A stretch of 49,361 bases of DNA, taken from assembly GCA_022792535.1 (NCBI GenBank), contig JAAWBG010000061.1, forward strand, positions 1 to 49,361. Direction: 5' to 3'. The translations under genes and the position numbers were made by a program. Each line of letters begins with the position of its first letter. Position 1 is the stretch's first letter. Under the pieces are notes generated by a model. The model was given only the letters and a program-made list of their open reading frames with translations. It was not told the origin of the DNA and did not search any database. This DNA comes from Lachnospiraceae bacterium (GTDB lineage: Bacteria > Bacillota > Clostridia > Lachnospirales > Lachnospiraceae). Below, one piece after another: positions 1-49,361 of this stretch.

Positions 1-141
1 AAGTATCTTTCCTATAAGAGAAAAATAATATGCGCACTCGCACAAGAGGTAAAATATTGCTTCGCAATTGTGCTGGGCGCGCAAAGTGTCCAGGCCCCTC
101 ATGAGTGAGGGGTTAGGGGAGATGAAGTGGGCCTGCCCACT
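1..141 (+). repeat. Family A palindromic repeat, copy 1 (left end cut by window edge)
   Basis: The first 23 bases are the right arm of a hairpin whose complete form is seen at 32620-32683. They are followed by a core (about 24-80) that is nearly identical to 32682-32740 and 34775-34832 and contains the nested stem ATTGC-ttc-GCAAT. A CCCCTCA-tgag-TGAGGGG hairpin (95-112) and an AGTGGG-cctg-CCCACT hairpin (126-141) follow. The tail hairpins differ from copy 3 by compensatory changes. The open frame at 68-325 runs through these palindromes and is not a credible gene. Confidence 0.85.
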
Positions 142-143
142 AT

Positions 144-185
144 TTTCTCTTATAGGAAATTCCTTTGGATTTCCTATAAGAGAAA
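144..185. repeat. TTATAGGA hairpin module
   Basis: A 17-bp perfect inverted repeat (144-160 with 169-185) encloses an 8-nt loop. The arm sequence CTCTTATAGGAAA is shared with the hairpin at 32620-32683 and is related to the arms at 49094-49157. It joins the family A module on its left to the GC-rich module D on its right. Confidence 0.8.
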
Positions 186-194
186 GTAGAGTGA

Positions 195-248
195 TCGCAC
201 TGCGGCGGAAAGGAAATGAACCGCGGGAGCGGCCCGCCGCAGGCGGAG
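195..248. repeat. GC-rich repeat module D, copy 1
   Basis: This 54-bp module differs at two positions from 49190-49243. A 9-bp outer stem (CTGCGGCGG 200-208 with 234-242) encloses a small CCGC-ggga-GCGG hairpin (221-232). It is much more GC-rich than its surroundings. At both sites it lies to the right of a hairpin with a TATAGGAAA-type arm and to the left of a further hairpin, so the order of modules is kept. Confidence 0.8.
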
Positions 249-274
249 AATCCTGCGAAGCAGGATTCTTTCTT
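247..274 (+). terminator. Terminator-like hairpin ending the repeat cluster
   Basis: A perfect 10-bp stem, AGAATCCTGC (247-256) with GCAGGATTCT (260-269), has a gaa loop and is followed by a T-rich tract. It could stop transcripts that cross the repeat cluster before the araC-type gene. Confidence 0.55.
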
Positions 275-391
275 GTCTGCACCATGAGACAACATCCTCT
301 TATAAATCTCCTGATTCTTCTGTGATTGTAAATCCTATACAATTTATCGGCTGATTGTTACATCCATGTAATTCACTTATAGAGAAAAAAC

Positions 392-433
392 TTGTATGAT
401 GATATGGTATTATGGTAAAATATCCTCAAAAAT
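392..433 (+). promoter_or_regulatory. Candidate promoter and AraC operator half upstream of the regulator
   Basis: TTGTAT (392-397) and TAAAAT (416-421) are 18 bp apart and could be weak -35 and -10 boxes. The -10 lies inside a 19-nt motif, GTAAAATATCCTCAAAAAT (415-433), that recurs with one mismatch at 1442-1460 upstream of the reductase operon. Repetition of a motif before the regulator and its presumed target suggests an operator and autoregulation. This is inference. Confidence 0.5.
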
Positions 434-496
434 GATAGAATGATAAAACAATAGGAATATGGTAAGAAAAAATAAATATATTTATGGAGAGTAGAA

Positions 497-1411
497 ATGC
501 AAGTATATAAGGTGGAAACAGACGAATCTCTGCAGTCAGTATTGGAATATGGAACACCGGAATTTCCTTTTATGTATTATTATGATGAAATCAATCGGTA
601 TCATGAGAAATCTGTGGAGTGGCACTGGCATAATGAACTGGAACTATCCTTTGTGGTTGCAGGGCCGGTGGAGTGTTATGTTGGAAAAGAAAAAGTAGAG
701 TTACAGTCGGGGGACGCCCTCTTTGTCAATCAGGGAATCATTCACCGCTTTGCCTCTGGATCTGGGGCAGTAATGGTGCATTATGTGTTTGGTTCAGAAT
801 TTATTTCTCCCTTTGGAAGCCGGATTCATACCCAATATGTTCTGCCGGTGCTGGTATCTTCGCTGTTGTTAAAGAAAATAGAGGGGGAAAGTGCAGAGGG
901 ACAGTCTATTTTAAAAAATATGATAAGAATGCACAGCGAGCTGGAGATTCAGGCAGAAGCCTGGGAACTGCGGGTGAAAAACTGCATGCTGCATGTCTGG
1001 AACGATTTGTATGGCATGTTGAAAGAAGAGCTGCTTTCCCTGTCTGGCAATAAGACGAAAAATGATAATAGAACTTATGCAAGAATAAGAAAAATGCTGA
1101 ATTACATTCACAGGAATTATGGGGAGGAAATGACGCTGGAGGAGATTGCAGAGTCTGCGGATATCAGCAAAAGCGAGGCTCTCCGGTGTTTCAAGGCAGG
1201 GCTTCAGACTACGCCTATGGCCTATCTGACCCAGTATCGTTTGAACTGTGCGAAGGATCTGCTGCAGAAGGGTCAGGACAGCGTGCAGAAGATTGCTTTA
1301 AAATGTGGCTTTGACAACAGCTCTTATTTTTGCAAAGTGTTTAAAAAGCATCTTGGAATATCGCCCCTGGAATTTTGTGAAGTGTATGCAGATGAAAATT
1401 TAAAGATCTGA
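497..1411 (+). CDS. AraC family transcriptional regulator
   Basis: A 304-residue one-component regulator. An N-terminal cupin-like sensor domain is visible around residues 40-90, with HWHNE at 43-47 and the cupin-type SGDALFVNQG near 71-80. The C-terminal part, from about residue 195, is an AraC double helix-turn-helix: TLEEIAESADISKSEALRCF gives the first helix pair and ALKCGFDNSSYFCKVFKKH the second. The ATG at 497 follows GGAGAG at 7 nt. It is transcribed toward the reductase/membrane-protein operon starting 133 bp downstream. A nearly identical 19-nt motif lies before its own start and before that operon, so it probably controls both. The small-molecule effector cannot be read from the sequence. 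Confidence 0.93.
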   Translation: MQVYKVETDESLQSVLEYGTPEFPFMYYYDEINRYHEKSVEWHWHNELELSFVVAGPVECYVGKEKVELQSGDALFVNQGIIHRFASGSGAVMVHYVFGSEFISPFGSRIHTQYVLPVLVSSLLLKKIEGESAEGQSILKNMIRMHSELEIQAEAWELRVKNCMLHVWNDLYGMLKEELLSLSGNKTKNDNRTYARIRKMLNYIHRNYGEEMTLEEIAESADISKSEALRCFKAGLQTTPMAYLTQYRLNCAKDLLQKGQDSVQKIALKCGFDNSSYFCKVFKKHLGISPLEFCEVYADENLKI

Positions 1412-1441
1412 GAAAGGATTCAAAATTTGTCCCCCTGGATT

Positions 1442-1524
1442 GTAAAATATCGTCAAAAATTGTATAAAAGACTTGAAAATATAATGATTTAATGGTATTT
1501 TATAATTGTAAAATATCACAAAAT
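1442..1524 (+). promoter_or_regulatory. Repeated operator motif upstream of the reductase operon
   Basis: GTAAAATATCGTCAAAAAT (1442-1460) matches 18 of 19 positions of the motif before the AraC gene. A shorter third copy, GTAAAATATCACAAAAT, lies at 1508-1524. The spacing of 66 bp is about six helical turns. TATAAT hexamers occur at 1480-1485 and 1501-1506, but no well-spaced -35 is clear, as expected for an activator-dependent promoter. Confidence 0.5.
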
Positions 1525-1544
1525 ATGAAGGAGGAATCATACAT

Positions 1545-3488
1545 ATGAAAAACAAATATTTTCCCAATCTGGCAAGCCCTATTACGATCAATGGCGTAAC
1601 ATTTAAAAATAGAATATTTGGTGCGCCTATGTCTAATCCAGAGCTGGACCCAGACTGCCATATGAGAGAAGAAGACATTGCTTTCCATGCAAATCGAGGC
1701 AGGGGAGGTCTTGCAAGTGTCTGTATCGGTCTTGGTATTGTAGAAGCGGTGGGACGTTCTCACACAAAAGAAGTGATTCTTTATGATGATATGTCTCTTC
1801 CGTCACTGAAAAGAATGGCAAATGAGTTTCATAAACATAACTGTAAGGCTACGATGGAGCTTGCCCATGGCGGTAAGTTTGGGGCGGCAAGAAGCCATGC
1901 TGCAGCTGAGTATTCCTTAATCGGACCAAATGACGAAGTAAATGCTCAGGGAGTTCCGGTCAAAGCAATGACAGATGAGCAGATTGAGGCTACCGCTCAG
2001 TCCTTCGGCGATGCGGCAAAGCTTGTAAAAGAAGCTGGTTTTGATATGATTTTGATTCACGGTGGACATGGATGGCTTCTGGGCCAGTTTGCTTCTCCCT
2101 ATTTCAATAGAAGAACAGATAAATGGGGCGGAAGTTTAGAAAACCGTATGCGTTTTTCCCTTCTTGTGATTGACAAAGTGCGTGAAGCAGTTGGACCGGA
2201 TTTTCCGATTGAATTCCGTATGAGCGGGGAAGAGTGTATTCCAGGCGGATATGATGTAAAAGAAGCAGTTGAGATGGCAAAGATGATTGACGGAAAAGTA
2301 GATATTATACATGTTTCAGCCGGAATTCATGAGAATGATGATGTGTTTGTCATTACCCATCCGTCTATGATGATTGAACACGGATGTAATGTTCATCTTG
2401 CAGCAGAAATCAAAAAACATGTGAAGACGCCGGTTGCTACCCTTGGAGGGATCAACGATGTTGATATGATGGAAGAAATTATCGCTTCTGGAAAAGCAGA
2501 TATTGTGGAAGTTGCCCGTCAGTCTCTCTGTGATCCTTATTTCCCGGAAAAAGCATTTTCAGGAAAGAAAGAAGATATTACACAGTGCTGCCGCTGCTAT
2601 TCTTGTTTCTTTAATTATCTGTCAAACAGAAATTACTGCTGCGCATTTAACCCTGTAATCGGAGATGAGCTGGAACATAAATATGGATTTCCGGCAACTA
2701 CGCCGAAAAAGGTTGTCGTTGTAGGCGGAGGCCCAGGCGGTATGGAAGCGGCCGTTACAGCAGCTCAGAGAGGCCATTCTGTAACCCTTTATGAAAAGAA
2801 AGACAGACTTGGCGGACAGATTGTGCATGAACAGTATATTCCATTTAAAAAGGATATGTATCATTTTATCGAAGTACTTGCGGCACGCTGCGAAAAAGAA
2901 GGCGTGGAAGTTCATTTGAATACAGAGGTAACACCAGAGCAGGTGGAAGCAATGGGAGCGGATGTTGTGATCTCGGCAGTAGGCGCAAAGCCAGTGGTAC
3001 CGCAGATTCCTGGTATTGACAGCAAGAAGGTTGTTGGATTAGAAGCTCTGGAAAGTGAAAAACCGGCAGTAGGACAGAAAGTAGTTGTGCTGGGCGGCGG
3101 ACTTGTGGGATCAGAAGTGGGTATTTATCTTGATATGCTGGGCAAGGACGTAACGATTGTAGAGATGAAAGATACGTGGGCTGCCGATTCTTATTGGATG
3201 CACAAGGTTGCTTTGGATAAATACATTCGCGACAGCAAGATACAGATCAAAGTCAGCACTACAGCAAAAGAAGTGACTGAGCAGGGACTTCTCTGTGATA
3301 CGCCGGATGGAGAGCTTCTTCTTGAGGCAGATACCATTCTTCTTGCGGCAGGCATGAAGGCTGACCGGGCCCTTGCAGATGAGCTTTATAATACTGCTCC
3401 TCGTGTATTTGAAGTGGGAGACGCCATCAAAGCAGGACGTGTGGTTGACGCAGTGAAAGTTGGATATTACAGAGCTCTTGATATTTAA
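1545..3488 (+). CDS. NADH:flavin oxidoreductase of the old yellow enzyme / 2,4-dienoyl-CoA reductase type (BaiCD-like)
   Basis: A 647-residue three-domain flavoprotein. Residues 1 to about 345 form the FMN TIM barrel, with the family signature HGGHGWLLGQF (H172, H175) followed by NRRTDKWGGSLENRMRF. Cysteines at 348, 349, 351, 354 and 365/366 occupy the 4Fe-4S ligand region. The C-terminal half has two dinucleotide-binding motifs, VVVGGGPGGMEA (about 390) and VVLGGGLVGSEV (about 517), for FAD and NAD(P)H. Enzymes of this build reduce enoate or enone double bonds, for example 2,4-dienoyl-CoA reductase and the bile-acid enzymes BaiCD and BaiH. The substrate here is unknown because no other bai gene is present. 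AAGGAGG lies 10 nt before the ATG. It forms an operon with the membrane protein 29 bp downstream. Confidence 0.93.
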   Translation: MKNKYFPNLASPITINGVTFKNRIFGAPMSNPELDPDCHMREEDIAFHANRGRGGLASVCIGLGIVEAVGRSHTKEVILYDDMSLPSLKRMANEFHKHNCKATMELAHGGKFGAARSHAAAEYSLIGPNDEVNAQGVPVKAMTDEQIEATAQSFGDAAKLVKEAGFDMILIHGGHGWLLGQFASPYFNRRTDKWGGSLENRMRFSLLVIDKVREAVGPDFPIEFRMSGEECIPGGYDVKEAVEMAKMIDGKVDIIHVSAGIHENDDVFVITHPSMMIEHGCNVHLAAEIKKHVKTPVATLGGINDVDMMEEIIASGKADIVEVARQSLCDPYFPEKAFSGKKEDITQCCRCYSCFFNYLSNRNYCCAFNPVIGDELEHKYGFPATTPKKVVVVGGGPGGMEAAVTAAQRGHSVTLYEKKDRLGGQIVHEQYIPFKKDMYHFIEVLAARCEKEGVEVHLNTEVTPEQVEAMGADVVISAVGAKPVVPQIPGIDSKKVVGLEALESEKPAVGQKVVVLGGGLVGSEVGIYLDMLGKDVTIVEMKDTWAADSYWMHKVALDKYIRDSKIQIKVSTTAKEVTEQGLLCDTPDGELLLEADTILLAAGMKADRALADELYNTAPRVFEVGDAIKAGRVVDAVKVGYYRALDI

Positions 3489-3517
3489 TAAAATTCTTTA
3501 CAGGAGAGGAATAAATT

Positions 3518-4564
3518 ATGGATGTTTTGATTACGATACTTACAGCCTTTATTTCCGGAGCCCTGGCAGCCGCTCTTGGAGCTCTTGGGTCCGTGATCCT
3601 GACAGCTCTCGTCTCAATTATAGGTGTGTTTGCCATTATGGCAGGATGTGAATTTAACATTATATCTGAGATTGCTTTTGGAATGTTTTTAGGACCTCAG
3701 GTGGCCTTTGGACCGGCGCTGTGCGCTATGAATTATGCATGGAAGAGAGGATATATTGAAGACAGCAAGGGTCTTGCCTTTCCTCTTGGATCTCTGCAGA
3801 AAGCAGATGTGCTTGTGGTAGGCGGAATTTTTGCGGTAGCCGGCTGGTATCTCAACGTTGCATTGGGAACATACATGCCAGGCATGTTTGATACAGTGGC
3901 GGCTGCCATTGTAATCCTCAATATGATTTCTAAAGTGATGTTTGGCAATGAAGGTCTGATTGGAAAGGTACCGGAAGGTGACAAGCGGTTTGGAGTGACA
4001 AGCAAAAATAAATGGCTTCCCCATATGACCTATGGACATGGATATTCTTACTGGTTGTTTGGAGGCGCGGTGGGATTTATCTCAGCATATCTGGTATATG
4101 TGCTCAGTGAGTTTTCAAAAACGGTGAATAATCCTATGATTGCAGGAGTTTCCTTTGTGCCGGTCTGGGCTATTACCGTGGTATTTCTTATTCTGATGTG
4201 TTGCGGCCTGCCATGTCCGGTCCTTCATCACATTGGTCTGGTAGGCGCATATGGCGGGCAGATGGCATATAATGCCGGATGTTCTGAGATCAGTGTGCTG
4301 CTTTGGGGCTTTGCCTTTGGCATTTTTGCACATTATGCAGGCGATCTTTTGGCAGATCTCTTCTTCGTATATGGAGAAGGGTACGTGGACCCGCCTTCTC
4401 TTTCCATGCTGTTTTGCTCTGTATTTGCCTTTGTGATTTGTCCGGCTCTGGGACTTGTGAACCCAGACAGCGCCATATCAGTGGCAGCTCCCCTTGTCAT
4501 AATAGCGGTATTTGCAGTGATTGCAGTGATTACGGAAGGTAAATTGAAAAAAGCAGAAGTATAA
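3518..4564 (+). CDS. Polytopic membrane protein, unrecognised family (candidate permease of the reductase operon)
   Basis: A 348-residue, very hydrophobic protein with about eight to ten predicted membrane segments, the first two packed into residues 3-45. Conserved-looking polar stretches sit between helices, such as FGPALCAMNYAWKRG, the loop WLPHMTYGHGYSYW and VYGEGYVDPPS. Their glycine/proline content suits a transporter rather than a simple anchor. I do not recognise the family. It starts 29 bp after the reductase with GGAGAGG upstream and is followed by a terminator, so the two genes form a closed operon. By context it may move the substrate or product of the reductase. That role is inference. 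Confidence 0.8.
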   Translation: MDVLITILTAFISGALAAALGALGSVILTALVSIIGVFAIMAGCEFNIISEIAFGMFLGPQVAFGPALCAMNYAWKRGYIEDSKGLAFPLGSLQKADVLVVGGIFAVAGWYLNVALGTYMPGMFDTVAAAIVILNMISKVMFGNEGLIGKVPEGDKRFGVTSKNKWLPHMTYGHGYSYWLFGGAVGFISAYLVYVLSEFSKTVNNPMIAGVSFVPVWAITVVFLILMCCGLPCPVLHHIGLVGAYGGQMAYNAGCSEISVLLWGFAFGIFAHYAGDLLADLFFVYGEGYVDPPSLSMLFCSVFAFVICPALGLVNPDSAISVAAPLVIIAVFAVIAVITEGKLKKAEV

Positions 4565-4583
4565 ATAGAAATAGGAACGGAAG

Positions 4584-4622
4584 AAAAGAGAGACTGCAGC
4601 GATTCGCGGCAGCCTCTCTTTT
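4584..4622. terminator. Bidirectional rho-independent terminator
   Basis: AAAAGAGAGACTGC (4584-4597) pairs with GCAGCCTCTCTTTT (4609-4622) with one mismatch and an 11-nt loop, with A and T runs on the two sides. It separates the convergent reductase operon and lysR-type gene and overlaps the stop codon of the latter. Confidence 0.85.
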
Positions 4623-5502
4623 AACTTAATTTGGAGATAAAATAATCAATAAATAATTTAGCATTTTTGTTTAGTTTTTGGAAATCCTGAAAAATAATTC
4701 CGATTTCCCAATCCATAGTTTCATCTACAATCGGTATGCAGACAAGCTCGTCCCGGTTGGCCTCCTCGTATACATGTTTGACACAGATGAGAATGCCCTG
4801 ATTTTGTACAGCCAGTTTTACTAATTGACTTACATCCGCAGATTTGTAAATGATATTTGGCTCAAAACCAGCTTTTTTGCAGGCATAGGCTGTGCGGTAA
4901 TGAATGTTGTAACGGTTGTTAAAAAAGAGAAAATCTTCTTCTGCCAGTTCCTTTAGAAAAATGTTCTGACGGTGAGCCAGAGGGTGGTTTTTGCTGGCGA
5001 TAAAAAATACTTGTTCCCGATAGAGAGGCAGGAATTGAAAGCCCTGAAGATGCCAGGGTTTGGTGGAGAGGCCAAAGTGGTGGGGATCTGCCTTTACATA
5101 ATTTTCACAGTCCTTATCCGCCACTTCGATCTGTTCTAAAGTCAGACCTGGAAATTGTTTTTCAAATTCCATCAGATAGCGGATGGGAATGCTTCTGAAA
5201 AATCCAGGAGCCACACAGAAATTCAGGTTTCCCCGGTGTATGTTGAAATAATTGTAAGATTCACGGGCGGCCTCTTCAAAATTATGACAGATATGTTTAA
5301 ACTTGTTTTTTAAATATTTTCCATCCTCTGTCAGCTGGATGCCCTGTGTCGTCCGAAGAAAGAGAAGAGTTTCAAATTCTTCCTCTAATTTTTTAATTGC
5401 CTTACTTAAGGCCTGCTGCGAGATATAAAGCTCTCTGGCAGCCTGGGAAATACTGCTGCATTCTGTTAATTTAATAAAATACTGCATATTTCTAAATTCC
5501 AT
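4621..5502 (-). CDS. LysR family transcriptional regulator
   Basis: A 293-residue LysR protein. The N-terminal winged helix is plain: MEFRNMQYFIKLTECSSISQ, then AARELYISQQALSKAIKKLE. The effector domain runs from about residue 90 to the end and includes the periplasmic-binding-like segment with CVAPGFFRSIP. The ATG at 5502 follows AGAGGAG at 7 nt. LysR regulators usually control a divergent neighbour, and that neighbour here is a broken reductase gene (5660-6388). The regulator may therefore have lost its local target, or may act on the intact reductase operon with which it converges. Its own frame is intact. Confidence 0.93.
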   Translation of the reverse strand: MEFRNMQYFIKLTECSSISQAARELYISQQALSKAIKKLEEEFETLLFLRTTQGIQLTEDGKYLKNKFKHICHNFEEAARESYNYFNIHRGNLNFCVAPGFFRSIPIRYLMEFEKQFPGLTLEQIEVADKDCENYVKADPHHFGLSTKPWHLQGFQFLPLYREQVFFIASKNHPLAHRQNIFLKELAEEDFLFFNNRYNIHYRTAYACKKAGFEPNIIYKSADVSQLVKLAVQNQGILICVKHVYEEANRDELVCIPIVDETMDWEIGIIFQDFQKLNKNAKLFIDYFISKLS

Positions 5503-5543
5503 ACGACGTCTCCTCTGTGAACAATTGAAAACTGATTTTTTTT

Positions 5544-5620
5544 ATTATAGCCTACAGTCTGTGGTTGTGACAACTACAATTTTTATGCAATTGTGAAGTG
5601 GGAAAGAAATTCGCTATAAT
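5544..5620. promoter_or_regulatory. Divergent promoters with LysR-type palindromes
   Basis: On the minus strand TTGTCA (5573-5568) and TATAAT (5549-5544) are 18 bp apart, reading into the LysR gene. On the plus strand TTGTGA (5591-5596) and TATAAT (5615-5620) are 18 bp apart, reading into the reductase remnant. Two inverted repeats sit between or over the -35 boxes: GTTGT-g-ACAAC (5564-5574) and ACAATT-N7-AATTGT (5576-5594). This is the usual architecture for LysR autoregulation and activation of a divergent gene. Confidence 0.7.
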
Positions 5621-5659
5621 AATAAAAAAGACGACGTGTTCAGCGGATTTGAGGAGAAG

Positions 5660-6388
5660 ATGATGCAGAATTTAACCAACCAATATCTTTTAAGCCCGCT
5701 TAATATCAAGGGGGTTATTTTTAAAAACAGGATTTTTAAAACCGTCGGTTCTGGAGTGGAAACAGATCTCACCGCCCGGACAGCAGACAGGTGTGATTTT
5801 CTTTGTGACAAAGACCATGTGAATACGGTTTCAGAAAATGATCTTTTAAAAATCCAGGAAATTTATGCCCGGGAAGCTGTGATGGCTGAAAAGGAAGGAT
5901 ATAAGGTAGGGGTTATCCATGGGGAAACGGGCACATTTCTGGGGAATTTTATTTCTCAGCGAGAGAATGACAGAAAGGATCAATGGGGCGGGAATTTTGA
6001 AAACCGTATGCGCCTGGTATTAAGTATCATTGAAAAAATCCATGAGGCAGTTGGAAATAAGCTGATCATTGAATTTTGCATGAGCGGTGCGGAATTTATA
6101 TCTAATGGATATACGGTGGAAGAAGGGATAGAGATTGCAAAAGCCCTTGACCAAAAAGTAGATATTCTGTATGTGGCTGCCGGCGTGGATGGGGGAAAAG
6201 ATTCTTTTTATAAAAAATATCCTGCCATGGGAATTCTGCATGGCAGTAATATCAGACTGGCTTCTGAGATTAAGAAACATGTCAATACATTGATCGCAAC
6301 CATCGGCGGACTGAATGATCCTAAGATGATGAATGATATCATTGCTGTGGGAAAGGCTGATATTCTATACAGTGATATCCTGCTTTGA
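5660..6388 (+). pseudogene. Degenerate fragment of an old yellow enzyme family reductase
   Basis: The frame aligns with the N-terminal barrel of the intact reductase at 1545: SPLNIKGVIFKNRIF, then KDQWGGNFENRMRL, then HGSNIRLASEIKKHV. About 75-80 residues are missing after roughly the first 40-45 residues of the remnant. The active-site region reads IHGETGTFLGNF where the intact gene has HGGHGWLLGQF, so the second histidine is lost. The frame stops at GKADILYSDILL, before the Fe-S and FAD/NAD domains, and no remnant of those is recognisable in the next 460 bp. GAGGAG precedes the ATGs at 5660 and 5663, and a good promoter lies upstream, so the piece may still be expressed. It is called a pseudogene on deletion, truncation and active-site loss together. 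Confidence 0.8.
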
Positions 6389-6848
6389 GGATGGAAAAGG
6401 AGCGCGTTTTTACAAAAGCAATGTCTTTCAACTCCGTCTGCTCTGCTTTTTTGAAATCTTTCATGATATTTTACGCTTTTCGATATCTCACAGTTCCCTT
6501 CTGGAACTTCTCATAATGGAAATGGTATCCTGCCATTTCCTAATTTTTTCATATCTGAAAATATAATCCATGAAACATAAATATCCTTACAACTTTGTAA
6601 GGTAATTGTAAGAGAAACACAATGCAGAATTAAGAGAAATAGAGTAACATGATCTCATCAGAAATCAATGCTTTTTTTATCTGGGTTATTCTTAAAAAAA
6701 TATTAAGAAATTTTATGAAGAAAAATCAAGAATATTTTCGTTAAATATAATAGAACGGTTCGGCAGATAATGGGAACCTCCAGAGAAAAGAGAAAGTATC
6801 CAGGGAAGAACAGACAGAATAAGGAAGGACGACAGTAGGAGAGGAAAG
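6389..6848. other. AT-rich intergenic region before the envelope operon
   Basis: No credible gene is seen. A palindrome, CCTTACAA-ct-TTGTAAGG, lies at 6585-6602. A good -10 hexamer, TATAAT (6746-6751), precedes the glycosyltransferase operon by about 100 bp, but no -35 box at proper spacing is obvious. The 77-residue open frame at 6333-6566 has no ribosome binding site and overlaps the decayed gene. Confidence 0.5.
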
Positions 6849-7874
6849 ATGATGAGAGATATTACATTTACAGTACCCTGTTATAATTCAGAAGATTATA
6901 TGGAGCGGTGTATTGACAGCCTGCTCAGCGCTGACGAACGAGCAGAGATCATTATTGTAGATGATGGTTCCACAGATGGAACGGGAGAGATTGCAGATAA
7001 TTATGCCAGAAATTACCCGGAAATCGTGCGGGTGGTACATCAGGAAAATGGCGGACATGGCGCAGGGGTAAACGCAGGTCTTGCCCTTGCAACTGGAAAA
7101 TATTTTAAAGTGGTGGATTCCGATGACTGGCTGGATGAGGAAGAGCTGCAGAAACTTCTGCGGAAAATAAAACAGTGGGAAAAGAATCACATTACGGTGG
7201 ATCTGATTATCTGCAATTACATTTACGATCATTTTTATGAGAATAAGACCAAACGGATGAGTTATAGAAATGTATTAAAAGAAAATAAGATCAGCAGCTG
7301 GAGCGATATCCGTCATTTTCGTCCATCTCAGTATCTGGTGATGCATTCTCTGTTTTTCCGGACCGAAGTATTGCGGGAGTCAGGAGTGAAACTGCCCAAG
7401 CACACCTTTTATGTGGATAACATATTTGCAAATCAGCCTTTGCCTTATGTAAATTCTCTGTGTTATCTGAACCTGGATCTGTATCATTATTCTTTGGGCC
7501 GGGAAGATCAATCTGTCAATGAAAAAGTATTGATGCAGCGGATTGACCAGCAGATTCGTGTGACGAAACTGGTTGCCGGATGTGCTGATTTAGAAAAAGT
7601 ACGAGAGGAAAATCCGAAGCTGGCGGGATATTTGGTTCGGAATATCTCAATCATGATGGCAATTTCTTCTATTCATCTTCTGTTGATTGGAACTTCAGAC
7701 GCCATGAAAAAACGGGAAATGCTTTGGAACTATGTAAAAAATCATAACCGCAGATTATATCATACCTTAAGACATAGGACCATCAGCGGTTTTACGTATC
7801 TTCCTGGAAAGATTGGCTCTCGTTTTACATTGGCGGGATATCGGATTGCACAGAAATTTTATCGGTTTAATTGA
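6849..7874 (+). CDS. Family 2 glycosyltransferase
   Basis: A 341-residue GT-A fold glycosyltransferase that moves a sugar from a nucleotide donor to an unknown acceptor. The donor-binding signatures are clear: FTVPCYNSEDYMERC near the N-terminus, IIIVDDGSTDGT (D38, D39), and the metal-binding VVDSDDW (D90, D92, D93). The C-terminal third carries no obvious membrane-spanning anchor beyond a moderately hydrophobic stretch near residues 260-285. GGAGAGG precedes the double ATG at 6849. It heads an operon with a permuted NlpC/P60-like protein and an LPG-synthase-type membrane protein, so a role in cell-wall or glycolipid assembly is likely. Confidence 0.92.
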   Translation: MMRDITFTVPCYNSEDYMERCIDSLLSADERAEIIIVDDGSTDGTGEIADNYARNYPEIVRVVHQENGGHGAGVNAGLALATGKYFKVVDSDDWLDEEELQKLLRKIKQWEKNHITVDLIICNYIYDHFYENKTKRMSYRNVLKENKISSWSDIRHFRPSQYLVMHSLFFRTEVLRESGVKLPKHTFYVDNIFANQPLPYVNSLCYLNLDLYHYSLGREDQSVNEKVLMQRIDQQIRVTKLVAGCADLEKVREENPKLAGYLVRNISIMMAISSIHLLLIGTSDAMKKREMLWNYVKNHNRRLYHTLRHRTISGFTYLPGKIGSRFTLAGYRIAQKFYRFN

Positions 7875-7922
7875 GATCAGAGTGAAAGACAGAAAACGTG
7901 AGAAGACTACAAAGGAAAAGAG

Positions 7923-8540
7923 ATGATCATTATGGAAAAATTATATTTGGCATTAGTGGATACCCCAGGATTTTTTGCATCCATCATACGCAGGGTAATT
8001 GGGATTGATTACATACACGTGGTACTTTCTATGGATGAAGAATTGAATGAGGCTTACAGTGTGGGAAGACGAGATCCGGCCCTGCCTTTGATTGCAGGAT
8101 TTGAAAAAGAGGATGCAGGGAAGATAGAGCAGGTATTTCCCACAGCGAGATACCGTATTGTCAGCATGGAGTGTACCAGAGAGCAGAAGGAGAACATTTC
8201 CAGACAGTTAAAAAAATGTTTTCAGGAAAGATTTCATTATCATTATTGTATCATAGGTCTTCCCATGTTATTATGTAATATACCCTTTTACCAGAAGAAT
8301 CATTATACCTGTTCTTCTTTTGTGGCTCATATTTTAGAGGAGAATGGGATCAGGCTTTTTGAAAAGCATTTTTCGCTGGTAACGCCCAGGGATTTTTATG
8401 AACTGGAGTGTACCAGCCTGGAATTTGAGGGAACATTGCAGGAATTTAATGGAGGCTGCCTTCGCTACCCCGCTGCGCGTCCAGGTATCTTCCGACAGGC
8501 AATGGAGAAATTATCTTATGTGATGAATGGAGCAGTATAG
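7923..8540 (+). CDS. Permuted NlpC/P60-like (YiiX/YycO-type) protein
   Basis: A 205-residue soluble protein with no signal peptide. Its order of catalytic motifs fits the circularly permuted papain-like NlpC/P60 group: a histidine in a beta strand near the N-terminus (DYIHVVLSM, H32), then a cysteine in HYTCSSFVAHIL (C130), which heads a helix. Members of that group cleave amide or ester bonds, and some act on lipids or peptidoglycan peptides. The substrate here is not known. The gene lies 48 bp after the glycosyltransferase and 3 bp before the next gene, so translation is probably coupled. The family assignment rests on motif order and spacing only. Confidence 0.65.
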   Translation: MIIMEKLYLALVDTPGFFASIIRRVIGIDYIHVVLSMDEELNEAYSVGRRDPALPLIAGFEKEDAGKIEQVFPTARYRIVSMECTREQKENISRQLKKCFQERFHYHYCIIGLPMLLCNIPFYQKNHYTCSSFVAHILEENGIRLFEKHFSLVTPRDFYELECTSLEFEGTLQEFNGGCLRYPAARPGIFRQAMEKLSYVMNGAV

Positions 8541-8543
8541 TAT

Positions 8544-9599
8544 ATGAATCGGAAAAATTTGATCAGTGCAGGAATTTTACTGTTGTTGGTAATTTTAACG
8601 GCCAGCGCCATATTCAAAGGAAATGATATGAAGGCCGTGGTTGAGGCGATGAACAGGCTGGATCCTGTGTATCTGTGTGCAGCAGCGGCAACAGCAATTT
8701 TTTTTGTTTCAGCAGAAGGGTTTATGATCTGCTATCTTCTAAAGTCATTAAATTATAAAACGAAGGCGGCAACCTGTGTAAAATATTCTTTTGTGGGATT
8801 CTTTTTTTCCGGAATTACGCCTTCCGCCACCGGAGGACAGCCCATGCAGCTGTACTATATGCAGAAAGAGGGACATAAAGTCTCAGACAGCACAGTGGTG
8901 CTGATGACAGTAGCAGTGATCTATAAATTTGTCTTGGTGGTTATGGGAGTGGGAATTTTGATTTTTTATCATGAACCGCTGGCTGCTCATCTTAAGAATT
9001 ATCTGTATCTCTATTACCTTGGATTATTTCTAAATACTGCCCTGGTGGTACTTCTTCTTTTTATTATGATAAGCCCGAAATGTTTTAAAGGAATTGTGAT
9101 TTTTGGAGAAAAGGTTCTGAAAAAATTCCGGCTTCTGAAATCCTCCAGAGAACGAACGGAAAAACTGATGGATATGGCAGACCAGTATCATGAGGCAGTG
9201 TTGTTTTTTTTGAAAAATAAAAGCAAGATTGCAGTGGTAGTGGCGTTTACAGTAGTTCAGAGATGCAGTGTGTTTTTTCTTACCTGGCTGATCTATCGGG
9301 GACTGGGATTGGAAGGAACCAGTGCTTTTACCGTTATGAGCCTCCAGGCGGCAATCTATATTGCAGTAGATATGCTGCCCCTTCCGGGAGCTCAGGGGAT
9401 TACCGAGATGATGTATAAGACTGCATTTTCCCAGATCTTCCCAGGAGCCTATCTCACAGCATCCATGTGTGTGACGCGGGGGCTGAACTTTTATATGGTG
9501 CTGATTATCAGCGCAGCGGTAGCAGCCTGGTGTCATCTGCGTTCGAGAAGATTCAGAGAAGTGGAAGCGAAGCTGTCACGAAAAGAACAGATATCATAG
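8544..9599 (+). CDS. Lysylphosphatidylglycerol synthase transmembrane (UPF0104/AglD-type) protein
   Basis: A 351-residue integral membrane protein with about eight hydrophobic segments. The family hallmark is SGITPSATGGQPMQLYYM (about residues 93-110), as in the flippase-like membrane half of MprF and in AglD/YbhN proteins. It lacks the cytoplasmic aminoacyltransferase domain of MprF, so it is not an amino-acyl-lipid synthase by itself. It begins 3 bp after the stop of the NlpC/P60-like gene with only a weak upstream GGAG, implying coupling. With the GT2 gene it may flip or modify a glycolipid. The C-terminal tail (about 320-351) is short and basic. Confidence 0.85.
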   Translation: MNRKNLISAGILLLLVILTASAIFKGNDMKAVVEAMNRLDPVYLCAAAATAIFFVSAEGFMICYLLKSLNYKTKAATCVKYSFVGFFFSGITPSATGGQPMQLYYMQKEGHKVSDSTVVLMTVAVIYKFVLVVMGVGILIFYHEPLAAHLKNYLYLYYLGLFLNTALVVLLLFIMISPKCFKGIVIFGEKVLKKFRLLKSSRERTEKLMDMADQYHEAVLFFLKNKSKIAVVVAFTVVQRCSVFFLTWLIYRGLGLEGTSAFTVMSLQAAIYIAVDMLPLPGAQGITEMMYKTAFSQIFPGAYLTASMCVTRGLNFYMVLIISAAVAAWCHLRSRRFREVEAKLSRKEQIS

Positions 9600-9675
9600 G
9601 GATGTAAAAATATGCGCGTTTTGCGGAGAAGAGGTTTATAGGCCACAACTCCAAGATACGCGTATTTTTACATCC
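9600..9675. terminator. Long hairpin between convergent genes
   Basis: GGATGTAAAAATA plus CGCGT (9600-9619, with a 2-nt bulge) pairs with 9658-9675, enclosing a 38-nt loop. It lies between the envelope operon and the convergent zinc-ribbon gene. It lacks a classic U tract, so termination is plausible but not proven. Confidence 0.45.
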
Positions 9676-9724
9676 AATTTTTAAAATCTAATTATTTGAA
9701 AGGCTTTGATTTTTGAATGTTTAG

Positions 9725-10393
9725 TTAGTTTAATTTTTCTACTGTAACAGCAGTACCGCTGGCAATAACACCAATCATATTATTAGTAAATGTGACATAA
9801 TCGAAGTCAACTCCGATAATGGCATTTGCGTCTATCATATAACATTCTTTTTGCAAATTAAATAAGGCATGATTTTTTGCATCTTTCAATTTGACAGAAA
9901 ATAATTCAGATTTTGTGCCTGTTAGATCTGAAAGAGAAGCACCTAATTCTGATATAAATCCTGTTCCCAGAACGCATTCACCAGAGATAATATTTTTGTA
10001 TTGAGTGATTTCATATTTTTCGAAATTGTAACCTGTGGTTAATAAAACAGGATTTTTTCCTTCAGATACTATTTTGTTAAATGCTACCATCTTTTTCTCA
10101 ATAATTTCTTCTTGCTTTCTTTTTTCTGCTTCTTTGATCTGCTCCGCTGCTTCTTTTTCCTCAGGTGTTTTATGTAACTCTGACAAATAGTTTTTTAGCT
10201 TAGAGTCTATGACCGCAGGTATGATAACATCCTGAAATTCTTTGAGAACATCAGGATTTTTTTGTTTTAATCCTCTGATTTTGGAGTTGCAGGTTCCACA
10301 TACATAGTAAGAGGACATATTTGAATTAGAACTATCCAAAGGATTCCCCTCAAACATCCCCATTCTCTTTTTACAGATACAACAATCAGCCAT
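9725..10393 (-). CDS. Zinc-ribbon plus YbjQ/UPF0145-like domain protein
   Basis: A 222-residue cytoplasmic protein. The N-terminus has a zinc-ribbon-like CCICKKRMG ... YVCGTC pair of cysteine knuckles. A charged, probably coiled linker follows (about residues 55-105). The C-terminal 120 residues match the YbjQ/UPF0145 heavy-metal-binding-like fold: LLTTGYNFEKYEI, then ISGECVLGTGFISEL and NAIIGVDFDYVTF. The function of this family is unknown. I chose ATG 10393 because GGAGGT lies 7 nt upstream (10401-10406). A TTG further upstream would place the ribosome binding site inside the gene. It appears monocistronic. Confidence 0.8.
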   Translation of the reverse strand: MADCCICKKRMGMFEGNPLDSSNSNMSSYYVCGTCNSKIRGLKQKNPDVLKEFQDVIIPAVIDSKLKNYLSELHKTPEEKEAAEQIKEAEKRKQEEIIEKKMVAFNKIVSEGKNPVLLTTGYNFEKYEITQYKNIISGECVLGTGFISELGASLSDLTGTKSELFSVKLKDAKNHALFNLQKECYMIDANAIIGVDFDYVTFTNNMIGVIASGTAVTVEKLN

Positions 10394-10596
10394 ATGAATA
10401 ACCTCCAAATTTTATTTTGCTATTATTATATCTCAAAAAGAGAGGACTTGTCACTACCAAATATAAGAGATATAATTTTTTGTCAAAATAAGAAAGAGAT
10501 ATATGAAAAATTAAAACCATTCTCAGAAAAAATACGTTATATAAATAGATCCATGCACTGGCCGGGAAACAGCATAGTCTGAGGGAGCATGATAAG

Positions 10597-11151
10597 ATGA
10601 ATGACAGAGAAATGATTCGGGAGATTCAACGAGGGAAAACAGAATATCTGAATGTGATTGCAGAAAAATATTATGACGATGTCTATCGTTTTTGCTGCTA
10701 TCAGACAGGAAGCAGCCAGGAGGCCGGGGATCTGACCCAGGAGACCTTTCTCAAATTTATCCGGTCTGTGGAGCGGTATCATGACCGGAATCTAAAGGGG
10801 TATCTGCTTACGATTGCGAGAAACGTATGTATGGATCATTTCAGAAACTGTCAGCGCAGGCAGGAGAAAGAGGAACTTTTGAAGATGGAGATGAGGGGGC
10901 AGGAGAAAAATGTTTCCAAGGCCAGGACCAGTCAGGAGGAGCTGCTGATTACCGTTAAGCAGTTGACTCAAGATCTGCCTCAGATGCAGCGGGAGGCGCT
11001 GGTTCTCTATTATGGATATGGATTCAAATATCGGGAGATTGCCAAAATCACGGAGACCAGTATTGCAACCGTCAAATCCAGGATTCATCAAGGAACCGAG
11101 AAAATAAAAAAAATGATAAAAATATCAGAAGGAGGAAAATGTGAGAGCTAG
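10597..11151 (+). CDS. ECF-type RNA polymerase sigma factor
   Basis: A 184-residue sigma-70 family protein with region 2 (YLNVIAEKYYDDVYRFCCY, then DLTQETFLKFIRSV, about residues 18-60) and region 4 (LPQMQREALVLYYGYGFKYR then EIAKITETSIATVKSRIHQG, about 125-170). Regions 1 and 3 are absent, as in extracytoplasmic-function sigmas. GGGAG lies about 10 nt before the ATG. The next gene begins inside its last codons, so the downstream membrane protein is made with it and is a good candidate for the anti-sigma or sensor. An ABC exporter completes the operon. The stimulus is unknown. Confidence 0.93.
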   Translation: MNDREMIREIQRGKTEYLNVIAEKYYDDVYRFCCYQTGSSQEAGDLTQETFLKFIRSVERYHDRNLKGYLLTIARNVCMDHFRNCQRRQEKEELLKMEMRGQEKNVSKARTSQEELLITVKQLTQDLPQMQREALVLYYGYGFKYREIAKITETSIATVKSRIHQGTEKIKKMIKISEGGKCES

Positions 11152-11893
11152 GGATAAGATTGTGCTGGAAGAAATTCAGATTGAACCAGGGCGGAAACAG
11201 GAGATTCTTCAAAATCTAAGACAGGCAGCGGCAGAAAAGAGAAGTATCTATTGTCCATCTTTATGGGAAATATTTCGGGGACAGTTAAAATATATTTCTG
11301 GTTTCTGTCTGGGAGGACAGGGAGTATGTCTGCTGCTGCTGATTTTTATTTTCAGCTATTTTCAAAGAACCAGTCAGGATATGATGACATATCTAGGGAC
11401 TGGCTCTGTGACAGCATCTTTTATCGGAATTTTTTTCATATTAGAATTAAGCCGGAACAGAGATTATGGGATGACAGAGCTAGAGCAGACCTGTTATCTG
11501 AATTTGAAACAGATCTGGTGTGTCAAGATGATTTTGTTTGGCTGTATGGATCTTCTGGTGTTTACCATTATGATTTTGGGAATTGCAGGAAATACCTCTT
11601 GGGGGATCTTTCAGATCATGATCTATCTTTTGGTACCCTTTGTGTGGTCCAATGGAATACAGCTGTTTGTATTTACCATGCTGCGGGGAGGAAAAAAAGA
11701 GTACCTGCAGATCGGAACTGTGCTGTTGACCAGTATTTTGTGGCTGTATCCTTTAAGTCATCCCAGATGGTATACGATCACCTATTTTGGCATATGGCTG
11801 ATCGCCCTGGCAGTAGCTGCTGCATTTTGGATCAGGGAGATCTTAAGGGTGTGGCATAAACTAGGGGAAGGAGAAATGGTATGCTGGAATTAA
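11141..11893 (+). CDS. Multi-spanning membrane protein of the ECF operon (candidate anti-sigma/sensor)
   Basis: A 250-residue protein starting at GTG 11141, preceded by AGGAGG at 4-5 nt and overlapping the sigma gene by 11 nt. The first 50 residues are hydrophilic and would be cytoplasmic. About six hydrophobic segments follow, near residues 55-75, 85-105, 125-150, 155-175, 185-205 and 210-230. I recognise no catalytic motif and no classical zinc-binding anti-sigma HxxxCxxC motif. Position and coupling with the sigma factor suggest that it tethers the sigma or works with the ABC exporter encoded next. That is inference. Confidence 0.75.
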   Translation: MRARDKIVLEEIQIEPGRKQEILQNLRQAAAEKRSIYCPSLWEIFRGQLKYISGFCLGGQGVCLLLLIFIFSYFQRTSQDMMTYLGTGSVTASFIGIFFILELSRNRDYGMTELEQTCYLNLKQIWCVKMILFGCMDLLVFTIMILGIAGNTSWGIFQIMIYLLVPFVWSNGIQLFVFTMLRGGKKEYLQIGTVLLTSILWLYPLSHPRWYTITYFGIWLIALAVAAAFWIREILRVWHKLGEGEMVCWN

Positions 11894-11936
11894 AGGAAGG
11901 CTGGATAAGTCCTGATTGGAAAAGAGGAGGCTTGGT

Positions 11937-12815
11937 ATGTTGGAATTGAAATTAGACAGGGTAAGCAGGCATTACAAACAAAAAATAGCGGTGGATCGAT
12001 TGGAATATACATTTCAGACAGGAATCTATGGGCTTTTGGGGGCCAACGGGGCAGGAAAAACCACATTGCTTCGTATGATGACAGGGGTATTAAAGCCTAC
12101 CTCAGGAGAGATTCTCTGCGATCAATGTGAGATAGGAAAAATGGGCGGAGAATACCGTATGAAATTGGGGTATCTCCCCCAGGAACTGGGATATTATCCC
12201 AACTTTACGGTATGGCGTTATCTGGAATATTTGGCAGAACTAAAGGCGGTGCCTCCGGAAACTGCCAGAAGGAGAATGGAAGATCTGTTAAAGGTGACGG
12301 GATTGGAACATGTGAAAAAAGATAAGATCAAAACTCTTTCTGGAGGGATGATACGCCGGTTGGGGATTGCCCAGTCTCTGTTAAATGATCCGGAAATCTT
12401 GATTCTGGATGAACCTACAGCCGGGCTGGACCCCAGAGAACGCATTCGTTTTCGGAATCTGATCAGCACTTTAGGGCGAAACAGAATGGTGCTTCTGTCT
12501 TCCCACATTGTAGCGGATATTGAGTTTATTGCAGATGAGATTCTTCTGATGAAAGGCGGAAAGATTGCGGCGTCTGGAAATTTAGAAAAGATTTTAGAGA
12601 CAGCCAAAGGGAAAGTATGGGAATGTATAGAGCTGCCAGAGACAGCTGAGATGCTGAGCCGAAAATTTTTGGTAAGCAATCTGAAAAATCTGGAAGATGG
12701 AACTGTCAGCATGCGGGTGGTGTCAGACGCGCCGCCAACAGAACAGGCAGTTTTGATGGAACCGAATCTAGAGGATGTATATTTGTACCAGACAGGAACG
12801 GGAGGGATCAGATGA
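11937..12815 (+). CDS. ABC transporter ATP-binding protein
   Basis: A 292-residue ATPase with all motor motifs: Walker A LLGANGAGKTTL, signature LSGGMIRRLGIAQ, Walker B ILILDEPTAGLDP and the switch histidine in LLSSHIV. The C-terminal 70 residues form the extra domain common in export-type ATPases such as the bacitracin and multidrug groups. I chose ATG 11937 because GAGGAGG ends 6 nt upstream; a TTG at 11916 would precede that ribosome binding site. Its stop overlaps the start of the permease gene in an ATGA junction, so the two subunits are translated together. Confidence 0.93.
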   Translation: MLELKLDRVSRHYKQKIAVDRLEYTFQTGIYGLLGANGAGKTTLLRMMTGVLKPTSGEILCDQCEIGKMGGEYRMKLGYLPQELGYYPNFTVWRYLEYLAELKAVPPETARRRMEDLLKVTGLEHVKKDKIKTLSGGMIRRLGIAQSLLNDPEILILDEPTAGLDPRERIRFRNLISTLGRNRMVLLSSHIVADIEFIADEILLMKGGKIAASGNLEKILETAKGKVWECIELPETAEMLSRKFLVSNLKNLEDGTVSMRVVSDAPPTEQAVLMEPNLEDVYLYQTGTGGIR

Positions 12816-13960
12816 GACTTTGGAACATGGAATTCTATAAAATAACTGCAAGACCTGTGATGAATATGGGATTTTTTCTCATATTGGGCTTTTTGGTTTT
12901 GGTATTTTATCAGGAAATTGACGCATCCAGAACAGAGATTGACGGAAAGGTGTATCAGGGAATGGAAGCCATTCAGATGGACCGAAAACTTGCCAAAGAG
13001 TATGAGGGAATCTTCACTATGGAGAAGGCAGAGGAGATTGTGGATCGGTTTGGATTCTCCGGTTATGTGGGAGAGGGAACCTCAGAGGAGATTACTTATG
13101 AGAGAGAAGGCAATTACTGCAGTCAGTTTGTCACAGATAAAATGACTGATTTTATGCAGGAGGACAGACGTCCCACAGATTTTTCAACAGGGGAAGCCTG
13201 GGAAAATTATGGAAAATATTATATTATGGGAGATGTTTTTTTTGCCTATGCCAATGGATGGAAAAAGCTGGTTGATGTGTGGAATATGGGGATTATTCTT
13301 CTGCAGGTATGGCTGGTTTTAATGATCGCTCCGGTATTTTCCGAAGAGTACAGCAGGAACATTACCGGAATCCTGTTGTCTTCCAAACATGGAAAATCGA
13401 AAGATATCTGGACAAAAATCGGGGCGTCCTTAAGTCTAGGTGGAATATCATATTTGTTCATGGTTCTGCTGCTGACAGGAATGACCGTTGCAGTGTATGG
13501 GAAAGATGGGTTACATGCAAGTCCTCTGCTGGCAGGGGACCTGTTCTGGGCTGCCGGCAGCAGAGGCTGGACAGTTGGGGGTCTTTTGCCGGCAGTATTT
13601 TTGGAAGGGTTGGCTGCAGTTTTTTTAAATGTCTGCATCACGTTGTTTCTATCTTCCAGATGCAGGCGCCCCGTCACTGCAGTGACAGCAGGAATCTTAT
13701 TGTTTTTTCTCCCTGCCGGCGTCAATCAAGTGCTATTTCAAATGCTGGTGTCTTTGGGAGCGGCCGGCAGTTTTCTGGGATGGATTTTTCTGGATATCAT
13801 GCGGATCAGCTGTTTGTCATTTCCAATCTATCTGCCATTTTTAGAATCCTGCGGCGTTCCCATGAATTGGCTGGCCTATGTTCCTGGGATTGTTTTAGTT
13901 CTCATAGGATTCTGCACTTGGCGGGCTGTTGTCAATTATAGAGATTACCAGTTGTCCTGA
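12812..13960 (+). CDS. ABC-2 type transporter permease
   Basis: A 382-residue membrane subunit. It has one hydrophobic helix at about residues 15-35, a long probably external segment (about 36-150), then five or more hydrophobic segments, a layout typical of ABC-2 exporter permeases. It overlaps the ATPase gene by 4 nt and ends the ECF sigma operon. The exported substrate cannot be deduced. Only 18 bp separate it from the convergent nicotinate phosphoribosyltransferase gene; a small GTCCT/AGGAC hairpin lies there. Confidence 0.85.
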   Translation: MRLWNMEFYKITARPVMNMGFFLILGFLVLVFYQEIDASRTEIDGKVYQGMEAIQMDRKLAKEYEGIFTMEKAEEIVDRFGFSGYVGEGTSEEITYEREGNYCSQFVTDKMTDFMQEDRRPTDFSTGEAWENYGKYYIMGDVFFAYANGWKKLVDVWNMGIILLQVWLVLMIAPVFSEEYSRNITGILLSSKHGKSKDIWTKIGASLSLGGISYLFMVLLLTGMTVAVYGKDGLHASPLLAGDLFWAAGSRGWTVGGLLPAVFLEGLAAVFLNVCITLFLSSRCRRPVTAVTAGILLFFLPAGVNQVLFQMLVSLGAAGSFLGWIFLDIMRISCLSFPIYLPFLESCGVPMNWLAYVPGIVLVLIGFCTWRAVVNYRDYQLS

Positions 13961-13978
13961 GGAGTTTTTGAAAGGACC

Positions 13979-15433
13979 TTAATCTATTTTTCCAGTGGAA
14001 AATTCATTGAGGATTTTTCGCTTCATATCAAATAATTCGTCAGAAAGATCCACATAGACGGCGTGGGGGTTAGCGAAACGTTTTGTCTCGTTCCAGAGGG
14101 TTTCCTTTTCTCTGGTGCAATATTTTTGGATCTCCATAACTGCAGGAGACTGATAGATACAGCTGCCTTGCTCAAATACTTTGACAAATAATTCACGCAT
14201 AGTATAGGAGCCGCCTTTTAGAGTGGTTTTCTTCCAGGTCTCTAAGGAGTGGAACAGGCGGAGGTCTTTGTCAGTATCAAACACTTCATGAGCAAGACAG
14301 ATCAGATCTGCCTTGATCTTGCCGGAATCTTTTTCATAGATCCGGTAAATGGTCTTATTGCCGGGATTTGTAACTTTCTCTGTGTTTTCCGAAAGCTTGA
14401 TCTTGGGAAGAAAGGCGCCGTCTTCTTTTTGAATCGCGGCCAATTTATAGACGCCGCCGAAGGCCGGGCAATCTTTGGAGGTGATCAGATGGGTTCCCAC
14501 GCCCCAGGAAGTGATTTTGGCCCCTTGCGCTTTCAGGTTTTCGATCAGATATTCGTCCAGATCATTGGAGGCTGAGATCACTGCATCCTGAAATCCTGCT
14601 TCATCCAGCATGGCGCGGGCCAGCTTGGACAGATAAGCCAGGTCTCCGCTGTCCATGCGGATACCGTAGGAGGCGAGGGGAATTCCATTCTGGCGCATCT
14701 CTGTAAATACGCGGATTGCGTTTGGAATACCAGACTTTAAAGTGTCGTAAGTGTCCACCAAAAGAATACAGGCAGAGGGATAGAGCTCTGCATATTTGCG
14801 GAATGCGGTGTATTCATCTGGAAAGCTCATAATCCAGCTGTGAGCGTGAGTGCCTTTTACTGGCACGTCAAACATCTGGCCGCACAGTACATTGGAAGTT
14901 CCGCTGCAGCCGCCGATGACAGCGGCTCTTGCGCCATAAACCCCGGCATCCGGCCCTTGTGCCCGGCGCAGGCCGAATTCTAATACGCTGTCTCCCTGGG
15001 CAGCGTAACAGACCCGCGCAGCCTTTGTGGCAATCAGGCTTTGGTGGTTCAGAATATTCAAAAGGGCTGTCTCAATCAACTGCGCCTCCATAATGGGGGC
15101 GATTACTTTTAACAGCGGTTCCCTTGGAAAGATAACAGTGCCCTCTGGAATGGCGTAAATATCCCCGGTAAACCGAAAGGCGCCAAGATAATCCAGAAAA
15201 TCTTCTTCAAAAATTCCAAGTCCTCTCAGGTAATCAATATCTTCTTCTGAAAAATGCAGGTCTTTGATGTAATCAATGATCTGCGCTAAACCAGCGCAGA
15301 CAGCATATCCGCCATTGCCGGGGTTGGTCCGGTAGAAGGCGTCAAAAATCACAGTCTCATTATTTCCAGTTTTGAAATAACCCTGCATCATGGTCAGTTC
15401 ATAAAGGTCAGTTAATAATGCTAAATGTTTCAT
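13979..15433 (-). CDS. pncB: Nicotinate phosphoribosyltransferase
   Basis: A 484-residue enzyme of the Preiss-Handler pathway. It joins nicotinate with PRPP, with ATP hydrolysis, to give nicotinate mononucleotide for NAD synthesis. Recognisable segments are LALLTDLYELTMMQGY at the N-terminus, GTHAHSWIMSF around the conserved histidine, RMDSGDLAYLSK and SNDLDEYLI in the phosphoribosyl-binding barrel. The length is normal for the clostridial type. AAAGGAG lies 6 nt before ATG 15433. It is transcribed alone. A glutamine-dependent NAD synthetase gene at 28414 encodes the last step of the same pathway. Confidence 0.95.
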   Translation of the reverse strand: MKHLALLTDLYELTMMQGYFKTGNNETVIFDAFYRTNPGNGGYAVCAGLAQIIDYIKDLHFSEEDIDYLRGLGIFEEDFLDYLGAFRFTGDIYAIPEGTVIFPREPLLKVIAPIMEAQLIETALLNILNHQSLIATKAARVCYAAQGDSVLEFGLRRAQGPDAGVYGARAAVIGGCSGTSNVLCGQMFDVPVKGTHAHSWIMSFPDEYTAFRKYAELYPSACILLVDTYDTLKSGIPNAIRVFTEMRQNGIPLASYGIRMDSGDLAYLSKLARAMLDEAGFQDAVISASNDLDEYLIENLKAQGAKITSWGVGTHLITSKDCPAFGGVYKLAAIQKEDGAFLPKIKLSENTEKVTNPGNKTIYRIYEKDSGKIKADLICLAHEVFDTDKDLRLFHSLETWKKTTLKGGSYTMRELFVKVFEQGSCIYQSPAVMEIQKYCTREKETLWNETKRFANPHAVYVDLSDELFDMKRKILNEFSTGKID

Positions 15434-15694
15434 GGAACGCTCCTTTTGTTCTCTATGGTGATATCATGTTTTTATGTTCAGAGTTCTTTTTCATGATAAA
15501 GTATATCACATTTTTGAAAAGAGATGGTAAAATTGTAACCCAAGATTGTGATTTATTTGTGTTTTGTGTTCGGGAAGACTTTCCATTTCGGAAAAAATGT
15601 GTTATCCTTAATCATTATTGCAAAAACTTTTATGCTTATGAAAGATTTTTACTTCTATAGGCGAGGCTATATCAGAAAGAAAGGTAAATGATTT

Positions 15695-16933
15695 ATGAAG
15701 AAGAAAATGATGCTATTCCTATGTGCAGCCTGTACAGCGGCATTAGTGCTGGGCTGTGGGACAGGGAAAAAAGACGATGCAGGTGCGAAAGACAAGAAAG
15801 AAGAAAGCGGTTCAAAGGAACAGGCGGAGACGATTGAATATAATGTAGACGATTATGTGGAGCTGGGAGAGTACAAGGGATTAAAGTTCTCTGTGGGAAA
15901 TTATGAAGTGACGGAGGAACAAGTAACAGAGGAGATAACATCCATTTTATCTGCCTATCCAGTATATGAGGACACAGAAAAGGAGACAGTAGAGGAAGGC
16001 GATTTTGTCAATATTGATTATCAGGGAATGAAAGGCGACGAGGCGTTTACAGGCGGGACAGCGGAAGGAGCAGTGCTTGAGATTGGATCAAACAGCTTTA
16101 TTCCTGGATTTGAAGATGGATTGATCGGAGCGAAAGTTGGAGAGAAAGTAGATTTAAACCTGACTTTTCCTGAGGATTATCAGAACGAAGAATTGGCGGG
16201 TCAGGCAGTGGTCTTTCATGTGACCGTGAATAAGATTGTCAATAAGTCGGAAATGACCATAGAGGCGCTGAATGATGAATTCGTGGAGGAGAATCTTGCA
16301 TCACAGGGATACAAGACAGTAGAAGAATTAAAAAAAGGCGTCAGAGAAAATTTAGAGGCAAGCAATAAATCCATTCAGGAGGCGGAGATTCAGGCGGGAA
16401 TTTTTGCGGAATTGAGAAAAACCTGCAAGATCAACGGATTCCCAGAGGGGTTGTTGGAAAAAGAGATCGAGGAATACAAGGAGCGGTATGAGGCAGGTTT
16501 AAAGAACAGCTATGGAATGAGTCTGTCGGAATATCTGGAAGTTTCTCAGATGACAGAAGATGATTTTAACGCACAGGTGGAGCAGGAGAGAACAGAAAGC
16601 CTGGAGAACCAGCTGCTTTTAGAAGCCATCGCCAAGAAAGAAAATATTGAGATTGATGATGAAAAATATGGGGAGTATAAGAAAAGCATAGTGACAGATT
16701 ACGGGTATGCCAGCGAGGAAGCATTGGTAGAACAATATGGCGAGGAATATATCAGAAGCGTATATCTCAGCGAACAGGTTATGGAATTTTTAAAAGAAAA
16801 TGCAGATATTACTTACAGTAAGGCAGAAGAGGATGCTCAGACAGATCAGGAAACTTCTCTGACAGATGAGAAGCAGGAAGAGGCAGATGAAGAAACAGGG
16901 GAAAATCCTGAGGATGAAGCGGCGGAAGAGTAA
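15695..16933 (+). CDS. Trigger-factor-like FKBP peptidyl-prolyl isomerase lipoprotein
   Basis: A 412-residue secreted lipoprotein. A signal peptide of about 20 residues ends in LVLGC, where the cysteine would be lipidated and anchored outside the membrane. A short charged linker follows. An FKBP-type isomerase domain then runs over about residues 100-185 (EEGDFVNIDYQGM, GSNSFIPGFEDGLIG). The next 190 residues resemble the helical C-terminal arms of trigger factor. The last 40 residues are very acidic (repeated E/D). The cytoplasmic trigger factor has no signal peptide, so this is an extracytoplasmic foldase homologue. It lies 36 bp before asnS and may share its transcript. Confidence 0.88.
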   Translation: MKKKMMLFLCAACTAALVLGCGTGKKDDAGAKDKKEESGSKEQAETIEYNVDDYVELGEYKGLKFSVGNYEVTEEQVTEEITSILSAYPVYEDTEKETVEEGDFVNIDYQGMKGDEAFTGGTAEGAVLEIGSNSFIPGFEDGLIGAKVGEKVDLNLTFPEDYQNEELAGQAVVFHVTVNKIVNKSEMTIEALNDEFVEENLASQGYKTVEELKKGVRENLEASNKSIQEAEIQAGIFAELRKTCKINGFPEGLLEKEIEEYKERYEAGLKNSYGMSLSEYLEVSQMTEDDFNAQVEQERTESLENQLLLEAIAKKENIEIDDEKYGEYKKSIVTDYGYASEEALVEQYGEEYIRSVYLSEQVMEFLKENADITYSKAEEDAQTDQETSLTDEKQEEADEETGENPEDEAAEE

Positions 16934-16969
16934 AGGAAATTATATGGAAGGAATAAGGAGAGAAGAGAT

Positions 16970-18361
16970 ATGGAATTGATCAATATCAGAGATTTATATC
17001 GCAGAAAAGAAGAATTTTTGGAACAGGAAGTGACCATTGGCGGGTGGGTGAGAAGCATCCGCAATTCAAAAAATTTTGGATTTATTGTGGTAAACGACGG
17101 TACTTTTTTTGAGCCATTGCAGGTGGTATACCACGATGGCCTGCCTAACTTTGCAGAGGTGGAAAAGCTGAACGTAGGGGCGGCTCTTGTGGTAAAGGGG
17201 AAACTGGTGGCAACGCCTCAGGCAAAACAGCCTTTTGAGATACAGGCAGAAGAGATAGCGGTTGAAGGACAGTCCACACCGGATTACCCATTACAGAAAA
17301 AGCGTCACAGTTTTGAATATCTGAGAACGATCTCTCATCTTCGTCCCAGAACCAATACCTTTGAGGCAGTGTTCCGGGTGCGCTCTCTGATTGCCTATGC
17401 CATTCACAAATTTTTCCAGGAACGGGATTTTGTGTATGTCCACACACCATTGATTACTGGAAGCGACTGTGAAGGAGCAGGAGAAATGTTTCAGGTGACG
17501 ACTCTGGATCTTGAAAATGTGCCTAAGAATGACCAGGGCGGAATTGATTTTGCCCAGGATTTTTTCGGCAAGCCTACCAATCTTACAGTAAGCGGCCAGC
17601 TGAATGGGGAAACTTATGCCATGGCTTTCAAAAATATCTATACTTTTGGTCCTACTTTCCGGGCAGAGAATTCCAATACTACCAGGCATGCGGCGGAATT
17701 TTGGATGATTGAGCCGGAGATTGCCTTTGCAGACTTAGAAGATGATATGATTCTGGCAGAGAGTATGCTGAAATATATCATTCAGTATGTACTGGAACAT
17801 GCCCCGGAAGAAATGCAGTTCTTTAATAATTTTGTGGACAAAGGACTGTTAGAGAGGCTGAACCATGTGGTAAATTCTGATTTTGCCCATGTGACTTATA
17901 CAGAGGCCGTTGAGATACTGGAAAAAAATAATGAAAATTTTGAATATAAAGTATCCTGGGGCGCAGATCTGCAGACAGAGCATGAACGGTATTTGACGGA
18001 AGAAGTCTTCAAACGTCCAGTATTTGTGACAGATTATCCCAAGGAGATCAAGGCTTTCTATATGAAACTGAATCCAGATGGAAAGACGGTTGCGGCAGTG
18101 GACTGTCTGGTTCCGGGAATTGGTGAGATTATCGGCGGAAGCCAGAGAGAAGATGATTATGATAAATTGTGCCAGCGGATGGAGGAACTAGGCCTGAATA
18201 AGGAAGATTATGATTTTTATCTGGATCTTCGAAAATATGGTTCTGCCAGACATGCAGGATTTGGCTTGGGATTTGAGCGCTGTGTGATGTATCTGACAGG
18301 CATGACCAATATCCGTGATGTGGTTCCATTCCCAAGAACGGTGAAGAATTGTGAATTGTAG
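16970..18361 (+). CDS. asnS: Asparaginyl-tRNA synthetase
   Basis: A 463-residue class II synthetase charging tRNA-Asn in the cytoplasm. The N-terminal OB-fold (about residues 15-105) begins [20 protein letters not shown]. The catalytic domain shows motif 2, [19 protein letters not shown], and motif 3, [15 protein letters not shown]. The signature [15 protein letters not shown] and the asparagine-type ending [14 protein letters not shown] distinguish it from AspRS, which is separately encoded at 38840. AAGGAG lies 9 nt before the ATG. No T-box leader is visible upstream. It is followed by a strong terminator. Confidence 0.96.
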
Positions 18362-18399
18362 TTTTCAGAAAAGATAGAAAATAGAAATAAGATTAAAAT

Positions 18400-18460
18400 A
18401 ACCTTCACATATCGTAGATTTCAGAAAGTTCTGATCAATATGATATGCGAAGGTTGTTTT
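18400..18460. terminator. Terminator after asnS
   Basis: AACCTTCACATATC (18400-18413) pairs with GATATGCGAAGGTT (18442-18455) with one mismatch, followed by GTTTTTA. It separates asnS from the convergent DHH gene and can serve both strands. Confidence 0.8.
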
Positions 18461-19431
18461 TACTTCTCCATCTCTTCAATAGCAGTTAAAAAAGAGTTCT
18501 GAATAGTAATGTGAATATCTTCTCCCAATAGAGACAGATGGTCCATGGGAATCATGCCTCCTGCCATGGAAGGATGGCCGCCGCCGCTGCCCCAGGAATG
18601 GAGAGCTTGTGAGATCAAACTGCCGGCATGAACGCGGTTCTGTTCGCAGCGTACGGAAAAACGCACGCCCTCTGTCTGCATAGCGTAGATGACAGCAATA
18701 TCCACCACATCTAAAGATAAAATAAAGTCAGAGATAATGGCGATCAAGGCATTGGCGCAGTTAAAGGGAATGTAGGCGAAGCCTGTACCGCCGAAAATCT
18801 GTATATTCTGAATCGCCGCGCCATAGGCCCGCAGATCGTCAAATTCCATAGTGTTGGAATACATATCGGTTACAAGTCCCCAGTCTGCATGAGAAAATAA
18901 AAAAGACAGCATCTGGGTATCCAATGCGGTGGTTCCCCGGCTGAAATCAGCAGTATCCATTTTAATGCCGTAAGCTAAAGCGGCGGCACAGTTGGGGGAA
19001 ATGGGGGTATCGGTGCTCTGATAATAAGAAGCAATCAGGGAAGCACAGGCCCCCACAGGGCGGATATCCTGATACCGATAATCATAAGGGAAAAAGATAG
19101 GGTGGTGGTCGATGCAGGCCACTTCATCTCCGATCAAATCCGTAACATTGCTGTTCATTTTCTGAGAATCCACCAGTACGATCAGATCTTCTTCTGTCAT
19201 ATTAGGAAAGGCATCTTTCGAATGCATGGTGATACCGAAGGTGTCCAGCATTTTTTTGGCGCTGAGCCGGTCGATTTTTCCGTCATAGCACAAAAGGGCG
19301 CTGACGCCGTGAAATTCCAGAAACTGCTGTAGTCCAAAAGCGCTGGAGATGGCGTCTGGATCTGGAAAATTATGAGTCTGGATGTACACCGTGTGGTCTC
19401 TCAAAATATCTACTAAATCTAACGGGTTCAT
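18460..19431 (-). CDS. DHH family phosphoesterase (NrnA/nanoRNase-like)
   Basis: A protein of about 323 residues with the DHH/DHHA1 architecture. The N-terminal metal site is THNFPDPDAISSA (near residues 19-31), the DHH motif is CIDHHP (about 104), and the C-terminal DHHA1 substrate-binding loop is GSGGGHPSMAGG. Relatives degrade short oligoribonucleotides and pApA-type dinucleotides or remove the 3'-phosphate from pAp. Which activity applies here is not readable. I prefer ATG 19431, with AAGGAG 12 nt upstream. TTG codons at 6-9 nt upstream of that ATG, or ATG 19476 with no ribosome binding site, are alternatives. The gene is divergent from truA. Confidence 0.88.
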   Translation of the reverse strand: MNPLDLVDILRDHTVYIQTHNFPDPDAISSAFGLQQFLEFHGVSALLCYDGKIDRLSAKKMLDTFGITMHSKDAFPNMTEEDLIVLVDSQKMNSNVTDLIGDEVACIDHHPIFFPYDYRYQDIRPVGACASLIASYYQSTDTPISPNCAAALAYGIKMDTADFSRGTTALDTQMLSFLFSHADWGLVTDMYSNTMEFDDLRAYGAAIQNIQIFGGTGFAYIPFNCANALIAIISDFILSLDVVDIAVIYAMQTEGVRFSVRCEQNRVHAGSLISQALHSWGSGGGHPSMAGGMIPMDHLSLLGEDIHITIQNSFLTAIEEMEK

Positions 19432-19612
19432 GGACAACAAAAACTCCTTTTCTAAAAATTTCAAGTATTTTGTCATGGTGTCACGACAAATAAAAGTATA
19501 ACTGATATTTGAATAAATGGCAATCGTTCTTTTCCAGCATTTTCTTGAAAAAATCCTCATAGTTTGTTATGATTCAAAAAAGAATCAGATCGGAAGAAAA
19601 AGAGGATGGATT

Positions 19613-20356
19613 GTGAAGAAAAATTATAAAATGACAATAGAATACGATGGCTCCAGATATAAAGGATGGCAGAGCCAGAAACATACGGATGTTACCATTC
19701 AGGGAAAACTGAACAAGGTCTTTTCGGAACTGGAGGGAAGGGCTGTGGAGGTCCAGGGGTCCGGCCGGACAGATACCGGGGTTCACGCTTCTGGTCAGAC
19801 AGCCAATGTACATTTAACATCGGAGAAGACGATTCCAGAGATCTTGAATTATGTCAACGCTTATCTGCCGGAAGATATTGGGGTGACGGAGATGGAAGAG
19901 GCGCCGGAACGTTTTCACGCCAGATTGTCCGCCCTTAGAAAAACCTATTGTTATCGAATCTTTAACAGCGGAGCGCCCAATGTATTTGAACGAAAATGGA
20001 TGTATCAGATACCGGAACCTCTTGATGTGGAGGCCATGGGCCAGGGAGCAGAATATTTTTTGGGAACCCATGATTTTGCAGCTTTTTGCAGCCATGCCCA
20101 GAAGAAAAAATCTACCGTCCGCAGGATTGATCAGCTTGAGATACGTTCTAGTGGGAAAGAAGTGGACATTGTGATCACTGGAAATGGATTTTTGCACAAT
20201 ATGGTACGGATTATAACAGGAACGCTGGTGGAGATCGGACTGGGAAAACGGAAAAGCTCAGAAATAGAAGGGCTCTTAGAGAGAGGGGTTCGGGCGGAGG
20301 CAGGAATTACAATGCCGGCAAAGGGACTGATCCTTCAGAAAGTGGAATATGAATAA
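19613..20356 (+). CDS. truA: tRNA pseudouridine synthase A
   Basis: A 247-residue enzyme that converts uridines 38-40 in the tRNA anticodon arm to pseudouridine. The catalytic aspartate is in GSGRTDTGVHASG (D54); other family blocks are MTIEYDGSRYKGWQ near the start, FHARLSALRKTYCYRI and GFLHNMVRIITGTLVEIG. GTG 19613 is the likely start, with AGAGGA 6 nt upstream. A longer frame starting at 19517 overlaps the divergent gene's leader and adds residues not found in TruA. recJ follows after 15 bp, so the two are cotranscribed. Confidence 0.93.
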   Translation: MKKNYKMTIEYDGSRYKGWQSQKHTDVTIQGKLNKVFSELEGRAVEVQGSGRTDTGVHASGQTANVHLTSEKTIPEILNYVNAYLPEDIGVTEMEEAPERFHARLSALRKTYCYRIFNSGAPNVFERKWMYQIPEPLDVEAMGQGAEYFLGTHDFAAFCSHAQKKKSTVRRIDQLEIRSSGKEVDIVITGNGFLHNMVRIITGTLVEIGLGKRKSSEIEGLLERGVRAEAGITMPAKGLILQKVEYE

Positions 20357-20371
20357 AAGGAGTATGGAAAT

Positions 20372-22135
20372 ATGGAAAAGTGGGTGGTGTCTGCCAAAAA
20401 GGCAGATTTCAAAGAGATTGCCAGACAGTTTCAGATTGATCAGGTGACAGCAAGAATTATCCGAAACAGGGAAATTGTAGGGCAGAAGGCCATAGAAGAA
20501 TATCTTCGTGGAAGCCGGAAAGATTTTCATGATCCCAGAAAAATGAAGGATATAAGTCGCGCAGTTTTAATTTTGCAGGAAAAATTGCAGAATGGAAAGA
20601 AGATTCGAATTCTGGGAGACTATGATATTGATGGGATTCAATCTGTCTATATTTTATATTCTGCCTTGAGACGCTGTAAAGCCAAAGTGGATTATGCCAT
20701 CCCAGATCGGATCGCAGATGGATATGGAATCAATGAACGTCTGGTGCGCCAGGCGTTGGAAGATGAGGTTGACACAATTTTAACCTGCGACAATGGAATT
20801 GCTGCAGGACAGGAGATTGCACTGGCAAAAGAGCTGGGAATGACAGTGATTGTTACCGATCATCATGAGGTTCCCTATGAAGAAAGGGAAAATGGAGAAA
20901 AGATTTTTCAAGTTCCGGCAGCCGATGCAGTGGTGAATCCCAAACAGCCGGATTGTCCCTATCCCTTTAAACATCTCTGCGGCGGCGCGGTGGCATTTAA
21001 GCTGGTGCAGGTATTATATGAAGCGATGGGATTTTCTGATCAGGAAGCAATGGTTTATCTGGAAAATGCCGCCTTTGCCACGGTAGGCGACGTGATGGAA
21101 TTGGTGGGAGAGAATCGGACTATTGTAAAAGAAGGTCTGAAAGCTTTGAACAGAACAGAAAATTATGGGATGCGTGCATTGGCGGCCCGTAATCAGATTG
21201 AAATGGGGAAGATAAAGTCTTACCATATTGGATTTGTGCTGGGGCCCTGTCTGAATGCAAGCGGCCGGCTGGATACAGCCAGGAGGGCCCTGGAACTGCT
21301 TCTTGCAGAGGACGAGTACACTGCGGCAGAGTACGCCGGGGATCTGTATGATCTGAATGCGAGCCGGAAAGAAATGACAGAACAAGGAGTTCTGCAGGCA
21401 AAGGAACTGGTGGAAAATACTTCTCTGAAAAAAGATAAGATTCTAACGATCTATCTGCCAAACTGCCATGAAAGTCTGGCAGGAATCATTGCAGGAAGGA
21501 TTCGGGAACAGTACCATCGGCCAGTGTTTATTCTGACCAAAAGCGGAACGGAAGTGAAAGGCTCTGGCCGCTCCATCGAAGCATATTCTATGTATGAAGA
21601 GATGTCAAAATGCAAAGAATTATTTCTCAAATTCGGGGGACATCCTATGGCGGCGGGATTGTCGATGACGGATGAGAATGTGGATTTGTTTCGGCAAAAA
21701 TTAAATGCAAATACAACCTTGACAGATGAAGACATTCAAGGGAAAATTGTAATAGATGTTCCAATGCCCTTAGACTATATTTCCAAATCTTTGATAGAAG
21801 AATTGAATCTGTTAGAGCCATTCGGGAAAGCCAATGAGAAGCCGGTGTTTGCAGATAAAGAGATACGGATTCTGTCTTTGCGGATATTGGGAAAAAATAA
21901 AAATGTCTGCCGCATGCAGGTCCAGAGCCAGGGCGGAAGAAAGATGGATGCCCTTTACTTTGGACAGGTGGAATCTTTTCTGGATTTTCTCCAGGAAAAA
22001 TACGGGAAAGAGGCTTTGGAACAAGTGATGATGGGAAGAGACAGTGGAGTGATCGTTTCTTTTATCTATTATCCAGAAGTCAATGTATACAACGGCCGGG
22101 AAAGTTTGCAGATAATTGTCAAGAACTACTGTTAG
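20372..22135 (+). CDS. recJ: Single-stranded-DNA-specific 5'-3' exonuclease RecJ
   Basis: A 587-residue DHH-superfamily nuclease used in recombination and mismatch or base-excision repair. DHH motifs are in order: ILGDYDIDGIQSVYIL (about residue 83), TCDNGIAAG, VTDHHEVPY (about 162), then the DHHA1 block FGGHPMAAGLSM near 425. A C-terminal OB-like domain follows. The length is as expected. AAAGGAG lies 9 nt before the ATG. It lies 15 bp after truA. A second, smaller DHH protein is encoded at 18460-19431. Confidence 0.93.
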   Translation: MEKWVVSAKKADFKEIARQFQIDQVTARIIRNREIVGQKAIEEYLRGSRKDFHDPRKMKDISRAVLILQEKLQNGKKIRILGDYDIDGIQSVYILYSALRRCKAKVDYAIPDRIADGYGINERLVRQALEDEVDTILTCDNGIAAGQEIALAKELGMTVIVTDHHEVPYEERENGEKIFQVPAADAVVNPKQPDCPYPFKHLCGGAVAFKLVQVLYEAMGFSDQEAMVYLENAAFATVGDVMELVGENRTIVKEGLKALNRTENYGMRALAARNQIEMGKIKSYHIGFVLGPCLNASGRLDTARRALELLLAEDEYTAAEYAGDLYDLNASRKEMTEQGVLQAKELVENTSLKKDKILTIYLPNCHESLAGIIAGRIREQYHRPVFILTKSGTEVKGSGRSIEAYSMYEEMSKCKELFLKFGGHPMAAGLSMTDENVDLFRQKLNANTTLTDEDIQGKIVIDVPMPLDYISKSLIEELNLLEPFGKANEKPVFADKEIRILSLRILGKNKNVCRMQVQSQGGRKMDALYFGQVESFLDFLQEKYGKEALEQVMMGRDSGVIVSFIYYPEVNVYNGRESLQIIVKNYC

Positions 22136-22194
22136 AAAACAGAGAAAAGTGGTATGATGAATAGTAAGATGCTTTGGAAGAAAGGGGAAACCAG

Positions 22195-23178
22195 ATGTTC
22201 GGAATAGGTAAGAAACAGGAAGAATTGGAACAGGAGCTGCTTTCCAAACAAATAGCGGCAGATAAATATTTAAAAAAATTGGCAGAAGTAACGGAAAAAA
22301 TGCAATTGGTACAGCGAGAAACAGAAACGGGGATTGCGACGATGGAAGAAAACCAAAATGAACTGGATAAACAGATGGAAAAGGTAATAGAGGCGGTAAA
22401 TACAGCTGCCAGTGAAGCGAAAAAGCAAAATGAAAAGAACCGTGGCCTGCAAAAACAAATTTCTGTTCTGGCAGACAGATCAGCGAAATCTGAGGGAACC
22501 TATCAGCGGTCTGTGGAGGGAATCTGCCGGCGGGAGAAAGAACTGCTGGAGATGATCGGCCAAGGCAAAAAGCTTACTTCTCCAGAAGAGGTGCTGGGAT
22601 TGGCGGCAGAGGGTATGCGCAAAGAGATGGAAGAGATGGAAAAGCGGATTGCGGAGATGGAAGAAATGGAGAAAAAGATGGGCGTGCTGTCTTTAAACGC
22701 CGCCATTGAGGCAGGACGGTTAGGAGAGAGCGGCGTACAGTTTGTGGAGGCGGCAGAAGAGGTTCGGGATCTGTCTGGCAAATACCATCAGGCGGCAGTA
22801 TTCATGGCAGAGAAAATGAAGTGTATGGAAGAACGGTTAGAAGAGGCGGAAACCCAGGTGGTATTTTTGACCCAGATCTGGAATGATCACAATTCCCGGC
22901 TGGAAAAAGCGGCGGAAGGTTTCGGTCTCTATGCCGCTAGATTAGAGGAGACTGAGACCAGAAATCTGGTGTCTCAGATACGGGAAGTAACTGAGAATCT
23001 GGAGCGTTCTGTCAATGACAGCGAGATCATCAGCAAACAGTACGATGCAGCCCAGGAGGCAGTGAAACAAGTAGGAAAGAAATTTACCCAGCAGCAGGAG
23101 ACCTTAGATCACCTGCGGGGCAAGGCAAGAGAAGTGGAAGAATGGCTGCGGGCAGTTGGGGCAGAGATCAATCAGTAA
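22195..23178 (+). CDS. Soluble coiled-coil protein with a degenerate chemoreceptor signalling tip
   Basis: A 327-residue, highly charged, almost wholly helical protein with no membrane segment. Around residue 165 it has LSLNAAIEAGRLGESG followed by FVEAAEEVRDLSGKY. This is recognisably the hairpin tip of methyl-accepting chemotaxis proteins, whose usual form is [16 protein letters not shown]. Long coiled-coil arms of heptad-like E/K/L repeats flank it on both sides. No sensor or HAMP domain is present. It could be a cytoplasmic chemoreceptor or a structural relic of one. ATG 22195 is chosen for AAAGGGG 7 nt upstream. It sits between recJ and a hydrolase gene with short gaps. Confidence 0.78.
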   Translation: MFGIGKKQEELEQELLSKQIAADKYLKKLAEVTEKMQLVQRETETGIATMEENQNELDKQMEKVIEAVNTAASEAKKQNEKNRGLQKQISVLADRSAKSEGTYQRSVEGICRREKELLEMIGQGKKLTSPEEVLGLAAEGMRKEMEEMEKRIAEMEEMEKKMGVLSLNAAIEAGRLGESGVQFVEAAEEVRDLSGKYHQAAVFMAEKMKCMEERLEEAETQVVFLTQIWNDHNSRLEKAAEGFGLYAARLEETETRNLVSQIREVTENLERSVNDSEIISKQYDAAQEAVKQVGKKFTQQQETLDHLRGKAREVEEWLRAVGAEINQ

Positions 23179-23211
23179 AAATGGAATACAGGGCATAGTA
23201 GGAGGAAACAG

Positions 23212-24138
23212 ATGAAAAAGAGAACCTTTAAATTCTCGTCGGCAGATAAGAAGACGAAAATTTATGCAGTAAAGTGGGAGCCCAAAGGAGAGATAAAGGG
23301 AATCCTGCAGATCAGCCATGGAATGGTCGAATATGTGGAACGGTATGAGAAATTTGCAGAATTTATGACCCAGCAGGGATTTATGGTTGTGGGAAATGAC
23401 CATCTGGGTCATGGCAATTCTGTCACATCACCGGAACGCTGGGGATATTTTGCGCCGGAACGAGGCAGTGATATTGTGGTAAAAGATTTAGAACATCTGC
23501 GCAGTATCATTCAAAGAGAGTATCCAGGACTGCCTTATTTCTTTTTAGGGCACAGCATGGGATCGTTTATGCTTCGAAAATATCTTTCAAAATACAGCGC
23601 AGGGCTTCACGGAGCTATTATTATGGGAACAGGAAATCAGTCCAATGGGGCAACTATGATGGGAAAAGCGGTGTGCAGAATTCTGGCTGTTTTCCGCGGA
23701 TGGGAGTATCGAAGTAAACTGGTGGACAAACTGGTATTTTCTGGAAATAACAAGAGATTTCAAAAGGAACCTCAGGCCAACGGGTGGCTGACCAAAGATA
23801 AAGAAATTGTGAAAGCTTATAACAGCGACCCGAAATGTACGTTTCATTTTACACTGAATGGATTTTACAATCTGTTTGATACCATCTACTATGTGAGTCA
23901 GCCGGCGAATATCAATGGGATTCCCAGAAATCTGCCGATTCTGCTGGTATCAGGAAAGGATGATCCAGTGGGAAATTACGGAGCAGGCGTAAAGGCGGTC
24001 TATGAGACATACAAACGGATGGGAATCAAAGATATCACCTATAGGTTATATCCAGGAGACCGTCATGAGATTTTGAACGAACTGGACAAGGAACAGGTAT
24101 ATGAGGACATTTATCAGTGGATACAGGCAAGAATATAG
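23212..24138 (+). CDS. Alpha/beta hydrolase, serine lysophospholipase/monoacylglycerol lipase type
   Basis: A 308-residue cytoplasmic alpha/beta hydrolase. The oxyanion region ISHGMVEYVERY and GNDHLGHG match the lysophospholipase/monoglyceride lipase group. The nucleophile elbow is LGHSMGSF (S115). The acid is in LVSGKDDPVG, and the histidine is in YPGDRHEIL near the C-terminus. A lid-like helical insertion lies between about residues 140 and 220. It probably cleaves an ester in a lipid or a related amphiphile. AGGAGG lies 6 nt before the ATG. It follows the MCP-like gene by 33 bp and precedes a secreted DUF1002 protein, and no functional link is evident. Confidence 0.88.
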   Translation: MKKRTFKFSSADKKTKIYAVKWEPKGEIKGILQISHGMVEYVERYEKFAEFMTQQGFMVVGNDHLGHGNSVTSPERWGYFAPERGSDIVVKDLEHLRSIIQREYPGLPYFFLGHSMGSFMLRKYLSKYSAGLHGAIIMGTGNQSNGATMMGKAVCRILAVFRGWEYRSKLVDKLVFSGNNKRFQKEPQANGWLTKDKEIVKAYNSDPKCTFHFTLNGFYNLFDTIYYVSQPANINGIPRNLPILLVSGKDDPVGNYGAGVKAVYETYKRMGIKDITYRLYPGDRHEILNELDKEQVYEDIYQWIQARI

Positions 24139-24186
24139 CTTAAGACAACAGAAACAGACAGCGTGGAGGACAGAATGGAGGTAACT

Positions 24187-25212
24187 ATGAAAGCATACAG
24201 AAGACAGGGAATAAGTTTACTGCTGGCAGTGATTCTCATGGTACTGTGTCCCATACAAGCCAGAGCGGCACAGAAGGATGAGAAGGATGTGAGCGGCAGG
24301 CTGGAAGAACTGCAGGAAGAATCTCAGGAAGAGACAGGGGACAAGGGAAGCTCTGTTTCTGAGGAATCAGGGGCAGAACTGCCAGATCAGCAGGGGGAGG
24401 TTACAGAGCCAATTACCAAAGAAGATAAGCCTTACCTTGCGCTGGGGGCCAACCTGACTCCGCAGCAGCAGAAAACGGTGCTGGAACTTTTGGGGATTGA
24501 TCCGGCAGAACTTTCCGATTATGATGTGATTTATATCACCAATGAAGAAGAGCATGCATATTTGGGAGAATATGTGGCGGCCAATAAGATTGGAACACGG
24601 GCCCTGTCTTCTGTATTGGTAGTAAAAAGAGAAAAAGGAAATGGGATCAATATCACAACCAAGAATATCTCTTACTGTACCATTGGTATGTATAAGAACG
24701 CGCTGATCACAGCGGGAATCACAGATGCAGATATTATTGTGGCAGGCCCGTCGCCGATATCGGGAACGGCGGCGTTGGTAGGCGCTATGAAAGCTTACTC
24801 TGTTATGACAGGGGATCAAGTCTCAGAGGAAAGTATGGATACCGCCCTAAACGAGCTGGTACTGACAGGAGATATTGCAGAGAAAGTGGGAGATTCTGAG
24901 AAAGCAGAAGAACTGGTTGCCTATCTGAAGCAGGAAGTGATCGAAAAGGGATTAGATTCAGAGCAGGAGATCAGGAGTGCAGTACAGGAGGCATGTAAAC
25001 AATTTGATATTACGCTGTCGGAAGATGAAATTACAGAATTGACAGGACTTCTCGAAAAGATTGAACAGCTGGATTTGGACCCAGACTCTATTCGGAATCA
25101 GGCGGAAGAATTGTATCAGAAACTGTCAAATCTGGATACAGGCAGTATTTTTGATAAAGTGGCAGGATTTTTCCGATCTATTCTGGACTTTTTTCAGGGG
25201 TTGTTTTCCTGA
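24187..25212 (+). CDS. Secreted DUF1002 family protein
   Basis: A 341-residue exported protein. The signal peptide is basic (MKAYRRQG), then hydrophobic (ISLLLAVILMVLCP), and ends near ARA at about residue 26. A Glu/Ser/Gln-rich linker runs to about residue 65. The DUF1002 core follows: ALGANLTPQQQKTVLELLGI, NIGTRALSS-type segment (here KIGTRALSSVLV), NISYCTIGMYKNALITAGI and AGPSPISGTAALVGAMKAY. A helical tail completes it. The function of DUF1002 is unknown. ATG 24187 is preferred because GGAGGT lies 5 nt upstream. The gene ends at a very strong terminator. Confidence 0.88.
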   Translation: MKAYRRQGISLLLAVILMVLCPIQARAAQKDEKDVSGRLEELQEESQEETGDKGSSVSEESGAELPDQQGEVTEPITKEDKPYLALGANLTPQQQKTVLELLGIDPAELSDYDVIYITNEEEHAYLGEYVAANKIGTRALSSVLVVKREKGNGINITTKNISYCTIGMYKNALITAGITDADIIVAGPSPISGTAALVGAMKAYSVMTGDQVSEESMDTALNELVLTGDIAEKVGDSEKAEELVAYLKQEVIEKGLDSEQEIRSAVQEACKQFDITLSEDEITELTGLLEKIEQLDLDPDSIRNQAEELYQKLSNLDTGSIFDKVAGFFRSILDFFQGLFS

Positions 25213-25264
25213 AATACTCCAGAGTATAAGGTAGAAGGAAACTGCGGAAAAGGAAACCCCAGGC

Positions 25265-25316
25265 AAAGAAGGTGCTGCTGCATAGACCATGCTGTCTATG
25301 CAGCAGCACCTTCTTT
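25265..25316. terminator. Strong bidirectional terminator
   Basis: A perfect 22-bp stem (25265-25286 with 25295-25316) has an 8-nt loop. The stem begins with AAAGAAGG and ends with CCTTCTTT, so each strand ends in a U-rich run. It separates the DUF1002 gene and the convergent membrane-protein gene. Confidence 0.92.
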
Positions 25317-25329
25317 TGTAGTGTTCCAA

Positions 25330-26373
25330 TTAAATCCATTTATGAAGAAAAGATAATACCTTCTCCAACTGAGGCGGATAAGCCTGTATCTTATGGACCT
25401 TCCGGCGGTTTTCCTCATTAAATCCTACCAGAATATCATGGTTTGCCTCTGCAAGATAATCCATGATACCGTCAATATCAGATTTCATATTTTTGGGGCA
25501 GTGGATGTGTAAATGTTTGTTTGCAATCACATGCAGAGTATAGGAAATGCTGAAATGATACCATAAAAATTTATGCAAAGTGGAGTGTTTATAGATCCAT
25601 ACCATTTCCTGAATGGGAATAATGGCGGCCCCATAATTAGCAAGCACAATGAAGTAATGTTCTGTGATAAACATATCTTCTGTGGCAAGTTGGGGCAGGG
25701 TGGCAAGTTCTGTTTCCGCTTCTGCAAGGAGTTCCCCAGGTTTGCCGAAACGCCCAAGCTGGCGGCAGGCAGGCGCAAACACTGGAAAACGAATATAGAG
25801 AATGTCCAGGATAATGCGAAGCAGGGCATAAGCTCCGGTGGAAAAGTACACCAGCATAAGAAAAGCGCTGGGAATTAATTGAAAAGCAGGTTCGCTGATA
25901 AAATAAGAGCTGGTTTTCCCAGAAATTCCTGCTTTTGTCCATTTCAGATCTTTTGAGAGGTTTTCCAGCAGAGTGTGATATGCCGGATTTCCTTTTAACA
26001 CCCGTCCCCATATAGACACAGATTCAATAAAAGGAAGTCCCTCTTCACAGGTGGAAGGGGAGAGAAGCAGAATCACACATTGGTTGTCCTGGATGGTATA
26101 GTAATAATATCCGGTGGTGCTGCCTAAAAGGGTATTAGTGTATCCGGTGAAATGTAAATCTTTTAACACTGCCTTCACATAAGAAGAACGGCTTTTTTCA
26201 TAAATACTCAAATCTTCAAGATTGTCTAACGTCTGTGGAAATAAAAGATCATACAAAGGAAAGACCAGCCAGGTAACGATCAAAATGATCAGATAGAAAA
26301 TGGGAGAAACCAGGCGGCGGCGATAGACGCATCGTATATGTCTGGAAATGTAGTGGTCGTAATTTTCACTCAT
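25330..26373 (-). CDS. Membrane protein of unknown function with two hydrophobic segments
   Basis: A 347-residue protein I cannot place confidently in a family. Two hydrophobic regions stand out: about residues 20-45 (SPIFYLIILIVTWLVFPLYD) and about 170-200 (PSAFLMLVYFSTGAYALLRI). The roughly 120 residues between them would lie outside. The C-terminal 140 residues are soluble and would be cytoplasmic. ATG 26373 follows AAGGAG at 6 nt; a TTG further upstream would include that ribosome binding site. The gene stands alone, with a terminator downstream and a cloverleaf repeat upstream. Confidence 0.8.
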   Translation of the reverse strand: MSENYDHYISRHIRCVYRRRLVSPIFYLIILIVTWLVFPLYDLLFPQTLDNLEDLSIYEKSRSSYVKAVLKDLHFTGYTNTLLGSTTGYYYYTIQDNQCVILLLSPSTCEEGLPFIESVSIWGRVLKGNPAYHTLLENLSKDLKWTKAGISGKTSSYFISEPAFQLIPSAFLMLVYFSTGAYALLRIILDILYIRFPVFAPACRQLGRFGKPGELLAEAETELATLPQLATEDMFITEHYFIVLANYGAAIIPIQEMVWIYKHSTLHKFLWYHFSISYTLHVIANKHLHIHCPKNMKSDIDGIMDYLAEANHDILVGFNEENRRKVHKIQAYPPQLEKVLSFLHKWI

Positions 26374-26542
26374 AAAGGCTCCTTGCAAAACGAATCAGTT
26401 TTTACTATAATAATCCTAATGTGGAATTATTTTCATACAGAATAATTCCAATACAGATAGTATAAGTTTTTTAGAAAGAATAATCAAGGCAAATTGTATT
26501 TGAGTTTTGGTATTTAGATTTTTAAATTTTGCAATTTCACAG

Positions 26543-26669
26543 TGCCAAAAGGTTCACATCACAAAGTGATGTGAACACTTTGCACATAAAAGTGTCATGG
26601 AAAGCTAGCTTTCCAAACACTTTTTGTGCAAGATGTCTATGCTGCCAAAGGCAGCAAGACCTTTTGGCA
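26543..26669. repeat. Three-arm cloverleaf palindromic element (family C)
   Basis: An 11-bp closing stem (TGCCAAAAGGT 26543-26553 with ACCTTTTGGCA 26659-26669) encloses three hairpins. Arm 1 is TCACATCAC-aaa-GTGATGTGA (26554-26562, 26566-26574). Arm 2 pairs 26580-26595 with 26617-26631 over 15 bp with one bulge and is capped by the 18-bp palindrome 26598-26615. Arm 3 is TGCTGCC-aaa-GGCAGCA (26640-26656). The order matches the family B elements, but the sequence is different. No flanking direct repeat is seen. It lies 58 bp before the methyltransferase start, in a gap of about 350 bp that holds nothing else I can identify. Confidence 0.75.
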
Positions 26670-26726
26670 TGTTAAAACAGAAGAGTATAGAACACAAAAA
26701 TTTACAAAATCATGGAGGAGTTCTCA

Positions 26727-27521
26727 ATGGAGGCATATACAGGATTTGCAGAGGTTTATGATCTATTTATGGACAATGTGCCTTATGAAGCATGGAGCCG
26801 GTACTTGATTCATCTGCTGCGGGAGTATGGCATAGAAGATGGACTTGTACTGGACTTAGGCTGCGGCACAGGAAAGATGACAAGGCTGCTTGCTCAGGCA
26901 GGTTACGACATGATTGGCATAGATTATTCCGAGGAAATGCTTCAGATTGCAAGGGAGGCGTCTTTTGATCTGTCTGCAGAGGGACAAGATATTCTGTATC
27001 TTTTGCAGGATATGAGGGAATTTGAACTGTATGGAACGGTGCGGGCGGTGATCAGCGTCTGTGATTCCATCAATTACATTTTAGAGGAAGAAGAGCTGCT
27101 GCAGGTTTTTTGTCTGGTCAACAATTATTTAGACCCAGGAGGTATCTTTATCTTTGATATGAATACCCTGTATAAATATAGGGAAGTCTTAGGGGAAACT
27201 GTGATATGCGAGAACCGGGAAGAGGGCAGTTTTATCTGGGAAAATTTTTATGAGGAAGAAGAGCAGATCAACCAGTATGATCTGACGTTTTTTATCCGGG
27301 AAGAAAGAGAAGATTTCAGGGGAGAGACCTTTTATCGAAAATACGAGGAAACTCATTTTCAGCGGGGATATGAGGAAGAAAAGGTGAAAAACTTGCTGGA
27401 GCAGGCAGGGATGGAAGTATTGGCCTGCCTGGATGAGGTTACGCATGGGCCAGCCATGGAAGAGAGCGAGAGAATTTATATCATAGCAAGGGAGAGAGAA
27501 AAATGGAAGACTATATTGTAA
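26727..27521 (+). CDS. Class I SAM-dependent methyltransferase
   Basis: A 264-residue cytoplasmic methyltransferase. Motif I is VLDLGCGTGKMTRLLAQAG (about residues 40-58), the acidic residue closing strand 2 is in MIGIDYSEEML, and a post-motif segment is VISVCDSINYIL. The C-terminal half contains the beta-rich insertion seen in small-molecule methyltransferases of this type. The target is unknown. ATG 26727 follows GGAGGAG at 6 nt. It overlaps hslO by 19 nt, so the two are translationally linked. A redox or stress-related role is possible from that link alone. Confidence 0.88.
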   Translation: MEAYTGFAEVYDLFMDNVPYEAWSRYLIHLLREYGIEDGLVLDLGCGTGKMTRLLAQAGYDMIGIDYSEEMLQIAREASFDLSAEGQDILYLLQDMREFELYGTVRAVISVCDSINYILEEEELLQVFCLVNNYLDPGGIFIFDMNTLYKYREVLGETVICENREEGSFIWENFYEEEEQINQYDLTFFIREEREDFRGETFYRKYEETHFQRGYEEEKVKNLLEQAGMEVLACLDEVTHGPAMEESERIYIIAREREKWKTIL

Positions 27522-28369
27522 GAGCGACAGCGGCAGATCATCAGATTCGGGCATTTGCCATTACCTCCAGAAATTTGGTGGAGCAGGCCAGAATTTATCA
27601 CAATACCAGTCCGGTGATCACTGCGGCTTTGGGCAGGCTTTTGACAGGAGGCGCTATGATGGGCGTGATGATGAAGGGGACAGAAGATCTCTTGACCCTT
27701 CAGATCAAATGCAGCGGGGAAGCCAGAGGAATGACAGTAACAGCAGACAGCCACGGGAATGTGAAAGGCTGTCCTCAGGTACCGGACGTAATGCTGAGAC
27801 CCAATGCTCAGGGAAAATTAGATGTGGGAGGAGCTCTTGGGCCTGGTATCTTAAGTGTGATCAAAGATCTTGGCATGAAAGAACCTTATGTAGGACAAGT
27901 CGCACTGCAGACCTCAGAAATCGCAGAAGACCTGACCTATTATTTTGCCACTTCAGAACAAGTGCCTTCTGCAGTTGGGCTGGGGGTATTGATGAATCGG
28001 GATAATACCGTAAAACAGGCAGGCGGATTTATCATTCAGCTGATGCCGGATACTGAGGAACAAGTGGTGGCCGCCTTGGAGAAACAAGTGGCCAAAATCG
28101 CTTCTGTGACGGATCTTTTAGAACAGGGGGCAACACCGGAGACTTTATTAGAGCAGGTACTGGGAGAACTAGGCCTTGAGATCATGGAAAAGATTCCGGC
28201 AGAATACCGTTGCGACTGTTCCAGAGAACGGGTGACGAAAGCCATTGTCAGCATTGGCGTAAAAGATATTCAAGAGATGATCGAAGACAATGAACCGATT
28301 GAGGTAAACTGCCAGTTTTGCGATAAACATTATGTATTTACACCAAAAGATTTAAAAGCACTACTGTAA
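27503..28369 (+). CDS. hslO: Redox-regulated chaperone Hsp33
   Basis: A 288-residue holdase chaperone activated by oxidative unfolding. The N-terminal core includes AAALGRLLTGGAMMG-like sequence (here TAALGRLLTGGAMMG) and LDVGGALGPG. The zinc-binding switch is intact at the C-terminus: CDCSRERV (C237, C239) and CQFCDKHY (C270, C273). Reactive oxygen releases the zinc and turns the protein on. It starts inside the end of the methyltransferase gene. NAD synthetase follows after 44 bp. Confidence 0.95.
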   Translation: MEDYIVRATAADHQIRAFAITSRNLVEQARIYHNTSPVITAALGRLLTGGAMMGVMMKGTEDLLTLQIKCSGEARGMTVTADSHGNVKGCPQVPDVMLRPNAQGKLDVGGALGPGILSVIKDLGMKEPYVGQVALQTSEIAEDLTYYFATSEQVPSAVGLGVLMNRDNTVKQAGGFIIQLMPDTEEQVVAALEKQVAKIASVTDLLEQGATPETLLEQVLGELGLEIMEKIPAEYRCDCSRERVTKAIVSIGVKDIQEMIEDNEPIEVNCQFCDKHYVFTPKDLKALL

Positions 28370-28413
28370 AAACAGATGTTGAGAATAGGGCAAGAAACAG
28401 AAAGGAGAACTCA

Positions 28414-30357
28414 GTGAGAGACGGATTTATTAAGGCAGCGGCAGTGACCCCCAGAATCCGGGTGGCTGATCCTGCCTATAACAAACAGAGGATAATAGAG
28501 AAGATTCAGGAGGCGGAAGTGCAGCGGGCAGTGGTTGTTGTATTTCCAGAGCTCTGCATTACCGGGTATACCTGCGGGGATTTGTTTTTGATGGAACCTT
28601 TGCTGGAAGAGGCGAAGCAGGCTCTTTTAGAGATTGCAGAGGAGACCAATGGAAAGAATATGCTGGTGTTTGTGGGACTGCCTTTTGCATGGAATGGCAG
28701 GCTCTATAATGTGGCGGCGGCGCTGGGAAATGGAAATGTGTTAGGATTGGTGCCGAAAATGTGCATTCCCAATTACAATGAATTTTATGAGGGACGTTAT
28801 TTCACGCCAGGCAGGAAAGAGGCGGTAGAAGTAACCGTGACAGGACAAGACAGGGTCCCCATGGGAAGCAATCTTTTATTTCAGGCAGACAGCATACCAG
28901 AATTGAAGATCGGAGCGGAGATCTGTGAAGATTTGTGGACGCCCAGCCCTCCTAGTATTTCCCATGGACTGGCAGGGGCCAATCTGATGGTCAATCTATC
29001 AGCCAGCGATGAGATTACAGGAAAAGACCGTTACCGGAAAAATCTGGTGGAAGGCCAGTCGGCAAGATTAGTCTGCGGTTATGTCTATGCAAGCGCAGGG
29101 GAAGGAGAATCTACCCAGGACGTGGTATATTCCGGTCACAATATGATTGCGGAAAATGGGGTGATGCTGGCAGAGGCAGAGCGGTTCGCCAATCAGTCTG
29201 TTTACGGAGAGATTGATATACAGAAATTAAACGGACAGCGGAGAAGAATGTCCACTTTTGTGGGGAAAAAAGAATGTTATCAGGAGATAACCTTTCATTT
29301 GAAAAAAGAAAAAACAGAGCTGACCAGATTTGTGGATCCTTCGCCATTTGTGCCAGGCAGGCAGAAAGAGCGCCGGAAACGGTGTGAAGAGATTCTTATG
29401 ATTCAGTCCATGGGTCTGAAAAAGCGGCTGGAACATACAGGATGCCGCCATGCAGTGGTGGGAATTTCCGGCGGATTAGATTCGACTCTGGCATTATTGG
29501 TGACAGTACAGGCTTTTGATCTGCTGGGACTGGACCGGAAAGGAATTCACGCGGTGACCATGCCTGGATTTGGAACCACAGACCGGACCTATGAGAATGC
29601 AGTAAATTTAATCCGATATCTCCATACGGATTTTCGAGAAGTGGATATCAAAGAGGCAGTGCGGGTGCATTTTCGTGATATTGATCATGAAGAGGAGATT
29701 CATGACGTCACTTACGAAAACGGACAAGCTAGGGAGCGCACCCAGATTTTGATGGATATTGCCAACAAAGAGAACGGGATGGTGATTGGCACAGGAGATA
29801 TGTCAGAACTGGCTCTTGGCTGGGCTACTTATAACGGAGATCATATGTCCATGTATGGGGTAAACGCCTCTGTGCCCAAAACATTGGTGCGCCATTTGGT
29901 ACGGTATTATGCAGATACCTGTAAAGAGAAAGAGCTAGAACAGATTCTGTTTGATGTGTTGGATACGCCTGTCAGCCCAGAGCTTCTGCCTCCGACTGAT
30001 GGAAAGATTTCTCAGAAAACAGAAGATATTGTAGGGCCTTATGAGCTTCATGATTTCTTTTTGTATCATATGCTCCGTTCTGGTTTTGGACCAGAAAAAA
30101 TCTTTCGTCTGGCAGTGTATGCCTTTGATCCGGGAGAGGGCCGGCGGTCGGAGTATCGTCCAGAAGTTATCTTAAAATGGCTGAAAGTATTTGTAAGGAG
30201 ATTTTTCTCCCAGCAGTTTAAGCGTTCCTGTCTGCCGGACGGACCCAAAGTGGGAACTGTTGCAGTGTCCCCCAGAGGAGATCTTAGGATGCCCAGCGAC
30301 GCCAGCGGAGCTGTCTGGATGGCGGAGATTGAAAAGTTAGAAAAAGAGTTCTTTTGA
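28414..30357 (+). CDS. nadE: Glutamine-dependent NAD+ synthetase
   Basis: A 647-residue two-domain enzyme that amidates nicotinate adenine dinucleotide to NAD+ using ammonia from glutamine. The N-terminal nitrilase domain has the Glu-Lys-Cys triad in VVFPELCITGYTCGDLF, LVPKMCIPNYNEFYEGR and GAEICEDLW. The C-terminal synthetase domain starts near residue 330 with the ATP loop VVGISGGLDSTLALLV and continues with IGTGDMSELALGW. Start is GTG 28414, with AAAGGAG 6 nt upstream. Length and domain order are those of the bacterial glutamine-dependent form. Confidence 0.96.
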   Translation: MRDGFIKAAAVTPRIRVADPAYNKQRIIEKIQEAEVQRAVVVVFPELCITGYTCGDLFLMEPLLEEAKQALLEIAEETNGKNMLVFVGLPFAWNGRLYNVAAALGNGNVLGLVPKMCIPNYNEFYEGRYFTPGRKEAVEVTVTGQDRVPMGSNLLFQADSIPELKIGAEICEDLWTPSPPSISHGLAGANLMVNLSASDEITGKDRYRKNLVEGQSARLVCGYVYASAGEGESTQDVVYSGHNMIAENGVMLAEAERFANQSVYGEIDIQKLNGQRRRMSTFVGKKECYQEITFHLKKEKTELTRFVDPSPFVPGRQKERRKRCEEILMIQSMGLKKRLEHTGCRHAVVGISGGLDSTLALLVTVQAFDLLGLDRKGIHAVTMPGFGTTDRTYENAVNLIRYLHTDFREVDIKEAVRVHFRDIDHEEEIHDVTYENGQARERTQILMDIANKENGMVIGTGDMSELALGWATYNGDHMSMYGVNASVPKTLVRHLVRYYADTCKEKELEQILFDVLDTPVSPELLPPTDGKISQKTEDIVGPYELHDFFLYHMLRSGFGPEKIFRLAVYAFDPGEGRRSEYRPEVILKWLKVFVRRFFSQQFKRSCLPDGPKVGTVAVSPRGDLRMPSDASGAVWMAEIEKLEKEFF

Positions 30358-30448
30358 GAACTTTATAAAGTTTTTATAAAATCTTTCTCCTTTGTTAATT
30401 GCAATTGCTTTGGAAAGGATTAGAATATATTCATACAGAGAGGACATT

Positions 30449-31285
30449 ATGTTTGGATATATTATTATCAATAAACCAGAAATGAAATTTAAAGAGTTCG
30501 ATCTCTATCGTTCCTATTACTGCGGTCTCTGCCGGGAACTGCAGGAACATTATGGCAGGCTGGGACAGTTTACTTTGAGCTATGATATGACCTTTGTGGT
30601 CTTGTTGCTGACCAGTTTATATGAGCCTGAGACGGAAGTGTATGTGAGGAGATGTATGGCTCATCCCATGGGAAAACATCTGGAACGAGTCAATGTCTGC
30701 AGCGAATACGGGGCGGATATGAATCTGCTGTTGTCCTATTATAAATGCCTGGATGACTGGGATGATGAAGGCAGGATAACCAGAAAAATACAGGCAGATC
30801 TGCTGAAGAAAAAGTGCGGGAGAATTGCAGAGAAATATCCCCGGAAGGCTGGACTTTTTCAAGAGAAGCTTAGGCAGATCCAGCTTTGTGAGAAAGAGGG
30901 CTCCAAAGATCTGGATGAAGTATCTGGATATTTTGGAGAGATTATGGGAGAAATCCTTGCCTGGAGGTCAGACGAATGGGAGACAGAACTGAGGCGGATG
31001 GGATTTTTCCTGGGGAAATTTATCTATCTGATGGATGCTTATGAAGATATCGAGAAAGACCAGAAGACAGGGAATTATAATCTCTTTTGCAGGGAATTTG
31101 GAACAGAGGAATTTGACCAGAAGGCGGAAAAGATACTCAATATGATGCTGGCAGAGTGTTCAAAGGCCTTTGAGCGCCTTCCGATTGTAGACAACATCTC
31201 TATTTTGAGAAATATATTGTATTCCGGCGTATGGTGCCGGTATGAGCTTGTAAAGAGAAAGAGGGAAGGAAAGAAGCATGTATGA
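30449..31285 (+). CDS. DUF5685 family protein with isoprenoid-synthase-like Asp motifs
   Basis: A 278-residue all-helical soluble protein of the DUF5685 type. Near the N-terminus it has YYCGLCREL (C25, C28), with further cysteines at C70 (CMAHP) and C84, a possible metal site. Two Asp-rich segments stand out: [10 protein letters not shown] (D102, D103, D105, D106) and [20 protein letters not shown] (D196, D200, D204). Their order and spacing resemble the first and second Asp motifs of squalene/phytoene synthases. ATG 30449 follows GAGAGG. The last 8 nt overlap the next gene, a DnaJ-domain protein, so the two are coupled. The function is unknown. Confidence 0.8.
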
Positions 31286-32009
31286 TCCATATGGGGTACT
31301 TGGATTAAATCGAAATGCAACAGAGGAAGAGATCAAGAAAGCCTATCGTTCCCTGAGCAGAAAATACCATCCAGACGCCAATGTAAATAATCCCAACAAG
31401 GAACAGGCAGAAGAGAAGTTCAAGGAGATACAGCAGGCATATCAGCAGATTATGCATGAAAGGGAACAGGGAACGTCTGGCGGTTATGGACAGAGGAGTT
31501 ATGGCGGAACCGACGCTGGCGGAACCGGCGGCTATTACTGGGATTTTGGAGATTTTTTCGGCGGTTTCGGAGGATTTGGCAGCCGCCGGGAACAGAGCCG
31601 GGCTTCTGGCGGAGATGAAGAAAGTACTTATAAACAAGCAGCGGTGAACTATATTCGAAGCGGTCATTACAAAGAAGCGCTGAATGTTTTAAACAGTATC
31701 AGCCAGCGGGACGCCCACTGGTATTATCTTAACGCTATTGCCAATTCCGGGATGGGAAATAATGTGGCTGCCATGGAAGCCGCCCAGCGGGCAGCGGCTA
31801 TGGAACCAGGGAATATAGAATACCAGCAGTTATATGCTCAGCTCCAAAATGGAGGACGCTGGTATGACAGCAGGCGGCAGAGTTATGGAAGCCCCGTGGC
31901 AGGCGGAGGAGATTTCTGCATGAAACTCTGTCTGGCAAATATTGTGTGCAATCTCTGCTGTGGCGGCGGAGGGCTTTGCTGCGGCGGGGTGCCTTACGGA
32001 AGATATTGA
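31278..32009 (+). CDS. DnaJ-domain protein with TPR-like repeats and Cys-rich tail
   Basis: A 243-residue J-protein. The J domain occupies residues 2-65 ([20 protein letters not shown]) with an intact HPD (31-33), so it should stimulate a DnaK ATPase. A Gly/Phe/Tyr-rich linker runs to about 115. Next come two TPR-like helical hairpins ([17 protein letters not shown], then [20 protein letters not shown]). The last 30 residues contain seven cysteines within 22 residues, with pairs NLCC and GLCC in glycine. The zinc-finger and client-binding domains of classical DnaJ are absent. It overlaps the DUF5685 gene. Localisation is probably cytoplasmic, or membrane-attached if the tail is acylated; the latter is speculation. 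Confidence 0.85.
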
Positions 32010-32037
32010 CAGAACATAGACGGGAAAAGGTGAAGAG

Positions 32038-32553
32038 ATGGATTATATGGTGGTGTACTCCAGCGTGACTGGAAATACAAAAAAAATTGCCACTGAGATT
32101 TTCAGTGCACTTCCGGGAATGTCCAAAGACATGCAGAGTATAGAGGAATATAAGGGGAAAGACGCGGATATTTTTTTTATTGGATTTTGGGTGAACCGGG
32201 GGACCTGTGATATATCTGTGATTGATCTGCTCTCAGACCTTCACGGAAAAAAGATCGCCTTGTTCGGCACCTGCGGCATGGGAAAGGAGAGGGCATATTT
32301 TAAGACCATAGAACAGAAAGTCAATGTCTGGATTCCAGATGACTGTGAATATCTGGGAACATTTCTCTGCCAGGGAAAAATGCCTATGCAGGTGCGGGAA
32401 AATTATGAGATTCCCATGGAGGATTCCCGTCAGGAAATGTGGCGGAAGAGGATGCTGCATAATTTTGATGAAGGCTTGTTTCACCCCAATGAGGAAGATC
32501 TGGCCCATGTCAGGGAATTTGTAGGGCAGGTGTTAGAACGAGTCAGAAAATAA
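32038..32553 (+). CDS. Flavodoxin family protein
   Basis: A 171-residue flavodoxin-fold protein. The FMN phosphate loop is VVYSSVTGNTKKIATEI at residues 5-21. The second loop, IGFWVNRGTCD, and ALFGTCGMG near residue 80 fit the short flavodoxin group common in Clostridia. The C-terminal 60 residues are charged and helical, extending beyond a minimal flavodoxin. It would carry electrons as a cytoplasmic FMN protein; the partner is unknown. It starts 28 bp after the DnaJ-domain gene and is followed by a repeat with a strong terminator-like palindrome. Confidence 0.87.
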   Translation: MDYMVVYSSVTGNTKKIATEIFSALPGMSKDMQSIEEYKGKDADIFFIGFWVNRGTCDISVIDLLSDLHGKKIALFGTCGMGKERAYFKTIEQKVNVWIPDDCEYLGTFLCQGKMPMQVRENYEIPMEDSRQEMWRKRMLHNFDEGLFHPNEEDLAHVREFVGQVLERVRK

Positions 32554-32619
32554 CTGGAAATAAAATAGAGATAAAGATAGAAGCAGGATATATTTTGAAC
32601 CAGAAAATATATTCTGCTG

Positions 32620-32790
32620 TTTTCTCTTATAGGAAAGACCTTGTCACGATAACGTGTGAAAGTATCTTTCCTATAAGAGAAAAATAATATGCGCACTCGC
32701 ACAAGAGGTAAAATATTGCTTCGCAATTGTGCTCGGCGCGTAAAGTGTCCAGGCCCCTCATGAGTGAGGGGCCTGGACACTTTGTTCTAG
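32620..32790. repeat. Family A palindromic repeat, copy 2 (complete)
   Basis: The unit starts with a 19-bp perfect inverted repeat (32620-32638 with 32665-32683, arm CTCTTATAGGAAAGA). It continues with the core ATGCGCACTCGCACAAGAGG and the nested stem around ATTGCttcGCAAT, and ends with a 19-bp palindrome at 32742-32783. From 32659 on it is almost identical to window positions 1-95. It fills the gap between two convergent genes. Confidence 0.88.
32742..32788. terminator. Terminator-like palindrome of repeat copy 2
   Basis: AAAGTGTCCAGGCCCCTCA (32742-32760) pairs perfectly with 32765-32783 across a tgag loop, followed by TTTGTTCT. It lies between the convergent flavodoxin and chemoreceptor genes and probably stops both. 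Copies 1 and 3 keep only the inner seven pairs of this stem. Confidence 0.7.
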
Positions 32791-32798
32791 GAAGAATA

Positions 32799-34448
32799 TC
32801 ACTGTTGTTTTAAATGGAACATACCGATCAGATTTTTTAGAAGTCCCGCTTGTGAATTTAGTTCCTGACTGGTAGCGGCGCTTTCTTCTGCAGTGGCAGA
32901 ATTTGTCTGAACTACATCTGAGATCTGAATGATACGATTCTGAATCTGGACAACTGATTCTGCCTGGGTACGGGCTGCATCGGCAATCCAGTTGGTGGCT
33001 TCTACTACCTGGCTGGTTCCCTCCACCACAGAGGCAAGCTGTACAGCTGTCTCATGGGCAATTTTTGTGCCATATGCTACAGAGCGGATGGAATGTTCGA
33101 TCAGGCTGTTTGTGGATTTGGAAGCTTCTGTACTTTGACCAGCTAATTCCTGAACTTCCTTGGCAACTACAGCGAATCCCTTTCCGGCCTCTCCGGCGCG
33201 GGCTGCTTCCACAGAGGAATTCAGGGCGAGAATGTTAGTCTGCTGGGCGATGTTTTCAATTGTTCGAATAATTTTTCCAATCTCATTGGAACTTTCGCTG
33301 ATCTCCTCCATAGCTTGAATCATTTCCTGCATCTTTCGGTTGCTTTCAGAAAGATGTTCGCTGACCTCTTCTACTTTCAGGCTGGCCTGTTCTGCCCGCT
33401 GGGCAGTCTGCTGTACCTGCAGGGAAATGGTCTGAATCGTTCCCTCTAATTCCTCTACAGCGCTGGACTGTTCTACAGCGCCTTGACTTAAGGCCTGAGC
33501 ACCGATGGACATTTGTTTGGAACCATTGGAGACATGATCTGAGCTTTCCACAATCTGAGACATCGTATCGTTTAGTTTATTGAGGATGTCGTCCAGAGAG
33601 GATTTGATTGAGGTGAAGTCACCTATGTAATCCTGAGTGGTGCCTGCAGTCAAATTGCCGTTGGAAATAGATTCCAATATGGTAGAAATTTCCCCGATGT
33701 ATCCTCGAAGCCGAAGGATTGTGTTTTCAAAAATGCTAGACAGCAGGCCGATCTCGTCGTTGGAATGAATATTTACGGTTAGGTTCTGTTCCTGGCCAAG
33801 TCCCAGCTTTCCTTCTTCCATGGTCTGAGCCAGGAGAGTAAGTTTGGAAAGAGGGCGCGATACCGAGCGGCTGATAAAAAGGGACATCAGCATGATACTT
33901 AAAATAATCATCACAGCGCCGGCGGCACAGGCCGCAAAAACGGTAAAATTAATCTGAGTGGTGGCTTCAGCCATAGAGATTCCAGCAAAGATCAGACCAT
34001 TGATCTGGCCCTTATCATCTGTTGTGGGAACATAAGAGCAGAGATGCTGCACACCCATGATTTCTGCTTTTCCCACATAGGATTTTCCCTGTACCAGAAT
34101 AGTGTCGGCCAGTTCTTCAGATAGTTTTGTGCCTACAAGACGTTCTCCGTTTTGCTGGATTGTGGTATAAGCCCGCTGATCACCCTGGAAGATTGTAAAT
34201 TCGCAGTTCATCTGCTCTTTTAGATCGTCCAGCAGCTGAGTCATATCTTCTGAATCATGAGTCTGCAGTTCATAAGACAACATATTGGTTCCGTTAATAC
34301 ACTGGGCTTTTAACATATTCATCACAAGACTGTAGAACATGAAAACACATAAAGCAAGGACAGCCACAATATTGACTACCAGCAGACATAGAGTCAGGCC
34401 GCCCACTTTACGTCCCAGATGGCGTGTTTTTTTGTTCTTTTGATTCAT
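32799..34448 (-). CDS. Methyl-accepting chemotaxis protein (transmembrane)
   Basis: A 549-residue chemoreceptor. TM1 lies at about residues 17-43, followed by an external single-Cache-like sensor of about 120 residues ([20 protein letters not shown]). TM2 is at about 165-190 ([16 protein letters not shown]), a HAMP domain at 190-245, and the signalling coiled coil runs to the end. The CheA/CheW-binding tip is [20 protein letters not shown] (near 400) followed by [19 protein letters not shown] 34448 follows TTGGAG at 8 nt; a GTG three codons upstream is less well placed. The ligand is unknown. It stands alone between repeat clusters. Confidence 0.94.
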
Positions 34449-34518
34449 TTTACTCACTCCAATACCATAAAATTAACTTATATTTTGGGATACCAAAGAT
34501 ACCCCGCATACCTATATT

Positions 34519-34572
34519 GATTTGGGTGTCAAAAGCGCCTTTGATGCGGCGCGCCCCTTTGACACTCTAATC
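34519..34572. mobile_element. Family B MITE-like element, short deletion derivative (B1)
   Basis: This 54-bp copy keeps both ends (GATTTGGGTGTCAAAAG on the left; CTTTGACACTCTAATC on the right) and one short hairpin, GCGCC-N8-GGCGC (34535-34552). It is flanked by perfect 7-bp direct repeats, CTATATT (34512-34518 and 34573-34579), as expected for a target-site duplication. The central long arm of the full element is missing. Confidence 0.78.
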
Positions 34573-34642
34573 CTATATTAAATAGAATTTTGACAAATTG
34601 CAAGAGTGATTTGCTTAAGTTTTCGTATTTTTTATCTTATAG

Positions 34643-34763
34643 GATTTGGGTGTCAAAAGCACCTTTGGTGCTACGCTCATCCCATATATTGTTATTGCAA
34701 ACGAGTTTGCGCATCAATATATGGGATAGAGCGGGTGCGGCGCACCCTTTTGACACCCGAATC
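34643..34763. mobile_element. Family B MITE-like cloverleaf element (B2)
   Basis: A 121-bp element with 17-bp terminal inverted repeats (one mismatch). The interior folds as arm 1 GCACC-ttt-GGTGC (34659-34671), a long arm CGCTC/GAGCG plus ATCCCATATATTG with its complement (34674-34733, inner stem GCAAAC-ga-GTTTGC), and arm 3 GGGTGC-ggc-GCACCC (34733-34747). It is flanked not by direct repeats but by inverted CTTATAG and CTATAAG, the arms of a family A hairpin. It therefore seems nested in, or to replace the loop of, such a hairpin. Open frames crossing it are not credible genes. Confidence 0.85.
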
Positions 34764-34772
34764 CTATAAGAT

Positions 34773-34905
34773 AAAAATAATATGCGCACTCGCACAAGAG
34801 GTAAAATATTGCTTCGCAATTGTGCTCGGCGCAGCAAACCGTCCAGGTCCCTCATGAGTGAGGGATTCAGGGAGTTGAAGCGGACCTGTCCGCTTTGTTC
34901 TATCT
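34773..34905. repeat. Family A palindromic repeat, copy 3
   Basis: The core (34775-34832) is nearly identical to those of copies 1 and 2. The tail has TCCCTCA-tgag-TGAGGGA (34848-34865) and AGCGGA-cctg-TCCGCT (34879-34894), which pair like the copy 1 tail but with compensated base changes. It directly follows B2, and CCTATAAGAT marks the join. The gap from the chemoreceptor gene to the MBL gene (34449-35079) is filled by B1, B2 and this copy. From 34906 on only AT-rich sequence is seen. Confidence 0.82.
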
Positions 34906-35079
34906 TTCTTTTGATAAAGCCAAAAGGTTTTGTTCCCTTGATTTTTCTTGCAAATAAACGGAGATTATACTAAAATAAACTTTATGACATATTACAAGGG
35001 AAGACAGAGAAATTGAGGACGGAAAAGGGCATGATATTTTGGATGATATTTGGATGATATAAGAAAGGAACAGAAAAAT

Positions 35080-35700
35080 ATGAAGATTGAGCAATACTGT
35101 GTAGGAGAAGTAGCCACCAACTGTTATTTTTTAATCAATGATGAGACGAAAGAAATGCTGGTGATTGATCCGGGAGATTCTGCAAAGATGCTGGCTGAGA
35201 AGATTCGACAGAAGAATTTGAACCCTCAGGCGGTTCTTCTGACCCATGGGCATTTTGACCATGCTATGGGGGCGGAAGAGTTGGCAGAGATATTTGGAAT
35301 TAAGATATATGCTCATGAGGCAGAAAAAAGTACTTTGGAACAGCCAGGCCGGAATGTTTCTTCCATGATCGGCCGGGGAGAGAGCTATCATGCAGATGTG
35401 TTTGTGACAGACAAAGAGGTATTGAAATTGGCAGGCATGGAGATTCAAGTGCTGCACACCCCTGGACATACAGAGGGAGGATGCTGTTACTATTTAGAAC
35501 AGGAGAAGGTTTTGTTCAGTGGAGATACTTTGTTCTGCCAATCTGTGGGAAGAACAGATTTTCCAGGGGGAAGTATGTCAAAGATTGTAAGGTCTATCAA
35601 AGAAAAATTATTAGTATTGCCAGATGATGTGAAGGTCTATCCAGGACATATGGATTTAACCACCATTGGAGGAGAACGTACAGGCAACCCATTTTTATAG
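35080..35700 (+). CDS. MBL-fold metallo-hydrolase (glyoxalase II-like)
   Basis: A 206-residue metallo-beta-lactamase fold hydrolase. The binuclear metal motif THGHFDHAMG is intact, followed by further ligands in LHTPGHTEGGCCYYL and LFSGDTLF, and a late histidine in YPGHMDLTT. The short length and ligands resemble the glyoxalase II-like proteins found next to hemZ and hisS in many Clostridia; the substrate is uncertain. ATG 35080 follows AAAGGA at 9 nt and avoids a 10-residue extension. It ends 10 bp before hemZ. Confidence 0.9.
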   Translation: MKIEQYCVGEVATNCYFLINDETKEMLVIDPGDSAKMLAEKIRQKNLNPQAVLLTHGHFDHAMGAEELAEIFGIKIYAHEAEKSTLEQPGRNVSSMIGRGESYHADVFVTDKEVLKLAGMEIQVLHTPGHTEGGCCYYLEQEKVLFSGDTLFCQSVGRTDFPGGSMSKIVRSIKEKLLVLPDDVKVYPGHMDLTTIGGERTGNPFL

Positions 35701-35710
35701 AGAGAAAAAG

Positions 35711-37357
35711 ATGATAACAGTTTGTCTAAATAAAAAAAATTTTGAATATGATATTCATTCTCTGGTCAAAGCTTTTTATGCCGGAGAGGAAGTCAAAGTG
35801 TTTGCGGACAGGGAGAGAATCTGCAGGCTGGAGCAGGAAGAGACGCCCTTGTTTCACCTGGAAGTTTTTTATCTGGAAATGACTGATTTGAAAATAGCTG
35901 ATCTGAAAACGACGGATCTGGAGACACCGGATTTGGAAATATCTGGAGAGCAGGAATTAAACTGGAAGGCGCCGGATGAGAGAGAATCAGATACAGGTCA
36001 GATTGAGATCTTTTTATGGCTTCCGCCTAAGGAACTGGAGAAGGGGAGGACTTTTGAGAATGGCGGGTATTCTGTGGGGGCTCAGACAAAGGTTTCCGTG
36101 GACTTTTCCGATCGAAAGGAGACCAAAAACCGGCTGAAACAGGGATTGTATCAGATGCTGTCAGTTTATACGGGGCAGAAACTTCCCTGGGGCACCCTTA
36201 CAGGCATCCGTCCAGTGAAGATTCCAATGGCCATGCTAGAGCAGAAGAAAACAGAGGAAGAGATCAAAACTTACATGGCAGATACTTATTTTGCCTCAGA
36301 TCAGAAAATAGAATTAAGTCTGAGAATCGCAAAACAGGAGATGGAGCTGCTGAGTCAGATTGACTATCGAAAAGGCTACAGCCTCTATGTGGGGATTCCT
36401 TTTTGCCCCAGTATCTGCTCTTACTGCTCTTTTTCCTCTTCGCCGGTGGAACTGTGGCAGGAAAAAATAGAGGATTACCTGACTGCGTTGGAACAGGAAA
36501 TTGATTTTACCGCAGAAGCCTGCAGACAGAAAAACCTTAACACGATTTATATCGGGGGAGGAACACCCACCGCATTATCTGCTCATCAATTAGATGGATT
36601 GCTTGATAAAATTAAAAATAAATTTAACTTTTCTCATCTATTGGAATATACTCTGGAGGCGGGAAGGCCGGACAGCATCACAAAAGAGAAGCTGAAAGTA
36701 TTGCAGGATCATGGAATTTCCCGGATCTCCATCAATCCCCAGACCATGAACCAGAAGACCCTGAATCTGATCGGGCGGAAGCATACTGCGGTGGAGACGG
36801 TGGAAAGTTTTTGGCTGGCAAGAGAGATGGGCTTTGACAATATCAATATGGATCTGATCTTAGGCCTGCCAGAGGAAAATCTGGAGGATGTCAAAAGAAC
36901 AATGGAACAGGTAAAAAAGTTATCCCCGGATAACCTGACGGTGCATTCCCTTGCCATTAAACGGGCGGCCAGATTGAAAATGTATGCAGAAGAATATGCA
37001 GGAATGCAGATGAAAAACAGTTGGGAAATGGTAGATCTGACGGCAGAATATGCAGAAAATATGGGAATGGAGCCTTATTATTTGTATCGTCAGAAAAATA
37101 TGGCAGGGAATTTTGAAAATGTAGGCTATGCCCGGCCGGGAAAGGCGGGACTTTACAATATTTTGATTATGGAGGAAAAACAGACCATCATCGCCTGCGG
37201 AGCCGGGGCCTCCACAAAATATGTGCTGGAACCAGATGAAAAAGGGAATACACAGGTAGAACGTACAGAAAACGTGAAAAATATTACCCAGTACATAGAG
37301 CGGGTGGAAGAGATGATCCAGCGCAAACGAGAAGGAATAGAGCAATATATCAAATAA
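35711..37357 (+). CDS. hemZ: Radical SAM coproporphyrinogen III dehydrogenase-like protein HemZ
   Basis: A 548-residue radical SAM enzyme of the HemN/HemZ group. The cluster motif is PFCPSICSYCSF (C232, C236, C239), followed by NTIYIGGGTPTAL. The N-terminal 200 residues are the HemZ-specific extension, and the C-terminal part includes PYYLYRQKNMAGNFENVGYA. It would oxidatively decarboxylate coproporphyrinogen or a related substrate anaerobically. Residues 58-77 contain a tandem pentapeptide, D-L-K/E repeated four times at 15-nt spacing, in an acidic insert that makes it longer than usual. ATG 35711 follows GAGAGAAAAAG. A TTG 15 codons upstream would overlap the MBL gene. Confidence 0.87.
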   Translation: MITVCLNKKNFEYDIHSLVKAFYAGEEVKVFADRERICRLEQEETPLFHLEVFYLEMTDLKIADLKTTDLETPDLEISGEQELNWKAPDERESDTGQIEIFLWLPPKELEKGRTFENGGYSVGAQTKVSVDFSDRKETKNRLKQGLYQMLSVYTGQKLPWGTLTGIRPVKIPMAMLEQKKTEEEIKTYMADTYFASDQKIELSLRIAKQEMELLSQIDYRKGYSLYVGIPFCPSICSYCSFSSSPVELWQEKIEDYLTALEQEIDFTAEACRQKNLNTIYIGGGTPTALSAHQLDGLLDKIKNKFNFSHLLEYTLEAGRPDSITKEKLKVLQDHGISRISINPQTMNQKTLNLIGRKHTAVETVESFWLAREMGFDNINMDLILGLPEENLEDVKRTMEQVKKLSPDNLTVHSLAIKRAARLKMYAEEYAGMQMKNSWEMVDLTAEYAENMGMEPYYLYRQKNMAGNFENVGYARPGKAGLYNILIMEEKQTIIACGAGASTKYVLEPDEKGNTQVERTENVKNITQYIERVEEMIQRKREGIEQYIK

Positions 37358-37415
37358 ATGTGATATAAAAATAAAATCAAGATTTAATAAAAGTGATAAA
37401 ATGGAGGAGAAAGCA

Positions 37416-38675
37416 ATGGCATTGGCGAAGAAGCCTGTAAATGGCATGAAAGACATTCTGCCGGAGGAAATGCAGATCCGGGATTATGTGATGAATGTGA
37501 TAAAAGAAACTTACCGCAGTTTTGGATTTACTCCTATTGAGACCCCTTGTATGGAGAATATTGGAAATCTCAGCAGCAAGCAGGGGGGAGAAAATGAAAA
37601 GCTGATTTTCAAGGTTTTAAAACGTGGAGAAAAGTTGAAACTGGAGACGGCCCAAAATGAGGAAGACGTAGTGGATTTTGGAATGCGCTATGATCTGACA
37701 GTGCCTTTGGCCCGGTTTTATTCCAACAATTCCAATAATCTGCCGTCACCCTTTAAGGCGCTGCAGATGGGAAATGTGTGGCGGGCAGACCGGCCTCAGC
37801 GTGGAAGATACCGTCAGTTTATGCAGTGTGATATTGATATTTTAGGAGAGCCCAGCAATCTGGCAGAGATTGAATTGATTCTTGCAACCACTACCACCTT
37901 GGGCAAGTTAGGCTTCAAAAATTTCCAGATTCGGATTAATGAGAGACGGATTTTGAAGGCGATGGCAAAATACAGTGGATTTTCAGAAGATTCATACGAC
38001 ACGGTTTTTATTATTCTGGATAAAATGGACAAGATCGGCTTGGAGGGAGTGGCTCAGGAACTGGAAAAAGGCGGATTTGAGAAATCATCCATTGAAAAAT
38101 ATCTAGGGCTGTTCCGTGATATGGAAGGAAAAGAGGATGTGGCAGAGGGAGTCTCCTATCTGGCGGAAAAATTAGGAGAATTTCTGGATGCAGATACAGC
38201 AAAGAATCTGCAGGAGATTGGGGCATGTGTCAATGACACCAAAGCGGCGGATTTTGATCTGGTATTTGATCCCACTTTGGTCCGGGGCATGTCTTATTAT
38301 ACAGGGACGATTTTTGAGATTGCCATGCCAGAATTTGGAGGAAGCTGCGGAGGGGGAGGCCGCTACGATAAGATGATCGGTAAGTTTACGGGAAATGACG
38401 TTCCAGCCTGCGGATTTTCCATCGGATTTGAGCGGATTATCCTGCTGCTTTTGGAGAGCGGATTCCAGATACCAGGACAGTCGGAAAAGATTGCATATCT
38501 GGTTGAGAAAAATTATCCAGAGGATAAACTGACCCAGGTGATTGCTTTGGCTCAGGAAGAGCGGAAAGCGGGAAAACAGATTCTGGTGGCCCGTATGAAT
38601 AAAAATAAAAAGTTCCAGAAGGAAAAATTGGCGGCAGAAGGGTATACGGAGTTTAAAGAATTTTTCAATAAATAG
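37416..38675 (+). CDS. hisS: Histidyl-tRNA synthetase
   Basis: A 419-residue class II synthetase. The N-terminus VNGMKDILPEEMQIRDYV and FGFTPIETPCMEN are typical. Motif 2 includes RYDLTVPLARF and FRADRPQRGRYRQF-type sequence (here VWRADRPQRGRYRQFMQCD). The histidine-specific segment is LVRGMSYYTGTIFEI, and motif 3 is ACGFSIGFERIILLL. A C-terminal anticodon domain is present. ATG 37416 follows GGAGGAG at 6 nt. It pairs with aspS, a common clostridial arrangement, but here a 121-bp cloverleaf element begins at the first base after its TAG stop. Confidence 0.96.
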   Translation: MALAKKPVNGMKDILPEEMQIRDYVMNVIKETYRSFGFTPIETPCMENIGNLSSKQGGENEKLIFKVLKRGEKLKLETAQNEEDVVDFGMRYDLTVPLARFYSNNSNNLPSPFKALQMGNVWRADRPQRGRYRQFMQCDIDILGEPSNLAEIELILATTTTLGKLGFKNFQIRINERRILKAMAKYSGFSEDSYDTVFIILDKMDKIGLEGVAQELEKGGFEKSSIEKYLGLFRDMEGKEDVAEGVSYLAEKLGEFLDADTAKNLQEIGACVNDTKAADFDLVFDPTLVRGMSYYTGTIFEIAMPEFGGSCGGGGRYDKMIGKFTGNDVPACGFSIGFERIILLLLESGFQIPGQSEKIAYLVEKNYPEDKLTQVIALAQEERKAGKQILVARMNKNKKFQKEKLAAEGYTEFKEFFNK

Positions 38676-38796
38676 GATTAGGGTGTCAAAAGCGCCTTTG
38701 GCGCTGCACTCATACCATATATTGCTATTGCAAGCTTGCTTGCACATCAATATATGGTATAGAGTGGGTGCGTCGCACCCTTTTGACACCCTAATC
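38676..38796. mobile_element. Family B MITE-like cloverleaf element between hisS and aspS (B3)
   Basis: A 121-bp element with perfect 17-bp inverted ends (38676-38692 with 38780-38796). It is flanked by 7-bp direct repeats TAAATAG (38669-38675 and 38797-38803). The left repeat contains the hisS stop codon, so insertion left hisS intact. Inside are arm 1 GCGCC-ttt-GGCGC, a long arm (CACTC/GAGTG with a bulged A, then ATACCATATATTG with its complement, inner GCAAGC-tt-GCTTGC) and arm 3 GGGTGC-gtc-GCACCC. It is 105/121 identical to B2 by eye, with changes compensated in stems. Confidence 0.9.
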
Positions 38797-38839
38797 TAAA
38801 TAGAAAAATAGAAGCATAAAAGGAATCGGAGGAAGAAAC

Positions 38840-40654
38840 ATGGCAGAATCAATGCGCGGGCTTCACAGAAGCCACAGATGTACAGAAGTATCCAGTCAAA
38901 ATATTGGAGAACAGGTAACGGTTATGGGATGGGTGCAGAAGAGAAGGAATTTAGGAAGCTTGATCTTTATTGACCTGAGAGATCGTTCTGGTCTCCTTCA
39001 GATTGTCTTTGATGAACCGAAGGTGGGAAAGGAAGGATTTGCCAAAGCAGGGACTCTGCGCAGCGAATTTGTGGTGGCAGTGACAGGAACCGTGGAAAAG
39101 AGAGCGGCTGCAGTCAATAAGAATCTGAAAACAGGAGAGATCGAGGTGATTGCCACAGATCTTCGAATTTTGTCAGAGTCTGAGACGCCTCCTTTTCCTA
39201 TTGAAGAGAATTCTCAGACCAAAGAGGATCTTCGGCTCCGCTATCGCTATTTAGATTTGAGAAGACCAGATCTTCAAAGAAATCTGATGATGAAGAGCAA
39301 GGTGTCCATGCTGCTGCGCAGGTTTATGGAGCAGGAGGGATTTTTAGAGATCGAAACCCCGATTTTGACAAAATCTACGCCAGAGGGAGCAAGAGATTAT
39401 CTGGTGCCCAGCCGGGTGCATCCAGGCAGTTTCTATGCGCTGCCTCAATCCCCTCAGTTATTTAAACAGCTTTTAATGTGCTCTGGCTACGATCGGTATT
39501 TTCAGATTGCAAGGTGTTTCCGGGACGAGGACCTGCGGGCGGACCGTCAGCCGGAATTTACTCAGGCAGACATGGAGCTGTCCTTTGTGGATGTGGATGA
39601 TGTGATTGAAGTCAACGAACGTCTCCTGCAATATGTATTTAAGGAAGCCATCGGGTTAGACATTACTCTGCCCATCCAGCGGATGCCCTGGCAGGAAGCT
39701 ATGGACCGCTATGGAAGCGATAAACCGGACACTCGTTTTGCCATGGAATTGGTGAATGTATCGGAAGCAGTGGCAGACTGTGGATTCGGTGTGTTTACGG
39801 GAGCTTTGGAACAAGGCGGTTCTGTGCGGGGAATCAATGTGAAAGGTCAGGGTTCAATGCCCCGGAAAAAGATTGATAAATTAGTAGAATTTGCCAAAGG
39901 CTATGGGGCCAAAGGGTTGGCTTATCTGGCGGTAAATGAAGATGGCACTTATAAATCTTCTTTTGCCAAATTTATGGAAGAGGACACGCTGAAAAAGCTG
40001 GTGGAAAAGATGGATGGACAGCCAGGAGATTTACTGCTGTTTGCCGCTGACAAAAACACGGTAGTCTGGGATGTGCTGGGAGCCCTCCGGCTGGAACTGG
40101 GGAAAGAATTAGAGCTGATTGACAAGGATCAGTATAATTTCCTGTGGATCACAGAATTTCCATTGTTGGAGTGGTCTGAGGAGGAAAATCGTTTTATGGC
40201 AAAACATCATCCATTTACCATGCCTATGGAGGAAGACTGGGAGAACATTGATTCTGATCCGGGAGCTGTGCGGGCCAAAGCCTATGATATTGTGCTGAAC
40301 GGAACGGAATTAGGCGGCGGGTCTGTCCGTATTCATCAAAATGATATTCAGGAAAAAATGCTGGAAGTATTGGGCTTTACCAAAGAACAGGCTTATGAAC
40401 AGTTTGGATTCTTACTGAATGCCTTCCAATACGGGGTGCCGCCTCATGCAGGACTGGCCTATGGTTTAGATCGGATTGTGATGCATATGATGCACTGCGA
40501 GAGTATTCGGGACGTGATTGCTTTTCCAAAAGTAAAGGATGCTTCCTGTCTGATGACAGAGGCTCCCGGCAGAGTGGATGAGAAACAATTAGAAGAGCTG
40601 GCCTTATCTGTGACAGTGGAGGAAACTCTTGAAAATACGCCGATGCAACCGTAA
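38840..40654 (+). CDS. aspS: Aspartyl-tRNA synthetase
   Basis: A 604-residue bacterial-type AspRS. It has an N-terminal OB-fold anticodon domain (VTVMGWVQKRRNLGSLIFID) and the catalytic domain with motif 2 (RCFRDEDLRADRQPEFTQAD). The bacterial GAD insertion domain lies between about residues 295 and 420. Motif 3 is GLAYGLDRIVMHMM, followed by IRDVIAFPK. Length and the GAD insert are as expected. CGGAGG precedes the ATG, 36 nt downstream of the B3 element, which must therefore be in its mRNA leader or intercistronic region. No T-box is visible. Confidence 0.96.
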   Translation: MAESMRGLHRSHRCTEVSSQNIGEQVTVMGWVQKRRNLGSLIFIDLRDRSGLLQIVFDEPKVGKEGFAKAGTLRSEFVVAVTGTVEKRAAAVNKNLKTGEIEVIATDLRILSESETPPFPIEENSQTKEDLRLRYRYLDLRRPDLQRNLMMKSKVSMLLRRFMEQEGFLEIETPILTKSTPEGARDYLVPSRVHPGSFYALPQSPQLFKQLLMCSGYDRYFQIARCFRDEDLRADRQPEFTQADMELSFVDVDDVIEVNERLLQYVFKEAIGLDITLPIQRMPWQEAMDRYGSDKPDTRFAMELVNVSEAVADCGFGVFTGALEQGGSVRGINVKGQGSMPRKKIDKLVEFAKGYGAKGLAYLAVNEDGTYKSSFAKFMEEDTLKKLVEKMDGQPGDLLLFAADKNTVVWDVLGALRLELGKELELIDKDQYNFLWITEFPLLEWSEEENRFMAKHHPFTMPMEEDWENIDSDPGAVRAKAYDIVLNGTELGGGSVRIHQNDIQEKMLEVLGFTKEQAYEQFGFLLNAFQYGVPPHAGLAYGLDRIVMHMMHCESIRDVIAFPKVKDASCLMTEAPGRVDEKQLEELALSVTVEETLENTPMQP

Positions 40655-40771
40655 GTTTACATGAAAATCTTCAAAAGCAACAGAGAATATGCAGACTTTA
40701 CATGCATGATATCGTAAGATAAATTCACCGGAAGCGCTGAAGGAATAAGAATTAGATATCAGAAAGGTGAA

Positions 40772-41677
40772 ATGATGATGAATGTATTTGGAGAAAATCT
40801 GCAGTTTTACAGAAAACAGAAAAATATGACCCAGGAGCAGCTTGCAGAAGTTCTTGAGGTGTCCAGGCAGACGGTTTCGAAATGGGAGGCGGGAACCTCT
40901 TATCCAGAGATGGAGAAGATTCTGCAGTTGTGTGATTTCTTTTCCTGCGATATGGATACTCTGCTGCGGAAAGATGCGGTAGAATTAGAAGCAGCTGACA
41001 GCCAAGGCTATGAAAAACATATGGAAAAACAGCGGAAAAGCATTTCTGCAGGGGTGGTGCTGCTGATCTTGAGTCCGGCCCTTTATGAATTGCTGGAAGG
41101 ATTTCACAGAACGCCGGAAATTTTGATGAACATGATATTTTTTGGCATCTGTATGGTAGGAATTCTGATTCTGGTAACAACAGGAATTCAGGACAGCATT
41201 TACCGCAAAAGCCACCCAGTCATTGCAGACTTCTATACAAAGGAAGAAAGAGAGAAGTTTACAGAAAAGTTTCCCCGTCGAATTGCCAGTGGAATCGGTG
41301 TGATATTGGCAGGGCTGCTCATTGGAATGAATGGAGATGGACTGCCTGTAGGGCCAGGTATGACGGAAGAATTTTATAGTGGAATTTTTTTACTGTGTGT
41401 GGCTGCAGGCGTGGGAGTTTTGGTTCATACTGGAATGGGAAGCGCCAAGTATGACCTGGAAAAATACAATAAGGAAAATAATCTCACAGTAGAAAAGGAA
41501 AAAAGAGACCAGAAAATAGGTGTTTGGTGCGGCTGCATTATGCTGATGGCGACGATTGTGTTCTGCATTGGAGGTTTTGTGCTGAACCGATGGGATATCA
41601 ACTGGCTGTCTTATCTCATCGGCGGGATTCTCTGCGGAATGGCAGCGCTGATCCTGCAGGGAAGAAAAGAGAAGTAA
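40772..41677 (+). CDS. XRE-type helix-turn-helix protein with six-helix membrane domain
   Basis: A 301-residue membrane-bound regulator. Residues 8-62 are a Cro/cI helix-turn-helix (NMTQEQLAEVLEVSRQTVSK). After a short linker come about six hydrophobic segments, near residues 90-108, 112-135, 170-190, 200-222, 245-265 and 272-292. Such fusions place a DNA-binding domain at the membrane and are common in Clostridia; the signal and targets are unknown. Three consecutive ATGs (40772, 40775, 40778) follow AAAGGTGA, and the exact start is uncertain by two codons. Transcribed after aspS across a 117-bp gap without a clear terminator. Confidence 0.85.
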   Translation: MMMNVFGENLQFYRKQKNMTQEQLAEVLEVSRQTVSKWEAGTSYPEMEKILQLCDFFSCDMDTLLRKDAVELEAADSQGYEKHMEKQRKSISAGVVLLILSPALYELLEGFHRTPEILMNMIFFGICMVGILILVTTGIQDSIYRKSHPVIADFYTKEEREKFTEKFPRRIASGIGVILAGLLIGMNGDGLPVGPGMTEEFYSGIFLLCVAAGVGVLVHTGMGSAKYDLEKYNKENNLTVEKEKRDQKIGVWCGCIMLMATIVFCIGGFVLNRWDINWLSYLIGGILCGMAALILQGRKEK

Positions 41678-41847
41678 AAGATAGAGTTTATAGATTCCGT
41701 CCTCTAAGAGATTAAGTTAAATTCTGCCCTTCCTTCATATAGACTTTCCTGATAAAACGTGATAGAATATGGCCTAAAGATGAGAAACGTGTATTAGGCG
41801 ACAGGAATAAGATATGGAAATGCATGGCTGATGCAAAAGGAGGAGAC

Positions 41848-42489
41848 ATGAAAAAAGGTATTTTGTTTGATTTGGACGGAACTCTGTGGGACGCATCCCA
41901 GGGGGCGGCGCTCACCTGGGAAAAAGCGATGGAAGAACATTTTGATATAGAGAAGATCTTTACGCCAGAGATGCTTCGGGAAGTTATGGGAAAGAGTATG
42001 TATGAGATTTCAGACATTCTCTTTTCCGAGTTTGAGATGAAGCAGCGGCGGGAAATGCTGACCTATTGCTGCAAGAAAGAGAATGAATACCTTCGAAAAC
42101 ACGGCGGAAAACTGACGGAAGGTCTGGAGGAGACACTGCAGATTTTACGGGACAAGGGGTATTCTCTCTATATTGTAAGCAATTGTCAGGCAGGCTATAT
42201 TGAGGCTTTTATGGAGTATCATGGAATGGAGCAGTATTTTGATGACTACGAGTCTTTTGGAAGAACCGGAAGAGAGAAGGACCGTAACATCCGTCTGGTG
42301 CTGGAGCGGAATCAGCTGGATCAAGCTGTTTACGTGGGAGATATTCAGGGAGACTATTATGCTGCCATGGAAGCTCAGATTCCTTTTATTCATGCACGAA
42401 ATGGTTTTGGAACCATTGTTCAGGCAGAGGTTCCTTATATTGAGAAATTGCCGGATCTTCCCAAGGTGGTGGAAAAAGTGTTTCGGTAA
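41848..42489 (+). CDS. HAD superfamily phosphatase (phosphoglycolate phosphatase-like)
   Basis: A 213-residue haloacid-dehalogenase fold hydrolase. Motif I is GILFDLDGTLWD, giving the nucleophile and acid/base aspartates. Motif II is in YIVSNCQAGY, a lysine follows in RTGREKDRNI, and motif IV is VYVGDIQGDYYAA. A helical cap lies between motifs I and II, as in beta-phosphoglucomutase or phosphoglycolate phosphatase. The substrate cannot be assigned. ATG 41848 is chosen because GGAGG sits 4 nt upstream; an ATG at 41824 lies before that site. Confidence 0.88.
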   Translation: MKKGILFDLDGTLWDASQGAALTWEKAMEEHFDIEKIFTPEMLREVMGKSMYEISDILFSEFEMKQRREMLTYCCKKENEYLRKHGGKLTEGLEETLQILRDKGYSLYIVSNCQAGYIEAFMEYHGMEQYFDDYESFGRTGREKDRNIRLVLERNQLDQAVYVGDIQGDYYAAMEAQIPFIHARNGFGTIVQAEVPYIEKLPDLPKVVEKVFR

Positions 42490-42542
42490 GAATCAGGAAA
42501 TGAGACAGGGAGTCTCTGCATAAATATAAAGTGGAGGAACTT

Positions 42543-43022
42543 ATGGAAAAAATTGCAAGTTTCACGATTGATCATATCAAATTAGAACCAGGAATCTATG
42601 TATCCCGTAAGGATCATATTGGAAAAGAAGTGATTACAACTTTTGATCTGCGGATGACTTCTCCCAATGACGAACCGGTGATGAATACAGCGGAAGTTCA
42701 TACCATAGAACATTTGGCGGCCACCTATCTGAGAAATGATAAAGAATATCAGGATCAGGTGATTTATTTTGGGCCTATGGGGTGCCGGACCGGATTTTAC
42801 CTGCTTTTGGCAGGAGATTATGAGTCTAAGGACGTGGTAAAACTGATTACAGAGATGTATGAATTTATCCGGGATTATAGAGGAGAGGTGCCGGGAGCAA
42901 GTGCGAAGGACTGTGGAAATTATTTGGATATGAATCTGGGAATGGCCAATTATCTGGCTGACCGTTATCTGGAAAAAACCTTATACGGAATTGATGAAAA
43001 ACATTTGTTGTATCCAGAATAG
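42543..43022 (+). CDS. luxS: S-ribosylhomocysteine lyase
   Basis: A 159-residue metalloenzyme that splits S-ribosylhomocysteine into homocysteine and DPD, the precursor of autoinducer 2. The metal ligands are intact: HTIEHL (H53, H57) and C124 in AKDCGNY. The catalytic C81 is in GPMGCRTGFYL. Length is typical. ATG 42543 follows GGAGG at 5 nt. The next gene, an SAH/MTA nucleosidase, makes its substrate, so the pair forms the two-step detoxification of S-adenosylhomocysteine. No SAM riboswitch is visible upstream. Confidence 0.96.
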   Translation: MEKIASFTIDHIKLEPGIYVSRKDHIGKEVITTFDLRMTSPNDEPVMNTAEVHTIEHLAATYLRNDKEYQDQVIYFGPMGCRTGFYLLLAGDYESKDVVKLITEMYEFIRDYRGEVPGASAKDCGNYLDMNLGMANYLADRYLEKTLYGIDEKHLLYPE

Positions 43023-43078
43023 AGAAAAGATTTTTGCCTGAATTCTGTATGGAAACAGAGGTGGAATAGGAGAACAAA

Positions 43079-43777
43079 ATGAAAAAAATTGGAATTATCG
43101 GAGCCATGGAGCTGGAAGTGGAAGTGCTGAAAGAGAGAATGAATATCCGCAATAAAATGGAGAAAGCCTCTATGGAATTTTGGGAGGGAACCCTGAATGG
43201 AACCGAGGCGGTGGTAGTGCGGAGCGGAGTAGGGAAAGTCAACGGGGCTCTCTGCGCTCAGATTTTATGCGATTCTTTTGCAGTTTCCCATATTATCAAT
43301 ACAGGTGTGGCAGGCTCCTTGAAAAATGAGATCAATATTGGAGACATTGTAGTGTCTACAGACGCTTTGCATCATGATATGGACGTACGGGTATTTGGAT
43401 ATTCTCTGGGGGAAGTTCCCCAGATGGGATGTCTGGCATTTTTGGCGGACGCTCATTTACAGCAGCTTGCAGTTTCCTGCTGTAAGGAAGTGAACCCTGA
43501 TATAGAAGTTTATCAGGGCCGGGTGGTCAGCGGAGATCAGTTTATCAGCGATAAAAAAGTAAAAAATGATATGATACAGAATTTTCAGGGCTTCTGCGTG
43601 GAGATGGAAGGGGCGGCTATTGCCCACGCTTCCTACTTGAACCAGATTCCTTTTGTGATTATTCGGGCTATCTCAGATAAAGCGGACGACAGTGCTCAGG
43701 TGGACTATCCATCTTTTGAAAAAGCAGCGGCGGCCCGTTCAGCAGCGCTGGTGGAATATATGCTTCCTAAAATTTAA
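43079..43777 (+). CDS. mtnN: 5'-methylthioadenosine/S-adenosylhomocysteine nucleosidase
   Basis: A 232-residue nucleosidase that removes adenine from methylthioadenosine and S-adenosylhomocysteine. Typical blocks are KIGIIGAMELEVEVLKERM at the start, NTGVAGSLKNEINIGDIVVS, GDQFISDKK, the substrate-binding VEMEGAAIAHASY, and IISDKADD-type IRAISDKADD containing the catalytic aspartate. AGGAG lies 6 nt before the ATG. It follows luxS by 56 bp, and together they give AI-2. Confidence 0.95.
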   Translation: MKKIGIIGAMELEVEVLKERMNIRNKMEKASMEFWEGTLNGTEAVVVRSGVGKVNGALCAQILCDSFAVSHIINTGVAGSLKNEINIGDIVVSTDALHHDMDVRVFGYSLGEVPQMGCLAFLADAHLQQLAVSCCKEVNPDIEVYQGRVVSGDQFISDKKVKNDMIQNFQGFCVEMEGAAIAHASYLNQIPFVIIRAISDKADDSAQVDYPSFEKAAAARSAALVEYMLPKI

Positions 43778-43882
43778 GACAGAACCCAGCTCTCACAGAG
43801 GGAGTTTCAATGGGCAGAGTTTACTGTAGGATGGAAGGAGTTGAGAGTTTCGTAAGAATTTCTTAATTTGATAAAAATTCCA

Positions 43883-43911
43883 TTGACTGATTTGATTTCT
43901 TGTACTATAAT
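43883..43911 (+). promoter_or_regulatory. Sigma-A type promoter for the PAP2 gene
   Basis: TTGACT (43883-43888) and TATAAT (43906-43911) are separated by exactly 17 bp, 51 bp before the PAP2 start codon. It is one of the best promoters in the window. Confidence 0.85.
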
Positions 43912-43962
43912 CCATTGAGATAACTGAGTGTTCGAAGGATTTCGGTGTAGAAAGGTGATCTT

Positions 43963-44637
43963 ATGCGAGAGACATTAAAAGATTTCTTTTATCGTTATCG
44001 GCATGGATGGATTTTATCATATTTACTGATCTATCTGGTATGGTTTGCATATTTAGAGCGGACGGTGACCAGACGTTTTCATGTGATCCATATGCCCATT
44101 GATGATTATATCCCATTTATAGAAATATTTATTGTACCTTATCTGCTGTGGTTTGGATATGTGGCCCTTGCAGTTACATATTTCTTTTTCAAAAATGTGC
44201 AGGATTATTATAAACTGTGTATTTTTTTGTTTGTGGGTATGACGGTGTTTTTGGTTGTGTCCACAGTATATCCCCATGGCCATTATCTGCGTCCCAGAAT
44301 GTTTGAGCGGGATAATATTTTTGTCACGCTGGTCAAGGGACTCTATATGGTGGATACTCCTACGAACTTGTTTCCAAGTATTCATGTGTATAATTCCATC
44401 GGCGTTCATCTTTCTGTAATGCACAGCGAGCAGCTGAAAGAGAAGAAATGGATACGCAGAATATCTTTTGTGCTGATGATTTCCATTATTCTGTCTACGA
44501 TGTTTTTAAAACAGCATTCTGTGTTTGATGTGATCACTGGATGTATCATGGCAATTGTAATGTATACTTTGGTATATGGCGGAGAATTGCTGACAGGAAG
44601 AAAACGTATGTACGAGAGACAGTACAGAGAGATATAG
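43963..44637 (+). CDS. PAP2-family membrane phosphatase
   Basis: A 224-residue polytopic protein with about five or six hydrophobic helices. Phosphatase signatures are degenerate but in order: HGHYLRPRMF in the position of the first motif, LFPSIHVYNS (PSxH) for the second, and LKQHSVFDVITG for the third, with its His and Asp. This arrangement is close to the inositol-phosphoryl-ceramide-synthase-like PAP2 branch. It probably dephosphorylates a lipid phosphate or transfers a head group at the membrane. It has its own consensus promoter, an AAAGGTGA ribosome binding site and a terminator, so it is monocistronic. Confidence 0.85.
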   Translation: MRETLKDFFYRYRHGWILSYLLIYLVWFAYLERTVTRRFHVIHMPIDDYIPFIEIFIVPYLLWFGYVALAVTYFFFKNVQDYYKLCIFLFVGMTVFLVVSTVYPHGHYLRPRMFERDNIFVTLVKGLYMVDTPTNLFPSIHVYNSIGVHLSVMHSEQLKEKKWIRRISFVLMISIILSTMFLKQHSVFDVITGCIMAIVMYTLVYGGELLTGRKRMYERQYREI

Positions 44638-44654
44638 AGTTAGAAAGAGGGCAG

Positions 44655-44685
44655 AAGAGAGTTCATGGTTGGGCTCTCTTTTTCT
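44655..44685 (+). terminator. Terminator after the PAP2 gene
   Basis: AAGAGAG (44655-44661) pairs with CTCTCTT (44674-44680) across a 12-nt loop and is followed by TTTCTTTT. Confidence 0.75.
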
Positions 44686-44696
44686 TTTCTATCATA

Positions 44697-44713
44697 GATT
44701 CGGGTGTCAAAAG
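44697..44713 (+). repeat. Solo left end of a family B element (B4)
   Basis: GATTCGGGTGTCAAAAG is exactly the reverse complement of the right end of B2. No matching right end follows within the gap, so this is a relic. The rest of the gap (44714-44943) is AT-rich and holds the promoter of the phosphorelay operon. Confidence 0.7.
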
Positions 44714-44809
44714 GAGGCTTTTAAATTTTTTATTGTCAATTTGCACAATTATGTAGAAATTATGGTCCTGCCTTGCTTATGACAGAGAGGAAACTCAGGA
44801 ACAAATCGG

Positions 44810-44838
44810 TTGCGGTATGGACTGAAGTATGTTATGAT
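44810..44838 (+). promoter_or_regulatory. Candidate promoter of the phosphorelay operon
   Basis: TTGCGG (44810-44815) and TATGAT (44833-44838) are 17 bp apart, about 105 bp before the Hpt start. Two overlapping TATAAT-like hexamers (44884-44889, 44893-44898) nearer the gene have no -35 partner. Confidence 0.45.
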
Positions 44839-44943
44839 GAGAGTGCTGAAATCATGGCGGAAAAGGTCCTGTGTGATCTTTCATATAATTTATATAATAA
44901 TTAATGAAGTAATAGAAATAAAACGGAAAAAGGAGACATTTTT

Positions 44944-45303
44944 ATGAATCTACTGGATGAATTAAGAGAATTGGGTGTAAATGTGGATGACGGAGTGAGA
45001 CGTCTGGGTGGAAATGCAGCTATTTATAAAAAAATGTTGAATACCTTTATAAAAATGATGAAAGAGTATTCTTTTGAGCCGGATTTTGATGGAAAAGAAT
45101 ACGAGGATACTATAGAAAAGGCTCATGCTATCAAAGGGGCGGCTGGAAATCTCTCTATCACGCCAGTGTATGAGGCATACTCTGAGATCACAGATCTTCT
45201 GCGGAAAGGAGAACCGGAAGAGGCACGAGGAATTCTGGTAAAGGTTTTGCCGGTTCAGGAGAAGATCATAGCCGCAATCGAGAATTATATGGCAAATAAA
45301 TAG
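44944..45303 (+). CDS. Hpt domain phosphotransfer protein
   Basis: A 119-residue single-domain histidine phosphotransferase. The four-helix bundle carries the phosphoacceptor in KAHAIKGAAGNLSI (H61). No kinase or receiver domain is fused. It would shuttle phosphate between receiver domains. It is the first gene of an operon with a response regulator (32 bp downstream) and a hybrid kinase with two receiver domains, which is the minimum set for a His-Asp-His-Asp relay. AAAGGAG lies 8 nt before the ATG. Confidence 0.92.
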   Translation: MNLLDELRELGVNVDDGVRRLGGNAAIYKKMLNTFIKMMKEYSFEPDFDGKEYEDTIEKAHAIKGAAGNLSITPVYEAYSEITDLLRKGEPEEARGILVKVLPVQEKIIAAIENYMANK

Positions 45304-45334
45304 AGGAAATAGATGATAATGGTAGAAGAGTGCG

Positions 45335-46360
45335 ATGTTAAGAGATGATAGAAAATTATTGATAATTGACGACTCAGAAGTAGACCGGGGAGTGCTGAAA
45401 ACAATTTTGGAGGAAGAGTTCTCCATTGTTGAGGCAGAAAATGGATCTGCTGGGATTGACAGAATTCTGAAGGGATTAGACGTACTGGACGGGATCTTGT
45501 TGGATGTGTCTATGCCGGTGCTGGATGGATTTGGTGTATTACAGCGCATGAAGGAAAATAAGATCAATGATATTCCTGTATTTCTAATTACTGCAGAGGC
45601 TACCAGAGAAAACGTTGCCAGTGCGGCACAGTATCAAATTTCCGGTTTTATAAAGAAGCCTTTTGAGAGAGAAGAGTTTTTGTGGAGGCTGGAATCAAAA
45701 ATGGGAATGGTTGGAGAAGGCAGCCTTTCTCAGGAAGATATTTGGGAAACGGAAAAGTACATATCAGATCTGGATACGGTCTATCGGAGGTTTTTGAAAA
45801 ATTTCGGCCAGGACAGCGGCCATTATGAGCGTATGGCAGATTTAATGGAGATATTACTGAAGCAGTATTTAGGAAGCGGCAGCGAAAGGGTTCAGGATCA
45901 AATAAAAATGATAAGTAAAGCAGCATTTTTTTGTGATATTGGCAATATGCTGCTTCCTAATAATTTTAAGTTTAAGTCTTCCAAACAAGATGAGATGAGC
46001 AATGATATCTATGGACATACTGGATCAGGAGCCAGCATTATCCGTTTGAATTATTCCAAGCACTGTGAGTATTTTGTGCAGATATGTGCAGATATGTGTA
46101 TGCATCATCATGAGAGATATGATGGAAACGGATTTCCCTATAAATTGGTGGGGAAGAATAATACGATCTTTACCCAGATGTGCCGGCTTGTAGATGAGTT
46201 TGACCAGATGTTTTATCGTTACCGGGAGCATAACGAGCTGCAGTTTGAGTTTGTGCGGAGCACATTGGCAAAAGATGTGGGGGCGGTGCGATCAGAAGTT
46301 CTGGAACTGCTTGTCAGATGTAAGCAGGAAATTGACGCTTATTACAGCACATTGGTTTAA
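45335..46360 (+). CDS. Response regulator with degenerate HD-GYP output domain
   Basis: A 341-residue regulator. The receiver domain (residues 5-122) has D12, D13, the phosphoacceptor D57 in LLDVSMPVLDGF and K108 in IKKPF. The output half aligns with HD-GYP phosphodiesterases, which hydrolyse cyclic di-GMP. H163, D201, H228, HHHERYDGNGFP (257-268) and D287 are kept. The HD pair itself reads FFCDIGN, so Cys200 replaces the metal-binding His and Asn the usual Lys, and GYP is GFP. Activity is therefore in doubt; a c-di-GMP sensor or altered metal site is possible. The start lacks a strong ribosome binding site. Confidence 0.87.
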   Translation: MLRDDRKLLIIDDSEVDRGVLKTILEEEFSIVEAENGSAGIDRILKGLDVLDGILLDVSMPVLDGFGVLQRMKENKINDIPVFLITAEATRENVASAAQYQISGFIKKPFEREEFLWRLESKMGMVGEGSLSQEDIWETEKYISDLDTVYRRFLKNFGQDSGHYERMADLMEILLKQYLGSGSERVQDQIKMISKAAFFCDIGNMLLPNNFKFKSSKQDEMSNDIYGHTGSGASIIRLNYSKHCEYFVQICADMCMHHHERYDGNGFPYKLVGKNNTIFTQMCRLVDEFDQMFYRYREHNELQFEFVRSTLAKDVGAVRSEVLELLVRCKQEIDAYYSTLV

Positions 46361-46459
46361 AAATTTATCATAAATCTGCGAAGGAAAAGACGAGGGAATG
46401 CGGGTGTTTTCTCAAGAATGCATGTTTGTGCGTCGAGATACATAGTAATGGAGGATAGA

Positions 46460-49003
46460 ATGGAGAAGAATATTAAAAGTTTTTTAAGAAACAGTTTTAT
46501 CGGCGTGATCAGTGTGTGTGTCGTGGTATTTATCGGACTTGTATTGATCATGGGAAAACTGACAGAGCGGACGATTGATGAGATCAGTGAGATTTATATG
46601 TCTGAGATGAATATTCAGCTCAAACAGAAATTCACCACAGTGGTGGGACTGCGTTTGGAACAGATTGAAGGGCTGCTTCGAAGGACGCCCCCAGAAGGTG
46701 CGGAATATGGTTCTGAATTGATAGATGATCTTACCCTTGGCGGTGAGGTGCGGGACTTCACCTTTTTAGGATTGTGTTCTGAAGGGGGAGAGATTGAGAC
46801 CATTTACGGAGATCAGATAGAGGTCTCGGCAGATGAGATCATAAGTTCTTTGGAAGGAGATGGAAATATTGTAGTCAGCGGGGTCAGTGAAACAGGAGAG
46901 CGGATGCTGATTTTGGGAAAGGCTGCAGCATATCCTATGAGCGATGGAAGTAAGAGTATTGCTTTGCTGGCAGGAGTTCCCATGGACTATTTGAAAGAAG
47001 CTCTCTTTTTGGATTCTGTGGATACATTGACTTATTCTCATATTATTGATGGAAATGGAAACTTTGTAATTCGAAGCGGAGATGCCTACCGAGAAAGTTA
47101 TTTTGAACGGATTCAGGGGGAGGCAGTCAATCATAAAGGAGAAGCGGAAGAATATATTGTAGAATTACAGGAGGCCATGGAACAGGGAGAACCTTACTCT
47201 AAGCTGGTTGCGATCAATGGAGAAAAACGTTATACATATTGTACGCCTATTTCTGAGAATCTGGACTGGTATCTGATCACAGTTATGAACAGTGAGGTTA
47301 TGGATGATCCTATCAGTAATCTGGATCTGCAGCGTATTGGGATTATGCTTGGATCTTCCATGATGATTCTGGTGGCAATGTCCATTATGTTCTTTATGTA
47401 TTTCCGTCTGTCTACACAGCAGATGGAAGAATTAAACACTGCGAGAAAGAAAGCGGTTCAGTCAGATAAGGCGAAAAGTGAGTTTCTTTCCAGCATGAGC
47501 CATGATATTCGTACTCCTATGAATGCCATTATCGGAATGACGGAGATAGCCTTGAAAAATATCAAAGATCCAAATAGGGTGGAGGATTGTCTAGGGAAGG
47601 TGAAGCTGTCCAGCAAACATCTTCTGGGCTTGATCAATGACGTACTGGATATGTCTAAAATTGAAAGCGGAAAGATGACGCTGAATATGAATCAGATGTC
47701 TTTGCGGGAGACTATGGATGATATTGTCAATATTATGCAGCCTCAGGTAAAATCTAGAAATCAATATTTTGATATTTTTATTCAGTCTATTATATCGGAA
47801 GAAGTATTCTGCGATTCCGTCCGTTTAAATCAGGTGCTGTTGAACCTTTTGTCCAATGCGGCGAAATTTACGCCGGAGGAAGGAAGAATTGATGTTCATC
47901 TGTATCAGGAAGCATCTCCTAAGGGAGAAGAGTATGTGCGGACTCACTTTATTGTAGAAGATACCGGAATTGGAATGACAGAGGAGTTTCAGCAGAAAAT
48001 TTTTGACAGCTTTGAGCGGGAGAATTCCGACCAGGTGGCAAAGATTATGGGAACTGGATTGGGTATGTCCATTACAAAAGCAATTGTGGATATGATGAAG
48101 GGAACCATTGAGCTGAAAAGCGAGCAGGGCAAGGGAAGCAGATTCCACATTACCCTTGACCTGAAAAAATCTGACATTGATGAGAAGGATATGCTGCTTC
48201 CCCATTGGGACGTTTTAGTGGTGGATGACAATGAACAGCTTTGTACCAGCGCAGTTTCCAATCTGCAGGAATTGGGAGTTCATACAGAGTGGTCTTTGGA
48301 TGGACGCCAGGCAATCCGAATGATTGAAGACAGGCATCTGCAGAACAATGATTATGATTTTGTACTGGTAGATTGGAAAATGCCTTATATGACGGGAATT
48401 GAAGTGATTCGTGAGATGAGAAATGTCACTGGAGGCAATAAGATACCTGCCTTTTTGATCTCGGCATATGACTGGAATGAGCTGGAAGAGGAAGTGGATA
48501 CTTCCGAAATCGAGGGATTTATTTCTAAGCCATTATTCAAATCTACGCTGTATCTGTATCTGAGAAAATATATGGAAAATGAGGCTTATGAAGAAGGCGA
48601 GGAAGAGGATGAGATAGATTTTGAAGGAAAGCATATTCTTTTGGCAGAAGATATTGATGTAAACTGGGAATTTATCAGCGAGATTCTCGGAGCCGTGGGA
48701 TTGATACTGGAACGAGCTATCAATGGAAAAGAGTGTTTGGAGAAGTTTGAGGCTTCCGAAATTGGATTCTATGATGCGGTTCTGATGGATATTCGTATGC
48801 CGGTTATGAATGGATATGACGCCACAGTAGCCATCCGTGAACTGGAACGTTCTGACAGCGGACTTCCGATTATTGCCATGACAGCGGATGCATTTTCGGA
48901 TGACGCCCAGCACTGTCTGGAAGTGGGAATGGATGCCCATATTGCAAAGCCTATTGATCTGAAAGAGTGTATGAGAACTCTGCAGAAATATTTGTGTGAC
49001 TAA
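46460..49003 (+). CDS. Hybrid sensor histidine kinase with two receiver domains
   Basis: An 847-residue membrane kinase. TM1 (about residues 11-33) and TM2 (about 293-316) enclose a Cache-like external sensor of some 255 residues. Next come HisKA with SSMSHDIRTPMNAIIG (about 345), HATPase with NLLSNAAKFT, VEDTGIGM and GTGLGMSI (about 455-570), receiver 1 (about 580-700; FVLVDWKMPYMTG) and receiver 2 (about 722-845; AVLMDIRMPVMNGYD). Both receivers keep the phosphoacceptor Asp. It lacks its own Hpt, which is supplied by the gene at 44944. ATG 46460 follows GGAGG at 5 nt; ATGs at 46418 and 46448 lie before that site. Confidence 0.94.
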   Translation: MEKNIKSFLRNSFIGVISVCVVVFIGLVLIMGKLTERTIDEISEIYMSEMNIQLKQKFTTVVGLRLEQIEGLLRRTPPEGAEYGSELIDDLTLGGEVRDFTFLGLCSEGGEIETIYGDQIEVSADEIISSLEGDGNIVVSGVSETGERMLILGKAAAYPMSDGSKSIALLAGVPMDYLKEALFLDSVDTLTYSHIIDGNGNFVIRSGDAYRESYFERIQGEAVNHKGEAEEYIVELQEAMEQGEPYSKLVAINGEKRYTYCTPISENLDWYLITVMNSEVMDDPISNLDLQRIGIMLGSSMMILVAMSIMFFMYFRLSTQQMEELNTARKKAVQSDKAKSEFLSSMSHDIRTPMNAIIGMTEIALKNIKDPNRVEDCLGKVKLSSKHLLGLINDVLDMSKIESGKMTLNMNQMSLRETMDDIVNIMQPQVKSRNQYFDIFIQSIISEEVFCDSVRLNQVLLNLLSNAAKFTPEEGRIDVHLYQEASPKGEEYVRTHFIVEDTGIGMTEEFQQKIFDSFERENSDQVAKIMGTGLGMSITKAIVDMMKGTIELKSEQGKGSRFHITLDLKKSDIDEKDMLLPHWDVLVVDDNEQLCTSAVSNLQELGVHTEWSLDGRQAIRMIEDRHLQNNDYDFVLVDWKMPYMTGIEVIREMRNVTGGNKIPAFLISAYDWNELEEEVDTSEIEGFISKPLFKSTLYLYLRKYMENEAYEEGEEEDEIDFEGKHILLAEDIDVNWEFISEILGAVGLILERAINGKECLEKFEASEIGFYDAVLMDIRMPVMNGYDATVAIRELERSDSGLPIIAMTADAFSDDAQHCLEVGMDAHIAKPIDLKECMRTLQKYLCD

Positions 49004-49058
49004 TTATTATATGTGAAATGATAAAGCAGCCATTTTAAGTGGCGCTGAATGGTGAAAT

Positions 49059-49097
49059 AAAAGCCTTACCTGTGAAAAATCTCAGGTAAGGCTTTTT
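49059..49097 (+). terminator. Terminator after the hybrid kinase
   Basis: AAAAGCCTTACCTG (49059-49072) pairs perfectly with CAGGTAAGGCTTTT (49083-49096) around a 10-nt loop and runs into a T tract. Confidence 0.92.
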
Positions 49098-49157
49098 ATT
49101 CTATAGGAAAGACCCTGTCACATTGAAGCGTGAAAGCATCTTTCCTATAGAATAAAA
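49094..49157. repeat. TATAGGAAAGA hairpin module
   Basis: A 19-bp perfect inverted repeat (49094-49112 with 49139-49157) has an inner GTCAC/GTGA-type pairing. The inner arm TATAGGAAAGA equals that at 32628-32638, while the outer arm bases differ on both sides together, keeping complementarity. It starts within the T tract of the kinase terminator. Confidence 0.8.
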
Positions 49158-49189
49158 TATAGATGCCACGCAAATGCAAGGAAAATATA

Positions 49190-49243
49190 TCGCACTGCGG
49201 CGGAGAGGAAATGAACCGCGGGAGCGGTCCGCCGCAGGCGGAG
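49190..49243. repeat. GC-rich repeat module D, copy 2
   Basis: 52 of 54 positions match 195-248. The inner hairpin has one more pair (ACCGC/GCGGT) than copy 1. As in copy 1, it lies right of a hairpin with a TATAGGAAA-type arm and left of another strong hairpin. Confidence 0.8.
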
Positions 49244-49298
49244 GGGCTGTGAAAAAATGGAGTGATTGAAACACCATTTTTCACAGCTCCTCTTTTTT
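49241..49298 (+). terminator. Terminator-like hairpin after module D
   Basis: GAGGGGCTGTGAAAAAATGG (49241-49260) pairs with 49274-49292 with one bulge and one G-U pair, followed by TTTTTT. No coding gene on this strand ends here within the window. Confidence 0.8.
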
Positions 49299-49361
49299 GT
49301 CTTAAAAATTCAGCTCTATCTTAAAAAAGCGTATACCTCCCCCTTTCCCCCTGGAATAGCC

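What the first reader, a model, noticed from the sequence alone, without database searches (positions are those of the whole stretch)
34643..38796. Family B: MITE-like elements whose two full copies show covariation that preserves a cloverleaf
The two 121-bp copies (34643-34763 and 38676-38796) fold identically: a 17-bp closing stem, a short ttt-loop hairpin, a long arm with an inner hairpin and a bulged A, and a GGGTGC/GCACCC hairpin. By eye they differ at 16 positions. Ten of these form five pairs: A-T to G-C in arm 1, G-C to A-T and C-G to A-T in the long arm, A-T to G-C in the inner arm, and T-G to A-T in the closing stem. The remaining six are in unpaired positions, and no difference breaks a pair. 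Drift of that kind points to selection on, or copying through, the folded form. Bacterial MITEs normally conserve their ends, not an internal secondary structure. Whether RNA, single-stranded DNA or a cruciform matters is unknown.
Basis: partly seen in the sequence, partly recalled or inferred. Interest (0 to 1): 0.82.

Follow-up and report, generated by a model that had tools for sequence, protein, structure and literature searches.

The report
Mini-transposon with mirrored double ends
The two cloverleaf repeats are copies of a tiny non-coding jumping element of a gut bacterium whose paired changes come mainly from its left and right ends staying mirror images of each other, as in the full-size jumping genes that share its ends, rather than from a working RNA cloverleaf.

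Summary
The 121-bp copies at 34643 and 38676 differ at 16 sites, ten of which form five kept pairs, and both fold to the same cloverleaf (z about -11). They belong to a family of which I aligned 100 copies (43 own genome, 40 G013, 17 others). It is a MITE: 49 of 96 copies with readable flanks have exact 7-bp target duplications, and copy 2's 17-bp ends are identical to those of an 1,863-bp insertion sequence of a sister species with an IS1182-like transposase and 7-bp duplications. Those ISs have a second inverted repeat inside the first; the MITE's long arm lies at the equivalent place. Covariation is real but sits mainly in the left-right mirrored parts (37 double changes against 12.7 expected, 34 ending Watson-Crick); the two local hairpins have 6 against 3.0, 2 ending Watson-Crick, and one pair that switches. 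G-T and A-C intermediates are equally common (86, 94), so nothing points to RNA. Changes private to one copy are mostly uncompensated. Best reading: bipartite mirrored ends kept alike in mobile lineages. Known kind; the co-varying second repeat is new to me. Interest moderate.

The parts
34643..34763 (+). copy 1 of the 121-bp element (subfamily c1)
   Evidence: 98% identical to five other own-genome copies
34643..34659 (+). left 17-bp terminal inverted repeat (GATTNGGGTGTCAAAAG)
   Evidence: same as the TIR of the G026 IS apart from position 5
34658..34672 (+). arm 1, local hairpin in the left spacer
   Evidence: one of six pairs has two-sided changes
34675..34691 (+). left sub-terminal inverted repeat (5' side of long arm)
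34696..34711 (+). inner hairpin at the centre of the element
34715..34732 (+). right sub-terminal inverted repeat (3' side of long arm, with bulged A)
34733..34747 (+). arm 3, local hairpin in the right spacer
   Evidence: none of six pairs has two-sided changes in the 66 rows
34747..34763 (+). right 17-bp terminal inverted repeat
34628..34642 (.). left flank of copy 1; with 34764-34778 it forms a 14-bp inverted repeat (arms of a hairpin of another repeat family), no direct duplication
38676..38796 (+). copy 2 of the 121-bp element (subfamily c2), between a histidyl-tRNA synthetase-like ORF (37401-38675) and an aspartyl-tRNA synthetase-like ORF (38840-40654); these gene names are recalled from the sequences, not searched
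38669..38675 (.). target site duplication TAAATAG, left copy (holds the stop codon TAG of the upstream ORF)
38797..38803 (.). target site duplication TAAATAG, right copy
34519..34572 (+). 54-bp short element with the same kind of terminal repeats, lacking the long arm; flanked by CTATATT duplications at 34512-34518 and 34573-34579

Best explanation
It is a non-autonomous miniature element (MITE) moved in trans by an IS1182-like DDE transposase. Each end has two parts: a 17-bp terminal repeat and, about 15-20 bp further in, a second inverted repeat (the long arm plus inner hairpin), with a spacer between them that can itself fold (arm 1 on the left, arm 3 on the right). Shown: the copy number, the 7-bp duplications, identity of the 17-bp ends with those of an IS, the two-part layout in ISs of the genus, and covariation concentrated in the mirrored parts. 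Inferred: that this kind of transposase moves it and contacts both repeats at both ends, so that a lineage which changes one end spreads best with the other end changed too. The left-right pairs then look like base-pair compensation although a folded strand need not exist. After insertion single copies drift and their stems decay.
For: 49 of 96 copies with flanks have exact 7-bp direct repeats at zero shift (k=6: 1, k=8: 7; flanks of different copies: 148 of 9,120 pairings). Three identical 1,863-bp ISs in G026 with perfect TIR GATTAGGGTGTCAAAAG, a 538-aa transposase and duplications TGCATAA, CTATTTT, CTACTGG. Of 8 ISs whose two ends were placed by the end motif, 7 have an exact 7-bp duplication; a ninth (L346) was placed by a search that itself asked for one. 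The transposases fit best to NF033551 IS1182 (126 and 133 bits, below the 270-bit cut-off), with DUF772 and DDE_Tnp_1_6. In 4 of the 7 IS sequences compared a second inverted repeat of 24-27 bp (0-1 mismatch) with core ACCTTGAAAA lies inside the TIR; in 3 it is imperfect; some spacers fold locally. One G027 MITE (L279) carries GTACCTTG second repeats as in such an IS. Mirrored pairs: 37 double changes in 38 pairs, null 12.7 sd 3.2, 0 of 1,000 as high, 34 end Watson-Crick; local hairpins: 6 in 12 pairs, null 3.0, 75 of 1,000, 2 end Watson-Crick. The long arm is the slowest mirrored part (3.3 changes per site; inner hairpin 3.4, TIR 5.0, loops 7.1).
Against: No IS with this end was found in the own genome or in G013 (transposase search: 0 matches in either; DUF772: 30 of 40 listed loci scanned, 7 of 14 in G013, none flanked by the TIR on both sides), so the matching transposase is not identified, and the second repeat of the cloverleaf class differs in sequence from those of the known ISs. 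Pair 19/27 in arm 1 does switch A-T to G-C (19 GC of 92 distinct rows; 13 two-sided cells against 3.3 in shuffles), which mirrored ends do not explain; it is mostly one subfamily. Terminal branches also hold double changes (36, null 14.3), so compensation is not confined to old subfamily splits. Mismatched TIR variants have spread, so pressure for identical ends is not strict.
Confidence: 0.66

Rival explanations
1. Structure-dependent transposition: the IS1182-like transposase recognises the extruded cloverleaf (cruciform or single strand), so base pairing itself is selected in the mobile lineage.
For: Left-right pairs covary strongly; pair 19/27 of arm 1 switches both sides; IS1272, put in the IS1182 family, is reported to target and remove stem-loops (PMC5678879, PMC4923244); spacer hairpins also occur in some ISs; 9 of 48 target sites against 10 of 93 control windows fold with z below -2.
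Against: Local hairpins covary at one pair only; mismatched closing stems have spread; overall the 48 reconstructed target sites are not more foldable than nearby DNA (median z 0.11 against -0.18, p 0.69); 7-bp duplications, unlike IS1272.
Confidence: 0.15
2. Mutational coupling: fold-back template switching or recombination between arms copies one arm onto the other, giving compensated changes without selection.
For: The effect is strand-symmetric overall (G-T 86, A-C 94); mosaic copies L059 and L060 suggest recombination between subfamilies; some single copies have double TIR changes (for example L063, L285, L317, L320, L327).
Against: Arms 1 and 3, with 3-base loops and so good substrates for template switching, have fewer double changes per pair (6 in 12 pairs against 37 in 38); of the 38 c1 and c2 copies of the own genome only the mosaic L059 has a private double change, beside 15 private single ones.
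Confidence: 0.13
3. A structured RNA under selection in its host sites (for example an mRNA stability or attenuation element).
For: Very stable fold on both strands; copy 2 lies between two ORFs on the same strand; in the inner hairpin alone A-C exceeds G-T on terminal branches (18 against 4), which would be G-U on the minus strand.
Against: Over all stems no excess of G-T over A-C or the reverse; private stem changes are mostly unpaired (58 single: GT 18, AC 22, other 18; 10 in doubles, 2 of these from the mosaic L059; three subfamilies, 69 of 100 copies); no Rfam match at gathering scores.
Confidence: 0.05

Closest known systems
MITEs assigned to IS1182-family elements (ISMac2 of Methanosarcina acetivorans; table row seen as a passage of PMC3852290)
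   Same: Short, non-coding, multicopy, ends related to an IS of this family; rows list 160 bp, 14 copies, repeat sizes 26 and 4, and 169 bp, 7 copies, 25 and 0.
   Different: Here the duplications are 7 bp, the ends are bipartite and the second repeat covaries; the partner is only IS1182-like (below NCBIfam's cut-off).
IS1272 (IS1182 family; outline, abstract and passages of PMC5678879, passages of PMC4923244)
   Same: Same broad transposase family by name; palindromic ends; link with hairpins.
   Different: IS1272 is reported to replace stem-loops without duplications; here 49 of 96 copies have 7-bp duplications and targets are not specially foldable overall. Protein similarity to IS1272 was not tested.
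bcr1 of the Bacillus cereus group (recalled; its own paper is not held; rows for Bcr1 seen in PMC2267715)
   Same: Dispersed repeat of about 150-170 bp listed with a predicted conserved structure; mobile traits recalled.
   Different: Different hosts; no sequence comparison made; its duplication length was not checked.
REP/REPIN elements with RAYT transposases (recalled)
   Same: Palindromic intergenic repeats moved in trans (recalled).
   Different: RAYTs are Y1 enzymes without target duplications (recalled); here there are 7-bp duplications.

Membership tests
MITE (general) | short, multicopy, no transposase gene, terminal inverted repeats | tested here: met
   121 bp, 100 copies aligned, 17-bp TIR
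MITE (general) | target site duplication of fixed length | tested here: met
   7 bp in 49 of 96; sharp peak at 7
MITE of the G026/G014 IS group | same terminal repeat and duplication length as an autonomous IS | tested here: met
MITE of the G026/G014 IS group | interior derived from that IS | tested here: not met
   second repeat differs in sequence; a different G027 element (L279) does carry IS-type second repeats
MITE of the G026/G014 IS group | mobilised in trans by that transposase | not testable with these tools
   needs a mobility assay; no match to that transposase in the own assembly
IS1182 family (of the transposase) | NCBIfam NF033551 curated score 270 | tested here: not met
   126.2 and 133.3 bits over nearly the full model; therefore called IS1182-like only
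IS1272-type stem-loop replacement | no duplication, target hairpin removed | tested here: not met
   49 of 96 with 7-bp duplications; no overall folding bias of targets; copy 1 itself has no duplication and inverted flanks
REPIN/RAYT or IS200/IS605 derivative | no target duplication (recalled) | tested here: not met
structured RNA family | match to an Rfam model | tested here: not met
   0 matches at gathering scores in the window
structured RNA family | G-U tolerated more than A-C in stems | tested here: not met
   86 against 94, p 0.60; inner hairpin alone 4 against 18 on terminal branches

The most novel reading that the evidence does not exclude
The element is moved as a folded cloverleaf: an IS1182-like transposase recognises a four-way DNA structure built from terminal repeat, spacer hairpins and second repeat, so pairing rather than sequence is what the mobile lineage must keep, a donor-side counterpart of the structure-dependent targeting claimed for IS1272.
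Probability: 0.13. Interest if true: 0.75.

Novelty: new variant of a known kind. Interest (0 to 1): 0.37.

Why it matters
It shows that base-pair covariation in a dispersed repeat can come from mirrored transposon ends and need not mean a functional RNA or a folded intermediate; scoring mirrored arms and local hairpins apart is a simple control for such claims. It also gives, within one genus, several MITE classes and ISs with one terminal repeat and different, internally matched second repeats, which would let one ask how a transposase and both ends of its elements change together.

Tried and rejected
ISL3 (PF01610: 0 of 3 genomes) and IS256 (PF00872: 7 loci, no end motif within 3 mismatches) as movers; DDE_Tnp_1 loci (20 of 62 listed matches fetched and scanned, none with the ends on both sides); DUF772 loci (30 of 40 listed). 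A 1,319-bp pair of ends in G013 holds a 341-codon ORF that does not look like a transposase by eye. Solitary ends in G013, G028 and G000 that I read were short, one-ended or other MITE classes, not ISs. Plasmid and phage collections: no match to copy 1. Rfam: none at gathering scores. Target folding: no overall bias, though 9 of 48 sites against 10 of 93 controls have z below -2. Inverted flanks as a general insertion mode: 7 of 96 copies with 6 bp or more when one base of shift is allowed, 2 of these with a 7-bp duplication; at zero shift 3 observed against a control mean of 2.4, maximum 8, so not general. Papers: the listings showed no paper on an IS1182 element with a second, co-varying inverted repeat and none on a Lachnospiraceae MITE by title; two of these searches found 0 papers, and only open-licence papers are held. 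Rows dropped: degenerate or partial relatives L093, L095, L096, L034, and the G017 copy (L015), whose sequence is the same as that of the G028 copy, were left out of the 100; 3 of 100 were dropped from the tree for gaps (97 copies, 89 distinct used); 66 gap-free rows were used. Lists were cut by the tools, so counts from them are lower bounds.
Full report
WHAT IS THERE. Copies 34643-34763 and 38676-38796 fold to the same cloverleaf and differ at 16 positions, of which ten make five kept pairs.

FAMILY. A BLAST search of the own genome with copy 1 lists 75 matches, both strands of the near-palindromic copies counted, from about 40 copies. 19 of 61 genomes match copy 2. A covariance model built from 22 copies finds matches in 13 of 29 genomes of the genus. 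I aligned 100 copies: 43 from the own genome, 40 from G013, 17 from ten others. The own genome has two subfamilies, one around each window copy, plus mosaics (L059, L060).

MOBILITY. 49 of 96 copies with flanks have an exact 7-bp direct repeat directly at the ends; at other lengths 0 to 7 copies do (3, 0, 2, 1 for 3-6 bp; 7 for 8 bp; 0 for 9-11 bp), and flanks of different copies match in 148 of 9,120 pairings. The 7-bp site is A/T-rich, often CTATAAG (8 of 49) or CTTATAG (4 of 49). Copy 2 has TAAATAG on both sides. In 27 of 28 relatives both neighbouring ORFs' matches were listed on one contig; in 22 of the 27 the stretch between the two matches is 88 bp or less, in 2 it is 138 and 168, in 3 above 300. 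In the window the intergenic gap is 164 bp, 128 of which are element plus one duplication. No listed match lies there in a relative (that list was cut). 18 of 100 copies have the motif of another repeat's hairpin in their flanks; an unoccupied form of that hairpin is at 32620-32683. Copy 1 has no direct duplication; its flanks are 14 bp inverted.

THE MOVER. Searching genomes of the genus for the terminal repeat gave three pairs 1,863 bp apart in G026 and one 1,913 bp apart in G014. These are ISs with 538- and 541-aa transposases, DUF772 plus DDE_Tnp_1_6, best NCBIfam model IS1182 at 126-133 bits, below its cut-off of 270. 9 of 29 genomes have matches to the G026 protein. Of eight ISs whose two ends were placed by the end motif (three are the identical G026 copies), seven have exact 7-bp duplications and one (L353) has not; a ninth, L346, was placed by a search that required a duplication and so is no independent evidence. 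Terminal repeats are GATTAGGGTGTCAAAAG or GATGYTGGGGTCAAAAG-like. The own genome and G013 have no match to this transposase, so the present copies may be orphans, or the IS is missing from a 150-contig assembly (92.7% complete), or the partner is more distant.

ANATOMY. Each of seven IS sequences has, inside the terminal repeat, a spacer of unequal length at the two ends and then a second inverted repeat. Four are near-perfect over 24-27 bp (G026 with one mismatch, G014, G025, G021) and three, closely related to each other, imperfect (G018 a and b, G014 b). The core ACCTTGAAAA is shared (ACATTGAAAA at one end of the three); the rest differs from IS to IS but largely matches between the two ends of one IS. 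Local spacer hairpins appear in the folds of the G025 left end and the G018/G014 b CATAGA end. The 121-bp element has the same plan in miniature: TIR, spacer with arm 1, second repeat (long arm, inner hairpin), spacer with arm 3, TIR. Other elements with the same TIR occur in the genus: 26 listed, from 36 to 321 bp, with quite different interiors, 13 of 26 with an exact 7-bp duplication; L279 keeps the second repeats of an IS of this kind.

WHERE THE COVARIATION LIES. On 66 gap-free distinct copies: TIR 7 of 15 pairs have two-sided changes (3.2 in shuffles), long arm plus inner hairpin 9 of 23 (3.3), arm 1 plus arm 3 only 1 of 12 (1.1). Against my reading, arms 1 and 3 do exceed all 500 shuffles on cells with two-sided changes (13 against 3.3) and on the covariation score (0.074 against 0.050); all 13 cells are pair 19/27, mostly one subfamily. 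On a tree of 89 distinct copies, mirrored pairs had 37 double changes (null 12.7, sd 3.2; 0 of 1,000 simulations as high) and 34 ended Watson-Crick; local hairpins had 6 (null 3.0; 75 of 1,000), 2 ending Watson-Crick. By branch: internal 7 (null 1.3), terminal 36 (null 14.3; partners slid by 1-4 columns 11-22). The null places changes by branch totals and is cruder than R-scape; recombination among copies is ignored. Single changes that leave Watson-Crick pairs were A-C 94, G-T 86, other mismatch 78 (p 0.60 for A-C against G-T); the inner hairpin alone is uneven (A-C 18, G-T 4 on terminal branches). Changes private to one copy inside three subfamilies (69 of 100 copies) were 58 single and 10 in doubles, 2 of the 10 from the mosaic L059. 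Loops change most (7.1 per site), TIR 5.0, arm 1 4.5, inner hairpin 3.4, long arm 3.3, arm 3 3.1; so the local hairpins are conserved in sequence while hardly covarying.

READING. Mirrored ends of a transposon must both suit one transposase. When a lineage shifts, both ends shift, and in a 121-bp element the two ends are close enough to be drawn as one stem. That accounts for the closing stem and long arm, the overall strand symmetry and the decay of single copies. It does not account for pair 19/27. Against a strict need for pairing: 11 copies with A.C and 17 with G.T at pair 7/115, of which 6 and 11 have exact duplications.

LITERATURE. IS1272 (IS1182 family) is reported to replace stem-loops without duplications: PMC5678879 (outline, abstract and passages) and PMC4923244 (passages). 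An IS1182-family IS of Paracoccus, ISPse1, has a table row with 16/16 and 4, which I read as repeat and duplication lengths (PMC3281130, passage). MITEs assigned to ISMac2 (IS1182) are tabled in PMC3852290 (passage). Stem-loop repeat families, Bcr1 among them, are tabled in PMC2267715 (passages). In what I saw there was no account of a co-varying second repeat (listings).

LIMITS. The partner of this exact class is not identified; no expression or mobility data; the transposase's contact with the second repeat is inferred; the tree is built from the elements themselves.

Noticed in passing
window 34628-34642 and 34764-34778: Copy 1 has no direct duplication but a 14-bp inverted repeat of flanks, like the two arms of a hairpin family otherwise intact at 32620-32683 and 49094-49157. 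It may be a deletion between two copies inserted in opposite arms, or a hairpin replacement as claimed for IS1272.
   Followed up: partly
window 1-148, 32620-32807, 34753-34901, 49094-49243: Another dispersed repeat family with a TTTCCTATAAG-type hairpin and a further part downstream; its hairpin motif lies in the flanks of 18 of 100 copies.
   Followed up: partly
window 44698-44750: Solitary end GATTCGGGTGTCAAAAG followed by a stretch like the TTGGCAATTTGCACAA second repeat of a different MITE class (seen in G021 and G005 elements).
   Followed up: no
L331 and L334, position 101 on: 36-bp elements that are just two terminal repeats back to back, each with an exact 7-bp duplication.
   Followed up: no
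L292 (G006) 1501-1621: Distant relative with a quite different long arm (GCCTATTG/CAATAGGC) that is still mirrored.
   Followed up: partly
L145-L150 (viral contigs): Six viral contigs hold one exact terminal repeat each; not inspected, may be chance or insertions.
   Followed up: no
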